DNA from: Acaryochloris sp. CCMEE 5410
GTDB taxonomy: Bacteria; Cyanobacteriota; Cyanobacteriia; Thermosynechococcales; Thermosynechococcaceae
Assembly: GCF_000238775.2 (NCBI RefSeq)
Contig: NZ_AFEJ02000005.1
Coordinates: 186,001-250,000, forward strand
DNA length: 64,000 bases
Direction of reading: 5' to 3'
Below the pieces are notes generated by a model. The model ran no database searches and was not told where the DNA came from. It was given only the letters and a program-made list of their open reading frames with translations. Position numbers and translations under genes: made by a program. Below are positions 1-64,000 of this stretch, piece by piece (within the stretch, counting starts at the first letter, position 1; the number at the start of each line of letters is the position of its first letter).

Positions 1-261
1 TAAATCTCCTGGTGTAATTAACTCTTCTTCTTGGCGTAATTGATTGAGAGCATGGCAAAGCTTGTTTAATGTTTCTTCCGATAGCCTTGGCATACTTCTT
101 TTACGAAGGTTGGAAACGGCAGTAGAACTGACCTTCATTGTTTCAGCCAGCTCTTTAGGACGAATACCGTGCCTAGCCATAATTTCGTTTAAACGCCACC
201 GAATCAAAGTTTGAGCCACAGAACTGCCTGTCATGACTCTACAGCAAGTCATAGTCTTCAT
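1..261 (-). CDS. XRE-family helix-turn-helix regulator, partial
   Basis: The gene runs off the left edge, so only about 87 N-terminal residues are visible. The segment KELAETMKVSSTAVSNLRKR has the spacing of a lambda-repressor-type (HTH_XRE) DNA-binding helix-turn-helix, followed by a further helical stretch. In-frame ATG codons lie at 261, 252 and 234; none has a convincing ribosome-binding site, and the longest is used. It faces away from the small genes to its right. It probably binds DNA as a dimer; its targets are unknown. The family is clear, the function is not. Confidence 0.7.
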   Translation of the reverse strand, partial: MKTMTCCRVMTGSSVAQTLIRWRLNEIMARHGIRPKELAETMKVSSTAVSNLRKRSMPRLSEETLNKLCHALNQLRQEEELITPGDL

Positions 262-580
262 GATCTTTGGGCTTGAGGTTTAACAATCTAAGCTTAGCAT
301 AAATTTTTTTAATCTAGACCTTGATAATGTAAGCAAGAGATGCAATAATTTAAGTGTGAGTTAAAAACTCATTTCAACTAAATAAGTGAGTTCTACGAAG
401 TGCTGGTTACACTGCTGAATGCCGCAGAGACAAAACCGAGGTAACGCTGGATTACGGTCTGATGCCCTCGGTGGATGAATTACACAATTTGAAAATTTTC
501 CCTGAAAAGAGCCGCTGCCTTTCCCACCAAGAAAACTCAGCGGCTCTCCTTCTGCAAACCAATTACCAGAGGTAATACAG
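262..580. other. Intergenic stretch with one strong hairpin
   Basis: No gene is supported here. The region must hold the promoter of the leftward regulator and the leader of the gene at 581. The only clear structure is a 9-bp perfect inverted repeat, GAGCCGCTG at 509-517 and CAGCGGCTC at 538-546, with a 20-nt loop. Read on the minus strand its 3' arm is followed by TTTT, so it could terminate leftward transcription; on the plus strand it would be a leader stem 35 nt before the next start codon. Confidence 0.5.
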
Positions 581-874
581 ATGATTACTACATTAGCGCA
601 ACTTGAGAAACAGGTAGATGAGCAGATTACCGATCCTCTCTACCCTGAAGTGACCCTAGTCTGTGGTCAGGTCGAACATTGGCCCGGAGTCCGTGACGGT
701 GGTGAACTTGAGGAAATCTATTTCATTGTCAAAAACCGAGTCGGTTCATTAGGTGATCGGCTCAGAGCTTGGGTGCTGTCCGAGTACGGTCCTAGCTCCA
801 GGCTCGCAGACTGGCGAACGGTGCCAACATCCCGCCAGCTAAGAGCTGAGGCTGAATACGAAGACGAATTCTAA
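581..874 (+). CDS. Small acidic protein of unknown function
   Basis: A 97-residue acidic protein that I do not recognise. The start ATG is preceded by AGAGG at a reasonable distance. It is cytosolic by composition, with no membrane segment or signal peptide. It is the first of several small plus-strand genes, each separated by a short spacer containing a GC-rich hairpin; the next gene encodes a DUF3768 protein. The regular spacing and good ribosome-binding sites argue that it is expressed. Confidence 0.55.
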   Translation: MITTLAQLEKQVDEQITDPLYPEVTLVCGQVEHWPGVRDGGELEEIYFIVKNRVGSLGDRLRAWVLSEYGPSSRLADWRTVPTSRQLRAEAEYEDEF

Positions 875-887
875 CCCACCCACTACA

Positions 888-904
888 GGGGCACCTCTTG
901 CCCC
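888..904 (+). terminator. Short GC hairpin between small genes
   Basis: Perfect 6-bp stem GGGGCA / TGCCCC with a CCTCT loop, 14 nt after the preceding stop codon and 35 nt before the DUF3768 start. There is no T tract, so it may be an RNA-processing or stabilising stem rather than a factor-independent terminator. Confidence 0.4.
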
Positions 905-938
905 TGCCCCGTCTCAGGTAAGTTCAGAGGACAATCTT

Positions 939-1283
939 ATGACCACTACAGAAGCAACCCAAGCCCCCACTATCGCCCAACTCAATGACCGCTTTCGTCA
1001 AGGTGACCATACCCTAGGCCAGGTCTTCACCACTCAGCTTGTCCAGGCTCTCTCGTCAGTCGATCAACAGGAACTCTTTCGACTGGTCCGCACGTTCGAT
1101 GACTTCACCCCAGAAAATGACCCTTATGGAGAGCATGACTTTGGCAGTGTGGAGTTTCAAGACGAAAAGTACTTTTTCAAGATTGATTATTACGACAAAT
1201 CCTTGAAATACGGGTCAGAAGCTCCCCGTGATCCCAAGGTCACCACTAGGGTTCTGACGCTGATGCATTCAAGCGAATATTAG
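939..1283 (+). CDS. DUF3768 domain-containing protein
   Basis: 114 residues matching the DUF3768 pattern: an N-terminal IAQLNDRFRQG segment, then FDDFTPENDPYGEHDFG around residues 52-68, then FKIDYYD and SEAPRDPKVTTRVLTLM near the C-terminus. DUF3768 proteins are short and typical of plasmids and other accessory DNA; their biochemical role is not established as far as I know. The length is that of a complete single-domain member. Confidence 0.85.
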   Translation: MTTTEATQAPTIAQLNDRFRQGDHTLGQVFTTQLVQALSSVDQQELFRLVRTFDDFTPENDPYGEHDFGSVEFQDEKYFFKIDYYDKSLKYGSEAPRDPKVTTRVLTLMHSSEY

Positions 1284-1368
1284 CCTCGCATTCCTCCGCA
1301 CCCTGGCTTACGGGGTGAAGTGCTTTTCGTTTCTGATTGATACAATGATATTAACCAAGGAGCTTGCA

Positions 1369-1593
1369 ATGACAGCATCTGAACCTGATCGACTTGACCG
1401 CATAGAAAGTACTCTAGAGACTGTTCTAGAGACAATTCAAAAGCTTGATGCAGATCTTCGCTCCACTAATGAGCAAGTCAAGAAATGGGATGGTCGGCTC
1501 TGGGGTCTGACCCTAGCCCTGATCAGCACTGCTTGGGCTGGCATCATTGGTGCAACCGCTGTGGTGATTACCCGTTCCTTGACTGGTAGCTAA
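1369..1593 (+). CDS. Small coiled-coil membrane protein
   Basis: The ATG at 1369 is chosen because AAGGAG lies at 1357-1362; an in-frame start at 1315 would add 18 residues but lacks a good site. The 74-residue product has an N-terminal amphipathic heptad-rich region (RLDRIESTLETVLETIQKL) and then one membrane segment near residues 43-66. The topology resembles small single-span proteins encoded by phages and plasmids. No function is assignable. The T-tailed terminator at 1635-1662 follows. Confidence 0.6.
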   Translation: MTASEPDRLDRIESTLETVLETIQKLDADLRSTNEQVKKWDGRLWGLTLALISTAWAGIIGATAVVITRSLTGS

Positions 1594-1634
1594 CCCTTAT
1601 ATCCCTCATCTCTTTATTTCAATATCTGCTGAGG

Positions 1635-1662
1635 ACCCCGGCTGCTCCTGTCCGGGGTTTTT
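1635..1662 (+). terminator. Factor-independent terminator
   Basis: Perfect 7-bp stem ACCCCGG / CCGGGGT with a 10-nt loop, followed by a T run to 1662. It lies 42 nt downstream of the small membrane protein gene and is the best intrinsic terminator in the left part of the window. Confidence 0.8.
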
Positions 1663-1708
1663 CCTGCTGAAATATTGGCGGGATATGTCCAAGCCTTGCA
1701 ACCCAGTC

Positions 1709-1983
1709 AACACCCCCTCCCTCCCAAACCTTTCTCTTTCTTCTCTTTCTTTCCTCTTCTCCCCACGCCAACAGGCCCCTTGGTATCCCCGTCAAGGGCC
1801 TTCTTTAGGATTTCCGGAGGTATCCTTATGAAAATCCACGCTGCCAAAATCGAGGTCTGGAATGGCCGCTCCTTCCAGTTGATTGATTTCCAACAGGCCC
1901 AAACCCAGGAAAGCCTGGGGTCGGTCATCAGGGAGTACGTGGCTGCGATGGGGTTGCGGCTGGTGTATTGGAGTAAGGTTTGA
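1709..1983 (+). repeat. Duplicated microprotein module, copy 1
   Basis: This stretch and 2381-2650 are diverged copies of one module: a pyrimidine-rich CCTCCC/CTTTCTCTTT leader, a GGCCCCTTG / CAAGGGCC hairpin around 1771-1797, a ribosome-binding site and a roughly 50-codon gene. The coding parts are nearly identical at protein level, the leaders less so. Confidence 0.75.
1828..1983 (+). CDS. 51-residue microprotein, copy 1
   Basis: Starts at the ATG at 1828 with CGGAGG at 1815-1820. The product contains AKIEVWNGRSFQLIDFQQAQ and ends LRLVYWSKV. It shares about 45 of its last 47 residues with the product of the gene at 2501, and both are preceded by similar leader hairpins. It is small, soluble and without recognised motifs. 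Conservation of the paralogous pair at amino-acid level while their leaders diverge suggests selection on the protein. Confidence 0.65.
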   Translation: MKIHAAKIEVWNGRSFQLIDFQQAQTQESLGSVIREYVAAMGLRLVYWSKV

Positions 1984-2025
1984 GGCTGAGGTTGAGATAC
2001 AGCGGATATTCCAGGAGAATTCTGT

Positions 2026-2367
2026 ATGGATGTTTTAATCCTAGAAATACTCTCCATTCATCTCAAGGTTGGCGATGTCTTAGAGTTAGCTTTGATTGAC
2101 AAGAAGTTCGCAACGGAGCAAATGATCGAAATCCCTATTGCTTGCAAGCTGGTAAAAAAGGATGCAATCGTTGTTCACTTCTACCACCATGAATTGGACT
2201 TAGACTTCAATACGGTAGACATACACTCCAAAAATGACCATCGGTATCTGACCATTCATAGTCTGAAGATTGTTGATCCTGAGAAAGGATATCTAGTCAT
2301 TAATGAAGAGGGTGGAGCTGTTCGCTATCAAGTGGCATGGAAGAAAATATCGACTACTTACGAATAG
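2026..2367 (+). CDS. Hypothetical protein between the microprotein copies
   Basis: 113 residues, ATG at 2026 with AGGAG about nine bases upstream. The product is soluble and beta-rich, with alternating hydrophobic residues such as KIVDPEKGYLVINEEGG. I do not recognise the family. It sits between the two copies of the microprotein module, so it may have been part of the duplicated unit and lost from one copy, or be an insertion between them. Confidence 0.55.
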   Translation: MDVLILEILSIHLKVGDVLELALIDKKFATEQMIEIPIACKLVKKDAIVVHFYHHELDLDFNTVDIHSKNDHRYLTIHSLKIVDPEKGYLVINEEGGAVRYQVAWKKISTTYE

Positions 2368-2380
2368 AGTGAGCATCATA

Positions 2381-2650
2381 TCCTTTCCCACCCCTCCTCC
2401 CCCAAACCTTCTCTTTTATTTCTTATCTTTTTTAATGCAGCCCCCTGGTATCCCCCACCAAGGGGCCCTTTTCATGATGCCCAGAGGCAATCCCATAAAG
2501 ATGTACGTCGCCAAAATCGAAGTCTGGAATGGCCGCTCTTTCCAGTTGATTGATTTCCAGCAAGCCCAAACCCAGGAAAGCCTTGGGACGGTCATCAGAG
2601 AGTACGTTGCTGCGATGGGGTTGAGGTTGGTTTATTGGTGTAGGGTTTGA
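2381..2650 (+). repeat. Duplicated microprotein module, copy 2
   Basis: Second copy of the module at 1709-1983. The pyrimidine leader and the CCCCCTGG / CCAAGGGG hairpin are recognisable before a second near-identical microprotein gene at 2501. Confidence 0.75.
2501..2650 (+). CDS. 49-residue microprotein, copy 2
   Basis: Paralog of the gene at 1828. The codon corresponding to the copy 1 start is ATA here, and the third codon has become ATG, so this copy must start two codons later, at 2501. The body is otherwise almost unchanged and ends LRLVYWCRV. CAGAGG at 2482-2487 is the likely ribosome-binding site, somewhat distant because of the start shift. Whether it is translated as efficiently as copy 1 is uncertain. 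Confidence 0.6.
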   Translation: MYVAKIEVWNGRSFQLIDFQQAQTQESLGTVIREYVAAMGLRLVYWCRV

Positions 2651-2732
2651 AGCGGAGATTATTAATGAGGCCGAGATTGCTACTCACCTGTCTTCAATCA
2701 TCCGTAATCTGCAAAATGTTTTATACCGGGTG

Positions 2733-3086
2733 CTAAGTCATTTTCAAAAGAATGCCGAGAGCTTCTTCAAAAGAATGTCGAGCGTGAACATCATATTCAC
2801 TCAATCGCTGCCCGAGTTCGTAGCAAGAACAGGTAGTCATTGCAAAGACTCTGCCATTTGCTGTTGTCTTGAAGCATTGCAGCGAATCGGTCACAAATCT
2901 TTGACCATTGACAAAATTAGGATGATTATTGATAACCCCAGAGATGACAACTGTGTTGCCAATTTTTAATTCAATCCAATCATCTAGCTTGAGTATTTGA
3001 CCACCTTGCTGTGTCTGTAGGCTTTTGGGTTGATGAGATAAGCCTGTGACATCTTCCATGGTTTCGTTTACCCCGGATTGATACAC
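2733..3086 (-). CDS. Hypothetical protein
   Basis: Up to 117 residues on the minus strand. A GTG at 3086 gives the longest form; an ATG at 3059 gives 108 residues and neither has a strong ribosome-binding site. The central part (KLDDWIELKIGNTVVISGVI) reads like a small beta-barrel, and the C-terminal YDVHARHSFEEALGIL like a helix. It is convergent with the small genes to the left. No family is recognised; reading-frame length and composition support a real gene. Confidence 0.5.
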   Translation of the reverse strand: MYQSGVNETMEDVTGLSHQPKSLQTQQGGQILKLDDWIELKIGNTVVISGVINNHPNFVNGQRFVTDSLQCFKTTANGRVFAMTTCSCYELGQRLSEYDVHARHSFEEALGILLKMT

Positions 3087-3406
3087 ACTTTTACTCTAGC
3101 TAGAGCAATAGAAGTTCGTCTTGCGTAATCTCACGGTATTTTCCTAAAGGGAAAAAAGAAACATTTCTCATCTGTCAAAAGCTTATTTCCAGCATCTGAG
3201 ACCATCCTTGCTCAGGTCCGATAGTCTTCTGTTCCTGGAGACCACCCGATTCTGGCGGATGCGATCACTGGCGGTTCATTTGCAATCGCATCCACCTACA
3301 AGCTAGCTCAAATCATTTCCCTTACTTCACACCTATTAATTGATTTCACACCTATTAATTCCCCTGGCTGATTCGCTGGGGGTTTCGCATATCTGGAGAA
3401 AAACCT
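3087..3406. other. Intergenic region with a 16-bp direct repeat
   Basis: No gene is supported. TTCACACCTATTAATT occurs at 3326-3341 and again at 3345-3360, in tandem with a 19-bp period. It is followed at 3361-3382 by a CCCC...GGGG hairpin ending in TTT, just before the ribosome-binding site of the gene at 3407. The repeats could be an operator or short iterons. Confidence 0.5.
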
Positions 3407-3646
3407 ATGACCACTACTACCCTACCGACTTTGCCTCCTGTACCAGCTCCCCATCCAGAGAATGCCTGGTGTCAATTATCGATTGATCAAGCAATTGCAT
3501 TTGCCAGTGCTGGACAACTGGACCCGGCAATCTTGATCTGGGGGTTCTCTCCCCAAGTGTTATCGGTGATTCCTCCTGATCTGCTGGCTGCTGCCAATGA
3601 GAGCTTGCCAGGGCTGATGGACGTATTAGAAGGAGCAGAGCAATGA
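3407..3646 (+). CDS. Small protein, first gene of a coupled three-gene operon
   Basis: 79 residues, with GGAG close before the ATG. It is proline-rich at the N-terminus (LPTLPPVPAPHPENAW) and helical afterwards. Its stop codon overlaps the ATG at 3643 of the next gene (ATGA), so the two are translationally coupled. The downstream gene is broken by nested insertion sequences. The family is unknown. Confidence 0.6.
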   Translation: MTTTTLPTLPPVPAPHPENAWCQLSIDQAIAFASAGQLDPAILIWGFSPQVLSVIPPDLLAAANESLPGLMDVLEGAEQ

Positions 3647-3748
3647 CACAAATACTAACTGCTAAGGTCAAATTTCCCGCTAAAGAATGGGATACCCAGC
3701 ATGGGCCAAGACTCAATGCAAAAATCACACTCCCTGATGGAGAAGATA
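3643..3748 (+). pseudogene. 5' part of a gene split by nested IS elements
   Basis: First 35 codons of a gene whose remainder is at 6198-6538. Removing the insertion and one copy of the 9-bp target duplication GAGAAGATA rejoins the frame exactly (GED then IKIWGNPDD) to give a 148-residue protein. The N-terminal part (residues 5-65, with KVKFPAKEW, NAKITLPDGED and KGKYSLVE) looks like a small beta-barrel of the OB type. In the present sequence translation would run into the IS and stop after 11 foreign codons. Confidence 0.8.
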
Positions 3749-3803
3749 GGCTTTGTTGCATGAATCGCGTAAAGGCTAGATGAATTGCCTCTGCTCGTTA
3801 TTC

Positions 3804-4345
3804 TTAAGCTTCAACCCAAACAGTCTCGGGTTTGGCGATCTGAATCATTCGATTGAGTGCCGCACACTGCAGGAGTAACTCAGTGGCTTGATTATCAAAG
3901 TTACGGGAACGTACCTGACCCCCAAAGATAGTTTTGAAGCGAAACATCGTCGTTTCAGCTAGAGACCGCCGGTGATAGCGGGCTTGTTTTTTCCACCTCT
4001 TTCGTCCCTGTGTTCGGATGGCTCTGAGATTTTGATCTCGTGGATGGGGTGGAGCATTGCAGTTTCCATGTTGCCAAATTTTGGCATTCTTCCTTGGGGG
4101 AATTGCAGCTGTGGCATTGCGCTCAATGAGGACATCATAGCAATGACTTTGGTCATAGGCTCCATCCGCAGAGACCTGTTCAATCTCATCGTCGATGCCT
4201 TCAAGGAGATCTTCAAACACTTCACCATCCTGAACGTCATTGGTTGTCACGACACCCGTGAGAATTTCTCCAGTGGACTCATCAACACTCAAGTGAAGTT
4301 TACGCCACGTCCGACGTTTGCTCACACCATGTTGCCTGGTTTTCC
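3804..4345 (-). pseudogene. IS5-family transposase, C-terminal part
   Basis: C-terminal part of the outer DDE transposase. Visible features are SKRRTWRKLHLSVDE, the second catalytic aspartate in SADGAYD, and the glutamate in YHRRSLAETTMFRFK. It joins in frame to the part at 5719-6114 through the shared GGTTTTCC, restoring GEGEWKTRQHGVSKRR and a 309-residue protein. Only the inner insertion disrupts it; no other lesion is seen. Confidence 0.9.
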
Positions 4346-5718
4346 GTTAGTGTCCTGATTTATTCGCCATGGGCTGAGATAGCTGAAATGCTTTGATAAT
4401 AGAGAATTCAGAGCACTCCTTTATGAACATTGCCCAACGCGAGCAGCAGATTATCCGCATCCAATCTCAAAGTTCCTATGCTTCTATTAACGAAGCCCTA
4501 GAATCAACCCTTCGTCTTGAAGCTAACCGAGTCACCCAGATTGCAGTAGAGTCAGCTCTAGACGAAGAAGTTCAAGCTTATCTATCAGAGATTCAAGGGG
4601 ATCGACCTCGACGTTCAGGCTACTATCAACGGATCCTTGATACCCAGTACGGCAGGATTACTCAGCTGTCCGTTCCCAAACTACGGAAAGGGAATGCAGG
4701 CCGAGAGTGGCAGATTTTAGAGCGTTACCAACGAGCCCTTGGCAGCCTGCTAGAGTTTTGCCTAGGCCTGTATGTCATGGGCTTATCGCTTCGAGATCTG
4801 CAAGAAGCTCTCTATGAGATCCTGGGTGCAGTCTTATCCGTGAATGCCATTAACCGGATTACACTTAAAGCCCAGAAGCAGATGCTCCAAAGTCGTCAGA
4901 CTCGTCTTGAGAAAACCCCTTTTATTTGATTGTTGATGGGGTTTGGGCGAGTGTTCAATGTGCGTCTGAAGACTTTTGGAAGACCAAGCTGGGCATATTC
5001 GGAAACTACGCCGTGCGGAAGACAGAGTCATCTTAGTGGCCATGGCGATATGGCCAAATGGGACACAAACTGTTCTCCATTATGAAATTGCTGTCCAAGA
5101 ATCTGAGGCAGCTTGGCTACTGTTCTTTGAGCACCTACGGCAACGAGGATTGCAAACCCATTTGGTGAAGCTGATTGTGAGTGATGGCACCACTGGGCTA
5201 CCTAAGGTAATTCGCGCTCTGTTTCCCCTCGCGCAACATCAACGGTGCATTACCCATAAGGTTCGAGCGATGCTCCGGCATTTGGGCTATGAGCAATTGC
5301 CACACCTGGATGCTCAAGGACAAGAACTGTCCCACTCTGAAGCCAAGAAGCTGCGGTATTCACAAATTAAACACGATGCCTATGCTATCTATAAAGCGCC
5401 AGACTGGGAAGAAGCTATTGTTGCGTTGCTCGTGTTTGCACAGAAATGGACAGACCTTGAACCCGATGCGGTCAGAACCTTTACCAAAGATTTTGCCCTG
5501 ACCTTGAGTTTCTATGATTATGATGAGTCCATTCATTCGCTGATTCGTACTTCCAATGCGCTAGAACGGTTGTTCCGAGAATTCCGAACCAAAGCTGATG
5601 AGATTGGTGCTTTCCCCAATGAGGAGAGCTGTTTAGCGATTTTCTTCCTCGTCTCACGCAGAGATCATGCCAAGCATGATCGTCTCAATAACCATGGCGA
5701 ATAAATCGGGACACTAAC
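4346..5718 (+). mobile_element. IS256-family element inserted in the IS5-family transposase
   Basis: 1373-bp element bounded by 27-bp inverted repeats that begin GTTAGTGTCC and end GGGACACTAAC, with one mismatch. The target duplication GGTTTTCC is at 4338-4345 and 5719-5726; 8 bp is typical of IS256. Its mutator-type transposase gene has two frameshifts, so the element is probably no longer autonomous. Confidence 0.93.
4423..5704 (+). pseudogene. IS256-family (mutator-type) transposase, frameshifted
   Basis: The N-terminal part begins MNIAQREQQ at 4423. The first frame stops at about 4929, a second frame carries LIVDGVWASVQCASEDFW, and the third, from about 4976, carries GHIRKLRRAEDRVILVAMAIWPNG through to TSNALERLFREFRTKADEIGAFPNEESCLAIF. 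The family signature segments are therefore all present but in three frames, needing shifts near 4920 and 4978. A short programmed shift is unlikely because two are required. Confidence 0.88.
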
Positions 5719-6114
5719 GGTTTTCCACTCTCCTTCACCATAGACTTTGACCCCTGTGCTATCGATAACGACGTGAATGGCACCTTGCTTAGGTATAACG
5801 GGCAATGAAATCGATAGCTGACCTTTGCGTCGAGAGACGGTGCTGTGGTCACAAACGGGAAGCTCAATTCCCATCAACTCAAACAATGAATTTAGAAATC
5901 CTTCGGTTTGACGCCCTGCTAACCCATAGATACATTTGACGGTCTCGAAGGTGGAGATTGCTGTATCGCTATAGGTCAGAGAGGCCCCCCGCTTTTGACT
6001 CGGTGTGGTTTCTAGCCAATGAACGATAGCTGATTGTTCGAGCCAGAAGGTTATACTTCCCCGCTGTTTGAGACCAGCGTTATACTCGGACCAGTTGCGG
6101 ATTCGGTAACTCAT
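5719..6114 (-). pseudogene. IS5-family transposase, N-terminal part
   Basis: Starts at the ATG at 6114 and carries the first catalytic aspartate in VVIDSTGVKVYGEGEW. The frame is cut within the duplicated GGTTTTCC by the IS256-like element; after that the ORF runs into foreign sequence. The C-terminal part is at 3804-4345. Confidence 0.9.
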
Positions 6115-6197
6115 GGGCTAGCGGTTTTTGGTGGTACATAAACTCTAGCCCACGCCTGATCCGCAACACCTATTCATGCAACAACGCCGAGAAGATA

Positions 6198-6538
6198 TAA
6201 AGATTTGGGGTAATCCCGATGATGCAGCCTTGAAAGCTCTCCGCAAAGGTCAACCTGTTCAGGTCGCTAAGGATGCCAAAGGCAAGTACAGCCTGGTCGA
6301 GCAAGCCCCGGCTCCAGGTCAGTCCCCAGTGGTCGAGGCACCTCCTCTGGATACTGGGGAGTTGGAAGGAGAAGTGAAAAGTGCGATCGCAAGTTACATC
6401 ACGAGTCGGGCTGATCTTTATGCGTTCTGTTTCAAACAGGCATCCAGAGCGCTAGGGGAGTCTGGAGTGAGTGAAGAAACGCTCAAATGTGCGGCTAGCA
6501 CCTTGTTCATCTCTGCTCAGAAAAAGTTTGGAATATGA
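6198..6538 (+). pseudogene. 3' part of the gene split by nested IS elements
   Basis: Continues the gene begun at 3643. It encodes the end of the beta-rich domain (IKIWGNPDDAALKALRKGQP), a proline-rich linker, and a C-terminal helical domain (AIASYITSRADLYAFCFKQA). The two-part layout resembles small plasmid or phage single-stranded-DNA-binding proteins; that is inference. Its stop overlaps the ATG at 6535. A start inside the IS end at 6176 could in principle still drive expression of a truncated product. Confidence 0.75.
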
Positions 6539-6759
6539 ATCCGACCATCGACTGGCAAGCACTGAAAACCCTGACGGAATATTGCCGGGAGGATATCAAG
6601 GGCTTCTGCGAGGATGAGGGATTCTCGGTTTACCCTGGTCGCCTTCATCCTTTCCAAGCTCTGTTTCTCCGCAATCTCCTGTTGTGCAACTGGTCGGTAC
6701 GCGAGGGGTATTTTGCTTATTACTGGCAGGCTCAGCAAGCTTTCGAATCTACCGGATGA
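6535..6759 (+). CDS. Small protein, third gene of the coupled operon
   Basis: 74 residues beginning MNPTIDWQALKTLTEYC. The start overlaps the previous stop (ATGA), as in the first gene pair. The frame ends ESTG at 6759, but the adjacent frame continues PDDVSDCQLAKSWMAWCEG to a stop at 6820, which reads like a natural C-terminus; a one-base frameshift near 6745-6760 is therefore possible. Aromatic, cysteine-containing, no recognised family. Confidence 0.55.
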   Translation: MNPTIDWQALKTLTEYCREDIKGFCEDEGFSVYPGRLHPFQALFLRNLLLCNWSVREGYFAYYWQAQQAFESTG

Positions 6760-6823
6760 TGTCAGTGATTGCCAGTTGGCGAAATCTTGGATGGCCTGGT
6801 GTGAGGGGAGCTTGAAATAAAAA

Positions 6824-7386
6824 ACAGCTTCGGTAAGGAGAAGCTGTCGAGATCCACTTTTTTGGTGAAGCGATGGAATTATCTATTCTCACCCTTCTAT
6901 TAGTGAGGATGCCCCAATTGAAGCAAAGGATGACAAATTGGCATGGGAAAGGGCGACCTGGAGTATATTAGATCGCCCTCAAATGATTGCTGTTCATACA
7001 ATCCCCAAGAAATCTAACATAGCCTGAAGTCTTCAAGCATCTTCAATAAAAAAAGGTAGCTAATCCAGAAAGCTACCTTTAGATAACTGATGAAATATAG
7101 TGCCCTTAGTATTCCCACTCTGAAAGCATTCCCGACATCCCAAGTCATAGAGCTACTGAGATATTTCTTGAAAAAAGGCGACTCTCATGCCTGAAAACCG
7201 CCTTTGACTATGAAATTCAGATGTTTCTCTCTCAAGGAACAACATAGCATGGTGCGCTCCCCTGGCCTGCCACGGCGATGTCATTAAGTCTTTTCTGGAG
7301 TGGAAGCACGAAGAAGCTTGCAGCTAGGGCTGTCTTGAATCAATTGAATTAATAAAGAGGCGATTCCAGCTAGTAAGAATCGCCTC
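6824..7386. other. Array of five hairpins in a gene-free stretch
   Basis: No gene is seen from 6820 to 7425. Five inverted repeats are spaced 70-150 nt apart: 6824-6831/6840-6847 (8 bp), 6950-6956/6973-6979 (7 bp), 7052-7061/7071-7080 (10 bp), 7174-7180/7199-7205 (7 bp) and 7357-7366/7377-7386 (10 bp). Four of them follow an A-rich tract on the plus strand, so on the minus strand four look like T-tailed intrinsic terminators. Three share AGGCGA or GGGCGA in the left arm. They could end a series of short minus-strand RNAs, or be leader stems for the gene at 7426. Confidence 0.6.
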
Positions 7387-7425
7387 AGTCGAAGTTAGAA
7401 ATTTTCTATCTAGGAGAAATCTATC

Positions 7426-7710
7426 ATGTTTACCCGTAATGTGCGGCGACTCTATCAGCCGTCCGTTAAACGATGCTGCGATTGTCACGAGTATAAAGTG
7501 GCGATTGCCTACCAAATCATTCCCTTGCATCGTACTGGTGGCAACCACATCTGGTGGCTATGCCGGGACTGTGGGGCATCACGAGGAATCCTTCCCACCC
7601 CAGAGTTGACTAGGAGATTGCAGCGACTGGAAGAAAAGGAACGCTCCGAGCAACGAGCAAAAGTTGTAACCCTTACCCCTCGCACTGCCGCTCTCTCCTC
7701 AAGGGCGTAA
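7426..7710 (+). CDS. Small zinc-ribbon-like protein
   Basis: 94 residues, AGGAGA before the ATG. CDCHEYK near residue 18 and WWLCRDCG near residue 43 give two CxxC pairs spaced as in a zinc ribbon. The remaining C-terminus is a charged helix (RRLQRLEEKERSEQRAK). Zinc binding is likely; binding to nucleic acid is plausible but unproven. A 10-bp hairpin lies 40 nt upstream of the start. Confidence 0.65.
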   Translation: MFTRNVRRLYQPSVKRCCDCHEYKVAIAYQIIPLHRTGGNHIWWLCRDCGASRGILPTPELTRRLQRLEEKERSEQRAKVVTLTPRTAALSSRA

Positions 7711-7805
7711 GACGTGGTTGTCTAGGCCGATGTCAGCCCAAGACTCACTTTGGAACAACTATCGAAGCTCTCAAAAAATCGCATCACTCAAACAGGAGAT
7801 AAATC

Positions 7806-8093
7806 ATGCCATGCCTTGAACCATTGACACCCATGATCGAGGTTCATGAGTTGAGGGAAGTGGGCCGTGATTGGATCGGTGGCTTGCAAGGATGCTATGC
7901 CCTCGGTCATTTTGATCCAGTTTCGTTTGCTCAGACCGTCAATCCCGATTGTCCTGCTGAAGCTCATCAGGTTCGCCATGAGTACTGGATGGAGTACTTC
8001 CTAGAACCAGACGGAGATTGCATCTGCTTTAGGAAGTGCAATGCAGATATTGAGGGTGCATTTGCCGTTACCTATCTCGAAATTGAAGGGTAA
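7806..8093 (+). CDS. Hypothetical protein
   Basis: 95 residues with AGGAG before the ATG. Acidic, with several aromatics and cysteines (HEYWMEYFLEPDGDCICFRKC). No membrane segment or known motif. Same orientation and spacing as its neighbours, so probably part of the same accessory gene set. Confidence 0.55.
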   Translation: MPCLEPLTPMIEVHELREVGRDWIGGLQGCYALGHFDPVSFAQTVNPDCPAEAHQVRHEYWMEYFLEPDGDCICFRKCNADIEGAFAVTYLEIEG

Positions 8094-8135
8094 CCACAAC
8101 CCAAATTAGCTAATTGAATATTGGAGGAAAATCCC

Positions 8136-8351
8136 ATGCGCGATTTAGTGTACTCGCCTCAGCATCATCTGGTGTACTTCCTCGGAACACTCAGGAGACA
8201 AAACGGCACCCGTCTCAAGGTGTTCTCAACAGTCTCCAGACAACACGTTCTGATGATATCCAAGGACAAATCCGGGAAGTGGAGTAAGAACTTCACCACA
8301 GTCAAAATCACGGATTTACGTCCTGCTGTCCGACTCAAATTGTGCTGTTAG
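8136..8351 (+). CDS. Small basic protein
   Basis: ATG at 8136 chosen because GGAGG is at 8123-8127. 71 residues, basic and beta-rich (NGTRLKVFSTVSRQHVLMI). It ends 11 nt before the methyltransferase start at 8363, so the two are probably co-transcribed. Nucleic-acid binding is a guess from charge. Confidence 0.55.
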   Translation: MRDLVYSPQHHLVYFLGTLRRQNGTRLKVFSTVSRQHVLMISKDKSGKWSKNFTTVKITDLRPAVRLKLCC

Positions 8352-8362
8352 GGGGTGAGGAT

Positions 8363-9196
8363 ATGAATGATTTGTTTATTCAAAACGGGGATGGCCTCTA
8401 CCTCCCCCAGCAATCCACCTATCATCAACGACAGTCTGGGCTATTGCTCCCCAAACGTGACTATGACACTCCAATTACCATTGACCTATTTTGTGGCTGT
8501 GGCGGTTTCAGTCTGGGGATGATCGAGGGTGGCTTTCAAGTGGTGGCCGCAGTTGAAAAGGATGCCAATGCAGCACTAACTTATCTTGCCAATCTGGGGG
8601 CTTATCCCTTGGATATGAATTTTGTGGCAGACAAAGATGAGGCCAAATTCACGAAGCTACTTGAGCAAATCATGCAGGTTGATAAGGACGGTGGTATTGC
8701 TCAATGTTTCCTATCGGGCCAGCATCGGCCCCCAGAGCGTACCGGTGTGGAGCATTTTTGGCTGGGTGACATTCGGCAGCTTTCAGGAAAGCAAATCCTA
8801 GATGCCATTGGCGTGGAAGTTGGTGAAGTCGATTGTGTCTTTGGTGGCCCACCTTGCCAAGGCTTTTCAATCGCAGGTAAGCGACAGGTCCTCGATCCAC
8901 GCAATAGCCTGATCTTTGAATTCGCCCGCATGATTTTGGAGATTCGACCCAAGACCTTTGTGATGGAGAACGTACCAGGAATTCTCAGTATGGTGACTCC
9001 TGAAGGCGTCCCGGTGATAGATGCCTTTTGCCGGGTCATCGCGGATGGGGGATTCTCAACCTACGATGCTCTTCGTAAATCCTTGCATCAGCAAGCAGAA
9101 GCATTTGGGGGTATTCATCAAACGAGTCCAGCGAAAAAGCCCAAAAGAAAGAATCCCGAATCAGATCCTCAACCACAATTGTCGTTATTTGAGTGA
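8363..9196 (+). CDS. DNA cytosine-5 methyltransferase, short form lacking C-terminal motifs
   Basis: 277 residues from the ATG at 8363 (GGTGAGG upstream). Motif I DLFCGCGGFSLG is at residues 41-52, motif IV GGPPCQGFS at 161-169 with catalytic Cys165, and motif VI ENVPG at 202-206. The protein ends about 70 residues later, where motif VIII, the target-recognition domain and motifs IX-X should follow. The C-terminal tail is basic (AKKPKRKNP) and ends QLSLFE, matching the consensus QL[SD]LF beta-clamp-binding motif. SAM binding and the catalytic centre are present, but target recognition must be supplied differently or activity is lost. No restriction enzyme is adjacent. Confidence 0.85.
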   Translation: MNDLFIQNGDGLYLPQQSTYHQRQSGLLLPKRDYDTPITIDLFCGCGGFSLGMIEGGFQVVAAVEKDANAALTYLANLGAYPLDMNFVADKDEAKFTKLLEQIMQVDKDGGIAQCFLSGQHRPPERTGVEHFWLGDIRQLSGKQILDAIGVEVGEVDCVFGGPPCQGFSIAGKRQVLDPRNSLIFEFARMILEIRPKTFVMENVPGILSMVTPEGVPVIDAFCRVIADGGFSTYDALRKSLHQQAEAFGGIHQTSPAKKPKRKNPESDPQPQLSLFE

Positions 9197-9204
9197 GGTT
9201 GATC

Positions 9205-9735
9205 ATGATTGCTGTCCAAACAGCCCTACCTCTTAAACTTCCGCAAACTGGCCAAGCCAAGACGACTGAACAACGCCAGTCCTTTGAACGGATTCTCGTT
9301 GATCTTCGCCAGGAAGCAGCGGAGATACTTGCAATTGCAAATCAGATATTCCAGCAATCCTGGCAGCGTTTACAGGAAGTGCCCACACCACAAATGGGAT
9401 CTGCGGTGAAGGCATACCACCGGGCAAAAGGTATCGTCATTCCCCAAACCATTCACTCTGGCCCAACCTCCAGCAAACCCAGTCGCCCCTATCAACCTTG
9501 GCCCCTGGAGCGGAAGCACCGAGAACGCATTCGACGAATGCGGGTACGGGCACAGAAAAAATACTCCATCTTCAGTTTGCAATTTGATTTCATCCAATCC
9601 GAGCTTGTGAGATTACCTCATTATTTCGGTGTTTGTCCGCTTCCTGGTGAAGTGAGTTGCACCTTGAATCTCCAAGATTTACTGCCGAATTCTGCAATTG
9701 AGCGAGAAAAACAGCTTCGAGCGCAAGAGGGGTAA
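9205..9735 (+). CDS. Hypothetical protein downstream of the methyltransferase
   Basis: Start at the ATG at 9205 (GAGGT upstream), 8 nt after the methyltransferase stop. 176 residues: helical N-terminal half (TEQRQSFERILVDLRQEAAE), basic middle (LERKHRERIRRMRVRAQKK) and a mixed C-terminus. It has none of the missing methyltransferase motifs by eye. The tight spacing suggests co-expression, and a partner role is possible but not shown. Confidence 0.55.
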   Translation: MIAVQTALPLKLPQTGQAKTTEQRQSFERILVDLRQEAAEILAIANQIFQQSWQRLQEVPTPQMGSAVKAYHRAKGIVIPQTIHSGPTSSKPSRPYQPWPLERKHRERIRRMRVRAQKKYSIFSLQFDFIQSELVRLPHYFGVCPLPGEVSCTLNLQDLLPNSAIEREKQLRAQEG

Positions 9736-9870
9736 ACCAGTTCTGGTTAGCCCTCAGCACAGAATACTCAACGCCCATCCTCTTTGCCTGGAATTCCTAT
9801 CAGATTCACATTTTTAAGACCACAAATCATTTCAGTTTCTAGCTGGAATTTGAAAATTTAGGAGGCAATT

Positions 9871-9972
9871 ATGGATGCCTACACCCTTGTCTGGTGGCTG
9901 CTCTGGCAGTCTCTCTATTTCGGAATGTTCCTATACTTCTTCCTCAGTGATGCCTTGAGGAGTCATCCATGA
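9871..9972 (+). CDS. 33-residue membrane microprotein
   Basis: Too short for ordinary gene callers, but AGGAGG lies directly upstream and its stop overlaps the start of the MT-A70 gene (ATGA). The product is one hydrophobic aromatic segment (LVWWLLWQSLYFGMFLYFFL) with a short charged end. A single-span membrane microprotein is the natural reading; alternatively it acts as a leader ORF coupling translation of the methyltransferase. Confidence 0.6.
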   Translation: MDAYTLVWWLLWQSLYFGMFLYFFLSDALRSHP

Positions 9973-10595
9973 AAACTAAGTACGCACCAACCGATAAGCG
10001 TGGTCAGCAGAAGCTTGCCATCACGCTCAATCTTATTCCGAATACCCCACCCCTCCCCGTGGGTGCATTCTCCCTGATTGTGGTTGATCCGCCTTGGAGC
10101 TACCATCTCCGGGAATCCGACAAAACCCACCGTGGACGGTGCCCTTATCCCTCGATGACGGATGAGGAGATTGTAGCGATGCCTGTAAGTTCGATTGCGG
10201 CTCCTGATTCTTATCTGCTGTTGTGGACAACAAACAACCATCTACCATTAGCCTTCAAAGTCATGGAGTCCTGGGGATTTGAGTACAAAGCCATACATAC
10301 GTGGGTTAAGACGACATTGGACAGGTCCAAGATTCGTTACGGCGTAGGACATTACGGTCGAAATGCAACTGAACACGTTCTCATAGGCCGCAAAGGCAAG
10401 GCTAAAACCTTTACGGCTCTTGGATTGACTAATATTCCCACCGCATTCCAGGCTCCCCTTGGTCAGCACTCTCAAAAGCCTGAAGAGTTTTACCAGATGG
10501 CGGATCGGCTAGGTGATGCCTTGGGCGGTCAGCGGATTGAGTTGTTCTCTCGGTGTCCTCGTCCGGGTTGGGAGAGCTGGGGAGCGGAGGCATAG
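9969..10595 (+). CDS. MT-A70 family adenine methyltransferase
   Basis: 208 residues. The catalytic DPPW is at residues 40-43, followed by PYPSMTDEEI, a characteristic MT-A70 segment, then LLLWTTNNHLP and the HSQKPEEFY motif near the C-terminus. Enzymes of this type transfer a methyl group from SAM to N6 of adenine in DNA or RNA. It is compact, like phage and plasmid orphan versions, with no restriction partner. It is translationally coupled to the microprotein before it. Confidence 0.9.
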   Translation: MKTKYAPTDKRGQQKLAITLNLIPNTPPLPVGAFSLIVVDPPWSYHLRESDKTHRGRCPYPSMTDEEIVAMPVSSIAAPDSYLLLWTTNNHLPLAFKVMESWGFEYKAIHTWVKTTLDRSKIRYGVGHYGRNATEHVLIGRKGKAKTFTALGLTNIPTAFQAPLGQHSQKPEEFYQMADRLGDALGGQRIELFSRCPRPGWESWGAEA

Positions 10596-10644
10596 GGATG
10601 ACAGGGATGAAGCAAGCCTGATAAAAATTTTTGGAGAAACAGAG

Positions 10645-11520
10645 ATGACTACTATCGAATGGACCGATCACACTATCAACTGCTTAGTGGGTTGCACAAA
10701 GGTTAGAGCCAAAGGTGCAAAAAGCAGCGGTTGTGAACATTGCTATGCGGCCAGGGCTTCCAAGTCAGGACGACTGCAACAGTTCCCCCAGTACCATGGT
10801 GTTGTCGATGAGAAGGGCAACTGGACAGGTCAGGTGAATTTTGTCCCAGAGCAGTTGGAGAAACTGTTCAAGTTCCGCAAGCCGACCAAGGTATTTATGC
10901 CATCGATGTCAGACCCGTTTCACTCAGCCGTAAAAGACGAGTGGCTGGATCAGATTTTTGCTGCAATCGCACTCAATCCCAAGGTCACAATTCAGATGCT
11001 GACCAAGCGGCCAAAACGAATGCGGGACTATCTCAGGAGTGCCAAAAACAGAATCCGCATTGCCGCTGTCGATAAGGGTCGATCCGCCAATATCAACCAC
11101 AAGGTATTAGCCGACCTTGAATCGTGTCAGTGGGATTGGCCGCTCCCCAATCTCTGGTTAGGTGTATCAGTTGAGAACCAAAAAGCAGCAGACGAGCGGA
11201 TTCCTTTGCTCGGGCAAACGCCAGCCGCTATCCGTTTTTTGAGTTGTGAGCCGTTGTTGGAAGCAGTAAACCTCAATCTAACAGAATCACCCCTGAGCTA
11301 GTGCATCACCGGAGGTGAGTCTGGCCCTGGCGCTCGGCCTTGTGATGTGGCTTGGATTCGCTCAATCCGAGACCAGTGCAAATCAGCAGATGTCCCAGTG
11401 TTCATCAAGCAGCTTGGCAGCAAGCCTGTAGGAGTTCCCAAGCTCCGTTCTGCGAAGGGTGGGGATGCCGAAGAATGGCCGGGGGATCTTCGAGTGCGGG
11501 AGTTTCCTGAGTTCGGTTGA
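10645..11520 (+). pseudogene. Phage Gp37/Gp68-type (DUF5131) protein with internal amber codon
   Basis: MTTIEWTDHTINCLVGC at the N-terminus, the CEHCYAAR cysteine cluster and LTKRPKRM mark the Gp37/Gp68 family. A TAG at 11299-11301 interrupts the frame just before CITGGESGPGARP, a conserved family segment, and the same frame continues to a TGA at 11518-11520 with VPVFIKQLGSKP. The family normally has an aromatic residue at that point, so TGG to TAG is the likely change. The intact length would be 291 residues; now only 218 are made unless the stop is read through. Confidence 0.85.
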
Positions 11521-11535
11521 TGTAGGTGACAGTGG

Positions 11536-11940
11536 ATGAAGAGAGAATACATTCAAGGTTGGCGAGTTGGCATTACGGAGCATCCTGGCAGGCAAGAGCT
11601 GGAGATTCAGGGGCCAGGGGAGCTGCATATTGTGATTCGGAAGTTCAAACCTTCTAACTTTTACCAAGAGAACTACATCGGCTATATGGAAGATGGGGGT
11701 TTTGATGAAGTCTTGATCTGCACCTATATATGTCCAGGAGGAACCAGTCTCTATCAAGAAGATGCCTGGCAGCAAAATAGTGATATCAACCTTGAAATTT
11801 TTTATCTGAGTGAACCCCCACATGCCTACTTGTACATTGGCTGTGCCCACTGGTTTATTCCGGTGGCGTTTACAGAGAAACTTTTCAGCGTATTCCAGAC
11901 AGGCGAGGTCAATGCTTGTCCAGGTTGGACAGCGGGTTAG
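11536..11940 (+). CDS. Hypothetical protein
   Basis: 134 residues, starting MKREYIQGWRVGITEH. Globular, rich in aromatics (YIGYMEDGGFDEVLICTYI), no transmembrane segment. It begins 15 nt after the DUF5131 frame ends, in the same direction. Not recognised. Confidence 0.55.
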   Translation: MKREYIQGWRVGITEHPGRQELEIQGPGELHIVIRKFKPSNFYQENYIGYMEDGGFDEVLICTYICPGGTSLYQEDAWQQNSDINLEIFYLSEPPHAYLYIGCAHWFIPVAFTEKLFSVFQTGEVNACPGWTAG

Positions 11941-12092
11941 CAAAGTTCTTCACTTGCCTCTATCTGGCGTCTTATGAGAAATGATTCAGCATCTGCGCTC
12001 CCTCAATGCTCAAATCCAAAACATTGTTCAAAATAGAAGAAAGGATATCAATTCAGGCTAATGTATCTTCCCAAGATTTAGAGGAGAGAGCC

Positions 12093-12578
12093 ATGAGCGA
12101 GTATGGCGATTTTAATAATCATATTCCTACACCCCAGCTTGACCCTCTGCGTGTGGGAGAAGTCATGGGTTCGGATGCATTCTCCGTGGGAGATTGGGCG
12201 TTACTCAGGACTTGGGAGAATAAGCCTGTTAAGGTGACGAGTCTTCATCAAGACCTTATTTTCGTAGATCGAGGGAGAGGAGAGAGTCTTGAGGGAACCC
12301 TCGCAAATCATTATCCATCAGAGCTGGGCTACCCCTTGGATCATCGGTTTTGGAGTCTACATCAGAAGAAAAGTTATCTACGATGTCATTTTGACCGTAG
12401 GCTTCTCAAACGATGGGAGAAAACTTCTAAAGTCTTCGATCACATATCTGATGTCCTCAAAGCTTTCCTTGTAGGAGCAATGGTTAGTATATTTGCTCTG
12501 ATGATTTTTGGGTTTTGGTCGTATAACAAGATTTCCGGTCGGCTCAATAATGTATTCAATAATTCATCAAGCCAATAA
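12093..12578 (+). CDS. Single-span membrane protein of unknown function
   Basis: ATG at 12093 preceded by GGAGAG; an upstream in-frame start at 12006 lacks a site. 161 residues: soluble N-terminal region with VGDWALLRTWENKPVKVTSL, a basic patch (FDRRLLKRWEKT), then one membrane helix near residues 125-147 (FLVGAMVSIFALMIFGFW) and a short tail. No recognised family. Confidence 0.6.
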   Translation: MSEYGDFNNHIPTPQLDPLRVGEVMGSDAFSVGDWALLRTWENKPVKVTSLHQDLIFVDRGRGESLEGTLANHYPSELGYPLDHRFWSLHQKKSYLRCHFDRRLLKRWEKTSKVFDHISDVLKAFLVGAMVSIFALMIFGFWSYNKISGRLNNVFNNSSSQ

Positions 12579-12603
12579 TTCCAAACTTAAATGCAGTTAG
12601 AAT

Positions 12604-13401
12604 TTAAATCCCCAACACTAATTGAACCTGCCGCGCTTCCTTCGTCCCCTCTGGCAATGGCTCTGGCTTCATGGACTTCGCAGGACAGTACTTCTGATAC
12701 CCACAGTGGTTGCAGTGTTTACCAGCTTCCGGTTTCCACTCATCATCTGCTCTGAGCTTTACCGCGATATCCCCGATCAACTCTCGTACCTGCTGGTGAT
12801 GGTCAGGCGTCACATCAAATGAAACTTTCTGACCTTGCCGTAGATAAATCAGACTCAGCGTTTCCAGTGCCTCTGGGTAGATCTGCTCCAGAATCAAAAA
12901 GTACAGTCCTAGCTGTAGATCTATTCCATCAGATGGGCCAATAGTCTTGCTCGTTTTGTAGTCAATCAGCTCCAGACCCTTATCGGTATAGTCTAAGCGG
13001 TCATAACGACCTGTGATGGAAAACTCAATATTGTTCACCTGGAAGCTGGCCTTGATCTTCCCCTCGACGCCAAGCGGCTTGCGGATCTGAGGAAGTGGGG
13101 CAACATATTTCTCGTAATAGATCTGCAATGCCATCCACCCCTCATGAACCTGGGTGGGTTTCAGCTCTCCAGTATGTGCCTGCCAGCAAACGGCGAACCA
13201 GTCGAGGGAAGGGAGGGGGTAATCGTAGTTCCAGTCTTTGTAGATATCTGCGAGGGTTTTGTGAAGGGCAATACCAAAGGCAGGCGATCCAAAAGCAGAG
13301 GGTGAAGAGAGTCCCCGCTCATATCTGAAGTTGTAGGCTTTGGGGCACTGCTGGTAGGTGATGAGTTTAGTGGCTGAGAGGGGATAAGCCATCTGGGGCA
13401 C
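12604..13401 (-). CDS. PD-(D/E)XK nuclease of the RecB/Cas4 type
   Basis: 265 residues. GRYDRLDY followed by LELIDYKTSK gives the D...D-x-K catalytic core around residues 127-150. One cysteine in YQQCPKAY near the N-terminus and CNHCGYQKYCP near the C-terminus form the 4Fe-4S set seen in Cas4, AddB and related exonucleases. It may process plasmid or foreign DNA ends. No CRISPR array or cas genes are nearby, so it is not part of CRISPR adaptation here. The start may be the GTG at 13401 or the ATG at 13392. Confidence 0.85.
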   Translation of the reverse strand: MPQMAYPLSATKLITYQQCPKAYNFRYERGLSSPSAFGSPAFGIALHKTLADIYKDWNYDYPLPSLDWFAVCWQAHTGELKPTQVHEGWMALQIYYEKYVAPLPQIRKPLGVEGKIKASFQVNNIEFSITGRYDRLDYTDKGLELIDYKTSKTIGPSDGIDLQLGLYFLILEQIYPEALETLSLIYLRQGQKVSFDVTPDHHQQVRELIGDIAVKLRADDEWKPEAGKHCNHCGYQKYCPAKSMKPEPLPEGTKEARQVQLVLGI

Positions 13402-13779
13402 CTGGAAAGGCTAGCTTCATCATAGATCGAGCCTTATTCCGCCTCGACAATAACGTAATCAGAGTATCGATATTTTTGTCCCAGTCTTGGCCTGTAATGT
13501 ATGACTGGGTGGTTGAAAATAAGTAAATCTCAATGAATTTAGTTGAAGATCATATTGATAATTTTCTCAACTGTGAATATGAAATGAAAACCTGACAACT
13601 TTACGACAGAATTGCTAGCATACGTAAAATATGAATTTCAGCGGATATAGTTTGACGTTGAATTGATATTAGGATGACTCTGCAGGGATTAGTTGTAACT
13701 CTATTGAGAATGACTCTTAACTCAGGTTTAACCCCAACATTGAGATTTGAGTGTAAAGGCTACATCAGAGGACTCACCC
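13402..13779. other. Divergent intergenic region
   Basis: Contains the promoters of the leftward nuclease and rightward Crp/Fnr regulator. It is AT-rich in the middle. A 7-bp stem CCCAGTC (13480-13486) / GACTGGG (13503-13509) is the only clear structure. I could not assign -35/-10 elements or a regulator site with confidence. Confidence 0.4.
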
Positions 13780-14409
13780 ATGCCACCAACCCAGATTTTA
13801 CCTACTTTATCCCCCAACAATGGGTCTCAGTTACTCGAAGAGGTCTATCAGGGACGCCAAACCTACGAATTTAAGCGGGGTATCACGATTCCGTTGCATT
13901 CCCAAGAACTTTGGGTGGTTTGCCGGGGAATCCTTCAACTACGGACTTTCGATAGTGAGGGGAATGAGGCGATCCTGGGATTGGCTTATCCAGAGATGCC
14001 CTTTGGTTTGCCCTTCACCCAGATTGACCCTTATGAAGTGATTGCGTTATCTGATGTAGTGCTGATGCGGATCACTCAGATAGAACTGGAGCGATCGTCT
14101 GTACTGGCACAAGGAATTCTGTCTCAACTCAATCGGCGTTTACAGCAGGCAGAAGACTTGCTAGCCTTGGTTCATCTCCATCCTGTGAGCGCTCGCTGTC
14201 GGGAGTTGCTGTTGTTGCTTAGCAAAGAAATAGGGGAACAGACCCCAGAAGGTATTCGAATTAGGGTTCGATTAACTCATCAACAAATTGCAGATCTGGC
14301 GGGGGTCACTCGTGTGACGGCCACTCGCGTTCTTGGTGAACTGCGAAAGGAAGGATGGCTATCTATCGACAGAACTCGTCATTTAGTTGTCCACAGCTCT
14401 AGGTTTTAG
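13780..14409 (+). CDS. Crp/Fnr-family transcriptional regulator
   Basis: About 209 residues from the ATG at 13780 (AGAGGA upstream). The N-terminal cyclic-nucleotide-binding-like barrel is degenerate and lacks the usual cAMP phosphate-binding motif. The C-terminal winged helix-turn-helix is clear: LTHQQIADLAGVTRVTATRV, then ELRKEGWLSID. No Fnr-type cysteine cluster is visible. Cyanobacterial members include NtcA, but this is too divergent to call it that. It may regulate nearby plasmid genes; the signal is unknown. Confidence 0.85.
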   Translation: MPPTQILPTLSPNNGSQLLEEVYQGRQTYEFKRGITIPLHSQELWVVCRGILQLRTFDSEGNEAILGLAYPEMPFGLPFTQIDPYEVIALSDVVLMRITQIELERSSVLAQGILSQLNRRLQQAEDLLALVHLHPVSARCRELLLLLSKEIGEQTPEGIRIRVRLTHQQIADLAGVTRVTATRVLGELRKEGWLSIDRTRHLVVHSSRF

Positions 14410-14727
14410 AATCCTCACCACCTGCACACTAATCATTAGCTCTGCCTAGTATCCTCCCTCCACCGATCAGAAACTCTAATCCCCCAATCCTTGTAGCACC
14501 AAGCTATCCACGCTACCCTAGTCACTAGGCAGTGGGACAGTCCCACCCAAAGTTTTTTCACCAAATCCACCTCACCACGACTCTCCATCGAGTCTGATTT
14601 TTGCTGAGGGTATATTCCCCAAGAGGCAAAGACCTCCCTTTGCATTTTCTCAATATCCACATGGCCGACTCGGTTGCACATGCCAGTCGTGCTTTATCCA
14701 CTATTCATTAATTCAAAGGACACCGCT
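14410..14727. other. Intergenic region
   Basis: No gene supported. It contains a small perfect stem GTGGGA (14532-14537) / TCCCAC (14541-14546) with a 3-nt loop. Otherwise no repeat or RNA is evident. Confidence 0.4.
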
Positions 14728-15384
14728 ATGAAATTGATAACAAGCGTCAAAATCCAGCAAGCCGAGCACACCGAAGTCATCGACACCGCCGCTACCCAAG
14801 TGGGCCTGGCCGCAAACAAAGCCTTCCTGTTCGTCATCCGAAAGGAAATCCAAGGATGGAAAAACTTCACTGCCCTCTGCTCCTGGGGCCTGTCCAAAGT
14901 GAGCCAGAAGCATGGCCCCATCTTTGAGGAGGTCAAGGAACGAACTGTGGCGGTCTATCGCAAAGGGTGTCAGCAAGAGACGGTATTAGTCCAAGCGCTC
15001 ATCAAACCCAGCTCACGGATCGGATTGATGCCCCACTGGAAGCTGCACGATAAAGCTATCGACTGGTTCAAGGTCCAGACCCAGGCATTCCTGGCCGACA
15101 GCCCGGTCGAGGATACTTCTGAGGTCGAGGCTGAGGATCTGGCTCCTGACATTTCGGAAGACCTGGAGGAGATTGCAAACGTGGCTGAGGTGGGGGAATC
15201 CATGACCATCTTGGATGAGTCCCCTGTCCTTGATCCGCCTGTTGATCCTGACCCACTGGATGATGAGTTGGCCGTTCCTCAAGACCCGACTCCTGTTGAG
15301 GCTAGTGGTAGTGGGAAGCGTCGGACTGGAACCAAGAGGGTGACCCTAGCTGATGTGATGAAGCAAGAAGCTGCCAAATCCTAG
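14728..15384 (+). CDS. Hypothetical protein with acidic disordered tail
   Basis: Start at the ATG at 14728 with AAGGA upstream. 218 residues: an N-terminal globular domain to about residue 125, then a long acidic, proline-rich tail (residues 126-200) and a basic terminal helix (KRVTLADVMKQEAAKS). The acidic tail plus basic end recalls proteins that bind single-stranded nucleic acid and recruit partners, but no motif proves it. Confidence 0.6.
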   Translation: MKLITSVKIQQAEHTEVIDTAATQVGLAANKAFLFVIRKEIQGWKNFTALCSWGLSKVSQKHGPIFEEVKERTVAVYRKGCQQETVLVQALIKPSSRIGLMPHWKLHDKAIDWFKVQTQAFLADSPVEDTSEVEAEDLAPDISEDLEEIANVAEVGESMTILDESPVLDPPVDPDPLDDELAVPQDPTPVEASGSGKRRTGTKRVTLADVMKQEAAKS

Positions 15385-15557
15385 GCAGACCATAGACCTG
15401 GCCTCTGAGGGGACTTGGGGGCTGGGTGGTTTTGATAGGATGACAGTGGCTTAAGATTGGGTGGTGATTGAGCTAAATCGAACAAGCAAGCAGTGACCTT
15501 ATGAGTATTTCAGCGTACTTTGTAAGGCTGTTAGATGATTCTGCGTGAGGTGAGTCC

Positions 15558-15962
15558 ATGATCAGCATCCCATCCTTAACTCAGACTCAATTGGCACTTC
15601 TGAGAGCAGCCAAAAAGTATTCTGGGAAAACCGTGCGGCTTTGCTATGAAACCCCGATCACCAATCCCAGAAAGCCTCCGATAAAGCATCCTCCATTCAT
15701 CCAGAAACTCGTTGATTTCGGCTTGATAGAAGTTGAATCAAGGCAAGTTCTCAGCGGCCCCTCGCTCCTTGAGAAAGATAGCTGGAATGAATACTGTGCA
15801 GATTTGGAGTTACCGTCAATTCGGGCTTGGGAATTATGGCGTGAGGAATTCATTGCCAAGCAAAAAGAGGCTCCCCATATCCTTATTCCTGGGGAGAGTT
15901 TTGAGGAATTTAGCGATGTCTGGATACAAGAAATCAATTTTCATGCAACTCAATCGCCTTAG
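15558..15962 (+). CDS. Hypothetical protein
   Basis: 134 residues, GAGGTGAG before the ATG. The N-terminal segment (LTQTQLALLRAAKKY) could be a winged-helix first helix, followed by HPPFIQKLVDFGLIEVE, also reminiscent of a winged helix. DNA binding is a weak inference. Confidence 0.5.
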   Translation: MISIPSLTQTQLALLRAAKKYSGKTVRLCYETPITNPRKPPIKHPPFIQKLVDFGLIEVESRQVLSGPSLLEKDSWNEYCADLELPSIRAWELWREEFIAKQKEAPHILIPGESFEEFSDVWIQEINFHATQSP

Positions 15963-15980
15963 TGGAACATTCATAAGTAG

Positions 15981-16089
15981 ACCTCTTGCAATATTCGTTT
16001 CATGATGTGCTACTTACGCAAAAAATGTCGTGATCTGACTCGAATTTTAAGTCTTCTACCATATCGTTAGTTGAATTATGCAAGAGGTT
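15981..16089. mobile_element. Candidate 109-bp MITE
   Basis: Terminal inverted repeats ACCTCTTGCA (15981-15990) and TGCAAGAGGT (16079-16088), flanked by a possible TAG duplication at 15978-15980 and 16090-16092. No coding capacity. The ends resemble those of IS5-superfamily elements with 3-bp duplications, so it could be moved by such a transposase; no parental element is in the window. Confidence 0.5.
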
Positions 16090-16092
16090 TAG

Positions 16093-16566
16093 TAAAGGCA
16101 GGTAGCGGTGCAAATGCCTGGTTTTGTGAAGGTAACCTTGCCGATCTGGGGTACGCTACACTCTTACTCTTTCCGGGGTGCCTACCCTCGCATCATCTCA
16201 GGCTAATCCTCGATCCAACACCAGCCCCGGAACATGGCCTAGCGACAAGCGGTTTTCTATCCTTACCATCCACACCGACAGTCCCGCATAGCTATTTTCA
16301 AAAGCTTACAAGACTTTCTGCGAACCTAACCTTCAGCAAAAACTGGGCAACTCAAACCTGGCATTGCACCAGATTAGTCTGAATAAGTTGTTTTGCATCA
16401 GATCCGTCGGGCGCAAAGCCTTCTTCTTTTACGATGCGATTTCAAGGCTGATCTCGGACCGGGCATGAAATAAACTATCGAATAGTAATTGCTCAGGTGT
16501 GGGGTAGACGCCTCTGTTGGGTAGCCAACCGCTTAGTGATAAGAATTCTGTCCTGTATTTGAAGCA
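16093..16566. other. Intergenic region without a supported gene
   Basis: One frame is open over 300 nt but has no ribosome-binding site and an implausible composition. No tRNA or strong hairpin is visible. It may be decayed coding or mobile DNA. Confidence 0.4.
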
Positions 16567-17082
16567 ATGATGGTGTCCATCGAGCCTATTACTCCAGCAT
16601 CAACAGTAACTTTTCGGGAAGTGAGGCTGTCTGCATTACGAGAGTCCCCCTCAGCTTTTGGGTCAACGTATGCTGAAGAATTGAAGCTGTCAGATGTTGA
16701 ATGGCAGCAGCGCGCAGAACGATGCTCTGGTGACAATTCTGTTGGCTACCTAGCGATTGATAGTGGTCAGCCATGTGGCATTGTGGCCTGTTTCCTTCAT
16801 CCAGAGGATTTGACATCAGCTCACTTAGCTTCAATGTGGGTTACCCCGAATTATCGTAGCAAAGGTGTGGGGCAACTTCTTGTTCGCACTGTTTTTAAGT
16901 GGATAGAAGCCCATCATGTCATAACATTGATCCTAACGGTGACTTCGAGCAACGATAGAGCTATTCGCTTTTATGAGCGCCTTGGGTTTGTGAAGACTGG
17001 AAATATCGAGCCATACCCAAATGACCCCGCGCTCTTTGAATACGAGATGGTCCGCTTCTTCAAGGATATCCAGGAGTGTTGA
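16567..17082 (+). CDS. GNAT-family N-acetyltransferase
   Basis: 171 residues. The acetyl-CoA loop is visible in VTPNYRSKGVGQLLVR (motif A, Q/RxxGxG/A type), followed by TVTSSNDRAIRFYERLGF (motif B). The substrate is unknown; such enzymes acetylate small amines, protein N-termini or antibiotics. The opening TFREVRLSALRESPSAFGST is common to small-molecule GNATs. Confidence 0.88.
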   Translation: MMVSIEPITPASTVTFREVRLSALRESPSAFGSTYAEELKLSDVEWQQRAERCSGDNSVGYLAIDSGQPCGIVACFLHPEDLTSAHLASMWVTPNYRSKGVGQLLVRTVFKWIEAHHVITLILTVTSSNDRAIRFYERLGFVKTGNIEPYPNDPALFEYEMVRFFKDIQEC

Positions 17083-17337
17083 AATCGTTACTACCATCTC
17101 CCTTGAGCAGATAGCTCTGATAACAGTAGAACGAGGGATAGCTGTCTGGGATCGGGCCTTTACTATCGATGCATAGGATTTGCCCGCTAGGAACTCAGCC
17201 GCGAATAAGTCTGCAAGTTGGGCTTGCTGCGACATCGGGTTTAGTTAAGAGAACTACTTTTTGATGCGATGTGACGATTTAAACAGGTATGACGGGTAAG
17301 AGCAAGCGATTATAGAAATCTTGAAGAATGAGTGCTT

Positions 17338-18312
17338 TTACTCACACTCTGAAATAAGGGATTCAAGTTGATTAGTTAGTGATTCAACTTTTTTGCGAAT
17401 CTTTTTGTCCTTTAATAATTTTGGACTTGTAGCTCTTTTTAATACAGCTCTAGCTCGATCGCGCAGAATAATTTCTTCGCTACTATTTGTCTTGCTTGAG
17501 ACAGTAGTAATGAGACTCTGAAGTTGTTTAACAGTAAGCTCTTCTGCAACAACACGTTTTAGTAATTCTTCTCGAATGTCTTCGTCTTTAACTCTAGCTA
17601 TGCGGATTGCTTTCGTATATGAGACTTTTCCTGATTCAAGAAATGTAACTACATCAGTAGGTAGATTGATGAGTTGCAGTTTGTTAGCAACGAAAGACTT
17701 CCAGTTTAGTCCCATCTCTTCAAAGACAGAAAGAATAAATCTTTTTTGCTCATCGTTGATAATAACGTTATTATCGCTACGACGGTTTTCTGCGTTAAAG
17801 AGTGAAGTCAAGATCTGAGCAACTTCGTCGTTACTCATTTGAAGGCCAGTTGATAGAAGTTGGATGATTCCACGAGTACGTTCAAAAGGATTAATGTCTG
17901 ACCGTGCTTCATTCTCGATAATTGCTATTTTTAGTGCAATGAGATCATCAACTTCATCAACTTTTGCTGGCACCATCCGATGGCCTAACTCTTCAGCGGC
18001 AAGTCTACGTTGCGAACCTGCAATTAGCTCAAAATACTTACCTTTGCCAGGTATCGGTCTTAATAATAGCGGCTCTCTAATACCAACAGATTGAATCGTA
18101 GCCTTGATTTGTTCGATTTTCTCTCGATCGTAATAAAGCCTAAGCTGAAATTCAGGGAGAATAATTTTATCAAGCTTTATTTCCACAATTGGAGACTTAC
18201 TCCAAGCAGGCTGGCCTTTGGAATTAAGAAGATCATCGTTAAGTACAAAGCTCTCTAAAGCAGCTTCAGTATCTTTTCCCTTCCTGAGAGTAAGCGAACG
18301 ACGGCTAGCCAT
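17338..18312 (-). CDS. parB: ParB-family plasmid partition protein
   Basis: About 324 residues from the ATG at 18312, which overlaps the parA stop. The ParB/Srx CTP-binding domain spans residues 40-145 with IQSVGIREPLLLRP and the GSQRRLAAEEL box (GxxRR). A central helix-turn-helix region follows, then a charged C-terminal dimerisation part. ParB loads at parS as a CTP-dependent clamp and works with ParA to segregate the plasmid. The gene contains a copy of the 18-bp palindrome also present upstream of parA. An alternative upstream start would lie at 18345. Confidence 0.92.
   Translation of the reverse strand: MASRRSLTLRKGKDTEAALESFVLNDDLLNSKGQPAWSKSPIVEIKLDKIILPEFQLRLYYDREKIEQIKATIQSVGIREPLLLRPIPGKGKYFELIAGSQRRLAAEELGHRMVPAKVDEVDDLIALKIAIIENEARSDINPFERTRGIIQLLSTGLQMSNDEVAQILTSLFNAENRRSDNNVIINDEQKRFILSVFEEMGLNWKSFVANKLQLINLPTDVVTFLESGKVSYTKAIRIARVKDEDIREELLKRVVAEELTVKQLQSLITTVSSKTNSSEEIILRDRARAVLKRATSPKLLKDKKIRKKVESLTNQLESLISECE
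17758..17775. repeat. parS-like palindrome inside parB
   Basis: Perfect 18-bp palindrome GATAATAACGTTATTATC, identical to the copy at 19124-19141. It encodes part of DNNVIIN in ParB. Identity between a coding and a non-coding copy implies that the DNA sequence itself is selected. Candidate centromere site. Confidence 0.75.
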
Positions 18313-19078
18313 TAATGATCCTCGTGATTTCTTCAAAAAGTTCACAATACTCGTTTCGAGCCATTTCTATAGGAGTGAAGTTTTTGGTTTTCTTTTTTAA
18401 CTTTCTCTTTCTGCGATTTTCTTCTAGGCGTTGTACTTCTCTAATCGCTGTAGTTCTCTGGCCTGGAGTATCCATTATGCATGTTCTTTGATGGATGACT
18501 GTATCAAGAGGGAACACATGCTTCCTGGTATTTTCATCTTTGTCTGCCGCTTCAAGAGCTTCCCGTAATAAGATGGTGCCTTCCTCAGCACGATTAAAGA
18601 ATAGAACGGCTTTAGGTAAGCCCCCTCTAATGTCTTGTGCAACTTCGACCATTTCAATAGTTTCATCGTTGCTATCCAGATCTAGTTGTGAGGTTTGACA
18701 TGGAATGACAACAATATCGCAACGGCTCAAAATTGCTCTGGATACATCTTCCATACTTCCAGGAGCATCTACGATGACATAATCAAATTGTTCTTTTACG
18801 TTTGGCAGCTCTCTCAGAAGCGTTCTTGCTTCACCCATGACTGTATATTCTATTTCTGGACTGATTGCTGAGAGCCATTTTGAACTGCTTCTTTGGGCAT
18901 CTGCATCTATAAATCCTACAGAGCCAAATTGCTCAAACCAATCACGAGCATGTGTGGCTGTGGTGGTTTTGCCAACTCCACCTTTCTGGCTGAGAAAAGC
19001 AATAATTACGGGTTTAGTGGGGGGTATAAACTTCTTTTTCTTAGTGCTCAATTGCTTATCTCTTGTAGCTGTGATCAT
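18305..19078 (-). CDS. parA: ParA-family partition ATPase
   Basis: 257 residues from the ATG at 19078, preceded by AGAGG. The deviant Walker A is KGGVGKTTTATHA near residue 33, Walker A' is FIDADAQRSSSKW, and Walker B is YVIVDAPGS. The N-terminal extension is short, so it is Ib/III-like or a minimal ParA without an obvious operator-binding HTH. It forms an ATP-dependent gradient on the nucleoid that positions ParB-bound plasmids. Its stop overlaps the parB start (GGATCATTAATGGCTAG). Confidence 0.93.
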   Translation of the reverse strand: MITATRDKQLSTKKKKFIPPTKPVIIAFLSQKGGVGKTTTATHARDWFEQFGSVGFIDADAQRSSSKWLSAISPEIEYTVMGEARTLLRELPNVKEQFDYVIVDAPGSMEDVSRAILSRCDIVVIPCQTSQLDLDSNDETIEMVEVAQDIRGGLPKAVLFFNRAEEGTILLREALEAADKDENTRKHVFPLDTVIHQRTCIMDTPGQRTTAIREVQRLEENRRKRKLKKKTKNFTPIEMARNEYCELFEEITRIING

Positions 19079-19123
19079 TAATATGCCTCTAAATGAGCCA
19101 AAAATATTCACAAAACCTGAAAG

Positions 19124-19141
19124 GATAATAACGTTATTATC
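19124..19141. promoter_or_regulatory. parS-like palindrome upstream of parA
   Basis: Perfect 18-bp palindrome GATAATAACGTTATTATC, 45 bp upstream of the parA start. It may be a centromere for ParB, an operator for autoregulation, or both. Its twin lies within parB. Confidence 0.75.
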
Positions 19142-19243
19142 AGATTTGTCAAGATGTGAGATGTATTATGAAAATGTCAGAGATGTTCAAGTATACGAGA
19201 GTTCTATCTCTCACTTCTCCGAAAGTTCCACGGCATAACTGGA

Positions 19244-19429
19244 TCACTCTGGCTCTAAATATTGAGCTTTTTCTTTCAACAATGCCTTCACCGTGCGAAC
19301 AGTATTAATCGCTGCTCCAGTCCGCTCACCTGCTTTGAATAAGGACAAAACTTCGTTCAATGTCTGCGAGTCCATTCCTATTCGATCATTTTTGTTGAGC
19401 AACTCGTTTAGTGTCAATTTAATATCCAC
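19244..19429 (-). CDS. Small hypothetical protein
   Basis: 61 residues from a GTG at 19429. Helical and charged (LTLNELLNKNDRIGMDSQTL). It lies between the SNF2 helicase and parA on the same strand. It has the size of a small regulator or antitoxin, but no toxin partner or DNA-binding motif is seen. Confidence 0.45.
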   Translation of the reverse strand: MDIKLTLNELLNKNDRIGMDSQTLNEVLSLFKAGERTGAAINTVRTVKALLKEKAQYLEPE

Positions 19430-19489
19430 CCTAAACCAGTTATATGTAGATAGTGAACTGGTTGTTCATATTTGCCTAGGATCTTATGA

Positions 19490-22400
19490 TCAGTTTTGCT
19501 TCATGAGCCTTAGCAGTTCATCAGTGCTTACCTTGCCACTCATGTCGGCCCCTTCTAAGAGACTATCTGCCAAGTCTCGCTTTTGGTTGTGCAGTTCAAC
19601 AATTTTTTCTTCAATCGTACCCTTTGCTACAAGTCGATAAATTGTAACGGGACGCTGTTGACCAATCCGATGAGCCCGATCTGAAGCTTGGTCTTCCACG
19701 GCAGGGTTCCACCAAGGATCCATATGAATGACATAGTCTGCAGCCGTAAGATTTAACCCAGTGCCTCCTGCTTTAAGGCTAATCAAGAAAATCTCACCCT
19801 CTCCGGCTTGGAAAGCATCCACTCGTTTATGTCGGTCTTTCGCTGGGGTACTGCCGTCTAGATATTGATATGGGACTTGTTGTTCATCTAAGAAACGGCG
19901 AATTATTTCGAGATGATCTACAAACTGGCTAAAGACTAGTGCCTTATGATTGTTATCGAGCAATTCATTGAGTACCTCTGCAAAGAGCTGCAACTTAGCA
20001 CTAGGTAAATCCGTCTCTGGAAGGACCAAGCGAGGATTACAACAAGCCCTTCTCAAGCGCATCAATTCAGCAAGAACCTGGATATGTTTCGGACCATCAG
20101 CAGCGTCACTCTCGTTGAGTTTAGCCAATGCGTCCTGTCGTAAAGCCTCATAAAAGGCAAACTCTTCTGGGCTTAAATCGACTTGTAGAACAATTTCAGT
20201 TCGAGAGGGCAATTCCTCTAAGACTTGGCTTTTCGTTCGCCTAAGAATGAATGGCTGGATTAACTTCTTCAAGTAATTCCGAGCAGCTTTATCTTGGTAC
20301 CGTTCAATCGGTATGGCAAAACGTTGATTAAAGCTATCTAAAGATCCCAACAATCCAGGATTGATGAAACGAAACAGGTTCCATAATTCACCCAAATGAT
20401 TTTCAATCGGGGTGCCCGTCGTAATAATCTTCAATTCACCCTGGAGTTTCATAGCGGCTTGAGATCGTTTCGTTGAAAAATTCTTAATCGCTTGGGCCTC
20501 ATCTAGAACAATTGTTTGCCACCTCACCTGAGCTAACATCTCAGCCACTTCCGCTTGCTGCAAGAGCCCGTAGCTACAAATAAGCATGTCAAAGGGCTTG
20601 AGATGCTCTAATAACTGTTGCCGATTACTATTGTCAAATTGCAGTGGTGTGAGAGTGGGAGCATATCTTTTGGCCTCCTTGTTCCAATTCATGCCAACAG
20701 AGGTGGGAGCCACAATCAGAGTTGGACCATGAGGGGCACGGGTAAGAATCACAGCGAGTGCCTGCAGAGTTTTTCCAAGACCCATGTCGTCTGCAAGACA
20801 AGCTCCAACTCCCCAATGGGAAAGTTTAGCCAACCAGCGAAATCCTTCAATTTGATAGTCTCGCAATTGGACTTGCAATGTTGAAGGAATCTCAGGTTCA
20901 AAATTTTTTAACTGTTGTAGCCTTTGTTTTTGGTCACGCCAGTGTTTATCCGCTTGCAGGTCTCCTACATCTTCAACCAGATCCTCTAGGGCTACTGAGG
21001 CTAGAGGGTGAAACCTTAAACCCTTCCCATGCACTTCAGACAAAGCCTGCAATTCCGCCAGCCGTTTGCGAAAAGACTGGGTTAGGGCCAGAAACTGACC
21101 TTCTCCCAGTTTGATAAACCGCCCAGAGGTCTCATCGAGCAAAGCCAATAGCTTTTGCAGGTCTAGGACAAGACTGTTATCAACATTCACCTCACCTTGG
21201 ATCGCAAACCAATCCTTTTGTTGCTGGATCTTCAATCTAAAATGCTCTAAGTCTGCTCGATGTGATATCCGAAATTTTTCACCTTCGGGCCATTCCACGA
21301 TGATTTGGTCAGAGATGGATTGTAGATCGTAGAGGAGTTCTAAACAGTCTTCTGGCTCCGTGATAAGCCACTCCCCATGTTCATCTCCATATTGGTTCAG
21401 GGTGGGGCATGAATTGATGGTCTTCTGTGCCAACTGATCCTCTTTCTCTAAATCACGATTGGTTTGCAACCGCCTACCTTCAATTTCAGCAATCACCGTG
21501 CTGCCCCCAGATCCAGGTGGGAAATAAGAACCACAGTTCCCAAAAGGCCGAACCCTAATCATGGCTTTGAGTCCATCTCCTGCAGGTAGAAGATGAATAT
21601 GGGGGATCGAATGGGCAGCCACTAGCTCAGTGTTTTCAGTACCACCACCGATATCCGATTGAACTGTAACAAGTCCAGATATTGAGCTGATAGCTGAAAG
21701 AACTTGCTCTTTAGCCGTCTTGGGTACATTGAGGCAATTGTACGTCCCCAGGATCTTGGCAATGCGACGGTGACTTTCATTGATTTCAATCACTTTCAGG
21801 CGGGTGGGGGTTTCCTGTATGACTAGAATGTCTTTCGCTCTGGGTATTTGAGGATGTAGTTCTAAAGTGAGCTTTCCCTGATCTCGTTCTTTGACCAATA
21901 GTTCCGGTTCACCTTTAAGGATATCGATGCGGGTGGAGGGTAGACCCGCCCAAAAAACTGCGGGGTGACCCACCAAATGAGTTATGGCTTGTTCCTTGAA
22001 TTGATATTCCGTTTTATGGTAGCCAAAATAGTAACTCACTTCGTCTTCAATCTCAGCACAAGTTTTCAAGTCTTGGGTTGTGAGATAGCCCAGGGTTTTA
22101 GGTTGATTGAACAGACGGCTCAGGGCAATCTTGCGCCCCTTGCTCCATCCTCCCTTGGCATTTCGTTTCTGTTCTTTGGGTTCGAGTGTGACATTCCCCG
22201 ATTCGATAGACACAAACCAAGCCAGCCGAGAAATGGCTCCTGTTTTGTCAGTTAACAGGAATTCGGAATTTAACTGTTCTAAGGCTTTTAAACTGAGCTG
22301 CCAATCCTCCTGGGCAGTGATTAAGCTAGCTAGTGGAAACTGAGGTAACGGTAGGTCAGGCAACTTTGGTTTAGAAGCAGGTTGTTCAGAAGTCAGTTGT

Positions 22401-23710
22401 TCGATTAAAGCTTTTGTTTCAGAAGCCAGCCAACCATATCCAGAGCTATTTGCTTGATGACAATATGGATCAAGGACTTTGACTAGGGTTGTTTTTACTG
22501 GGCTTGGATCAACCCAATGGACACATAACGCACTGATCAGGGTTTGTAAGCTTTGACCAGATTGGTAGGGCAGCACAGAGGTATTGATTACTGAGTTTTG
22601 GTAGGATAAGTCACCTTGTTGAACCAATAGGACTTTTTTGAGCAGGGAATAAATCTCAGAGAGCCAATGGTCTTCGGATTCATGAATCAAGTTGATATAG
22701 CTCATCGCTGAACTAAGTGATGCCCTGGATCCTTCATGGAGGAGTGTTAATACATAGAAAATGCCGCTGATGGACTCAAAATAAACTTTGCGTTTGCTAG
22801 TGAGTTTCCTTAGTGCTTTTAATGCCTCCTCATAAGCAGCCATCGCGGCATCAAAATTACCCTCCAAACAGGCCAACCATCCTTGGATAGCCAGTGCATC
22901 ATGTTTATAGTCTGCTGGGATATCAACGAGACAGGCTTTAGCTTCTTCAAGCCGTCCTCTTAATATCAGTTGTTCGGCTAGGACAATACTGAGATAGTTT
23001 CCACCCACGTCCTCACAAATTTCAATGAGAACCTCTAACTTGTCTTCAGCAGGGAACAGCAGGAGGGAATCGGTGAGTAACCCATTAACCAGAAATAGAT
23101 CAGCTAGTTCCATGGGAATGGTCCAAAACCAGTACTGATCAAAGGGATTATTACAAACGAGGTCAAGAACCTCATCTAACGCAATCTTGTCACTCCTGTA
23201 GCCGTAGGCATAGTAATCTTGGCAATACTCAGCAATGGCTTCAAAATCTTTCTGATAAAAGCCCATGCGAAAAGCACGGATAAATTCCTGGTAATCATTA
23301 AAGCCCCGTCCTTTACCATTCCATCCTGGCTTAAATGGAATAATGGATTCTACCGCTTCAACCATTGCCTTGAACTTACCTTTGGTCACGGCATCTCTGG
23401 TGGCAATCTCAATGATTAAGGGGTGAACTCGGAGCTTATTATTCTCCATCAATAGAACTTCTAAGTTGAGGAGATTTTCCATGTAAGGCCGGATGGTTGA
23501 GCTGGTCAGCTTTTTTTGCTTTGGGCTAAGGGTTCCTATCTTTGCCAAGCAAGATAACAAAGCCGTGCGGCTTGTGGCTGTGAAAATAACTGAAACAGCT
23601 TGAATAATTTCTCGTTCTAGATCAGAAAGCTGTTCATACTTTTTGACTAGGCTGGCTCTAACGGCGGATAGATCTTCCTGGATCAAGGGGGGATTCGTGG
23701 ATAAGGTCAC
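19490..23710 (-). CDS. SNF2-family helicase, 1406 residues
   Basis: The C-terminal third is a Swi2/Snf2 ATPase: motif I ADDMGLGKTLQALAV near residue 970, motif II DEAQAIKNFSTKRSQ near 1065, TGTPIENHLGELWNLFRFINPG, LRRTKSQV, and motif VI DRAHRIGQQRPVTIYRL near 1350. Bacterial Snf2 enzymes translocate on duplex DNA and displace or remodel bound proteins such as RNA polymerase. Residues 150-450 look like helical repeats, and the middle resembles the bacterial SNF2-associated domain. The start is a GTG at 23710. It is not beside recognised restriction or defence genes. Confidence 0.93.
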   Translation of the reverse strand: MTLSTNPPLIQEDLSAVRASLVKKYEQLSDLEREIIQAVSVIFTATSRTALLSCLAKIGTLSPKQKKLTSSTIRPYMENLLNLEVLLMENNKLRVHPLIIEIATRDAVTKGKFKAMVEAVESIIPFKPGWNGKGRGFNDYQEFIRAFRMGFYQKDFEAIAEYCQDYYAYGYRSDKIALDEVLDLVCNNPFDQYWFWTIPMELADLFLVNGLLTDSLLLFPAEDKLEVLIEICEDVGGNYLSIVLAEQLILRGRLEEAKACLVDIPADYKHDALAIQGWLACLEGNFDAAMAAYEEALKALRKLTSKRKVYFESISGIFYVLTLLHEGSRASLSSAMSYINLIHESEDHWLSEIYSLLKKVLLVQQGDLSYQNSVINTSVLPYQSGQSLQTLISALCVHWVDPSPVKTTLVKVLDPYCHQANSSGYGWLASETKALIEQLTSEQPASKPKLPDLPLPQFPLASLITAQEDWQLSLKALEQLNSEFLLTDKTGAISRLAWFVSIESGNVTLEPKEQKRNAKGGWSKGRKIALSRLFNQPKTLGYLTTQDLKTCAEIEDEVSYYFGYHKTEYQFKEQAITHLVGHPAVFWAGLPSTRIDILKGEPELLVKERDQGKLTLELHPQIPRAKDILVIQETPTRLKVIEINESHRRIAKILGTYNCLNVPKTAKEQVLSAISSISGLVTVQSDIGGGTENTELVAAHSIPHIHLLPAGDGLKAMIRVRPFGNCGSYFPPGSGGSTVIAEIEGRRLQTNRDLEKEDQLAQKTINSCPTLNQYGDEHGEWLITEPEDCLELLYDLQSISDQIIVEWPEGEKFRISHRADLEHFRLKIQQQKDWFAIQGEVNVDNSLVLDLQKLLALLDETSGRFIKLGEGQFLALTQSFRKRLAELQALSEVHGKGLRFHPLASVALEDLVEDVGDLQADKHWRDQKQRLQQLKNFEPEIPSTLQVQLRDYQIEGFRWLAKLSHWGVGACLADDMGLGKTLQALAVILTRAPHGPTLIVAPTSVGMNWNKEAKRYAPTLTPLQFDNSNRQQLLEHLKPFDMLICSYGLLQQAEVAEMLAQVRWQTIVLDEAQAIKNFSTKRSQAAMKLQGELKIITTGTPIENHLGELWNLFRFINPGLLGSLDSFNQRFAIPIERYQDKAARNYLKKLIQPFILRRTKSQVLEELPSRTEIVLQVDLSPEEFAFYEALRQDALAKLNESDAADGPKHIQVLAELMRLRRACCNPRLVLPETDLPSAKLQLFAEVLNELLDNNHKALVFSQFVDHLEIIRRFLDEQQVPYQYLDGSTPAKDRHKRVDAFQAGEGEIFLISLKAGGTGLNLTAADYVIHMDPWWNPAVEDQASDRAHRIGQQRPVTIYRLVAKGTIEEKIVELHNQKRDLADSLLEGADMSGKVSTDELLRLMKQN

Positions 23711-24235
23711 GTCGGCAAAGGAGTGGCTAGTATCTTAACCAGTTTAGACTGGGTCTCCATTACTCATTGATCTGGAACAACTTATTTAAGTTGTCTTCAC
23801 CGAATCCATTGACTCCCTCCCTGGCATCAAGGTGAGAGGATAGAGAAATTTGGCTTAGTGTTCGTCAACGGCTGTTTCCATACCCATAGAAACATGCACC
23901 GAAAAATATTCACCAAATCAGTCAGTAGCTACAGCACTGGTTCCCTCAAACCAATGCAGGAGTAAGGAAACATGGCAAAATTTACATGTGGTATTAGGCT
24001 TACAAGCTAATATTTCAGGTTATTTTAGATAAAAACCCGAAATCACTAGACTGATACTCATGCACTTCGGTTATGAGATACTGCATGGATAGTGAGGAGT
24101 TTTAATATCAGTAGGTTCTGATTGTGCAACTTAGCTGGTAGAGATTTTAACCCAACCAGTTGAATTGATTAAGAAGGAAAGACAAATCCAACTGTCGTCT
24201 CAGTAAACCTTGGGAATCTCAAGGAGCAGCAGAAT
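23711..24235. other. Divergent intergenic region, 525 bp
   Basis: Lies between the SNF2 helicase and the molybdopterin oxidoreductase. It should contain both promoters; I see no repeat, palindrome or RNA that I can name. AAGGAG at 24221-24226 is the ribosome-binding site of the next gene. Confidence 0.4.
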
Positions 24236-26590
24236 ATGGCAGAGCGAAAAATGTCCGGCAGTCAAAGCTTCAAAACCTCAGAGAGAGTAACTGAGCTAAA
24301 TACCTCCTCAACCCAAATTCCGAAAATGGGCGGTGGGATGCCCCTCGTCAGGTATTGGGTTGATAAGATGGCATCCCCCAAGGGTGTTCAAATTTGGAAA
24401 AAACTGATGCACAAGAGTGCATGTCTATCTTGTGCCTGGGGCACAGGTGGGCAAAAAGGCGCTTTCATGAACGAGCTTGAGGAGCCCTTACAACGATGTG
24501 TGAAAAGCTTGGAGGCCATCGCCTCGGAACTCCAACCGGGGGTGAAACCCCACTTCTTTGAAGAATACCCTCTATACCATCTGCAGACACTCACCTCAAT
24601 GGAGTGTGACCGCTTGGGTCGGCTGAGTTTTCCAGTGATTTATCGAGCCGGAAAGTCACACTTTGAACCTATCTCATGGGATGAGATTTATCAGATCGCT
24701 GAGACAGCCTTTAGACAACCACCGCATCGGGTTGCGTCCTATAGCTCTGGTCGCTCCTCTAATGAAGCTGCCTATCTGTTGCAATTAATGATCCGAGCAT
24801 TAGGGTCAAATAACCTCGCGGACTGCTCTGACTTATGCCATGCCCCTTCATCCGTCAGCCTAAGCACTGTCTTTGGGACAGGTACCTCCCTGGTGAGTTT
24901 GGAGAGTTTGCAGCAAGCTGATGGCATTGTTTTAGTGGGGTCTAATGCTCCTGCAAACCATCCCCGGTTAATGAATGAGTTGATCAAGCTAAATGAGCGC
25001 GGGGGGACCGTGATTGTAATCAATCCCCTACGAGAAGTGGGTTTAATGAAATTTGGCTCTCCCGCCTTTCCGCTATCATCTCTCGTCCAAGGGTCAAAGA
25101 TTTCCTCCTTATTCCTACAGCCCATTCCTGGTAGTGATTTAGCGCTATTCATGGGCATTCAGAAAGTACTTCTAGAGCGAGAATGGATTCAATTCGACTT
25201 TCTCCAGTCTCATACAGATAATTGGCAAGAAGTTGTTGAGCGAGTCAAGGCAACGGATTGGGCTACCCTGACCAACATCTGTGGCATTTCCAAAGAAGAA
25301 ATGGAAACAGCTACTGAGATGATCCATCAGTGTGATCGCGTCGTCTTTGCCTGGGCTATGGGCGTCACCCAACATACCAACAGTGTTGATACCATTTTCA
25401 GTATTGCCAACACCGCTTTGATGACGGGGAATGTGGGCAAGTTAGGGGCTGGATTGATGCCCATTCGTGGTCATTCCAATGTCCAGGGGTTTGGGTCGAT
25501 GGGTGTGACCGTTCGTTTGAAAACGGAAATTCGGGAAGCCTTAGAGAAACTATTGGAGCGTTCTCTCAAACGAGAACCCGGCTATGATGCCCGCGCTCTG
25601 ATTGAAGCTGCAGCAGTAGGCCAAGTGGATACCCTGCTGTGTTTAGGTGGAAATCTATATGCCGCGAACCCTGATTTAGTTCAAGCCAAACGGGCCTTGA
25701 GCCAAATTGATACCATTATCTATTTGGCCACTAAGCCCAATCTGGGTCATTTTCACGGTCTTGCCGCCAAGAATACCCTAATTATTCCGGTCTATGCCCG
25801 ATTTGAGAATCCTCACAAAACCACCACCGAATCAGGAAATAACTTCGTCAGACTCAACGATGAAGGTAGGACACATCTAAAGAATGCTGACCTCACTTCA
25901 GAAGTCGAATTTTTAACAGAGCTGGCTCATCGGTTGCATGGCAGCTCTCCCGTGGATTGGCGAAGGCTACAAGAGACCCGCTATGTTCGGCAACTGATCG
26001 CCCAAACCATTCCCGGATACGAAAAAATAGGTGAGATTGATCAGACCCAAGAAGAATTCACCATTTCAGGACGTATTTTCCTAGAACCCAAATTTCCCAC
26101 TCGAACTGGCAAGGCTCAAATGCAGGTAACGCCTTTACCAACCTTGTCACTACCAACCAGGCAAGAGTTTGGAATAGCACATAACACACCATCGATTGTT
26201 GTGGCCTTGATGACTGGACGTAGCTATTCTCAACACAATACGGTGGTCTACAAAGAGGGTGATCGATACAGAGGCGTCCCGCATCGTTACTGTATTTTAA
26301 TGAATCTCTTAGATGTGCAGCAACGGGGTTGGGTAGAACATCAACGAGTTAACGTGCGCGGAGATGCGGGCCAGCTAAACAATATTGAAATTATCATCGG
26401 TGATGTTCGGGAAGGGGCAGCATTGATGTTTTATCCTGAAGCCAACCTCCTTATGAAAGCAAGTATTGAGCCACGCTCGGGTACGCCTGCTTATAAAAGA
26501 GTACCAGTTGTAGTTTTTTCTGAAATGAGTTCCGGTTATTCCGATGATCCCCTAGCATCACAGGAGCACTCTGATGGATCTTCTGATTGA
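24236..26590 (+). CDS. FdhF/YdeP-type molybdopterin oxidoreductase
   Basis: 784 residues of the formate dehydrogenase-like, YdeP subgroup of molybdopterin enzymes. Early residues carry KSACLSCAWGTGGQKGAF, then SYSSGRSSNEAAYLLQL, DLCHAPSSVSL, VLVGSNAPANHPRLM, GNVGKLGAGLMPIRGHSNVQGFG and a C-terminal MoPterin-binding domain (MTGRSYSQHNTVVYKEG). The enzyme binds a bis-MGD cofactor and transfers electrons; the true substrate of YdeP-type enzymes is not known to me. It is a single chain without hydrogenase or membrane partners here. Confidence 0.9.
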   Translation: MAERKMSGSQSFKTSERVTELNTSSTQIPKMGGGMPLVRYWVDKMASPKGVQIWKKLMHKSACLSCAWGTGGQKGAFMNELEEPLQRCVKSLEAIASELQPGVKPHFFEEYPLYHLQTLTSMECDRLGRLSFPVIYRAGKSHFEPISWDEIYQIAETAFRQPPHRVASYSSGRSSNEAAYLLQLMIRALGSNNLADCSDLCHAPSSVSLSTVFGTGTSLVSLESLQQADGIVLVGSNAPANHPRLMNELIKLNERGGTVIVINPLREVGLMKFGSPAFPLSSLVQGSKISSLFLQPIPGSDLALFMGIQKVLLEREWIQFDFLQSHTDNWQEVVERVKATDWATLTNICGISKEEMETATEMIHQCDRVVFAWAMGVTQHTNSVDTIFSIANTALMTGNVGKLGAGLMPIRGHSNVQGFGSMGVTVRLKTEIREALEKLLERSLKREPGYDARALIEAAAVGQVDTLLCLGGNLYAANPDLVQAKRALSQIDTIIYLATKPNLGHFHGLAAKNTLIIPVYARFENPHKTTTESGNNFVRLNDEGRTHLKNADLTSEVEFLTELAHRLHGSSPVDWRRLQETRYVRQLIAQTIPGYEKIGEIDQTQEEFTISGRIFLEPKFPTRTGKAQMQVTPLPTLSLPTRQEFGIAHNTPSIVVALMTGRSYSQHNTVVYKEGDRYRGVPHRYCILMNLLDVQQRGWVEHQRVNVRGDAGQLNNIEIIIGDVREGAALMFYPEANLLMKASIEPRSGTPAYKRVPVVVFSEMSSGYSDDPLASQEHSDGSSD

Positions 26591-26601
26591 TATCTAGACG
26601 T

Positions 26602-27042
26602 ATGAAAAAAATTACAGAATTTCTTGAACCCCTCCAGCAAGTGCTGGCTAATCCCGTAATCGCCAGTATCTTGGAGGTCGTTCTAGGTGTCATTGTCATT
26701 GCAATAGTTTTCCGCATCGCCAGTGCTTCATTACCGCGTTATGTTCGAGACTCAGATCGGCGCTATCGGATTCGTAAATCATTCAATTTCATCAGCTATA
26801 TTTTGATGTTATTGTTTGCCGCGAGTGTGCTGAGTGATAGCCTAGGCCAACTCACGGTAATCTTAGGGGTCACGGGTGCGGGGATTGCCTTTGCTCTCCA
26901 AGAAGTAATTGCGAGTCTTGTGGGTTGGGCAGCGATTTCATTGGGCCAATTCTATAAGCCAGGGGACCGGGTTCAGCTTGGCGGTATCGTCGGTGACGTG
27001 ATTGACATCAGCATTCTACGAACGACGCTAATGGAATGCGGA
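26602..27042 (+). pseudogene. MscS-family mechanosensitive channel, truncated by an IS6 remnant
   Basis: Starts MKKITEFLEPLQQ at 26602. The pore helix GVTGAGIAFALQEVIASLVG and beta-domain start FYKPGDRVQLGGIVGDV are intact, as is SILRTTLM. After MECG the frame enters IS6-family sequence and stops at 27081. The C-terminal cytoplasmic vestibule is missing and is not found downstream within the window. Confidence 0.8.
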
Positions 27043-27534
27043 GTCTGGTTCTCCTTCAGGGATACGTTCTTCTTCCTTTAACCGCTCAACAGCAGGGGGA
27101 TACGCTGGATTTTTATCCACATTGATCACCCGAGGTTCATGGGTATGAACCGCATTGAGTGCTTTGGCCAGAAAGCGCTTTGCAGCCTTTGCATCCCGCT
27201 TTGCTGTGAGTAAAAAGTCGAGCGTGTAGCCATCAGAATCAACCGCTCAATTAAGGTATCGCCACTTTTTGCGGATTTTGATGTAAAATTCATCGACTCT
27301 CCAGGAGCCATTGGTAGGCTTGAGATGTCTGCGACAGCACTTGTCCAGCTCAGGGGAATATTTGAGAACCCACCGATTGATGCTGCTGTGATCAACCTCT
27401 AATCCTCGCTCAAACATCATCTCTTCTAAATCTCGATAGCTGAGGGGAAAACGGCAATACAAGCGGACATTAAGCAGGATGATCTCAGATTGGGATTGGT
27501 ATTGACGCTATTTAAATTGGTCAGCAGTTTTCAT
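27043..27534 (-). pseudogene. IS6-family transposase remnant
   Basis: ATG at 27534; MKTADQFK is followed by an in-frame TAG where the family has tryptophan, then LYCRFPLSYRDLEEMMFERG and VDHSSINRWVLKYSPEL with WRVDEFYIKI. A TGA then replaces arginine before AVDSDGYTLDFLLTA. The C-terminus is lost at the MscS junction, near EERIPEGEPDS. Two nonsense codons and a truncation mean it is inactive. No inverted repeats were found. Confidence 0.88.
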
Positions 27535-27799
27535 CGATAGGAGAGAAAAGAAGTACAGCCTACTAGATTACGATTGGTTCTCAGCTCAGACTCTATTTTT
27601 GCGACACAACTGCTTGATGAGTGTCTTAATGCGCTTTCGTAGTGCTATATCGCAATATCCTTTGTTTTCGAATAAAGAAGTGAGGTGTTCTCACCAAACT
27701 TCCAAAAAGTGAAAAAGAAAAAGTGAATAGGTCAATCATTAAACACTTTTCTTGAGAACTTAGTTTTACTTGAAACGTAAATTAACTATCCTGCTTAAG
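27535..27799. other. AT-rich intergenic flank
   Basis: No gene. It links the IS6 remnant to the structured element at 27800. Nothing else was recognised. Confidence 0.4.
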
Positions 27800-28029
27800 C
27801 CTCCGGTTTAACCGGAGGACTCGTAAGGTTTAACCTTTACCGCGGTCATAGCCTCATCCAAAAATTTGGGTGTTGCAAACCCAACAAGCTTTAGCCTTAC
27901 AGTACGACTTCAGTGTGACAGCAGCGTGTTATGGAGATGTGCTGCCGTCAATATCAAAAGTGAGAGTTTATGACCAGTGATTAAAATCCCCTTTAAGGGG
28001 TTCTTCCAACCCTCCGGTTTTACCGGAGG
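27800..28029 (+). ncRNA. Stand-alone HEARO/omega-RNA-like structured element
   Basis: A 230-nt non-coding element bounded by two 19-nt palindromes, CCTCCGGTTTAACCGGAGG at 27800-27818 and CCTCCGGTTTTACCGGAGG at 28011-28029. Between them are nested stems: GTAAGG (27823-27828) with CCTTAC (27895-27900); TTGGGT (27866-27871) with ACCCAA (27879-27884); GACAGCAGC (27917-27925) with GCTGCCGTC (27941-27949, one mismatch); and CCCCTT/AAGGGG (27988-28000). The design, a guide-like scaffold inside IS200/IS605-superfamily-type hairpin ends, recalls the HEARO/omega RNA that accompanies IscB. No IscB or TnpB gene is adjacent. Family assignment is from memory of the architecture and must be tested by covariance search. 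Confidence 0.5.
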
Positions 28030-28260
28030 TGTTTGACTATCCACTTTTTCAAGTAAAGAATATTTTTCTGAATAATCATTTACTTATACCTCCTCATAAA
28101 GTTCTCACAATATTTCCACACTATTAAGTAGCAAGTCAAAGAAGTTCGAGCATGAAGGCTCTTCACAGATTCCCTCAAGCTTAGAGGACTAATAAAACAT
28201 ACAAAACTGTATTCGCTAAATATCTGCTATCTCTATACATCAGATAAAGGAGCAAGGATT

Positions 28261-28683
28261 ATGAAGCACTTTCGTAAACAGTTGTTAGTTTTTGGTCTAG
28301 TGATACTGACATGTATGGGAATGACATTTAGTTTTCAAGTACCTGTTTACGCAGGAGAAATATTAGAACAGCCGATTAATTCTGTTCAAGTCTCAGACCC
28401 ACAGTCAATACCAAGCAAAGAATCCTGTATACCCATTGGTGAAAAAATTGATTTAAACAACGCAAACGCATTAGCCTTTAAGGATTGCCCAGGCTATTAT
28501 CCAACGCTTGCTAAAAAGATAATTAACAATGGACCCTTTGAGACTGTTGACGAAGTCCTCAATATCCGAGGTTTAAATTTAAAGCAGAAACAACTCCTTG
28601 AAGATAAGCTGGACTTTTTTACCGTATCTGAACCTAAAACTGATCTCGCTACTCGAATGCCACCTCGTCCTATGATGCGTTAG
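28261..28683 (+). CDS. psbU: PsbU-like extrinsic photosystem II protein
   Basis: 140 residues with a signal peptide (LLVFGLVILTCMGMTFSF, cleavage near VYA-GE). The mature part has GEKIDLNNANALAF, YYPTLAKKIINNGPFETVDE and VLNIRGLNLKQKQLLEDKLD, the helix-hairpin-helix core of PsbU. PsbU sits on the lumenal face of photosystem II and stabilises the oxygen-evolving cluster. This copy carries two extra cysteines and lacks the usual YNNGIYR-type C-terminal tail, ending in TRMPPRPMMR. It is probably a divergent paralog; ComEA-type DNA-binding proteins share the fold but not these signatures. Confidence 0.8.
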   Translation: MKHFRKQLLVFGLVILTCMGMTFSFQVPVYAGEILEQPINSVQVSDPQSIPSKESCIPIGEKIDLNNANALAFKDCPGYYPTLAKKIINNGPFETVDEVLNIRGLNLKQKQLLEDKLDFFTVSEPKTDLATRMPPRPMMR

Positions 28684-28829
28684 CTGACTTGTAAGCAGGG
28701 TAGTTAAGAACAAGGACATGAAGGCGTAAAAACTGACGTCATTGAATTGTTCTAGCTAAATATCTTAAACATTCTGAGAACTACCCATTTCGATTTCTGA
28801 CGATAACAATCACAACTCAATCTTTTCCT

Positions 28830-29924
28830 ATGAACTATGCACTATCTCCCCCAGATAAATGGTTCACGACCACCCCCCAACCACTTTTTGACTCCTGGTG
28901 GAAAACTCTTAAAGCTTTACGTCCTCTGAATAACGCTCTTGGGATAGATCTGGGAACTTCCAATACTTTGATTTATAGCCACATCGAAGGGGTTGTACTC
29001 AATGAAGCCTCAATTATTGCCATCAATCAATTGACTCAAACTCCAGTTTCTGTGGGCAATACTGCTAGACAGTTGTTAGGACGTACTAGCACACCAGTAG
29101 CAGTATTACGTCCCGTCAGAAATGGGGTTATAGCAGACCTCAAACTGACCCAGATCATGTTGCAATCCTTCATTCGCAAAGCTCAACAGGGAACCCGAAT
29201 CTTTCGCCCTCGCCTCGTCCTTGGCTGTTCTTGTGGTGCAACAAGTGTAGAGCGCGAAGCTTTGACTGAAGCAGCTTTGGAAGCAGGCGCAAGAGACGTT
29301 GTTCTGATTGATGAACCCATTGCTGCAGCTTTGGGGATAGGACTGCCAATTACGAAACCAAAAGGTAACCTCATCATTGATATTGGTGGTGGTACTACAG
29401 AGATGGCGGTTATATGCTCTTCTCATGTCATTGATAGTCAAGTCATTTCCATAGCAGGAGATAGTTTTAATCAAGCCATCGTTGACTATCTCAGACAAAC
29501 CTTCCAGGTCCATATTGGGGAATTGACAGCCGAAAGTCTCAAAATTCAATTTGGTTCTGCTTCGGACTCGGCCTGTAATGATACGCCAATGGAAATTTTA
29601 GGGGTTAATGTGGGGTCGGGATTACCCCAACGACTAGAAATCAATAGTGGTGAATTGCGGGATGCCATATCCATTCCGTTGCATAAGATATCGGTAGCTC
29701 TACTCAACTTTCTGGAAAGGACCCATCCTGAGTTAGTTAGCGATATTGCTGAGCGAGGAATCATGGTAACGGGAGGTGGGGCTTTACTCTCCGGCATTGA
29801 TACGTTTTTTCAAGATTTGACCCATCTACCTGTTCATATCTCCCCCAATCCATTAAACAGCGTTGTTTTGGGAACAGGCAAGATTCTTGAATATGAGCAT
29901 CAATCCAGCTACAGCTTCGCTTAA
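28830..29924 (+). CDS. mreB: MreB-family actin-like protein
   Basis: 364 residues. Phosphate-1 motif GIDLGTSNTLIYSH near residue 39, phosphate-2 IIDIGGGTTEMAVI near 182, and adenosine loop MVTGGGALLSGID near 312. MreB polymerises on the inner membrane to direct cell-wall synthesis. Compared with chromosomal MreB it has a longer N-terminus and several changes, so it may be a specialised paralog or a filament for another purpose. It is preceded by psbU and followed by the DHOD-like gene. Confidence 0.88.
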   Translation: MNYALSPPDKWFTTTPQPLFDSWWKTLKALRPLNNALGIDLGTSNTLIYSHIEGVVLNEASIIAINQLTQTPVSVGNTARQLLGRTSTPVAVLRPVRNGVIADLKLTQIMLQSFIRKAQQGTRIFRPRLVLGCSCGATSVEREALTEAALEAGARDVVLIDEPIAAALGIGLPITKPKGNLIIDIGGGTTEMAVICSSHVIDSQVISIAGDSFNQAIVDYLRQTFQVHIGELTAESLKIQFGSASDSACNDTPMEILGVNVGSGLPQRLEINSGELRDAISIPLHKISVALLNFLERTHPELVSDIAERGIMVTGGGALLSGIDTFFQDLTHLPVHISPNPLNSVVLGTGKILEYEHQSSYSFA

Positions 29925-30189
29925 GCAGATTGAATCAAGCTATTTGATAGGGGTTATATCCCAATACAGTTGAACTATTTGAATTAAGGACTGATTGCTA
30001 ACTCAGGTCATCTTCAGTCTTATCAATCGTCCACAACATGCACAGCTTTATGGAGTGCTCTTTATACCAATGGGTGATGGGATTTCTTCATACTATCCTC
30101 AAACTCAATGCTTAGTTTATGGAGCGGTTTATCCTGCATCGATATCGCTGGTAACCGTTAGATCGTTCCACCTTGCAGGAGGCTAACAG

Positions 30190-31209
30190 ATGGATTTAAG
30201 TACGACGTATTTAGGGATGAGACTCCGTTCTCCCCTTGTGGTTGGGGCCTGTGCGCCATTATCAGAAAAGATTGATCATCTACGTCATATGGAAGATGCA
30301 GGCGCTGCCGCTATCGTTTTGCACTCACTGTTTGAAGAACAATTACGTCAAGATCGGCTTGGGTTTCATCATCATCTCACCCACGGCACCGAAAGTTTTG
30401 CAGAAGCCCTCTCCTATTGTCCAGAACCTGACGTCTTTCATGTGGGGCCAGAGCAGTATCTTGAGCATATCCATCAAGCCAAAACCATCGTTGATACTCC
30501 CATCATTGCTAGTCTGAATGGGGCTACGATTGGGGGATGGACAGACTACGCTAAAAAAATAGAGGAAGCTGGTGCCGATGCCCTGGAATTAAATATTTAC
30601 ACCGTCCCCACTGAGATGGCGATTGCAGGGGCAGAAATCGAGCAAAGCTATATTGATATCGTTCATACCGTTACTTCCACAGTTAATATTCCAGTAGCTA
30701 TTAAGCTCAGCCCTTTCTTTAGCAATCTAGCTTATATGGCAAAACGGTTAACGGATGCAGGGGTGAATGGCCTTGTCCTTTTTAATCGTTTTTATCAGCC
30801 AGATATCGATATAGAAACCCTAGAAGTCAGGCCCAATCTACTGCTCAGTACACCACAGGATATAAGATTACCGCTACGTTGGATCGCCATTCTCTACGGA
30901 ACGCTGCCTGTGGACTTTGCAGCTACGAGCTGTATTCATACAGCAGCGGATGTCTTGAAAATGATGATGGTTGGAGCCAACGCCACGATGCTGGTGAGCG
31001 TCTTAATCCGGCACGGCATCGATCATCTTCGCACGCTTGAGCATGCCCTATGCCAGTGGCTAGAGGAGCATGAGTATGAGTCGATTCAGCAACTTCAGGG
31101 GAGTATGAGCCAGGTTAATTGTCCAGACCCTAGCGCATTTGAACGTGTTCAATATATAGAAGCTTTGCAAACTTATCATCCCTTAGGATTGATGCCGATG
31201 AGGGTCTAA
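30190..31209 (+). CDS. Dihydroorotate dehydrogenase-like flavoprotein
   Basis: 339 residues with the TIM-barrel FMN-binding fold of the DHOD family: LRSPLVVGACAPLS at the N-terminus, IIASLNGATIGGWTDYA, DALELNIYTVPTE, PVAIKLSPFFSN and MMMVGANATMLVS. In cyanobacteria DHOD-like proteins of this type occur with pyruvate:ferredoxin oxidoreductase and fermentation genes; the role in pyrimidine synthesis is doubtful. It heads a run of carbon-metabolism genes here (pfkA and hypD follow). Confidence 0.8.
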   Translation: MDLSTTYLGMRLRSPLVVGACAPLSEKIDHLRHMEDAGAAAIVLHSLFEEQLRQDRLGFHHHLTHGTESFAEALSYCPEPDVFHVGPEQYLEHIHQAKTIVDTPIIASLNGATIGGWTDYAKKIEEAGADALELNIYTVPTEMAIAGAEIEQSYIDIVHTVTSTVNIPVAIKLSPFFSNLAYMAKRLTDAGVNGLVLFNRFYQPDIDIETLEVRPNLLLSTPQDIRLPLRWIAILYGTLPVDFAATSCIHTAADVLKMMMVGANATMLVSVLIRHGIDHLRTLEHALCQWLEEHEYESIQQLQGSMSQVNCPDPSAFERVQYIEALQTYHPLGLMPMRV

Positions 31210-31335
31210 AGCTTTCAAAGAAACACTCAAGCTAAACGATCTAAATCTTGATTGAGACGGTCAACTGACCCTTCAAAATTCATCCCTTTCTGATCAGTCT
31301 GTTCTTGTTTTGAAGCCATTGTTTCATCCATTTCT

Positions 31336-32493
31336 ATGCACCAAGCTAAACGGATCGGTATCCTCACCAGCGGTGGTGACTGCCCTGGGCTTAATGCCAT
31401 TATTCGGGCAGTTATTAAATGTGCGACTCACAAAGGGTGGGAGGTGTTTGGCATTCCCTATGGCACCCAAGGCTTTATTAATCTTGAATTAGGACACTGT
31501 ACTCCTGAGGACCTGAGGTTAAAAGAGCATGGATATGATGTCCCAGGATTGTTAGGGGGATTAGATATTTTGCAATTCCTCAGTGGCAGTATCTTGGGGG
31601 CATTAAACAAAGGGAATCCGAGTGATCCTGCGATCGCACAAGAAATTTTGCAGGGTTTTCAACGCTTGAATCTTGACGCACTGATTGCCATTGGTGGGGA
31701 TGGGAGTTTGGATATTATTGACGACCTTGCCCAGAAAGGGCAGTGGCGGTGGGTGGCAATACCAAAAACCATCGATAATGACGTGCCCTTTACGGAAATT
31801 TCATTGGGGTTTGATACTGCCATTAATACCGTTACGAGATCACTCTACGATCTCACATTCACGGCAGCGAGCCATGATCGAATCATGGTCGTTCAGGTGA
31901 TGGGACGTGATGCCGGACATTTGGCACTCCATTCAGGTATTGCGGGGGGCGCAGATGTAATTTTAATTCCAGAGTTAACCCCATGCTTGAACCCGTCCGT
32001 GATTGATCAAGTGTGTCGTCAAATTGCCGTGCTTCGACAAGGCGGCCGCCGTTTTGCTTTAGTCGTGATTGCTGAAGGGGTGCGCAGACCAGATGGTCTA
32101 AAAGTCGCAAGCATTTGTGACTTTTTAGCTCAACAGATTCAGGTTCAAAGTCAGACGTTATGTTCGTCCGGTAATCCTAAGTTCTGTAGTCTTCAAGAAG
32201 TGGATTCTCGGGCAATCATTTTGGGGCATATCCAGCGAAGCGGGGTGCCTACAGCCTTTGATCGTTTATTGGCAGCTCGCTTTGGCAGGGAAGCCGTTGA
32301 TCTTATCTCTCAACATCATTACAACCGTCTCGTGGTTTGGGAGAACGGCGAAGTTGCGAGTAAACCCTTAACGGAAGTTATCCCCAAAATCAAGGATTGT
32401 CATCGAGAGAAAAAATGTCCAGATCCAGTTGATCCACAAGGGGGATTGGTGCAGACGGCTAAGGAATTAGGGATTTATGTTGGAACATCATGA
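31336..32493 (+). CDS. pfkA: 6-phosphofructokinase
   Basis: 385 residues. [42 protein letters not shown] and [10 protein letters not shown] identify PFK. At the diagnostic positions it has glycine in GGDG and lysine in PKTIDND, a mixed signature that is usually ATP-dependent but shares the lysine of PPi-dependent enzymes. It catalyses the committed glycolytic step from fructose 6-phosphate. The stop overlaps the hypD start by four bases, so the two are coupled. Confidence 0.93.
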
Positions 32494-33596
32494 AGTTTGT
32501 CGATGAGTATCGAGATCCTGACTTGATCAAGTATTGGGTACGCGAGATTGATCATCTGGTAACACAGCCTTGGACCATTATGGAAATTTGTGGTGGGCAA
32601 ACTCATACGATTGTGAAGCATGGAATTGATCAACTTTTACCAAAAGCGATCACCTTGATTCATGGGCCAGGATGTCCCGTCTGCGTGACACCAGTAGCAT
32701 TAATTGATGATGCAATTACACTAGCCAAAACCCCTGGAGTGATGCTCTGTTCTTTTGGGGATATGTTGCGAGTACCCGGAACTAAGGGGGATCTGTTATC
32801 TGCAAAGGCACAAGGCGGAGTGGTACGGATAGTGTATTCATCCTTAGATGCCCTGAAGTTAGCTCAAGCCAATCCAGACCAACAAATTATGTTCTTTGCG
32901 GTGGGGTTTGAGACAACGGTACCAGCAACAGCGATGGCGGTATATCAAGCCCATCAGCTAAGGATATCTAATTTTTCAGTCCTCGTAGCCCACGTCTTGG
33001 TCCCACCAGCGATGGAAGCAATTTTGTCTGCACCAAACTGTTTAGTACAGGGATTTCTAGCAGCTGGGCATGTGTGTACGGTGATGGGGTATACAGCCTA
33101 TGAGGCGATCGCAACTCAATATCACACCCCAATTGTAGTGACGGGATTTGAGCCCGTTGACATTCTGCAAGGTATCTACCGCTGCATCCATCAACTGGAA
33201 GTCGGCAAAGCAGTGGTGGAGAATCAATATTCTCGTGTGGTTCAATCCAACGGAAATTCTGAAGCGCAACAACTGATGGCAGAGGTATTTGTGCCTAGTG
33301 ATCGTCAATGGCGAGGTCTAACCACCATTCCCAATAGTGGTCTAAAGTTCCGTCCCAGGTATGCCCATCTGGATGCCCAGGCACTTTTACCCACAAATTC
33401 CAATACTTCAGATGGTGTTGCTCCTGCCCCTGAGATCAATTGCATCAGCGGCAAGATTCTTCAAGGGGTTCTAAAGCCACCCGATTGCTCTGCCTTTGGA
33501 CACCAATGCACACCAGAGCACCCGCTTGGTGCACCTATGGTTTCCTCCGAAGGTGCTTGTGCGGCCTACTATCGATATCGTCAATTCAGGGTTTAA
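32490..33596 (+). CDS. hypD: Hydrogenase maturation protein HypD
   Basis: 368 residues. [38 protein letters not shown] and [14 protein letters not shown] are HypD signatures, and the C-terminal cysteines ([34 protein letters not shown]) ligate its 4Fe-4S cluster. HypD with HypC carries the Fe(CN)2CO unit during [NiFe]-hydrogenase assembly. hypE is at 41684, but hypA, B, C and F are not in the window. Confidence 0.96.
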
Positions 33597-33775
33597 GGCA
33601 GTAAACTTCACTGCATCACTTGGCTCATAAGATCTTCAGCATTGCTTCATATTCTGAAGTTAGAGAGAATCTCAGCTTTATAGATTGTAGTTGAGACCTC
33701 ATTTTAAAGGTTGAAGGATGTTGTTACTTGAAATCAAGGGAGGACACATACCCTCAACTGCAGGAGGTGTTGATA

Positions 33776-33964
33776 ATGATGCCGACAAAGAAGCCATCCA
33801 ATTCCAAACGGGCAAACGCTAAATCCAAGAAATCGAAGCATCGACGACGTAAAGAAATATACCGACAAAAGGTAGTCAGTCTTGGCGTACCTCAAAAGCC
33901 ATTGCAATCTCGTTTACCAGAATCCACTCATGAAAAATTGAGTGATTGGGAAGCAGCATCTTAA
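33776..33964 (+). CDS. Small basic protein
   Basis: 62 residues from the ATG at 33776 (AGGAGGT upstream). The N-terminal half is very basic (KRANAKSKKSKHRRRKE), suggesting RNA, DNA or ribosome binding. No family recognised. It ends 235 bp before the convergent hsp20 gene. Confidence 0.55.
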   Translation: MMPTKKPSNSKRANAKSKKSKHRRRKEIYRQKVVSLGVPQKPLQSRLPESTHEKLSDWEAAS

Positions 33965-34138
33965 AGAGTGACTTACCAAAATCTTTGGTCACTCAGGCTA
34001 TTCAAGAGATATTTCCTGCATCTTCGGGTACCTAGTACTCATTCTATTGTTCGAGGCTGATGGGAAGCTGGCCTGCATCTGAAACATGAATTTACGGGAG
34101 TGGCAACAGTTCCCGTGGGTAATCGGTAGAAAATAGCA

Positions 34139-34175
34139 CTGTGATCGTATCTCGAGAAAGGAGATACGATCACAG
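34139..34175. terminator. Perfect 15-bp hairpin between convergent genes
   Basis: CTGTGATCGTATCTC (34139-34153) pairs with GAGATACGATCACAG (34161-34175), loop of 7 nt. It sits between the small basic gene and the oppositely oriented hsp20. No T tract on either side, so it is a non-canonical bidirectional terminator or an RNA end stabiliser. Confidence 0.6.
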
Positions 34176-34199
34176 CCTCACGAAACAGCAATAGATTGT

Positions 34200-34688
34200 C
34201 TAGCTAACTTCCACTTTTACAGACTTTTTCATATCCTCTTCAGACTTCGATAAGGTGAGACTCAAGACCCCATTGTTGTATTCTGCTTGAACGTTATCGG
34301 TCTTAATAGGACTAGGCATGGGGATAACGCGTTCAAATTTTCCATAGTGGAATTCAGATCGAACGGTCCCTTCTGACTCTGCTTCAATTTCAGTCTTGCG
34401 TTCTCCTCGGATATAAACGGCATCTTTGGTGACTTCAATATCAAGATCCTTAGCATCAAGACCAGGAAGTTCAAATTTGAGATGGATTTCTTGATCAGTT
34501 TCGTCCATTTCTGCGGATGGCATAAAGGTAAGACTCTTTTCTCCATCGCTCTTAGAAATTGGCATTAACCGTCCAAACATCCGATCCATCTCTCGTCGCC
34601 AGCTTTCTAGTTCCTGGAAAGGTTCCCAACCTAATGGATACATGCGCTCAAAACTACGGAACGGATCACGAAGGACAATAGACATCAT
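34200..34688 (-). CDS. Small heat-shock protein, Hsp20/alpha-crystallin family
   Basis: 162 residues. PSAEMDETDQEIHLKFELPG, then KDLDIEVTKDAVYIRGERK and FERVIPMPSPI form the alpha-crystallin domain; the end VKVEVS is a variant of the C-terminal IxI oligomer anchor. It is an ATP-independent holdase. Hsp20 genes occur in hypoxia or dormancy clusters of other bacteria together with Usp and PFK, as here. Confidence 0.93.
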   Translation of the reverse strand: MMSIVLRDPFRSFERMYPLGWEPFQELESWRREMDRMFGRLMPISKSDGEKSLTFMPSAEMDETDQEIHLKFELPGLDAKDLDIEVTKDAVYIRGERKTEIEAESEGTVRSEFHYGKFERVIPMPSPIKTDNVQAEYNNGVLSLTLSKSEEDMKKSVKVEVS

Positions 34689-34879
34689 TACGCCTCCTCG
34701 CTATTACGACTGTTTTGGGGGCTCCCCACAGAAGTTTTATAAAGCACCGTTATGTTTGAAACGATTGGGGAGTCATCTCCTTCTACTTTGAATTTAAAAA
34801 ATAAACTTGATGAATTTGTGAAGGTTTCCCTGCACCAACAGTATTGAGAGATATACATCTAGCCATAGAGGAATCAGCA

Positions 34880-35890
34880 ATGCGAGCAATGCAACTAGAT
34901 GCCCCTGGTCAACTTCTCAGGTTGGTAGAACGCCCCATCCCCATCCCTAATCCTCACCAACTTCTATTGCGGATTCATATTTGTGGGGTTTGTCGAACCG
35001 ATTTACATATTGTTGATGGCGAGCTACCAGACCCAAAACTACCGCTTATTTTGGGACATCAGATTGTGGGTACTGTGATTGAATTGGGTGAACAAGTGAC
35101 AGGATTCAAACAAGGCGATCGCATTGGTGTTCCCTGGTTGGGACGAACCTGTAACTGCTGCCGATACTGCCTTTCAGGCCGGGAGAATCTTTGCGATCAA
35201 GCCCGGTTTATGGGCTATAACCTAGACGGTGGTTTTGCTGAATATGCAGTGGCCGATGCCCAGTTCTGCTTTCCCATTCCTGAAGAGTATCCTGATCAAC
35301 AGGCAGCCCCACTACTCTGCGCAGGTCTCATTGGCTATCGATCCTATCGCATGGTGGGCAAGGCCGAACGGATTGGTTTCTATGGCTTTGGCGCAGCGGC
35401 CCATATCTTAATTCAGGTGGCCAATTATCAAGGACGTCAGATCTATGCTTTTACCCGACCTGGGGATATACAAGCACAGCAGTTTGCCCGTGAACTTGGG
35501 GCGGTATGGTCCGGGGGATCTGATGAAAGTCCACCCCAAAGCCTAGATGCTGCGATTATTTTTGCCCCTGTCGGGTCTTTGGTGCCAGCGGCCTTGACGG
35601 CTGTCACTAAAGCAGGGGTGGTGGTTTGTGCCGGTATTCATATGAGTGATATTCCTAGCTTTCCTTACAAAAGTTTGTGGGAGGAACGTTCTATTCGCTC
35701 AGTGGCCAATCTCACGCGCCAAGATGGGGAAGAATTTCTGACTTTAGCCCCTCAAATTCCCATTCAAACGCAAGTCCAGGCTTTTCCGCTGAGTACTGCC
35801 AATGAGGCACTGTCGGCATTGAGGAATGGAAAGGTGACTGGAGCCGTAGCTTTAGTAATGACTGATGAGTCAGGTCAAAAGGACTTTTAA
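34880..35890 (+). CDS. Zinc-dependent alcohol dehydrogenase
   Basis: 336 residues from the ATG at 34880 (GAGGA upstream). The catalytic zinc site is CGVCRTDLHIVDGE and GHQIVG; the structural zinc site is CNCCRYCLSGRENLC. The coenzyme loop is FYGFGAAAHILIQ. These oxidise alcohols or reduce aldehydes with NAD(P)H, for example regenerating NAD+ in fermentation. It is flanked by hsp20 and an ABC exporter. Confidence 0.93.
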   Translation: MRAMQLDAPGQLLRLVERPIPIPNPHQLLLRIHICGVCRTDLHIVDGELPDPKLPLILGHQIVGTVIELGEQVTGFKQGDRIGVPWLGRTCNCCRYCLSGRENLCDQARFMGYNLDGGFAEYAVADAQFCFPIPEEYPDQQAAPLLCAGLIGYRSYRMVGKAERIGFYGFGAAAHILIQVANYQGRQIYAFTRPGDIQAQQFARELGAVWSGGSDESPPQSLDAAIIFAPVGSLVPAALTAVTKAGVVVCAGIHMSDIPSFPYKSLWEERSIRSVANLTRQDGEEFLTLAPQIPIQTQVQAFPLSTANEALSALRNGKVTGAVALVMTDESGQKDF

Positions 35891-35927
35891 CGTTTGAGGC
35901 TTCCTCACGTCCGAGAACGCTAATCCT

Positions 35928-35971
35928 TTGAGAAAGTTGTGAGTGTCCTTGCTACTTCACAACTTTCTCAA
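35928..35971. terminator. Perfect 15-bp hairpin after adh
   Basis: TTGAGAAAGTTGTGA (35928-35942) pairs with TCACAACTTTCTCAA (35957-35971), loop 14 nt, no T tract. It lies 38 bp after the alcohol dehydrogenase stop. Confidence 0.6.
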
Positions 35972-36069
35972 GCTTGAAATCTAAGTTCAAACTAATGTGC
36001 CAAAGAGTTTTTACATGCCGAGCCAGGGATATTACGGAAATAAGTCTTGTCGTGACGATGGTTTTAGCC

Positions 36070-36831
36070 ATGTCTCAACTTTCACAAATCTCTAACAACA
36101 AAAGCAGCTCCTTGATGTCTCTTGCCAGTACAAGTCTTTTTAAGGTGAGGGGGGTGACTAAAACCTATGTCATGGGTGAGGTGACGGTTGAGGCCCTCAG
36201 ATCGGTGGATTTAGAACTTTTTGCAGGTGAATTCATCGTTTTACTCGGTCCTTCCGGTAGTGGGAAATCTACTCTACTCAATATTCTGGGGGGACTAGAT
36301 GTGCCTTCCAGTGGTCAGGTGATATTTCAGGGGCAAGACTTAACCGCCGCTAATGATCGCACCCTCACCCGCTTTCGTCGCCAAAGTGTGGGCTTTGTTT
36401 TTCAGTTCTATAACCTTATTCCTAGTCTCACTGCTCGGGAGAATGTCGCTCTCGTTACCGAGATAGCCCCCCAGCCCATGCATCCTCGCGAAGCATTAGA
36501 ACTGGTTCATCTCGGTGATCGTGTCAATCACTTTCCAGCTCAACTATCCGGGGGAGAACAGCAGCGGGTTGCGATCGCACGAGCGATTGCCAAACGCCCC
36601 CAAGTGCTGCTCTGTGATGAACCCACGGGAGCTTTGGACTTTCAAACCGGTAAGCTCGTCCTGGAAGCCCTCGCCCAAGTCAATCGGGAGTTAGGGACAA
36701 CGACAGCCGTCATTACCCACAATGCTGGGATTGCCGCCATGGCCGATCGGGTGATTACCATGCGGAGTGGCGAGATAGTGGCTGTTCGAGAGAATGAACA
36801 CAAAGTGAAACCGGGAGAGTTGGAGTGGTAG
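36070..36831 (+). CDS. ABC transporter ATP-binding protein (MacB/DevA type)
   Basis: 253 residues if started at 36070; an ATG at 36115 gives a shorter form that aligns better with the family start. Walker [11 protein letters not shown]-loop [10 protein letters not shown], signature [15 protein letters not shown], Walker [13 protein letters not shown]. Powers the adjoining permease. Its stop overlaps the permease start. Confidence 0.93.
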
Positions 36832-39188
36832 CCCTTGACCAAAAACTCCTTCGAGATCTCCGTCATCTCCGAGGACAGGTGATTGCGATTGCCTTAATCG
36901 TCGCCTGTGGAATTGCTTGTTTGGTGACCATGCTGAGCGCCTACGACTCCTTGCAGCTCTCACAACAGACCTACTATGATCGCTATCAATTTGCGGATGT
37001 ATTTGCTCAGCTGAAGCGGGCACCGGATTCCCTTATAGAGCGAATTGCGGAACTACCAGGTGTGCAGCAGGTGCAGACGCGGGTGGTCGTGGATGTGAAT
37101 TTGGATGTGCCTTCCTTACCGGAACCTGCAACTGGACGGTTGATTGCCATTCCTGAGCAGCAGACCCCGATGTTAAATGATCTGTTCATTCGTCAAGGCC
37201 AATATATTGAACCCGGACGACGAGATCAGGTTTTAGTCAGTGAGGTGTTTGCCCAAGCGAATCATTTAGAGCTGGGGGATACCTTGGGCGCCGTGATCAA
37301 TGAACGGTGGCAGCAATTGCGGATTGTCGGGATTGCCTTATCACCAGAATATGTTTATGAAATTAGGGGAGTGGAGCTGTTCCCAGACAATCAGCGCTTT
37401 GGGGTGATCTGGATGGGGCGCGAGGCGTTGGGCACAGCCTTTGATATGGATGGAGCGTTTAATGATGTCGCCCTATCCTTGATGCCAAGCGCTAATCCGG
37501 CCAGTGTTATTTTCCGGCTTGATCAGTTATTGAAACCCTACGGAGGGCTGGGGGCTTACGAACGGGCTGATCAGATTTCCCATCAGTTTATCAACAGCGA
37601 AATCGAGAGCTTGGCAGCCACCGCAGTCATGGTGCCCTTTGTGTTTTTGGGGATTGCTGCGTTCTTGCTGAATCTGGTTCTTGCTCGGCTAGTAAGCACC
37701 CAGCGAGATCAAATTGCCGTTTTGAAAGCCTTTGGCTACGACAATCTCGCTGTGGGTTGGCATTACCTAAAGCTCGTCTTGGTGATTACGCTGCTTGGAG
37801 CCGGGTTAGGGACAATTGTTGGTATTGGTTTGGGGGCCGTTATTACTGAGAACTATGCCCGCTTCTATCACTTTCCGGTGCTGCGGTATCGAGCGGGCCT
37901 ACAGATCATGGTCACTGCCATTGTCGTGAGTGGGGGGGCAGCTGTCCTGGGGACATTCACAGCAGTGAAACAGGCTGTTTCTTTACCCCCCGCAGAGGCT
38001 ATGCGGCCCGAGCCTCCAGCATCTTTTCGACGGACCATTATAGAGCGCATGGGAATGCAAAAGTTTATCCCTCCAGTGGGGCAAATTATTCTGCGGAATC
38101 TAGAACGGCGATCGCTGCAGGCGAGTCTTTCCATTCTGGGGATTGCTGCTGCAGTGGCCATCCTCGTCATTGGTCGCTATTTCGAGGATGCCACCAACTA
38201 CATGATCGAAGCCCAGTTTCGGCAGGTGCAGCGAGAAGATGTAACCCTGGTATTTAATGAACCGCTGTCCAGTCGCGCCCGTTATGAATTAACCCATTTA
38301 CCGGGAGTAATGCAAGCTGAGCCCTTCCGGGCCGTTCCAGCTCGTCTACGATTTCAGCATCAAACCCACCTGAGTGGCTTGACAGGATTGGAGCCTCAAG
38401 GAGAATTACGGCGTCTATTAGACCAAGACTTCTACCCCGTACCTCTCCCTGATCAGGGGGTGGTCTTAACCACAAAGTTGGCTGAAATCTTAGGCGTAAC
38501 GCCCGGTGATCCACTGACAGTGGAAGTTTTAGAGGGAGAACGCCCTACCCGGACAGTGCCAGTGGTGGGATTCGTCGATGAATTGATTGGTTTGGGGGCT
38601 TATATGGATATTCATGCCCTCAATCGATTAATGCGAGAAGGGCCAACCCTATCAGGAGCCTACCTGACCGTGGATGCTCATAACTTGGAGCAGCTCTATA
38701 CCCAACTAAAACAAACCCCTGCTGTGGCTAGCGTGGCCTTGCGGGAGCGGGTGATTACTGAGTTTGAAAAGACCATTGGTGGCAGTTTTGCGATTTTCAC
38801 GACCGTGTTGGTTATTTTTTCAAGTGTGATTGCCTTTGGGGTAGTCTATAACGTTGCCCGGATTGCGCTTTCAGAGCGCGACCGTGAACTCGCAACCTTG
38901 CGTATTATTGGGTTTACCCAAGGAGAAATTGCCGTCATCTTGCTCGGTGAGCAAGCCATCGTCACCGTTGTGGCGATTCCCTTTGGCTTTGCCTTGGGAT
39001 TTGGCTTAGCGGCTCTGATTACTCGGGCCTACGATTGGGAATTGTTTCGATTCCCCTTAATTGTCACGCCCGCTAGCTACGCCTTTGCCTTTGTGATTAT
39101 TTTTCTAGCAGCTCTGGGTTCTGGAGGATTAATTCGTCGTCAGCTCAACCATTTGGATTTAATTGCCGTGCTCAAAACTCGCGAATGA
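36825..39188 (+). CDS. FtsX-type ABC permease
   Basis: 787 residues from a GTG at 36825. Two FtsX domains with four-helix clusters (around residues 265-390 and 640-780) and a large extracytoplasmic part between. Together with the ATPase before it and the HlyD-like adaptor after it, it forms a MacAB/DevBCA-type tripartite exporter. The exported substrate is unknown; DevBCA in filamentous cyanobacteria exports envelope glycolipids. Confidence 0.9.
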
Positions 39189-39201
39189 GGAGGAAGTTCC
39201 G

Positions 39202-40692
39202 ATGCAACACAAACAACATCGCCCTTTAATCCCGTGGTTGCGCAGGCCGCAACAGAAGCCCACGGTGCCCTCCTCCCCTTACCCGCCAGGCGAAGGGTAT
39301 TCTCCCCCTTCAACTCAACTTAAACCCCAAACCCCAAACCCCAAAACGCGCCTACCTCCCTGGAAGCGCCTCCCCCGTCGTCTTCCCTATTGGCTGTTAG
39401 GATTGGGCGTTGCGACCCTCGTGGCCCTTGCTTTTCGACCCACGCCAATTGCAGTGGACTTAGGCCAAGTTCAACGCGGTCCGCTCCAAGTCACCGTTGA
39501 TGCTGAGGGTAAAACGAGGGTGCGAAATCGCTTTACGATTGCAGCCCCAGTGGCAGGACGTCTGGCCCGCATTGACTTGGATCCAGGCGATCCGGTTCAA
39601 TCAGGAGCCGTCGTGGCTCGGATAGATCCCCTTCCTCTGACAACCAAGGTCCAAGAAGCCCAAGCTCGGTTGCAAGAACTGCGCGCCCAACTGGCAGGAG
39701 TGGAAACCCAGCGTCCTAAATCCGCAGCCTTGGCTCAAGCCCAAGCTCAGATTCGAGTGGCGATCGCCGCTAAACAACAGGCAGAGGCTCGGCTAGCGGA
39801 TGCTAAAGCGGCCTTGGCTCAGGCCACTCGAGATCGCAAACGTGCCCAGGATTTGGAAGTGGCAGGAGCCCAGACTCGAAAGGTCCGTGAGGATGCTGAG
39901 TTAGCGGCAACCCAACGACAGCAAGAATTGGAAGTGGCTCAAAAACAGGTCCAAGGTGCGATCTCAACTGTCGCTGCCGCCCAAAAAGCGTTTTCTGTCC
40001 TCAAGGCCGAACAGCAAGATCCCGACTATTTATTAGAGGTCTATCGAGCCCAAATTTCCAGTACAGAATCCACCTTGGTTAATCTTGCGGATGAAGCACG
40101 TCGAACCGTTGTTCGAGCCCCCGTTGGAGGCAAAGTCTTTCGAGTACTGCAAGAAAGTGCGCGCTTTATACCAGCTGGTGAACCTCTCCTAGAGTTGGGA
40201 GATGCCAGACAATTGGAACTGGTAATTGACGTCCTCTCAACGGATGCCGTTAAGGTCAAACCCGGTGCTTTTATTCAAGTTGACCATTGGGGTGGCCCTC
40301 ACACCCTCCAAGCCCAAGTGCGCTATGTTGAGCCCTCAGCCTTTACAGAAGTGTCCGCTTTGGGAGTAGAAGAACAGCGCGTCAACATTATTGCTGACTT
40401 TATTCCCCCTCCTCGATCCTTGGGAGATGGCTATCGGGTCGAAGCGCGTATTGTTGTCTGGGAGGACAAGGATGCACTCAAGGTACCCGTGAGTGCATTA
40501 TTCAGATGTGAGAATCAGAAATGGTGTGCCTTTGTGGCAGAGCAGGGAAAGGCCCAGCGACGTCAAGTGATCATCAGCCAACGCAGTCAGCGAGAAGCAG
40601 CGGTGAAGAAAGGACTAGAAGTCGGTGAAAAAGTCATTCTTCATCCCACGGAGCAGATCAAGGCGAACCAACGCATTCACAGTAGAAGCTAG
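39202..40692 (+). CDS. HlyD/RND-type periplasmic adaptor protein
   Basis: 496 residues from the ATG at 39202 (AGGAGG upstream). A proline-rich N-terminal region, one membrane helix near residues 61-78 (YWLLGLGVATLVALAF), a lipoyl half-motif, then a long coiled coil (QAQARLQELRAQLAGVE to about residue 290), second lipoyl segment (VRAPVGGKVFRVLQE) and beta-barrel. It links the inner-membrane ABC unit to an outer-membrane channel. The DNA near 39322 repeats AAACCCC three times, encoding a PQTPNPKT linker. Confidence 0.9.
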   Translation: MQHKQHRPLIPWLRRPQQKPTVPSSPYPPGEGYSPPSTQLKPQTPNPKTRLPPWKRLPRRLPYWLLGLGVATLVALAFRPTPIAVDLGQVQRGPLQVTVDAEGKTRVRNRFTIAAPVAGRLARIDLDPGDPVQSGAVVARIDPLPLTTKVQEAQARLQELRAQLAGVETQRPKSAALAQAQAQIRVAIAAKQQAEARLADAKAALAQATRDRKRAQDLEVAGAQTRKVREDAELAATQRQQELEVAQKQVQGAISTVAAAQKAFSVLKAEQQDPDYLLEVYRAQISSTESTLVNLADEARRTVVRAPVGGKVFRVLQESARFIPAGEPLLELGDARQLELVIDVLSTDAVKVKPGAFIQVDHWGGPHTLQAQVRYVEPSAFTEVSALGVEEQRVNIIADFIPPPRSLGDGYRVEARIVVWEDKDALKVPVSALFRCENQKWCAFVAEQGKAQRRQVIISQRSQREAAVKKGLEVGEKVILHPTEQIKANQRIHSRS

Positions 40693-41188
40693 CGTTGCCC
40701 TCACGAATTCCTCAAGGGAATTTCATACCTTTGAAATAGAGAGCTTCAGCGTTGGGTTCAACCCTGAAGAGCTGCATTGTCTAGAAATCAATGAAGTCAT
40801 GGAATATCTCTACTTCTTTGATAACGCCAGTCTTACGATCCGGGTGATCGAGTATCTACAGCAATGCAGAGGATTGTCGTTAGACCTGGTAACCGTTATT
40901 TATTTGTCTGGTGGATGGTTGATGCGGATTAAGTTCAAAGAATGGCTCGCCCCCAAAACAGCAACGAACGTTCGGGCCGTCATGGATGAGTTTGGATATG
41001 CTTGTATGCCTTCCCCAGCGATGATGGCCGCGTTGAAAAGTCTTGTGGATGGGCAATCGCCAGCAGCTGTGATGCAGCGCTTTCGGATTGCCGTCGTTAC
41101 CCATGGCCCACCGAGTCGAGAAGAGATTGAAGCCTTTCAACAGCAGTTTATCCTACAGTCAGGCGCTTATCCCAAAAGTCTGCGGTAG
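40625..41188 (+). CDS. Hypothetical protein
   Basis: 187 residues from a GTG at 40625, overlapping the adaptor gene; an ATG at 40799 gives 129 residues and may be the real start. The conserved-looking part is helical (LTIRVIEYLQQCRGLSLD, MRIKFKEWLAP, IEAFQQQFILQSG). Soluble, no known motif. It lies between the exporter and hypE. Confidence 0.5.
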   Translation: MKKSFFIPRSRSRRTNAFTVEASVALTNSSREFHTFEIESFSVGFNPEELHCLEINEVMEYLYFFDNASLTIRVIEYLQQCRGLSLDLVTVIYLSGGWLMRIKFKEWLAPKTATNVRAVMDEFGYACMPSPAMMAALKSLVDGQSPAAVMQRFRIAVVTHGPPSREEIEAFQQQFILQSGAYPKSLR

Positions 41189-41213
41189 GGACCATGAGGG
41201 AGGTAACAGTGTG

Positions 41214-41654
41214 ATGATGAATATTAAGCTCAACCAACACCCAGAACCATTCCAGCCAGTGACGGATCCTTGGCAGGGTACCCTGGTGCAATCGATTCCC
41301 CAGCACCCATCTGAGACTCCGACCGTTCCATGGAACTTACAGGCGATACTGAGTCCGACTGGCATCCCTGATGCACCGGCTTTATCGGCTGGCGTTCGTG
41401 AGAAAAGCCCTACGGTACAATTTTTACTTCGATGGGGTTTGAAACTTTCCCCCACCGATCATTCGGTCGCAGGACTCAGAGATGCCTTGGCCCTTCTCCT
41501 GTGGCAGGCATCCATCTGCCAACTCTCTCAAATACTGATTGAAGAGGAGTTGAGACTCAACGTGTTTGGCCAGGATAAACTCAAGACCCAAATCGAAAAG
41601 GCACTAGCTCTCCTCTTCTGGCTGGGACAAGGTGATGAGATGATGCCCGCCTAA
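41214..41654 (+). CDS. Hypothetical protein upstream of hypE
   Basis: ATG at 41214 with GGGAGG upstream. 146 residues: a disordered N-terminus and a helical C-terminal half with [21 protein letters not shown]. No cysteine motif of HypA or HypC is present. It ends 29 nt before hypE, so co-expression is likely. Confidence 0.55.
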
Positions 41655-41683
41655 ACTGTTCCTGCAATTATTGGACATCGCCC

Positions 41684-42772
41684 ATGCCCATCGATTCTAT
41701 CTCTTGCCCTATCCCCATCGAGCAATATCCCCAGGTTTTGTTAGCTCATGGTGGAGGGGGTAAGCTGATGCATCAGCTGATTGAGCAGATGTTCGGGCGT
41801 CTATTCCAATCGGAAGATCGTCACCACCATGATGCTGCGGTCCTTGATGTCCCACCGGGACGACTCGCGTTGACGACCGACTCCTATGTGGTCCATCCCC
41901 TATTTTTCCCAGGAGGGGATATTGGTTCGCTAGCTGTCTACGGCACTGTGAATGATCTGGCGATGGCAGGGGCTCGTCCCCTTTACCTCAGCACCAGCTT
42001 TATTCTGGAAGAGGGACTCTCTATGACTACCCTTTGGCAAGTTGTGCAATCCATGCAACAGGCCGCCCACCAAGCTGATGTTCAGATCGTCACGGGTGAT
42101 ACAAAAGTGGTGGAACGAGGAAAAGGGGATGGTGTGTTCATTAATACGGCAGGTGTGGGGATAATTGAACATCACCAGACCATCCATCCTCAATCGATCC
42201 AGCCAGGTGATCTGGTCATCCTTAATGGTGACCTAGGCCGTCATGGTATGGCTGTTTTGGCGGAACGGGAAGGGTTGGAATTTGAGAGTGAAATCAAGAG
42301 CGATTCAGCTCCTCTGAATCATGTGGTGTTAGATCTGTTCGCCCATGGTGTCGAGCTGCACTGTATGCGGGATTTAACACGGGGAGGATTAGCGAGTGCC
42401 TTAAATGAGATCGCTTTGGCAACTGGGGTTGCGATCTCACTGGATGAAACCTGTATTCCTATCCGAGAGGACGTCCAGGGTGCCTGTGAAATTCTAGGAT
42501 TTGATCCCTTGTATGTAGCTAATGAAGGCCGTTTCATCGCCTTTGTTCCACCACAATCTGTAGACTTAGCCCTTGCCAGACTGAATGCCCCACTGACCTT
42601 CCCCTTATCTGGGCAGAGCGATACCCATCCTCAAATGAGACATCAGCATCCGGCACAGGTGATTGGTCAAGTCACAACCACCACATCCCCTCGGGTTACC
42701 CTAACCAACCGACTTGGTGTGGAGAGAATCGTTGATTTCTTAAGTGGGGAGCAACTCCCTCGAATTTGCTAA
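41684..42772 (+). CDS. hypE: Hydrogenase maturation protein HypE
   Basis: 362 residues. [44 protein letters not shown] and [15 protein letters not shown] are HypE/AIR-synthase-fold signatures, and the C-terminal PRIC supplies the cysteine that becomes thiocyanate, the source of the cyanide ligands. It works with HypF (not in the window) and HypCD. Together with hypD it indicates a [NiFe] hydrogenase maturation function on this replicon. Confidence 0.96.
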
Positions 42773-42859
42773 GTGATTGAGTCTCGTCAACGTAAATATA
42801 CGAGTAGGACAATGCCCTGTTTCTGGTACTTGGATGCTCAGAAAATCCTCACAATTGAA

Positions 42860-42879
42860 GCGCTAACTATAGTTAGCGC
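42860..42879. terminator. Perfect 20-bp palindrome after hypE
   Basis: GCGCTAACTATAGTTAGCGC, 88 nt after hypE and 86 nt before ppsA. It may end the hypE transcript or be an operator for ppsA; there is no strong T tract (CTTAAAAATT follows). Confidence 0.5.
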
Positions 42880-42965
42880 CTTAAAAATTCTGATGTAAGT
42901 GATAGAGCGCCTTTAATTCACGCATTTATCTCAAACCAAATTCGAGATTCCTGGAGCTTAAATTC

Positions 42966-45479
42966 ATGATTCACACAGAACCCCGCCTTTTCTCGGAAAC
43001 CAGCCGTAAGCAAGCATTGATATTAGGTTTCGATGAGGTGGGCATTGCCGATATTCCCCTAGTTGGCGGCAAAAATGCCTCCCTAGGTGAAATGATTCAG
43101 CACCTGGTTCCTCTAGGCGTGAACGTCCCCAATGGCTTTGCCACTACCGCCTATGCCTATCGATATTTTATTCAGCAAGCAGGGATTGAAGCTCAACTCC
43201 GGCAGATTTTTACCGATTTAGATATCGAAGATGTCGATAATTTACGTCAGCGAGGACGACAGGCGCGCTCTCTGATTCTCCACACCCCCTTTCCCAAAGA
43301 TCTGGAGCTAGCGATTTCCACCTCCTATTGCCAACTATGTGAACAGTATGGCGTGGGCAATGCCGCTGAGAGTCGAGACTCCAAAACCCAAGAACGCCTG
43401 CAAGCCTACCATTACAACGTTGATGTCGCTGTCCGCTCTAGTGCTACAGCCGAAGACCTACCCGATGCGAGCTTTGCTGGACAACAGGAAACCTACCTGA
43501 ATGTTCATGGTGTTAAGCAGGTTTTAGAATCCTGCCATAAATGCTTTGCTTCCATCTTCACAGATCGGGCGATTTCCTATCGCACCCTCAAAGGCTTTGA
43601 TCATTTCCAGGTGGCCCTATCTGTGGGAGTGCAAAAGATGGTGCGCTCGGATCTAGCGTCTTCAGGGGTAATGTTCTCCATCGATACCGAAACTGGATTT
43701 AAGAATGCTGCATTAGTCACCTCTGCCTATGGTCTAGGTGAGAATGTGGTCCAAGGTGCCGTCAACCCTGATGAATTTTTGGGTTTCAAACCTACCCTCC
43801 AGGAAGGCTTAAGCCCCATTCTGAGCAAGCGATTGGGCAGTAAAGAAATCAAAATGGTCTATGACCTGGGGGGAAGTAAACTCACCAAAAATATTGCTGT
43901 CCCTCAATCTGACCGTGCTGAATTCTCGGCTAATGATGCGGAAATTCTCACCTTGGCACGTTGGGCTTGCATTATTGAAGATCACTATTCCCAGGTTCGG
44001 GGTATGGATACCCCCATGGATATTGAATGGGCCAAAGATGGCCAAACAGGGGAGTTATTTATTGTTCAGGCTCGTCCAGAAACGGTGCAGTCTCAAAAGG
44101 TTGCTAATCGCCTATCATCTTATCGGATGACAGTGGATACTCGACCCGCTGCCCTGATTGAAGGTCGAGCCGTAGGCGATCGCATTGGCCAAGGTACAGC
44201 CCGAGTGATTGCTTCTGTCCAAGGCATTTCCGAATTTCAGGCTGGAGAGGTCTTGGTGACCAACCGCACCGATCCCGACTGGGAGCCAATTATGAAAAAG
44301 GCAAGTGCCATTGTTACAAACCAGGGGGGCAGGACCTGCCATGCAGCCATTATTGCCCGTGAAATGGGTATTCCGGCTATTGTCGGTTGCGGTACGGCTA
44401 CAGAGGTTCTCCAAACAGGACAGGACGTCACGATCTCCTGTGCTGAAGGTGAAGCGGGACAAGTTTATCCGGGGCTCCTTCCCTTTGTCGTTGAGGAAAC
44501 AGCTTTGGATGAACTCCCTCCGACCCGGACGCAAATCTTGATGAATGTGGGCAATCCTGATGAAGCCTTTGGATTGGCGGCGATTCCCTGTGATGGGGTT
44601 GGATTAGCTCGGTTGGAGTTTATTATTGCGAACCAGATCAAGATCCATCCCTTAGCACTTTTGAGGTATGACGAGTTGACTGACGTCGATGCCAAACTGA
44701 TCATCGCCCAATTGACGTCCCACTATGATCATAAACCTGACTACTTTGTGGATAAACTGGCCCAAGGGGTGGGAATGATTGCAGCCGCTTTTTATCCCAA
44801 TCCAGTGATTGTTCGCATGTCCGACTTTAAGAGTAATGAATATGCCAACTTAATCGGCGGACGACAGTTTGAACCCACGGAAGAAAACCCAATGATTGGT
44901 TGGCGGGGGGCTTCTCGCTATTACGACCCGAATTACCGTCAAGCCTATTCCTTAGAATGTCAGGCTCTGAAGCGTGTTCGTGATGAGATGGGACTGCGGA
45001 ACGTGATTCCCATGATTCCCTTCTGCCGTACTCCTGAAGAAGGCCAGCAGGTCTTGAAGGAAATGGCCCAGCATGGTCTGCAACGGGGTGAAAACGGTCT
45101 TCAGGTGTATGTGATGTGCGAAGTACCCAGCAATGTGGTGCTGGCAGAGGAATTTGCAGAGGTGTTTGATGGCTTCTCCATCGGCTCCAATGACTTAACC
45201 CAACTGACCCTAGGACTAGACCGAGACTCTGCCCTCGTCGCCCATATCTTTGATGAACGTAATGCCGCTGTGAAGAATCTGGTACGCCAGGTGATCTCCG
45301 TTGCCAAGGCAAAAGGCCGCAAAATTGGCATCTGTGGGCAGGCTCCCAGTGACTATCCTGAGTTTGCCCAGTTCTTGGTGGAGGAAGGGATTGATTCCAT
45401 TAGCCTTAACCCAGATACGGTGCTTAAAACTCGGCTGGCCATTGCCCAAGTTGAAGCCCAAACGACAACTACCCACTGA
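42966..45479 (+). CDS. ppsA: Phosphoenolpyruvate synthase
   Basis: 837 residues. N-terminal ATP-grasp domain with LVGGKNASLGEMIQ and VRSSATAEDLPDASFAGQQE, phosphohistidine domain QGGRTCHAAIIAREMGIPA with the catalytic His, and C-terminal PEP-binding barrel with GWRGASRYYDP, CEVPSN and GSNDLTQLTLGLDRDS. It converts pyruvate and ATP to PEP, AMP and phosphate, for gluconeogenesis or pyruvate balancing. PPS genes recur in hypoxia islands with Usp and Hsp20. Confidence 0.96.
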   Translation: MIHTEPRLFSETSRKQALILGFDEVGIADIPLVGGKNASLGEMIQHLVPLGVNVPNGFATTAYAYRYFIQQAGIEAQLRQIFTDLDIEDVDNLRQRGRQARSLILHTPFPKDLELAISTSYCQLCEQYGVGNAAESRDSKTQERLQAYHYNVDVAVRSSATAEDLPDASFAGQQETYLNVHGVKQVLESCHKCFASIFTDRAISYRTLKGFDHFQVALSVGVQKMVRSDLASSGVMFSIDTETGFKNAALVTSAYGLGENVVQGAVNPDEFLGFKPTLQEGLSPILSKRLGSKEIKMVYDLGGSKLTKNIAVPQSDRAEFSANDAEILTLARWACIIEDHYSQVRGMDTPMDIEWAKDGQTGELFIVQARPETVQSQKVANRLSSYRMTVDTRPAALIEGRAVGDRIGQGTARVIASVQGISEFQAGEVLVTNRTDPDWEPIMKKASAIVTNQGGRTCHAAIIAREMGIPAIVGCGTATEVLQTGQDVTISCAEGEAGQVYPGLLPFVVEETALDELPPTRTQILMNVGNPDEAFGLAAIPCDGVGLARLEFIIANQIKIHPLALLRYDELTDVDAKLIIAQLTSHYDHKPDYFVDKLAQGVGMIAAAFYPNPVIVRMSDFKSNEYANLIGGRQFEPTEENPMIGWRGASRYYDPNYRQAYSLECQALKRVRDEMGLRNVIPMIPFCRTPEEGQQVLKEMAQHGLQRGENGLQVYVMCEVPSNVVLAEEFAEVFDGFSIGSNDLTQLTLGLDRDSALVAHIFDERNAAVKNLVRQVISVAKAKGRKIGICGQAPSDYPEFAQFLVEEGIDSISLNPDTVLKTRLAIAQVEAQTTTTH

Positions 45480-45518
45480 CCTTAAATGCGGGCTAGCACC
45501 AGACAGTCAGAAGGTGAT

Positions 45519-47192
45519 GGGTGCGGCTCTTTTAGAGCGACACTTTTAAGTAGACAAGACAATATCTGGGTCGAGAAACTTACTAGTATGATTGCGAGTA
45601 AACTCCTTGAGTTTATGGAAGGGCCAGTACTCAGCAAAATCACCACTACTTCTAAGGGCACGAATCTGAAGAACAGCTTCAGCTCGGTCTAGTCGCCATC
45701 GTGCACCGGTAATATCCATGCGATCCTTGACCAAGTGCCGACAGGCTCCCTCAATGACGCCTGAGGCAATGGGATAGCCTTGGTCCAAGTACTGGTCATA
45801 TAGAAGATACTTTCGATATTTGAGCAAATAGTCTGCACATTTATCGACATTTTCTCGGGCGGCCTTGGATAGATTTGCAGGGTAGCACTACGTCGAATCC
45901 CAGCTGCAACATTACTAGCTTTTCCTTCGAGAAGGCGTAAGGCTCTTCCATGACCCAAGGCTCCACTTCTGGAGTTCCAGGAGTAAAGAAGCAATGGGCC
46001 GCTTTCCAAAGGTATTCCAGTACATGAATGAAATCCAGAACGATCGTGATAGATACTTTGTTCTTTCTAGCGGCAGCTTGATAGCTTCGAGTTGGTTGAG
46101 TTCGCCATCGACCAAGACCACCCACTCTCGTTGGTGCTGTGGGTCGCGATGAGTGGCTTCCTCGAAAGCAGAGTTAATCACCTGCTTAGCATCTTCTCTG
46201 ACACTGGCCCAAACTCGTTTATTACTAATGGTAGGACGCTCTGGTTTTTCCAGAGTATCTCCAATAATTGCTCGGGCTGTCGCTCAAACCTGGGGTACTG
46301 TATACAGAGGCAACAGTGGCCATCCGTTTGCGTTGGCGTTTCTCTCCTGGACTTAAGCGTACTTTACTTTTTGGGTAGCCCGCTCTGCTGCTTTGGCTGT
46401 AGCGGGTCGTAAATCCTCCTGATGCATCACAATTCCTTTGCCATCTGTTGTCAGCACGAGGAGGTCTGTGGTTATTTCTGGACTCTTCTGAGTCCGTTGG
46501 GCATAGAAGTCGTTAAAGTCTTGGGCAACTTTGACCGTAATTTCTTCACACTGTCGTTTGCCAACTTGAGCTCCTGTGGTTTCTGCAATGGTAGTCACAG
46601 TCTCCGTAAACGATACCTTGGAGGCTTCTTGAGCCACACGCTGTCTTAAGCCATCCGAGTACTTATCCATGGCTAGGTTTAGGATTCCATCTGAGGGGTA
46701 TAGGGTACTCACCCCTGATGTCTTATTGCTATAACCAGACCGTGTCACTACCACTTCTCCAAACAGCGTTTCTAACTGCCGCTGAGTATCTTTACGATGA
46801 TGGCGACGAGTATAGTCGTCTGAACCTCTCACAATGTGGTGCTGGGTTTCATTCACCGCTCGTAGGTCTAGATGTCCTTGGAATATACGTCGTAGAAGTT
46901 CAGTGCCGGCTTGATGGATAAACGATTCTACCTCGCCGTGTTCTAACGCTTGATAGTCAGCGGAGCAGATGGTCTGTACCAATACTTCGTACTGTTCATT
47001 GGCCAACTCCAACACCTTCTGTTCGATAGTACTCAAGGAGGGAATTTCATAGGGGTGAGGGCCATTCAGTCTACTCCCTAACTTATCTCCTCAAAAATAT
47101 ATATGTGCAATCTTTCAGCAGTTAATAGACAAGATTGTTTACTAAACACCTACTAATTCGTTATATTTCGTTACGTGGAAAGAGCCGCACCC
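45519..47192 (-). mobile_element. ISKra4-family element between ppsA and atpD
   Basis: 1674 bp bounded by GGGTGCGGCTCTTT and AAAGAGCCGCACCC inverted repeats. The 9-bp target duplication GAAGGTGAT is at 45510-45518 and 47193-47201. It lies in the ppsA-atpD intergenic region, separating the N-ATPase operon from ppsA by 1.7 kb. The transposase gene is frameshifted. Confidence 0.9.
45546..47036 (-). pseudogene. ISKra4-family transposase, multiply frameshifted
   Basis: The first frame, from 47036 to 46353, has MSTIEQKVLELANEQYEVLV, VVVTRSGYSNKTSGV and LLVLTTDGKGIVMHQEDLRP with an early DDE aspartate. A frame shift at CAAAAAG precedes VRLSPGEKR, another leads to RFERQPEQLLEILWKNQ, and the last 280 nt hold ASGVIEGACRHLVKDRMD and TGARWRLDRAEAVLQIRAL with the final conserved region. 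At least three shifts are needed, so it is inactive. Confidence 0.88.
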
Positions 47193-47319
47193 GAAGGTGA
47201 TGGCATGCGGTGTCATGGAGCGTTGATTCATTCCGGATGCCCTCACACTTTCCTCAAGATTCAGCACTAAAACTCGAATCAACGGTATCTACATCTTCTA
47301 TGGGACACATTGCAGTTAG

Positions 47320-49159
<1,840 letters not shown>

Positions 49160-49173
49160 AGGCGGAGTTGCGG

Positions 49174-49488
49174 ATGGAAAATGCACGACTAGCGAAGGGC
49201 ATCAACCAAGTGGACAAGCATGGTTTTCCAAAGCAAGTTAAGGATAAAGTCAACCGCAAACTAAAGGCTCGACACGAAAAAAAGAGCGTTTGGTTTGGTC
49301 TCGGTCTGTTCGGGTTAGTGGGGTGGTCAGTGGCTATTCCAACACTATTGGGGATTGCCATCGGGAGTTGGCTCGACAACCATGTCCCCAGCCGCTATTC
49401 GTGGACCTTAACCATGCTGGTGGTGGGGGTGGGCTTAGGGTGTCTTAACGCCTGGTATTGGATCAAAAAGGAAAGTCACCATGAGTGA
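49174..49488 (+). CDS. atpQ: N-ATPase AtpQ (AtpI-like) subunit
   Basis: 104 residues from the ATG at 49174. A charged N-terminal helix is followed by two membrane segments (SVWFGLGLFGLVGWSVAIP and WTLTMLVVGVGLGCLNAWYW). AtpQ-type proteins are specific to N-ATPase operons and probably help assembly of the c ring. The stop overlaps the antiporter start. Confidence 0.85.
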   Translation: MENARLAKGINQVDKHGFPKQVKDKVNRKLKARHEKKSVWFGLGLFGLVGWSVAIPTLLGIAIGSWLDNHVPSRYSWTLTMLVVGVGLGCLNAWYWIKKESHHE

Positions 49489-50710
49489 AACGATCCTCCT
49501 TTATTTAGTTTTACTCGTAGGGACAACAATTGTTCTTGCCATCCTTTTTAAAGCAGGGGCCGAGCGGCTAGGCATCCCTCCTTTAGTTGGATATTTATTG
49601 CTAGGTTTTGTTTTACAACTTCTGGATTTTCGAGGCTTTCTAGCTTCCGAAGTGGTGTTGGAGGCCTATAGTTTTTTAGCTGAATTAGGGATTATTTCTC
49701 TACTGTTCCGTGTGGGATTAGAATGCAATCTCACAGGATTATTGCGTCAGTTACCTCGAGCTTGCTTGCTCCTCGTCGGTGATGTGATTTGTAGTGGTTC
49801 ACTAGGTTTTATCACGGCCTATTTCCTTTTGAATTTATCTCTGGTTGCCAGCCTATTTATTGGCATTGCCTTGGTCGCAACCAGTGTTGGGATTTCAATT
49901 AGCGTTTGGCAAGATTCCCAGGCCCTTAATTCCGAAAATGGAGAGTTGTTACTAGATATTGCGGAAATGGATGATATTGCGGCCATCATCCTGATGTCTT
50001 TATTGTTCTCCCTTGCGCCTTCTTGGCAGCAGGGAACCACAATTAATTTTCTGCCGCTTTTGGAAACCATTATTGGGCCTTTTTGCTTAAAGGTGATAAT
50101 TTTTAGCACCTTCTGCTTGATCTTTTTTCGCTATATTGAGCAGCCCTTAACTCAATTTTTTGAGCGCATAGAACCGGCCCCCGATCCGATGCTGATGGTT
50201 GCCGGAACAGGCTTTGTTATTGCTGCAATAGCAGGGCTTTTAGGTTTCTCAGTTGCGGTTGGGGCCTTCTTTGCCGGACTGGCATTTAGCCGAGATCCTC
50301 ACGCGGTTAGAATCGATGCGTCTTTTGGCACACTCTACGAATTTTTTGTGCCGTTTTTCTTTATCAATATTGGTCTACAAATTCAATTTACAGGCCTAGC
50401 AACCACAGTTGGTATCAGCTTAGTCCTGCTCAGTGCTGCCCTGATTGGCAAACTCATGGGAGTCGGAGGATTGCTGCTCCTGACTCAAGGTGACCTTTCG
50501 AGTGCAACGTTACTCGGAATCAGTATGATGCCTCGCGCCGAAATTACGATGGTGATCCTGCAACGAGGACGTGACTTGGGCACTTGGGCCGTCTCTGCCC
50601 AGATATTTGCGGGTATGACCTTGGTTGCGATCGCAACCTGTATTATCGCGCCGATGCTGTTATATCCATTACTTAAGCAATGGCCCCAACTTCAGGAGGT
50701 TGAAGCATGA
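49481..50710 (+). CDS. CPA2-type Na+/H+ antiporter inside the N-ATPase operon
   Basis: 409 residues, about eleven membrane segments. GISISVWQDSQALNSENG resembles the CPA2 helix-4 region, and AEMDDIAAIIL carries a double-aspartate motif seen in electrogenic NapA/NhaA-type exchangers (electroneutral relatives have ND, Kef channels QD). No TrkA/RCK domain is attached, unlike Kef. It starts within the end of atpQ and its stop overlaps atpR (ATGA), so it is translated as part of the operon. It could convert proton gradient and Na+ gradient. Confidence 0.9.
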   Translation: MSETILLYLVLLVGTTIVLAILFKAGAERLGIPPLVGYLLLGFVLQLLDFRGFLASEVVLEAYSFLAELGIISLLFRVGLECNLTGLLRQLPRACLLLVGDVICSGSLGFITAYFLLNLSLVASLFIGIALVATSVGISISVWQDSQALNSENGELLLDIAEMDDIAAIILMSLLFSLAPSWQQGTTINFLPLLETIIGPFCLKVIIFSTFCLIFFRYIEQPLTQFFERIEPAPDPMLMVAGTGFVIAAIAGLLGFSVAVGAFFAGLAFSRDPHAVRIDASFGTLYEFFVPFFFINIGLQIQFTGLATTVGISLVLLSAALIGKLMGVGGLLLLTQGDLSSATLLGISMMPRAEITMVILQRGRDLGTWAVSAQIFAGMTLVAIATCIIAPMLLYPLLKQWPQLQEVEA

Positions 50711-51042
50711 ATAGTCATTCCCCTGCCCTATTCACCTCCTTAATTTTGGGGAGTAGCTTAGGACTCCTTTACTTCGGTGGACTATGGATCACGATTCTCC
50801 GGTTTAACCGCACCACTCAACCCATCCTGTTGATGTGGAGTAGTTTTCTACTCCGTCTTGGCGCAGTTTTAGGGGTGTTTCACCTCATCCTTCAGAACGG
50901 TATGAGCGATCATCTGCTGGCCCCTCTACTGTTGACATTTCTGGGATTTCTGGGGGCTCGAAATTTCTTAATTTCCAGAATTATTCCTCTGCCTAAAAAG
51001 ATCAAGAAGAGGAGAAAAGACGTTGTGAATTATGACTTATAA
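50707..51042 (+). CDS. atpR: N-ATPase AtpR subunit
   Basis: 111 residues with three membrane segments (LFTSLILGSSLGLLYFGGLW and two more) and the conserved arginine-bearing second helix (WSSFLLRLGAVLGVFHLI). AtpR is unique to N-ATPases and is proposed to contact the c ring through its arginines. It is coupled to the antiporter gene. The C-terminus is very basic. Confidence 0.88.
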   Translation: MNSHSPALFTSLILGSSLGLLYFGGLWITILRFNRTTQPILLMWSSFLLRLGAVLGVFHLILQNGMSDHLLAPLLLTFLGFLGARNFLISRIIPLPKKIKKRRKDVVNYDL

Positions 51043-51189
51043 GTTCTGTATTAATGAGTTTTTCTCAATACTCTGTATCGCAAAGAAGTTTGACCGAAAG
51101 GCTCAAACATAGCTTTCTCGACACTGCAAAACCCAGAATTTATTGTTGTTATCACTTTTTAAAGTTTCTTGGTATGGAGCCCAAATGTA

Positions 51190-51894
51190 ATGCATCTAAC
51201 ACCAGATCAAACCATTTTTTGGCAATGGGGGATGTTCTCTCTCAACGCCACGCTGATCTTCACTTGGCTCGTTATGGGGGTGTTGGTGGTTGGCTCATGG
51301 CTCGTGACCCGACACCTCTCTGCCTCGACCCAGATCTCCCGGGGACAAAACTTGTTGGAGGTCATTGTGTTGGGCATTAGAGATCAGATTCAAGAAATCA
51401 TTGACCAACCCGCAGACCCATACTTACCGTTTATCGGTACCTTATTTATCTTTATTGCCTTATCGAATCTGCTGAGTGTTATCCCCGGTTACCAACCGCC
51501 GACGGGGTCCTTGTCCACCACAACGGCTCTGGCACTTTGTGTCTTTTTCGCAGTTCCCCTCTATGGCGTTCAGAAGAAGGGTGTGCGGGGTTACTTACAG
51601 CAGTACTTGCAGCCTAACCCCATCATGCTGCCATTCAATATCATTGGGGATTTCTCCAGAATTGTGGCCCTAGCTGTCCGCCTGTTTGGCAATGTCATGA
51701 GTGGAACGATGATCGTCGGCATCCTACTGTCGGTCGCTCCCTTGTTTTTCCCAGTCATGATGCAGGTCTTGGGGCTCTTAACGGGCGTGATTCAAGCCTA
51801 TATTTTCGCCATTTTAGCCATGGTTTTCATTGCAGCGGCGAGTCAAGTGGATCAGCACAACTATCAAACAGACAGTGAGGTCTCCCATGGATAA
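51190..51894 (+). CDS. atpB: N-ATPase Fo a subunit
   Basis: 234 residues from the ATG at 51190. The essential arginine sits in IVALAVRLFGNVMSGTMIVG near the C-terminus, and ALSNLLSVIPGYQPPTGSL is a conserved a-subunit loop. It forms the two half-channels beside the c ring. Starts 148 nt after atpR and overlaps atpE. Confidence 0.93.
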   Translation: MHLTPDQTIFWQWGMFSLNATLIFTWLVMGVLVVGSWLVTRHLSASTQISRGQNLLEVIVLGIRDQIQEIIDQPADPYLPFIGTLFIFIALSNLLSVIPGYQPPTGSLSTTTALALCVFFAVPLYGVQKKGVRGYLQQYLQPNPIMLPFNIIGDFSRIVALAVRLFGNVMSGTMIVGILLSVAPLFFPVMMQVLGLLTGVIQAYIFAILAMVFIAAASQVDQHNYQTDSEVSHG

Positions 51895-52174
51895 TATTGC
51901 CCTTGTGGGCATGGCTTCGATTGTGATCTCTGGACTCACCATTGCCATTGGTTCCATCGGTCCAGCGTTGGGGGAAGGTCGTGCCTTATCCCAGGCACTA
52001 AGCGCCCTGGCACAACAACCCGATGAAGCCAATACCATCACCAGAGTGCTGTTTGTGGGGATGGCATTGGTCGAATCAACGGCCATTTACTGCTTTGTGA
52101 TTACATTAATTCTGATTTTTGCCAATCCATTTTGGACCTATGTGGTGGAGCAGGCCAGCACCAATGGAGGATAA
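51887..52174 (+). CDS. atpE: N-ATPase Fo c subunit with Na+ ligands
   Basis: 95 residues, two membrane helices. The outer helix is ALVESTAIYCFVITLILIF with the ion-carrying Glu63 followed by Ser64, Thr65 and Tyr68; the inner helix has Glu30 in ALGEGRALSQ where the Ilyobacter Na+ c subunit has Gln32. This ES-T-x-x-Y pattern is the known Na+-binding signature, so Na+ coupling is strongly suggested. It begins inside the atpB stop. Confidence 0.95.
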   Translation: MDNIALVGMASIVISGLTIAIGSIGPALGEGRALSQALSALAQQPDEANTITRVLFVGMALVESTAIYCFVITLILIFANPFWTYVVEQASTNGG

Positions 52175-52176
52175 CC

Positions 52177-52968
52177 ATGTTGATTGATCCACTTACTGTG
52201 GTGGCCCAAATCATTAATTTCCTGATTCTAGTGGCCTTACTCAGACGGTTTCTCTACACCCCGATCACTCAAGTGATGAAAAAGCGAGAACGGCTGATTG
52301 CTCAACAATTACAGGACGCTGCTCATCAGCAAGAAGTCGCTCAGCAAGAAGCTGAACGGTGGCGTCAGTTGCAGCAATCCTTAGAACATCGCCAAGCCTC
52401 GTTATTAACCCAAGCGCAAGACGCAGCAGACGAACATCGACATCAGTTGTTGCAGCAAATTCGGGACGAAGTTGATAGTACCCAAACTCAATGGAGAGAG
52501 GCCGTCAAGCGTGAGCGCCGCGTGTTTCTAAGTGTCCTACAGCAGCGGGCAGGACAGCAGCTAGCTGCAACCCTTCGATGTATTCTTCAAGATTTGGCAA
52601 GCGCCAATTTAGAGCAACAAATCGCGGAGGCTTTTATTACTCGCCTCAACCATTTACCTTTCTCAGAGCAAGAGGTGCTGGAAACATCCTTATCCAATGC
52701 AAGGGGACAGGAACTCGTTATTTCCAGTACATTTCCAATGCCGGAAGACCGCAAAGCCCAAATTCTTGCGGTCCTCCATCAGCACGCTCCTGCGATGGAA
52801 TCGAGTGTTTACCAGTTTGTAACCATTCCAGACTTGATTTGTGGGATTGAACTCAAGATTCCAGGATATAAGCTGGCTTGGACGATCGAGCAATATCTTG
52901 AGCAGTTGGAGGTGAAGTTAAATCAGGTATGGGATGGCATGGAAAAATCATGGGTTGAGCAGGGGTAG
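52177..52968 (+). CDS. atpF: N-ATPase Fo b subunit, long form
   Basis: 263 residues from the ATG at 52177 (GGAGG upstream, start 3 nt after atpE). An N-terminal membrane helix (VVAQIINFLILVALLRRFLY) precedes a long coiled coil rich in Gln and Arg, then a globular C-terminal domain (residues 160-263). No separate delta subunit is encoded in the operon, and the C-terminal domain may stand in for it, as proposed for N-ATPases. Confidence 0.9.
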   Translation: MLIDPLTVVAQIINFLILVALLRRFLYTPITQVMKKRERLIAQQLQDAAHQQEVAQQEAERWRQLQQSLEHRQASLLTQAQDAADEHRHQLLQQIRDEVDSTQTQWREAVKRERRVFLSVLQQRAGQQLAATLRCILQDLASANLEQQIAEAFITRLNHLPFSEQEVLETSLSNARGQELVISSTFPMPEDRKAQILAVLHQHAPAMESSVYQFVTIPDLICGIELKIPGYKLAWTIEQYLEQLEVKLNQVWDGMEKSWVEQG

Positions 52969-52971
52969 ACC

Positions 52972-54513
52972 ATGGAGGCTCCCAAACTCGATATTTTGAA
53001 ACCTGTACTCCAACACATCTTTGCGGCCTTTGATCAGGTGGAAGGTCAGTATCCATTCGAGTTGCAGAGTCAGGAAATTGGCATTGTGACTTCTTTAGGT
53101 CATGGTATTGCCCGAGCGACTGGCCTGTTGCAGGTGCAATCGGAGGAGTTAGTCAAATTTCCCGGCGATCGGATGGGGCTAGCCTTCAACTTAGATCCAG
53201 ATGAGGTGGGTTTGATTTTGTTGGATGATGGACATTCCCTGAAGGCAGGGTGTGAGGTCCAGCGCACAGGCCGGGTTTTGGATGTCCCTGTAGGAGAGGG
53301 TTTACTGGGTCGAGTCGTGGATGCAACCGGTCGTCCGTTGGATCAACGAGGATTAGTGACTGCGCAAGAACGACGCCCCGTTGAACGGGAGGCTCCTGCC
53401 ATCATGGACCGGGCTCCTGTAACCGTGCCCCTTCAGACAGGCATTAAGGCCATTGATGCTCTTATTCCTATTGGTCGGGGACAGCGGGAACTGATTGTTG
53501 GTGATCGGCAAACGGGAAAAACTGCGATTGCCGTCGATACGATTCTCAACCAAAAAGATCAGGATGTGATTTGTGTGTATTGCGCCATTGGTCAGCGCAG
53601 TTCTGCCGTGGCCAAGCTAATTGCTGAGCTTCGCAATCGTGGGGCGATGGACTACTGCATTGTCGTGGTAGCGGAGGGGGAAGCCTCACCCGGCCTGCAA
53701 TATATCACCCCCTATGCTGCGACCACGATGGCAGAGTACTTTATGGAACAAGGGCAAGATGTGTTGATTGTTTATGACGATCTGATTCAACATGCCCGAG
53801 CCTATCGTGAGCTATCACTTCTATTGCGCCGCCCGCCGGGACGAGAAGCCTTTCCAGGTGATATTTTTTATATTCATGCTCGGCTGCTGGAGCGGGCGAC
53901 GTGCCTGCGGCCTGAGTTAGGGGGAGGCTCTCTAACGGCGTTGCCCATTGTCGAGACGGAAGCCCAAAATCTATCGGCCTATATCCCCACGAACTTAGTC
54001 TCAATTACAGATGGACAAATCTATCTCACCCCTGATTTGTTTCAAAAGGGAATATTCCCTGCCGTTGATGTGGGCAAATCGGTTTCCCGAGTCGGAGGCA
54101 AAGCCCAGCTTCCTGCTTACCGAGATGTTGCGGGCGATTTACGACTGTCCTACACGCAGTTTGAAGAATTGGAATCTTTTGCTCGGTTTGGAACCCGTTT
54201 AGAAGAATCCACTCGGCAATCTTTAGAGCGAGGTCGTCGGGTGCGTGAAGTGCTGCAACAACCTCAATTTCAGCCTTTACCCGTTGCAGAGCAAATTGCT
54301 GTAATGCTAGCGGTTACCCAAGGACAGTTTGATCTCGTGCCCATTGAGCAAGTGTCCCAAGCCCAACAGCTTATAGGAGAAGCGATACGACGGGAGCTAC
54401 CGAATATTTGCGATCGCATCCAGAATGCAGGGCAGTTAAGTGAAACGGATCGGGAGACGTTGCTGAACTGGATCGCCAACCACATATTAAAGGACTCAGA
54501 CAATGAGTTGTAA
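52972..54513 (+). CDS. atpA: N-ATPase F1 alpha subunit
   Basis: 513 residues. P-loop [27 protein letters not shown]-like [20 protein letters not shown], and Walker [31 protein letters not shown]. It is the non-catalytic nucleotide-binding subunit that alternates with AtpD. AtpF ends three nucleotides upstream. Confidence 0.96.
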
Positions 54514-54607
54514 TGACTAAATCTAAAGGCCTGCTCTATGCCCTGAAGCCCATCCATTGATGATGTCTGCAATAACCAGTCAACATTCATACCCGGCCAT
54601 TAACATC

Positions 54608-55486
54608 ATGCAAACCCTAGAAACCCTTAAGCGAAAAATTGCCAGCACTCAGGAGTTGCAGACCGTTGCTAAAACGATGAAAGCTCTAGCCGCCGCCAAT
54701 ATCCGTCAGTATGAACAGGCTGCCAATGCCCTTCAGCACTACCGCCAGACCTTGGCGATGGCGATACAAATTCTCCGAATAAATTATCCGGATACGTTAA
54801 CTCACCTGAGACCCCGTGCGCACCCTCGTTTGGGAATAGTGATTTTCGGTTCGGATCAGGGGATGTGTGGTCGCTTCAATGAGCAGTTGTCAGAGATGGT
54901 GATTCAGCACCTAGAGCAGCACTCTTCTCAGGGTGGGCAACCCCTTCTGTTAGGGATGGGAGCCCGAATTTGCGATAGCATCATTGATCAAGGTTACGCC
55001 ATTGAGCGATATCTTTCGGTTCCAGCCTCAGTTGACGGCATCACATCTAAGGTCCAAACGATCGTTGTCCAGCTTGAACAATGGCGTAACCAATGTCAGG
55101 TAGACCAAATTTGGGTGTTCCATAATCAACCCATCCGTGGTCATACCAGTACCCCCCACCGACAACAGCTCTTTCCCCTTGAATCTGACCGTGATCGCTC
55201 CTCCTCCTGGTCGACTCGCTGTCGTCCAATGGTCTTTCTGAGTCGGGAGAGATTGTTCTCAGCCATATTTCGGCAGCATTTTTTTGTTGCCCTATACCAA
55301 GCCTGCGCTGAGTCCCTAGCCAGTGAAAATGCCAGTCGCTTGACCTCAATGCAGTTAGCGCAAACCAATATTGCTGAACATTTGATGGAGCTACAAGCTG
55401 CTTTTCAACAGCAACGCCAAACAAAAATCACGGAAGAGTTGCTGGATATCGTGTCAGGCTTTGAGGCCCTTAACCAATCCCACTAG
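54608..55486 (+). CDS. atpG: N-ATPase F1 gamma subunit
   Basis: 292 residues from the ATG at 54608. MQTLETLKRKIASTQELQTV at the N-terminus and the C-terminal helix ASRLTSMQLAQTNIAEHLM-type pair form the rotor shaft, with GIVIFGSDQGMCGRFNEQL in the globular part. Closes the operon. An in-frame start at 54557 is less likely. It ends at 55486, overlapping by four bases the end of the convergent DUF3122-like gene. Confidence 0.93.
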   Translation: MQTLETLKRKIASTQELQTVAKTMKALAAANIRQYEQAANALQHYRQTLAMAIQILRINYPDTLTHLRPRAHPRLGIVIFGSDQGMCGRFNEQLSEMVIQHLEQHSSQGGQPLLLGMGARICDSIIDQGYAIERYLSVPASVDGITSKVQTIVVQLEQWRNQCQVDQIWVFHNQPIRGHTSTPHRQQLFPLESDRDRSSSWSTRCRPMVFLSRERLFSAIFRQHFFVALYQACAESLASENASRLTSMQLAQTNIAEHLMELQAAFQQQRQTKITEELLDIVSGFEALNQSH

Positions 55487-56067
55487 TGGCTCAAGGCAGG
55501 GGCCGCGAGCGGTTCACAAAGGATATCTGCACAAGTTGCCACCGTTTGCCACTCTTGCACCACTTGAGTGGGGACTTCAACTTTAATGAACTTCATCCCT
55601 TTTGTCGGAATCAACAGGTAAAGAGCAGCGTCTAACTTAGGCACAACGGGTTGGAGATTATACTGGGCAACATTGGGGCCAGGGAGGAGTTCAGTATACA
55701 AAGACTCTGGGAGATTCTTCACTTTTACAGTTTTTCCTTGAGACGTGACCAGGGTAAGAGGCAGAGAATGATCGATATCTACAAAGCCAGGGCAGCCAGC
55801 TAGCATCAGGTCAATCTTAGGGGGGCTAGCAATGCCCACATGCTTGGATGCGACGACTAACCAATCATTCCCTTGTTGATCGAGTAGATGTTGTCGAGAT
55901 TGATAGAGCATCTGACCTTGTGCTTCTCTTGTCATGCTCACGTCTGCGATCGCAGATGAACTGATCCCATTGCCCATATTGGTCAAGAGCAGCAGCACTA
56001 AGGTACTGATCATTAACAACAACAATAGATTTCTACGAATCCAAACTCTCATTTGTCTATTCCTCAA
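55483..56067 (-). CDS. DUF3122-like exported protein
   Basis: 194 residues with a signal peptide or anchor (NLLLLLMISTLVLLLLTNMG). The mature part (EAQGQMLYQSRQHLLDQQG, then DWLVVASKHVG) resembles the cyanobacterial DUF3122 family, which is exported and of unknown function. It is convergent with atpG and probably acts in the periplasm or thylakoid lumen. Family assignment is moderate. Confidence 0.6.
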   Translation of the reverse strand: MRNRQMRVWIRRNLLLLLMISTLVLLLLTNMGNGISSSAIADVSMTREAQGQMLYQSRQHLLDQQGNDWLVVASKHVGIASPPKIDLMLAGCPGFVDIDHSLPLTLVTSQGKTVKVKNLPESLYTELLPGPNVAQYNLQPVVPKLDAALYLLIPTKGMKFIKVEVPTQVVQEWQTVATCADILCEPLAAPALSH

Positions 56068-56259
56068 TTTATATGGATGTAGAGGGTTATGAATGAGGTT
56101 GATAGTGGACCTTAGAAAATCTCACAAGAGTATTGCCAGCAACGCTCTAACAACATACGCTGCTGTTCAATTTCACATTTCCTGACATAGCAACGTTCCA
56201 ACAGCTCTCTGTCATAAGTGTGGGAAAACATCATGGGATTTAGGATGGATTTAGGCTTA

Positions 56260-57563
56260 AGGCGGCTTCCATGAAACTTACTACCCTAAGATCGGTTGGA
56301 TAAGGATATCCCATTTAGGCAAAAGTGGATTGCGTTTTAAGCGATCTTCAATGGATCGCATTGCTTTTTTTGTGAGTGAGATACCTTTTTCATAAGTCCT
56401 AAGACTTAACTTAACGACAGGAGATAAGCCTTTCCAGGTCATACTTCGAGCCCATAGCAGCATCGTGAGTACATCGGTAAGCTTGGCTCCATTCCAGTGC
56501 TTTTCGAGAATTCCCCAACAGCGCTCAATGGGATTGTACTTGCTGTGATAAGGCGGATAGTAGAGCAGATGAATAGGGATGCCAATCTCGTCTGAGAACG
56601 CTACCATTCGCTTGAGGAACTGAGTCCGAACCCCGCTACTTTCAGGGCCATTATCGATTTTGAGCTGGATTTTGTGAGTCTGCTGTTGCTGCTGAGGGGT
56701 GAGTTCTTTCCACCACTCTTGGAGCGTATCAACAATGAAGTCACTAGTTTTATAGGAATTACCGAAAATCAAGTACAACTGGGCACTATCCTCATCGACA
56801 ATTCCACAGGGAATGTAATGCTCTTCCGTAAAATCATGATCACTGGCTTGGTTGTCACCTCGGGTTTGCCCTCCGCGCGCGAAATCACCAATATTCACGG
56901 TGGCTTTACAATCCATGCTCAGGCGTTTGACGCCTGCTCCTTGCTGGTCGTTGGCTTGGATGTTGTCAAAAATGGCATCTGTTTCTGGGATTTTTTTTTA
57001 GGTTTGGCTTTAACCACAGGACGCAGACGATAGCCCATCCGGTTCAAAATAAGGGCCATTGTGCTCGGAGCAGGGATTTGTTCTTCAGGATATCCCTGCT
57101 CTTTGAGTTGCTCGATGGCTGCTGCTGCTGTTAAGCGAGTATAAGCAATCGTTGTCAGAAAACTGGGGTCCTGTTGGGCATGGATCTCGGCGATTTCATG
57201 CAAGGCTTCTGCCGCATTTGGAAAGCGCTCTTCCCAACGCTTTGTGCCACCGAAACCGGCTTGGGCTCCAATACAAGTCATTCCGGTCCGTTTCTCTTCC
57301 AGTCCTAAGGCAACATTATTTCGTCCCCAGCCAAAGACCCTCTCAGTACATCGGGGACTCCCCCCGCAGTATTTCAGAGCCATCTCTGCCTGAAAACTAC
57401 GTCGTTTTGCTCCCAGGAGAATGGAGGATGCCAGTCGCAAATCCTCGATTTGGGATGCACTGAGTTGAGGTTCCGGTGGGCACAGATCCAAGTCTTTGTT
57501 CCTTACTTTGTGAGTACATGAGTACATCTTACGTGAAGGTAATAAGTTTCATGGAAGCCGCCT
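56260..57563 (-). mobile_element. ISAzo13-like element
   Basis: 1304 bp with terminal inverted repeats beginning AGGCGGCTTCCATGAAACTTA at the left end and its complement, with a C/T mismatch, at the right end (56260 and 57563). No clear target duplication was found at the flanks. It carries one transposase gene on the minus strand in two frames. Confidence 0.82.
56281..57527 (-). CDS. ISAzo13-family transposase in two frames across an A9 run
   Basis: The first frame (57527-56919) has the N-terminal AEMALKYCGGSPRCTERVFG region. The second, from about 56990 to 56281, carries IPETDAIFDNIQANDQQ, CKATVNIGDFARGG and KIDNGPESSGVRTQFLKRM with the catalytic aspartate, then YYPPYHSKYNPIERCWGILE with the catalytic Glu. 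The frames meet at nine A residues (CCT AAA AAA AAA TCC), where a -1 shift restores KIPETD and a protein of about 415 residues. Either programmed slippage or a homopolymer mutation. Confidence 0.82.
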
Positions 57564-57691
57564 AAATAGAGGCTGATTCAGGTAGAGCCAAACCATCATC
57601 ACCAACCTCGTGAAGGAATGCTTTGGTTTCATCGGCTTACGACCTCCAATGTTTCATTGTGCTGAATGAAGCCAAATGAGCTTCAGAATCC

Positions 57692-58138
57692 TTAACTCAT
57701 AGCAGCATGGCTGCGCTCATAAGTCACTCGAAAGCTCGGGTGGACTTTTCCTTGAATATGATTCCAGTATTTTGAGGGATCTACCTTAAGGTGAATCTCT
57801 GATGTCGCCCGACCGAGCATACTTTGCTGGCGGTGCTTAATAATCCGATGATGATCCATCATTAACCACCGGGCTTCTTCAGCGACCGACACCCAATCAT
57901 CTCCAACTGTCTCAGTTTGGTTTACCCTTTGTGATTGAGGCATATCAGTCGGTGATTCACCAGCATGATACGCCACACCACGGTAGGTGAGATCAGCACT
58001 GATTGGGGGGACAGGGGGCTCCTGCAGCTCTCGGCGTCGGTAACTTAATCCACGATATTTCCCTACGCCAGCACTGTGGCCATAGTTAACCACTGGAGGA
58101 CGATAGTCGTAATCAATGCCTCTATAGGTCAGTTTCAT
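57692..58138 (-). CDS. DUF4278 protein with two repeat units
   Basis: 148 residues. MKLTYRGIDYDY at the start and LTYRGVAYHAGE near residue 50 are the DUF4278 repeat, with KYRGLSYRRR between them. DUF4278 is nearly restricted to cyanobacteria and has no assigned function. Soluble. It lies between the ISAzo13-like element and the response regulator. Confidence 0.88.
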   Translation of the reverse strand: MKLTYRGIDYDYRPPVVNYGHSAGVGKYRGLSYRRRELQEPPVPPISADLTYRGVAYHAGESPTDMPQSQRVNQTETVGDDWVSVAEEARWLMMDHHRIIKHRQQSMLGRATSEIHLKVDPSKYWNHIQGKVHPSFRVTYERSHAAMS

Positions 58139-58197
58139 GGTCTTTTCTCCTTTAAGAAGTTCCCGATACCTCTTACTTAAAATCTATTGCGAGGGTC

Positions 58198-58247
58198 TGA
58201 GGAGCTTGTGAAGAATGGTTGACAACTCAATCTTCACAAGCTCCTCA
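58198..58247. terminator. Perfect 17-bp hairpin before the response regulator
   Basis: TGAGGAGCTTGTGAAGA (58198-58214) pairs with TCTTCACAAGCTCCTCA (58231-58247), loop 16 nt. It lies in the divergent spacer between the DUF4278 gene and the regulator at 58399. No T tract; it may be a leader structure or an operator. Confidence 0.55.
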
Positions 58248-58398
58248 AATTCGGAGAGCTGGATCAATCGGATGGATAAAGGGGTTGGGCAAATACCCTT
58301 CAATAAGTGTTGTTCTCCGAACGGTGGCTAGTCCGATTTACCGTTACCCTGAAGAATAAGGACTGAATCCGTCACCTCAGCTCCCTAGGAGGATTACA

Positions 58399-60777
58399 GT
58401 GAGAATCCTAGTTGTGGAAGATGATGAGTTAGTTGCTGAAGCGCTGCAAACTTTACTCGTCGATTTGAATTATGCCGTTGAGCTGGCAACAGATGGCCAG
58501 ACCGCGGCAGAATTGGTCGAAGCATTCGAATACGATCTCATCCTTTCAGATGTAATGTTGCCTAGACTGGATGGGGTTGGTCTTTGCCAACAGTTGCGAT
58601 CCCAAGGCTATCAAATTCCGATCTTGCTACTCACAGGCAAAGATAGCAGCCATGATCGTGCGATTGGACTTGACGCTGGGGCAGATGACTACGTCGTTAA
58701 ACCGTTTGATCCAGAAGAATTAGCGGCTCGGGTAAGGGCCTTACTTCGCAGAGGGGAAGCCATCAAACCCCCAATCTTAAAATGGGAAAACTTACAGCTA
58801 GACCCCAGAGCATGTGAGGTCAAATATCAAGATGTTCTCCTCAAACTCACTCCCAAAGAGTATGCCCTCGTAGAGTTATTGATGCGGAATACCCGCCGTG
58901 TATTTAGTTGCGGCATGATTTTAGAACATGTATGGACCTATGAGGATACACCTGGCGAAGAAGCAGTCAGAACCCATATCAAGGGTCTCCGCCAAAAATT
59001 AAAAAAATCGGGGGCACCCACGGACTTGATTGAAACGGTGTATGGCATTGGGTATCGCCTGAAACCTTTATCAGAACTTCATAACAATCAAGGGACGTCT
59101 GCTCAACCCCCAGAAGTCAAAATTAAGCAGCAAACCATGAATGCGATTGCTGATATTTGGATTAAGTTTCAGCCCCGCATCCAGGAACAGATCAATCTAT
59201 TAAACCAGGCTGCAGCAGCAGTGACTGAGGGTTGCTTGAATGATGAATTGAAGCAATCGGCTCAACAAGAAGCCCATACCTTAGCCGGTGGATTAGGGAC
59301 CTTTGGTTTATCGAAAGGGTCCCAGTTAGCGCGTGAGATTGAACATCTGTTGCGATCTCATTCAACCCTCGATTCCGAACAATCTCTGCAGTTTCAGCAG
59401 GATGTTGAGGCACTAAGGCGGGAAATAAATTATGCTAGCCAACCTGCCACTCAAGTGACCTCGGACCGTCAAGATGAATTGGGGCAATGGGTTGTTCTAG
59501 TGATAGATGCTGATACCCTTTCCCGAGATGCTCTAGCGACGGAGGCTCGTCAGCATCAGATCCGATATCTAACGGCAGAGAGCATTGACCTGGCACGAGA
59601 CCTCATTCAGGAACAGTCCCCACATCTCATCCTCTTTGATCCAGCAGGCCAGTCTCCAATCCAAAGCCTAACCTTTTTAGAGGCTTTACTGTATCTTCCA
59701 CTAGCCATTCCAGTCTTGATCTGGACAGCGGATGAGGAACGGTATCAAGAGATGGCTAAAACCTATTCTAGCGGCCAACAACCGATCTCAAAATCTATCC
59801 CCCTTCAACAAGTGTGGGATCGGGTTGAACATACCCTGCAAAGTAAGGGCGGGAAAGAAGCCCGGATCCTGATTGTGGATGATGACCCACAAATATTGGA
59901 GACCGTTGCAGCCCTATGTAAGCCCTGGGGGCTGGAGGTGATTGGACTTGACGAGCCGACTCAGTTTTGGGAAACGCTGACCAATTCTCCACCGGATCTG
60001 CTGTTGCTTGATGTAGAGATGCCCCAAATTGGCGGGATAGATCTGTGCAGGGTTGTTCGCAATGATATCCAATGGGAGCAGTTGCCCATCATTTTCTTAA
60101 CTGCCCATACGGAGGCTGATGTGGTCAACCAAGTTTATGCTGCTGGGGCAGATGATTTCATCAGCAAGCCCATTGTTGGACCAGAATTGGTAGTTCGTAT
60201 TCTCAATCGTCTAGAACGGACTCGATTACAACGCCGTCTTTCCACCATTGATCCTTTGGCCAGAGTGCTCAGTCGCCACGAGACGACCCATGCCCTGGAA
60301 TTACTGTTGAGTGAAATGGCGCATCAGCCGAGAAATATGTGTCTTGTCATTCTGGAAATAGAGCGTCTACAGCAGATTAATGATTGCTTTGGTTATGCAG
60401 TAGGCGACAGTATCCTGAGACAGTTTGCACAAGCGTTATTAGGATTGGCATCTGCAGAAGATGTGATTGCCCGTAGGGGGGGGAACCAATTCTTAGTGGG
60501 GTTGTTAGGAGCCACCAAAAATGAGGGAGGCCAAAGGGTTCAAGACTTCTTGAATGTTGTCCACAAGACCCCCTATTCAATACCTGATGGCACCAACATT
60601 CAGATTACCTGTAGTGCTAGCCTGGTTCATTGTCCTGAAGATAGTCAAGATTTTCAAGACCTATGCATTTTGGCAGAAGAAACGTTGACCGAAGCTAGAG
60701 CATTAGGGTGGGGGCAAGTTCGCATAGCCAATCAGTCCCTATCCCTCCCAGCCAAACTGCATGCCGAGAAAGGCTAG
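58399..60777 (+). CDS. Multidomain response regulator (REC-wHTH-HPt-REC-like-REC-degenerate GGDEF)
   Basis: 792 residues from a GTG (AGGAGG upstream). REC1 with phosphoacceptor Asp51 (LILSDVMLP) and KPF; OmpR-type winged helix (residues 130-235) with EEAVRTHIKGLRQKL; HPt around residues 250-335 with EAHTLAGGLGTFG; a degenerate REC near 365-480; REC with DVEMP near residue 550; then a GGDEF domain whose active site reads GGNQF, so it should not make c-di-GMP. It is a phosphorelay hub that also binds DNA. It may respond to a histidine kinase elsewhere. Confidence 0.9.
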   Translation: MRILVVEDDELVAEALQTLLVDLNYAVELATDGQTAAELVEAFEYDLILSDVMLPRLDGVGLCQQLRSQGYQIPILLLTGKDSSHDRAIGLDAGADDYVVKPFDPEELAARVRALLRRGEAIKPPILKWENLQLDPRACEVKYQDVLLKLTPKEYALVELLMRNTRRVFSCGMILEHVWTYEDTPGEEAVRTHIKGLRQKLKKSGAPTDLIETVYGIGYRLKPLSELHNNQGTSAQPPEVKIKQQTMNAIADIWIKFQPRIQEQINLLNQAAAAVTEGCLNDELKQSAQQEAHTLAGGLGTFGLSKGSQLAREIEHLLRSHSTLDSEQSLQFQQDVEALRREINYASQPATQVTSDRQDELGQWVVLVIDADTLSRDALATEARQHQIRYLTAESIDLARDLIQEQSPHLILFDPAGQSPIQSLTFLEALLYLPLAIPVLIWTADEERYQEMAKTYSSGQQPISKSIPLQQVWDRVEHTLQSKGGKEARILIVDDDPQILETVAALCKPWGLEVIGLDEPTQFWETLTNSPPDLLLLDVEMPQIGGIDLCRVVRNDIQWEQLPIIFLTAHTEADVVNQVYAAGADDFISKPIVGPELVVRILNRLERTRLQRRLSTIDPLARVLSRHETTHALELLLSEMAHQPRNMCLVILEIERLQQINDCFGYAVGDSILRQFAQALLGLASAEDVIARRGGNQFLVGLLGATKNEGGQRVQDFLNVVHKTPYSIPDGTNIQITCSASLVHCPEDSQDFQDLCILAEETLTEARALGWGQVRIANQSLSLPAKLHAEKG

Positions 60778-60949
60778 CTAGAATAGAGATAAAGGAGTCT
60801 GCTAGGTGTCTGGCCGTGACAATGGGTTCCGCGTAATTTGACAAACAAAATGATCCACACTTGTTGAACGTCACAGACTGTTCTGATCCCACTGAAAATT
60901 TCAGAGACTCTAGTTGCCCGTTCTTGGATGAGTAACTATTGCGCTAGAA

Positions 60950-61861
60950 ATGTTTAGGCAAAATCTACGAGTCGATACCTTCGAACGCCAGCTTGCTGCA
61001 ATAGTTGGGGTAAGTTTACTCATGGCAGCTTATTCCTTCGGACGTCCGGTCAATTTAACCACTCCAAGGGGGGAAAACCTTTCTGTAGAGAAGATTACTG
61101 TATCGCTGGATGAGCGTTCTTCTAGTATTCATGATGCTCAGACCCTCAAGCTAGCCTCAAATGAGCCCCCTTCAACTTGTTACCAATTCCCGACTCAATT
61201 TCAAGGACAAACCATTTACGGGGTGCAGCTTCCCCGCCATCAAAAAGCGATCGCCCTCACGTTTGATGATGGTCCCTGGCCTCATAACACATCAACTGTA
61301 TTGACTATTCTCCAGCAACACCAAGTCAAAGCCACTTTTTTTGTATTGGGTCGTAATGTAGCTCAATATCCCCACTTAATCCAACAGATTGCGACGGCAG
61401 GACATGCGATTGGCAATCACTCTTGGAGCCATGGCTATCAAGATCACAGCCTTGAAATGGCACAGGCTGAGATTCAGCAAACGACTGATATTGTTAAACA
61501 GCACACTGGACATAAGACGGCTCTATTTCGTCCCCCTGGAGGGTTTCTGGACAATGGTTTAGTAGCCCAAGCGAGTTCTCAAAAGATGGTTACTGTCTTG
61601 TGGACGATTGACGATACCTATGAAGGGTCTGTGGATTTAGCCGTGCAAAACGTCATTCAAAATGCAACACCTGGAGGCATCGTACTGATGCATGATGGCG
61701 GGGGTAATCGCGAATTAATGATTAAGGCTCTGCCTTTAGTGATCTCCGAACTAAAACAACAAGGCTACCAACTCGTTACAATCCCACAACTGTTAAATTT
61801 GGCAGACACTCAGGTCAGGTCGGAGGATGCCATTGATTGCATGTCGTCCGACCTGACCTGA
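60950..61861 (+). CDS. Polysaccharide deacetylase (NodB family)
   Basis: 303 residues with an N-terminal hydrophobic segment (IVGVSLLMAAYSFGRPV), so exported or anchored. Catalytic metal site in ALTFDDGPWP and HAIGNHSWSHG, with FRPPGGF following. It removes N-acetyl groups from peptidoglycan or exopolysaccharide. The stop codon lies inside the arm of the hairpin at 61809-61862. Confidence 0.92.
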   Translation: MFRQNLRVDTFERQLAAIVGVSLLMAAYSFGRPVNLTTPRGENLSVEKITVSLDERSSSIHDAQTLKLASNEPPSTCYQFPTQFQGQTIYGVQLPRHQKAIALTFDDGPWPHNTSTVLTILQQHQVKATFFVLGRNVAQYPHLIQQIATAGHAIGNHSWSHGYQDHSLEMAQAEIQQTTDIVKQHTGHKTALFRPPGGFLDNGLVAQASSQKMVTVLWTIDDTYEGSVDLAVQNVIQNATPGGIVLMHDGGGNRELMIKALPLVISELKQQGYQLVTIPQLLNLADTQVRSEDAIDCMSSDLT

Positions 61862-61862
61862 G
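61809..61862. terminator. Perfect 16-bp hairpin overlapping the deacetylase stop
   Basis: CTCAGGTCAGGTCGGA (61809-61824) pairs with TCCGACCTGACCTGAG (61847-61862), loop 22 nt. The second arm encodes the last codons and includes the TGA. No T tract. It lies between convergent genes. Confidence 0.65.
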
Positions 61863-61939
61863 GATACTGACTCCCTTTTGGGTGAAGAAGAGCGTGAATG
61901 TGCGATCAAGTTGTGATCGCAGGTATCCGTTCAGTCTAT

Positions 61940-62458
61940 TCAAATGGAGTCTTCTGAAACAACCGTTTCTCCTTGAATCACCAAGACAGAACAAGGGGCA
62001 TGGTGGACGATATGGTTGCTGACACTCCCAAGAAAAAGTTCCTTGAGTCCCGTGCGACCATGGCGTCCCACGACAATCAGATCAGCGTGCCAGTCTTTAG
62101 CCCGTTCACAAATCTGAGGCCCTGGATTACCTAATTCAGTCTCAAAGATTGTCTTTATACCTTGATGCTCTGCTTTTAGGCAAAATTCTTGCAACCATAG
62201 TTTGGATTCCGCAATTTGTGCGTCCCAGGCTTGCCTTGCCAACTCGTAATCCACAGCAGATGGAGAAAGGTAACCTGATTCTAAAGGAGTCCCTACCGGT
62301 GAGATCGTTGAATTACCCAAGGGATTAATTTCTGCCTCTACACTATGAAACAGCTTTACCTCAGCTGCATGTAATTTTGCTTCTACCAATGCCTGTTCAT
62401 AAACTGCAGGTTGAAGGAAGGAAGTATCTAGTGCAACCAAAATGCGATGATATCTCAT
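61940..62458 (-). CDS. Universal stress protein, UspA family
   Basis: 172 residues from the ATG at 62458, preceded by GGAGG; a longer ORF upstream lacks a site. MRYHRILVALDTSF and the ATP loop GRHGRTGLKELFLGS with HHAPCSVLVI are UspA features. Binds ATP or AMP; often induced by low oxygen or energy stress. A second Usp gene starts at the right edge of the window. Confidence 0.93.
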   Translation of the reverse strand: MRYHRILVALDTSFLQPAVYEQALVEAKLHAAEVKLFHSVEAEINPLGNSTISPVGTPLESGYLSPSAVDYELARQAWDAQIAESKLWLQEFCLKAEHQGIKTIFETELGNPGPQICERAKDWHADLIVVGRHGRTGLKELFLGSVSNHIVHHAPCSVLVIQGETVVSEDSI

Positions 62459-62836
62459 CAGGATTCCTCCATAGAAATAACAACCGTCTTGACAGTTCCC
62501 ATCCCCCCCTATATCTCCATGGTAGAGCTTTATTTTCACAAGCAGCGATAAAAGATTTTGCCGCAGAGCTGGCAAGTAATTGGAAATATGGCTTTATTCT
62601 TGTCTCCAGCGGAGGGGTTTCGTCAACGCTCATCGATTAGGCGAGGGGGGACGGGGATAGACAATTGGCACCCACACAAATTGCTCATTTAGTATGCCTA
62701 GGCTCAAAGATAGAGATGGCAATATCAGTCAAAGTTAGTCCTATAGCAGGGGGGGACTTCACCTGTGATGTGAGGACATCCTGGTGTCAGAAGCGAAACA
62801 TCAGCCAGCATGTGCAAAGGCTAAGGAGTCAGCATT

Positions 62837-63709
62837 ATGGCGACTATCCAGATTGATGCTGAACGCTGTCAGAAATGTGGAAAATGTGTGCAGATTTGTC
62901 CAACGATCTTTGCACAACATACCAAAGGGGCAATTCCTCACTTGCTAGACACTACTCGATGTATCGAATGTGGGCATTGCGTCGCCATTTGTCCCAGCGA
63001 GGCGATTTCTCATTCGAGTTTTCCGTCTGGCACCATCGCTCCAATCCAGCCAGAACAACTGCCCGATACGGCACAATTCATGGAACTATTGCGATCGCGC
63101 CGTTCCGTTCGTGAATTCAGCAAGAGGCAAGTTGATCGGGCACTGATTGAACAAATTATTGAGGCAGCCTGCTTTGCGCCCAGTTCCCACAATGTCCAAA
63201 GTACAGAGTACATCGTCGTCCAAGACCCCGCCATGCGCCAGCAAATTGTTGAACTGACCATCGCTCAATACCGACAGTGGCGCAAACTACTCGGCAATCC
63301 AATCGCACGAACCCTGACACGGCTGGTGAGAGGCTCAACCGGGCAAGCCACGTTAGACGAACTACGCGAAGCCTTTACAAACCTAATCAACCAGTACGGT
63401 CAGGGAAGCGACCCCATTCTGCGAGAGGCTCCTACCCTGCTGATCTTCCATGGCGATCGTCACATCGGTTTCGCTGGGGTTAACGCCAACCTTGCCTTGC
63501 AAAATGCCAGTTTAGTGTGTGAAACCTTGAAGTTGGGTGCTTTTTATACTGGCTATGTCGTTGCTGGCAGTAATTTCAATCCTCGGCTGGCCAGACTACT
63601 GAAACTCCCACCAAATCACAAAATCTATGCTGGTTTAGCAATCGGTCATCCTAGATTTCACTATAAAAATTGGATTGAGCGCAAACCTGCTCAGATTCAA
63701 TGGTTTTAA
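62837..63709 (+). CDS. Ferredoxin-nitroreductase fusion protein
   Basis: 290 residues. The N-terminal 60 residues hold two 4Fe-4S motifs, CQKCGKCVQICP and CIECGHCVAICP; the rest is a nitroreductase domain (RSRRSVREF, CFAPSSHNVQSTEY, then NANLALQNASLVCETLKLGA). Electrons pass from the clusters to FMN. Substrates may be quinones, nitro compounds or flavins. Similar fused proteins occur in anaerobes. It fits the low-oxygen setting of the island. Confidence 0.93.
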   Translation: MATIQIDAERCQKCGKCVQICPTIFAQHTKGAIPHLLDTTRCIECGHCVAICPSEAISHSSFPSGTIAPIQPEQLPDTAQFMELLRSRRSVREFSKRQVDRALIEQIIEAACFAPSSHNVQSTEYIVVQDPAMRQQIVELTIAQYRQWRKLLGNPIARTLTRLVRGSTGQATLDELREAFTNLINQYGQGSDPILREAPTLLIFHGDRHIGFAGVNANLALQNASLVCETLKLGAFYTGYVVAGSNFNPRLARLLKLPPNHKIYAGLAIGHPRFHYKNWIERKPAQIQWF

Positions 63710-63970
63710 GACCTGAAATCGCCAGAGAGTTCTGATTCTTCGGAATAACTCAAGCTTGTGAAGCATACTGAACGGTTAGTGTAACCCCGGTTGAAATTTT
63801 CACTAGCCATAAGCGGCTAAAGCTCATGTTTTCCTCATTATGTTGCTCTATAACCCTAAGCAGAAAAGCCAAGAATAGATGTTTGAGTCAGTCTTCCCTT
63901 CTGGAAGTTCGACGGAAATAGAAATCATCAGTAAAAGCTTGACTAGAGCGGAATACTTTAGGAGGTTGTC

Positions 63971-64000
63971 ATGTTGAAAAAAATTCTGGTGGCTCTAGAT
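63971..64000 (+). CDS. Universal stress protein, start only
   Basis: Only ten codons are visible (MLKKILVALD), preceded by GGAGG at 63961-63965 region. The opening is typical of UspA-family proteins. It is oriented to the right and runs off the window, giving a second Usp next to the nitroreductase fusion. Confidence 0.7.
   Translation, partial: MLKKILVALD

Follow-up and report, generated by a model that had tools for sequence, protein, structure and literature searches.

Analysis of the window (the whole 64-kb stretch that was analysed, G000:C5:186001-250000 of an 8.09-Mb Acaryochloris genome) showed a 251-bp element that is very probably a palindrome-associated transposable element (PATE), which derives from a tnpA-only IS200-type element, has no gene of its own and would move as single-stranded DNA through a Y1 TnpA acting in trans. 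The element has defined boundaries, an exact empty site, a TAAC target, a multicopy family, ends in common with tnpA-bearing relatives, and guides complementary to its cleavage sites.

Two 19-nt palindromes in direct orientation, with the consensus CCTCCGGTTTWACCGGAGG and a spacing of 211 nt, were found near both termini of the element, and terminal inverted repeats were absent. A total of 0.03 chance matches was expected for the palindrome (up to 3 mismatches, 64 kb), and it was found at these two places only; since the motif is palindromic, each of both sites also matched on the opposite strand. The near-identical palindromes and the lack of a nuclease gene between them had been given in the preliminary description, and both were confirmed, with the longest ORF in the element measuring 44 aa, which is too short for a transposase. 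The coordinates of that description (27800-28029) run from hairpin to hairpin, while the mobile unit extends from 27787 to 28037. The features of the element, all on the forward strand, were as follows:

27783..27786, +, left cleavage site and target TAAC, part of the flank, intact in the empty site and constant at 13 G001 left junctions
27787..28037, +, whole element, 251 bp, delimited by the exact empty site at G001:C227 and the ends of homologous copies
27787..27846, +, left end, with homology to the left end plus leader of IS200-type elements that carry tnpA
27796..27799, +, left guide TAAG, the complement of TAAC under the pairing scheme of IS608
27800..27818, +, left terminal hairpin CCTCCGGTTTAACCGGAGG, with an 8-bp stem and a 3-nt loop
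27847..27986, +, non-coding interior, of lower identity than the ends, with no long ORF and no covariation support
27987..28037, +, right end, carrying internal hairpin CCCCTTTAAGGGG; its homologues, also right ends, lie immediately after tnpA in G001:C67, G001:C153 and C59
28007..28010, +, right guide, CAAC in the window copy (CAAG in other clear copies)
28011..28029, +, right terminal hairpin CCTCCGGTTTTACCGGAGG
28034..28037, +, right cleavage site TGAC, the final four bases of the element, constant in 8 distinct G001 right junctions and followed by T

For the empty site, 300 bp from each side of 27787-28037 were joined and used as the query, and a continuous counterpart of the joined flanks was present at G001:C227:2736-3328 (593 bp, 96% identity). 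At this locus, AAATTAAC continues directly into TATCTACTTTTTC, and TAAC is therefore the target sequence, with no target duplication. The right joint of the window element carried a one-base ambiguity (T). The window copy occupies a TAAC|T site with psbU about 220 bp downstream, and the same psbU (PsbU by Pfam, 99% identical over 131 aa) was located downstream of the G001 empty site. The insertion site (27764-27786 and 28038-28051) also resembled a short recurring sequence, AAATTAACTGTCCACTTTTTCGAGTAAAGGTCA, and sequences like it recurred in G001:C76-C78, G002:C28 and G004:C267; such a site may be the terminus of a different insertion sequence. Elsewhere in the window, a broken IS6-family transposase remnant (27028-27507, minus strand, NCBIfam NF033587 in two frames) came directly after a truncated MscS-type channel gene (26587-27081).

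The same genome contained one further, degenerate copy of the element (G000:C2:525500, 72% identical). Full copies with 86-89% identity were found in G002, G004 and G001 of the same genus, where the element-bearing genomes include Acaryochloris bins, and a sequence-model search revealed another full, diverged copy at G001:C204:5801. At contig breaks in G001, 13 different left ends and 8 different right ends were present; the contigs (k99 assembly) end within most G001 copies and therefore do not show their interiors. The flanks in G001 varied by copy, with TAAC preceding all 13 left ends, and all 8 right ends read GTTTGAC, then T. The family is thus multicopy, and its presence at unrelated sites suggests mobility. 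No match was obtained in 386 cyanobacterial genomes (two candidates scored per genome) except in the genome of the window, and the element had no match in plasmids or in phages. The bare palindrome had four matches in viral contigs, none of which (0/4) carried the flanking end sequences. Within the genomes searched, no genus other than Acaryochloris was found to carry the family. A near-perfect palindrome of nearly 50 bp, ACTATTCTTCTTAAGCCTCCGGTCAAACCGGAGGCTTAAGAAGAATAGT, was present beside a TAAC at G000:C14:11458-11511 (L003, L004), and it corresponds to two left-end tips of the element family placed face to face.

Comparison with transposase-bearing elements showed that the left 60 nt and right 50 nt of the element match the ends of tnpA-only IS200-type elements of sister Acaryochloris. 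The left end was present in G001:C314, G001:C301 and G002:C230, and in the last of these it is followed by a short leader AAAGTCTCCTTCGATGAAATTCAAAGGAGGCAAAATG and then by tnpA. The 3' end of tnpA in G001:C67 leads into CCCCTTTCAGGGG and into the CCTCCGGTTTTACCGGAGG right end, and this right end was also present in G001:C153 and C59. The window left end demonstrated an alignment score of 73 with G001:C314 and the right end a score of 78 with G001:C153 (null 24 for each), and 0/60 shuffles were as good for either end. The left stem reads CCTCCGG.. in the window and CCTGCGC.. in the relative, and it is palindromic in both. No intact, complete tnpA-bearing partner with exactly matching ends was recovered.

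The genome of the window also encoded an intact 143-aa TnpA of the IS200/IS605 family at L031 (132 bits against a cut-off of 55), with hairpins CCCCGG and CCTCCGG and the same left-end and right-end architecture as the window element. This TnpA was 51% identical over 91 aa to the TnpA of G002:C230, compared over the N-terminal part of the latter. The guide and target of L031 and of the window element were common to their left ends and different at their right ends. Four loci in the genome (G000:C1:2174924, G000:C2:1129123-1130628, G000:C2:288369 and G000:C1:42918) belonged to a second family of IS200-type tnpA, whose hairpins are CCCCGG/CCTCCGG; one copy each was intact, split by an insertion, stop codon-bearing and truncated.

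The guide rule was applied as three canonical pairs (C1-G2, C2-G1, and C4-G4), and this exact assignment comes from structural work on IS608. The guides AAAG and GAAT at the hairpin feet of IS608 pair with the cleavage sites TTAC and TCAA (PMC5934647, PMC6006769), and the three pairs fit both of these published combinations. Guide TAAG predicts TA.C and guide CAAG predicts TG.C, and the left and right sites observed were TAAC and TGAC, respectively. The right guide CAAA of a tnpA-bearing relative predicts TG.T, with TGAT observed, while the TAAG guides at both ends of L031 predict TA.C, with TAAC observed. From one element to the next, a change in the guide is thus matched by a change in the cleavage site. 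The family consensus showed 3/3 predicted pairs at both ends, and the window copy showed 3/3 at the left and 2/3 at the right. Departures that break one of the three pairs were TTAC or TCAC at four left ends and TAAC at one right end. As the right guide of the window copy is CAAC and not CAAG, weakened right-end cleavage is predicted, and this copy may be stuck, with its mobility reduced through the changed guide. The right flanks started with T at the inspected junctions, which is similar to the +1 base preferences of IS608 (C) and ISDra2 (G) (PMC5934647).

The RNA fold of 27760-28060 was better than that of shuffles (z -5.6), in agreement with the several nested stems described earlier; however, most of the excess came from the terminal hairpins, and the interior alone gave z -1.9 as RNA and -0.15 as DNA. 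Against the G002 and G004 copies, both ends were 95-98% identical and the interior 83-84%, while against the G001a copy the left end was 93%, the interior 81% and the right end 90% identical. A conserved RNA fold was unsupported in two alignments, with covariation terms of +0.2 and +1.09 kcal/mol, and a relation of the 140-nt interior to tnpA was looked for and none was found. This pattern fits filler between selected or homogenised ends. It is unlikely that the interior, which is kept in several species, is a functional passenger, for instance a small RNA or a segment that regulates neighbours such as psbU.

The preliminary description had assigned the segment to the HEARO/omega-RNA family, as a stand-alone copy that an IscB encoded at another locus could mobilise in trans; that such an IscB uses it as its omega RNA was considered as part of the same reading. 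The segment is structured and non-coding, and the genome does carry two iscB genes with HEARO RNAs, but these lie on another contig and their RNAs are unrelated to the element. Rfam at gathering thresholds showed no family in the window or in the copies L002, L005, L006 and L007, and a permissive scan of 27600-28250 (E up to 10) gave chance-level matches only, none of them HEARO. The same model detected both true HEAROs beside the iscB genes (L041 and L042) at 137.2 and 129.8 bits, and these two were the only ones in a genome-wide search. As the positive controls worked, the absent match refutes membership in HEARO (RF02033). Similarity of the element to both HEARO RNAs of its own genome was within the shuffled range, covariation support was lacking as noted above, and a stand-alone HEARO is extremely improbable. 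The supposed likeness to an IscB/TnpB-type scaffold with terminal hairpins survives as hairpins of IS200/IS605-type ends, but not as an RNA scaffold, and although mobilisation in trans is probable, the likely mover is a Y1 TnpA and not IscB. A HEARO match is absent, and other copies of the element exist, one of them, degenerate, in the same genome. The HEARO-bearing region itself (G000:C3:300301-335788) contained two intact iscB genes, each with a HEARO RNA directly upstream, and two more, weaker iscB-model matches were found between L041 and L042 on the same contig.

TnpB omega RNAs overlap the right end of their element, and a relic of a tnpB element would have a right end that is an omega RNA (reRNA) and ends of IS200/IS605 type, as found here. 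In the closest relatives with the same right end, however, tnpA and not tnpB comes directly before it (G001:C67 and G003:C59), and the tnpB loci in its own genome showed no convincing resemblance to the element (within or near the shuffled range), which leaves such a relic very improbable. A hairpin with a 5' tetranucleotide guide is a design common to REP-type repeats and IS200/IS605 elements (PMC6006769), and the cousin TnpA at L031 matched the model of REP-associated tyrosine transposases (RAYT) weakly, below the cut-off. A REP/REPIN-type repeat moved by a RAYT is still hardly credible, with hairpins in direct orientation and not as an inverted pair, guides TAAG/CAAG against GTAG/GTGG feet, and distinct left and right ends common to IS200-type elements, whose TnpA scored above cut-off on the IS200/IS605 model. 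There is likewise almost no likelihood that the segment is a non-mobile structured RNA or regulatory segment conserved by the host; the folding of the whole segment and its conservation across species would suit this, but the flanks differ at each copy, the empty site is exact, and the interior folds near chance without covariation.

The hairpins are better supported as DNA ends recognised by TnpA than as an RNA scaffold. When the element becomes single-stranded, for example in replication, both terminal hairpins would fold, and a Y1 (HUH) TnpA supplied in trans would bind them. The guides TAAG and CAAG would then pair with TAAC and TGAC and position the cuts, and the excised single-stranded circle would insert 3' of TAAC in a single-stranded target, without target duplication. 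That TnpA itself carries out the movement is what we infer from these features.

Elements of this kind are already known, and the present family is an additional, genus-level case. PATEs were defined in Haloquadratum walsbyi (PMC3119063), and a PATE-like element has been described in Halanaerobium hydrogeniformans (PMC7290912). The element resembles these in its near-terminal palindromes of similar sequence without terminal inverted repeats, in the absence of target duplication, in a size that leaves no room for a transposase, and in its IS200/IS605-related ends (PMC3119063, PMC7290912). Unlike those PATEs, the Acaryochloris family is bacterial, namely cyanobacterial, its guides and targets differ (PMC3119063, PMC7290912), and its ends derive from a tnpA-only IS200-type element, whereas the ends of known PATEs derive from tnpB-bearing IS605 types. 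The subterminal hairpins and the 5' tetranucleotide guides pairing with cleavage sites are as in IS608 and other IS200/IS605 elements (PMC5934647, PMC6006769), and IS608 likewise inserts 3' of a short target that precedes a favoured base, but neither tnpA nor tnpB is found inside, and the target is TAAC|T instead of TTAC|C. HEARO RNA (RF02033) is similarly non-coding, structured and tied to IS200/IS605-like mobile elements, but the element gave no covariance match. The analysis corrects a tempting reading, as hairpins that flank a folded non-coding stretch as direct repeats find a better explanation in the TnpA-recognised ends of a gene-less IS200-type element than in the scaffold of a guide RNA. 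A further result is a small Acaryochloris family with a natural empty site and a defined TAAC|T target, in whose tnpA-bearing relatives the right guide and site change jointly (CAAG/TGAC against CAAA/TGAT), in line with the prediction from IS608 pairing.
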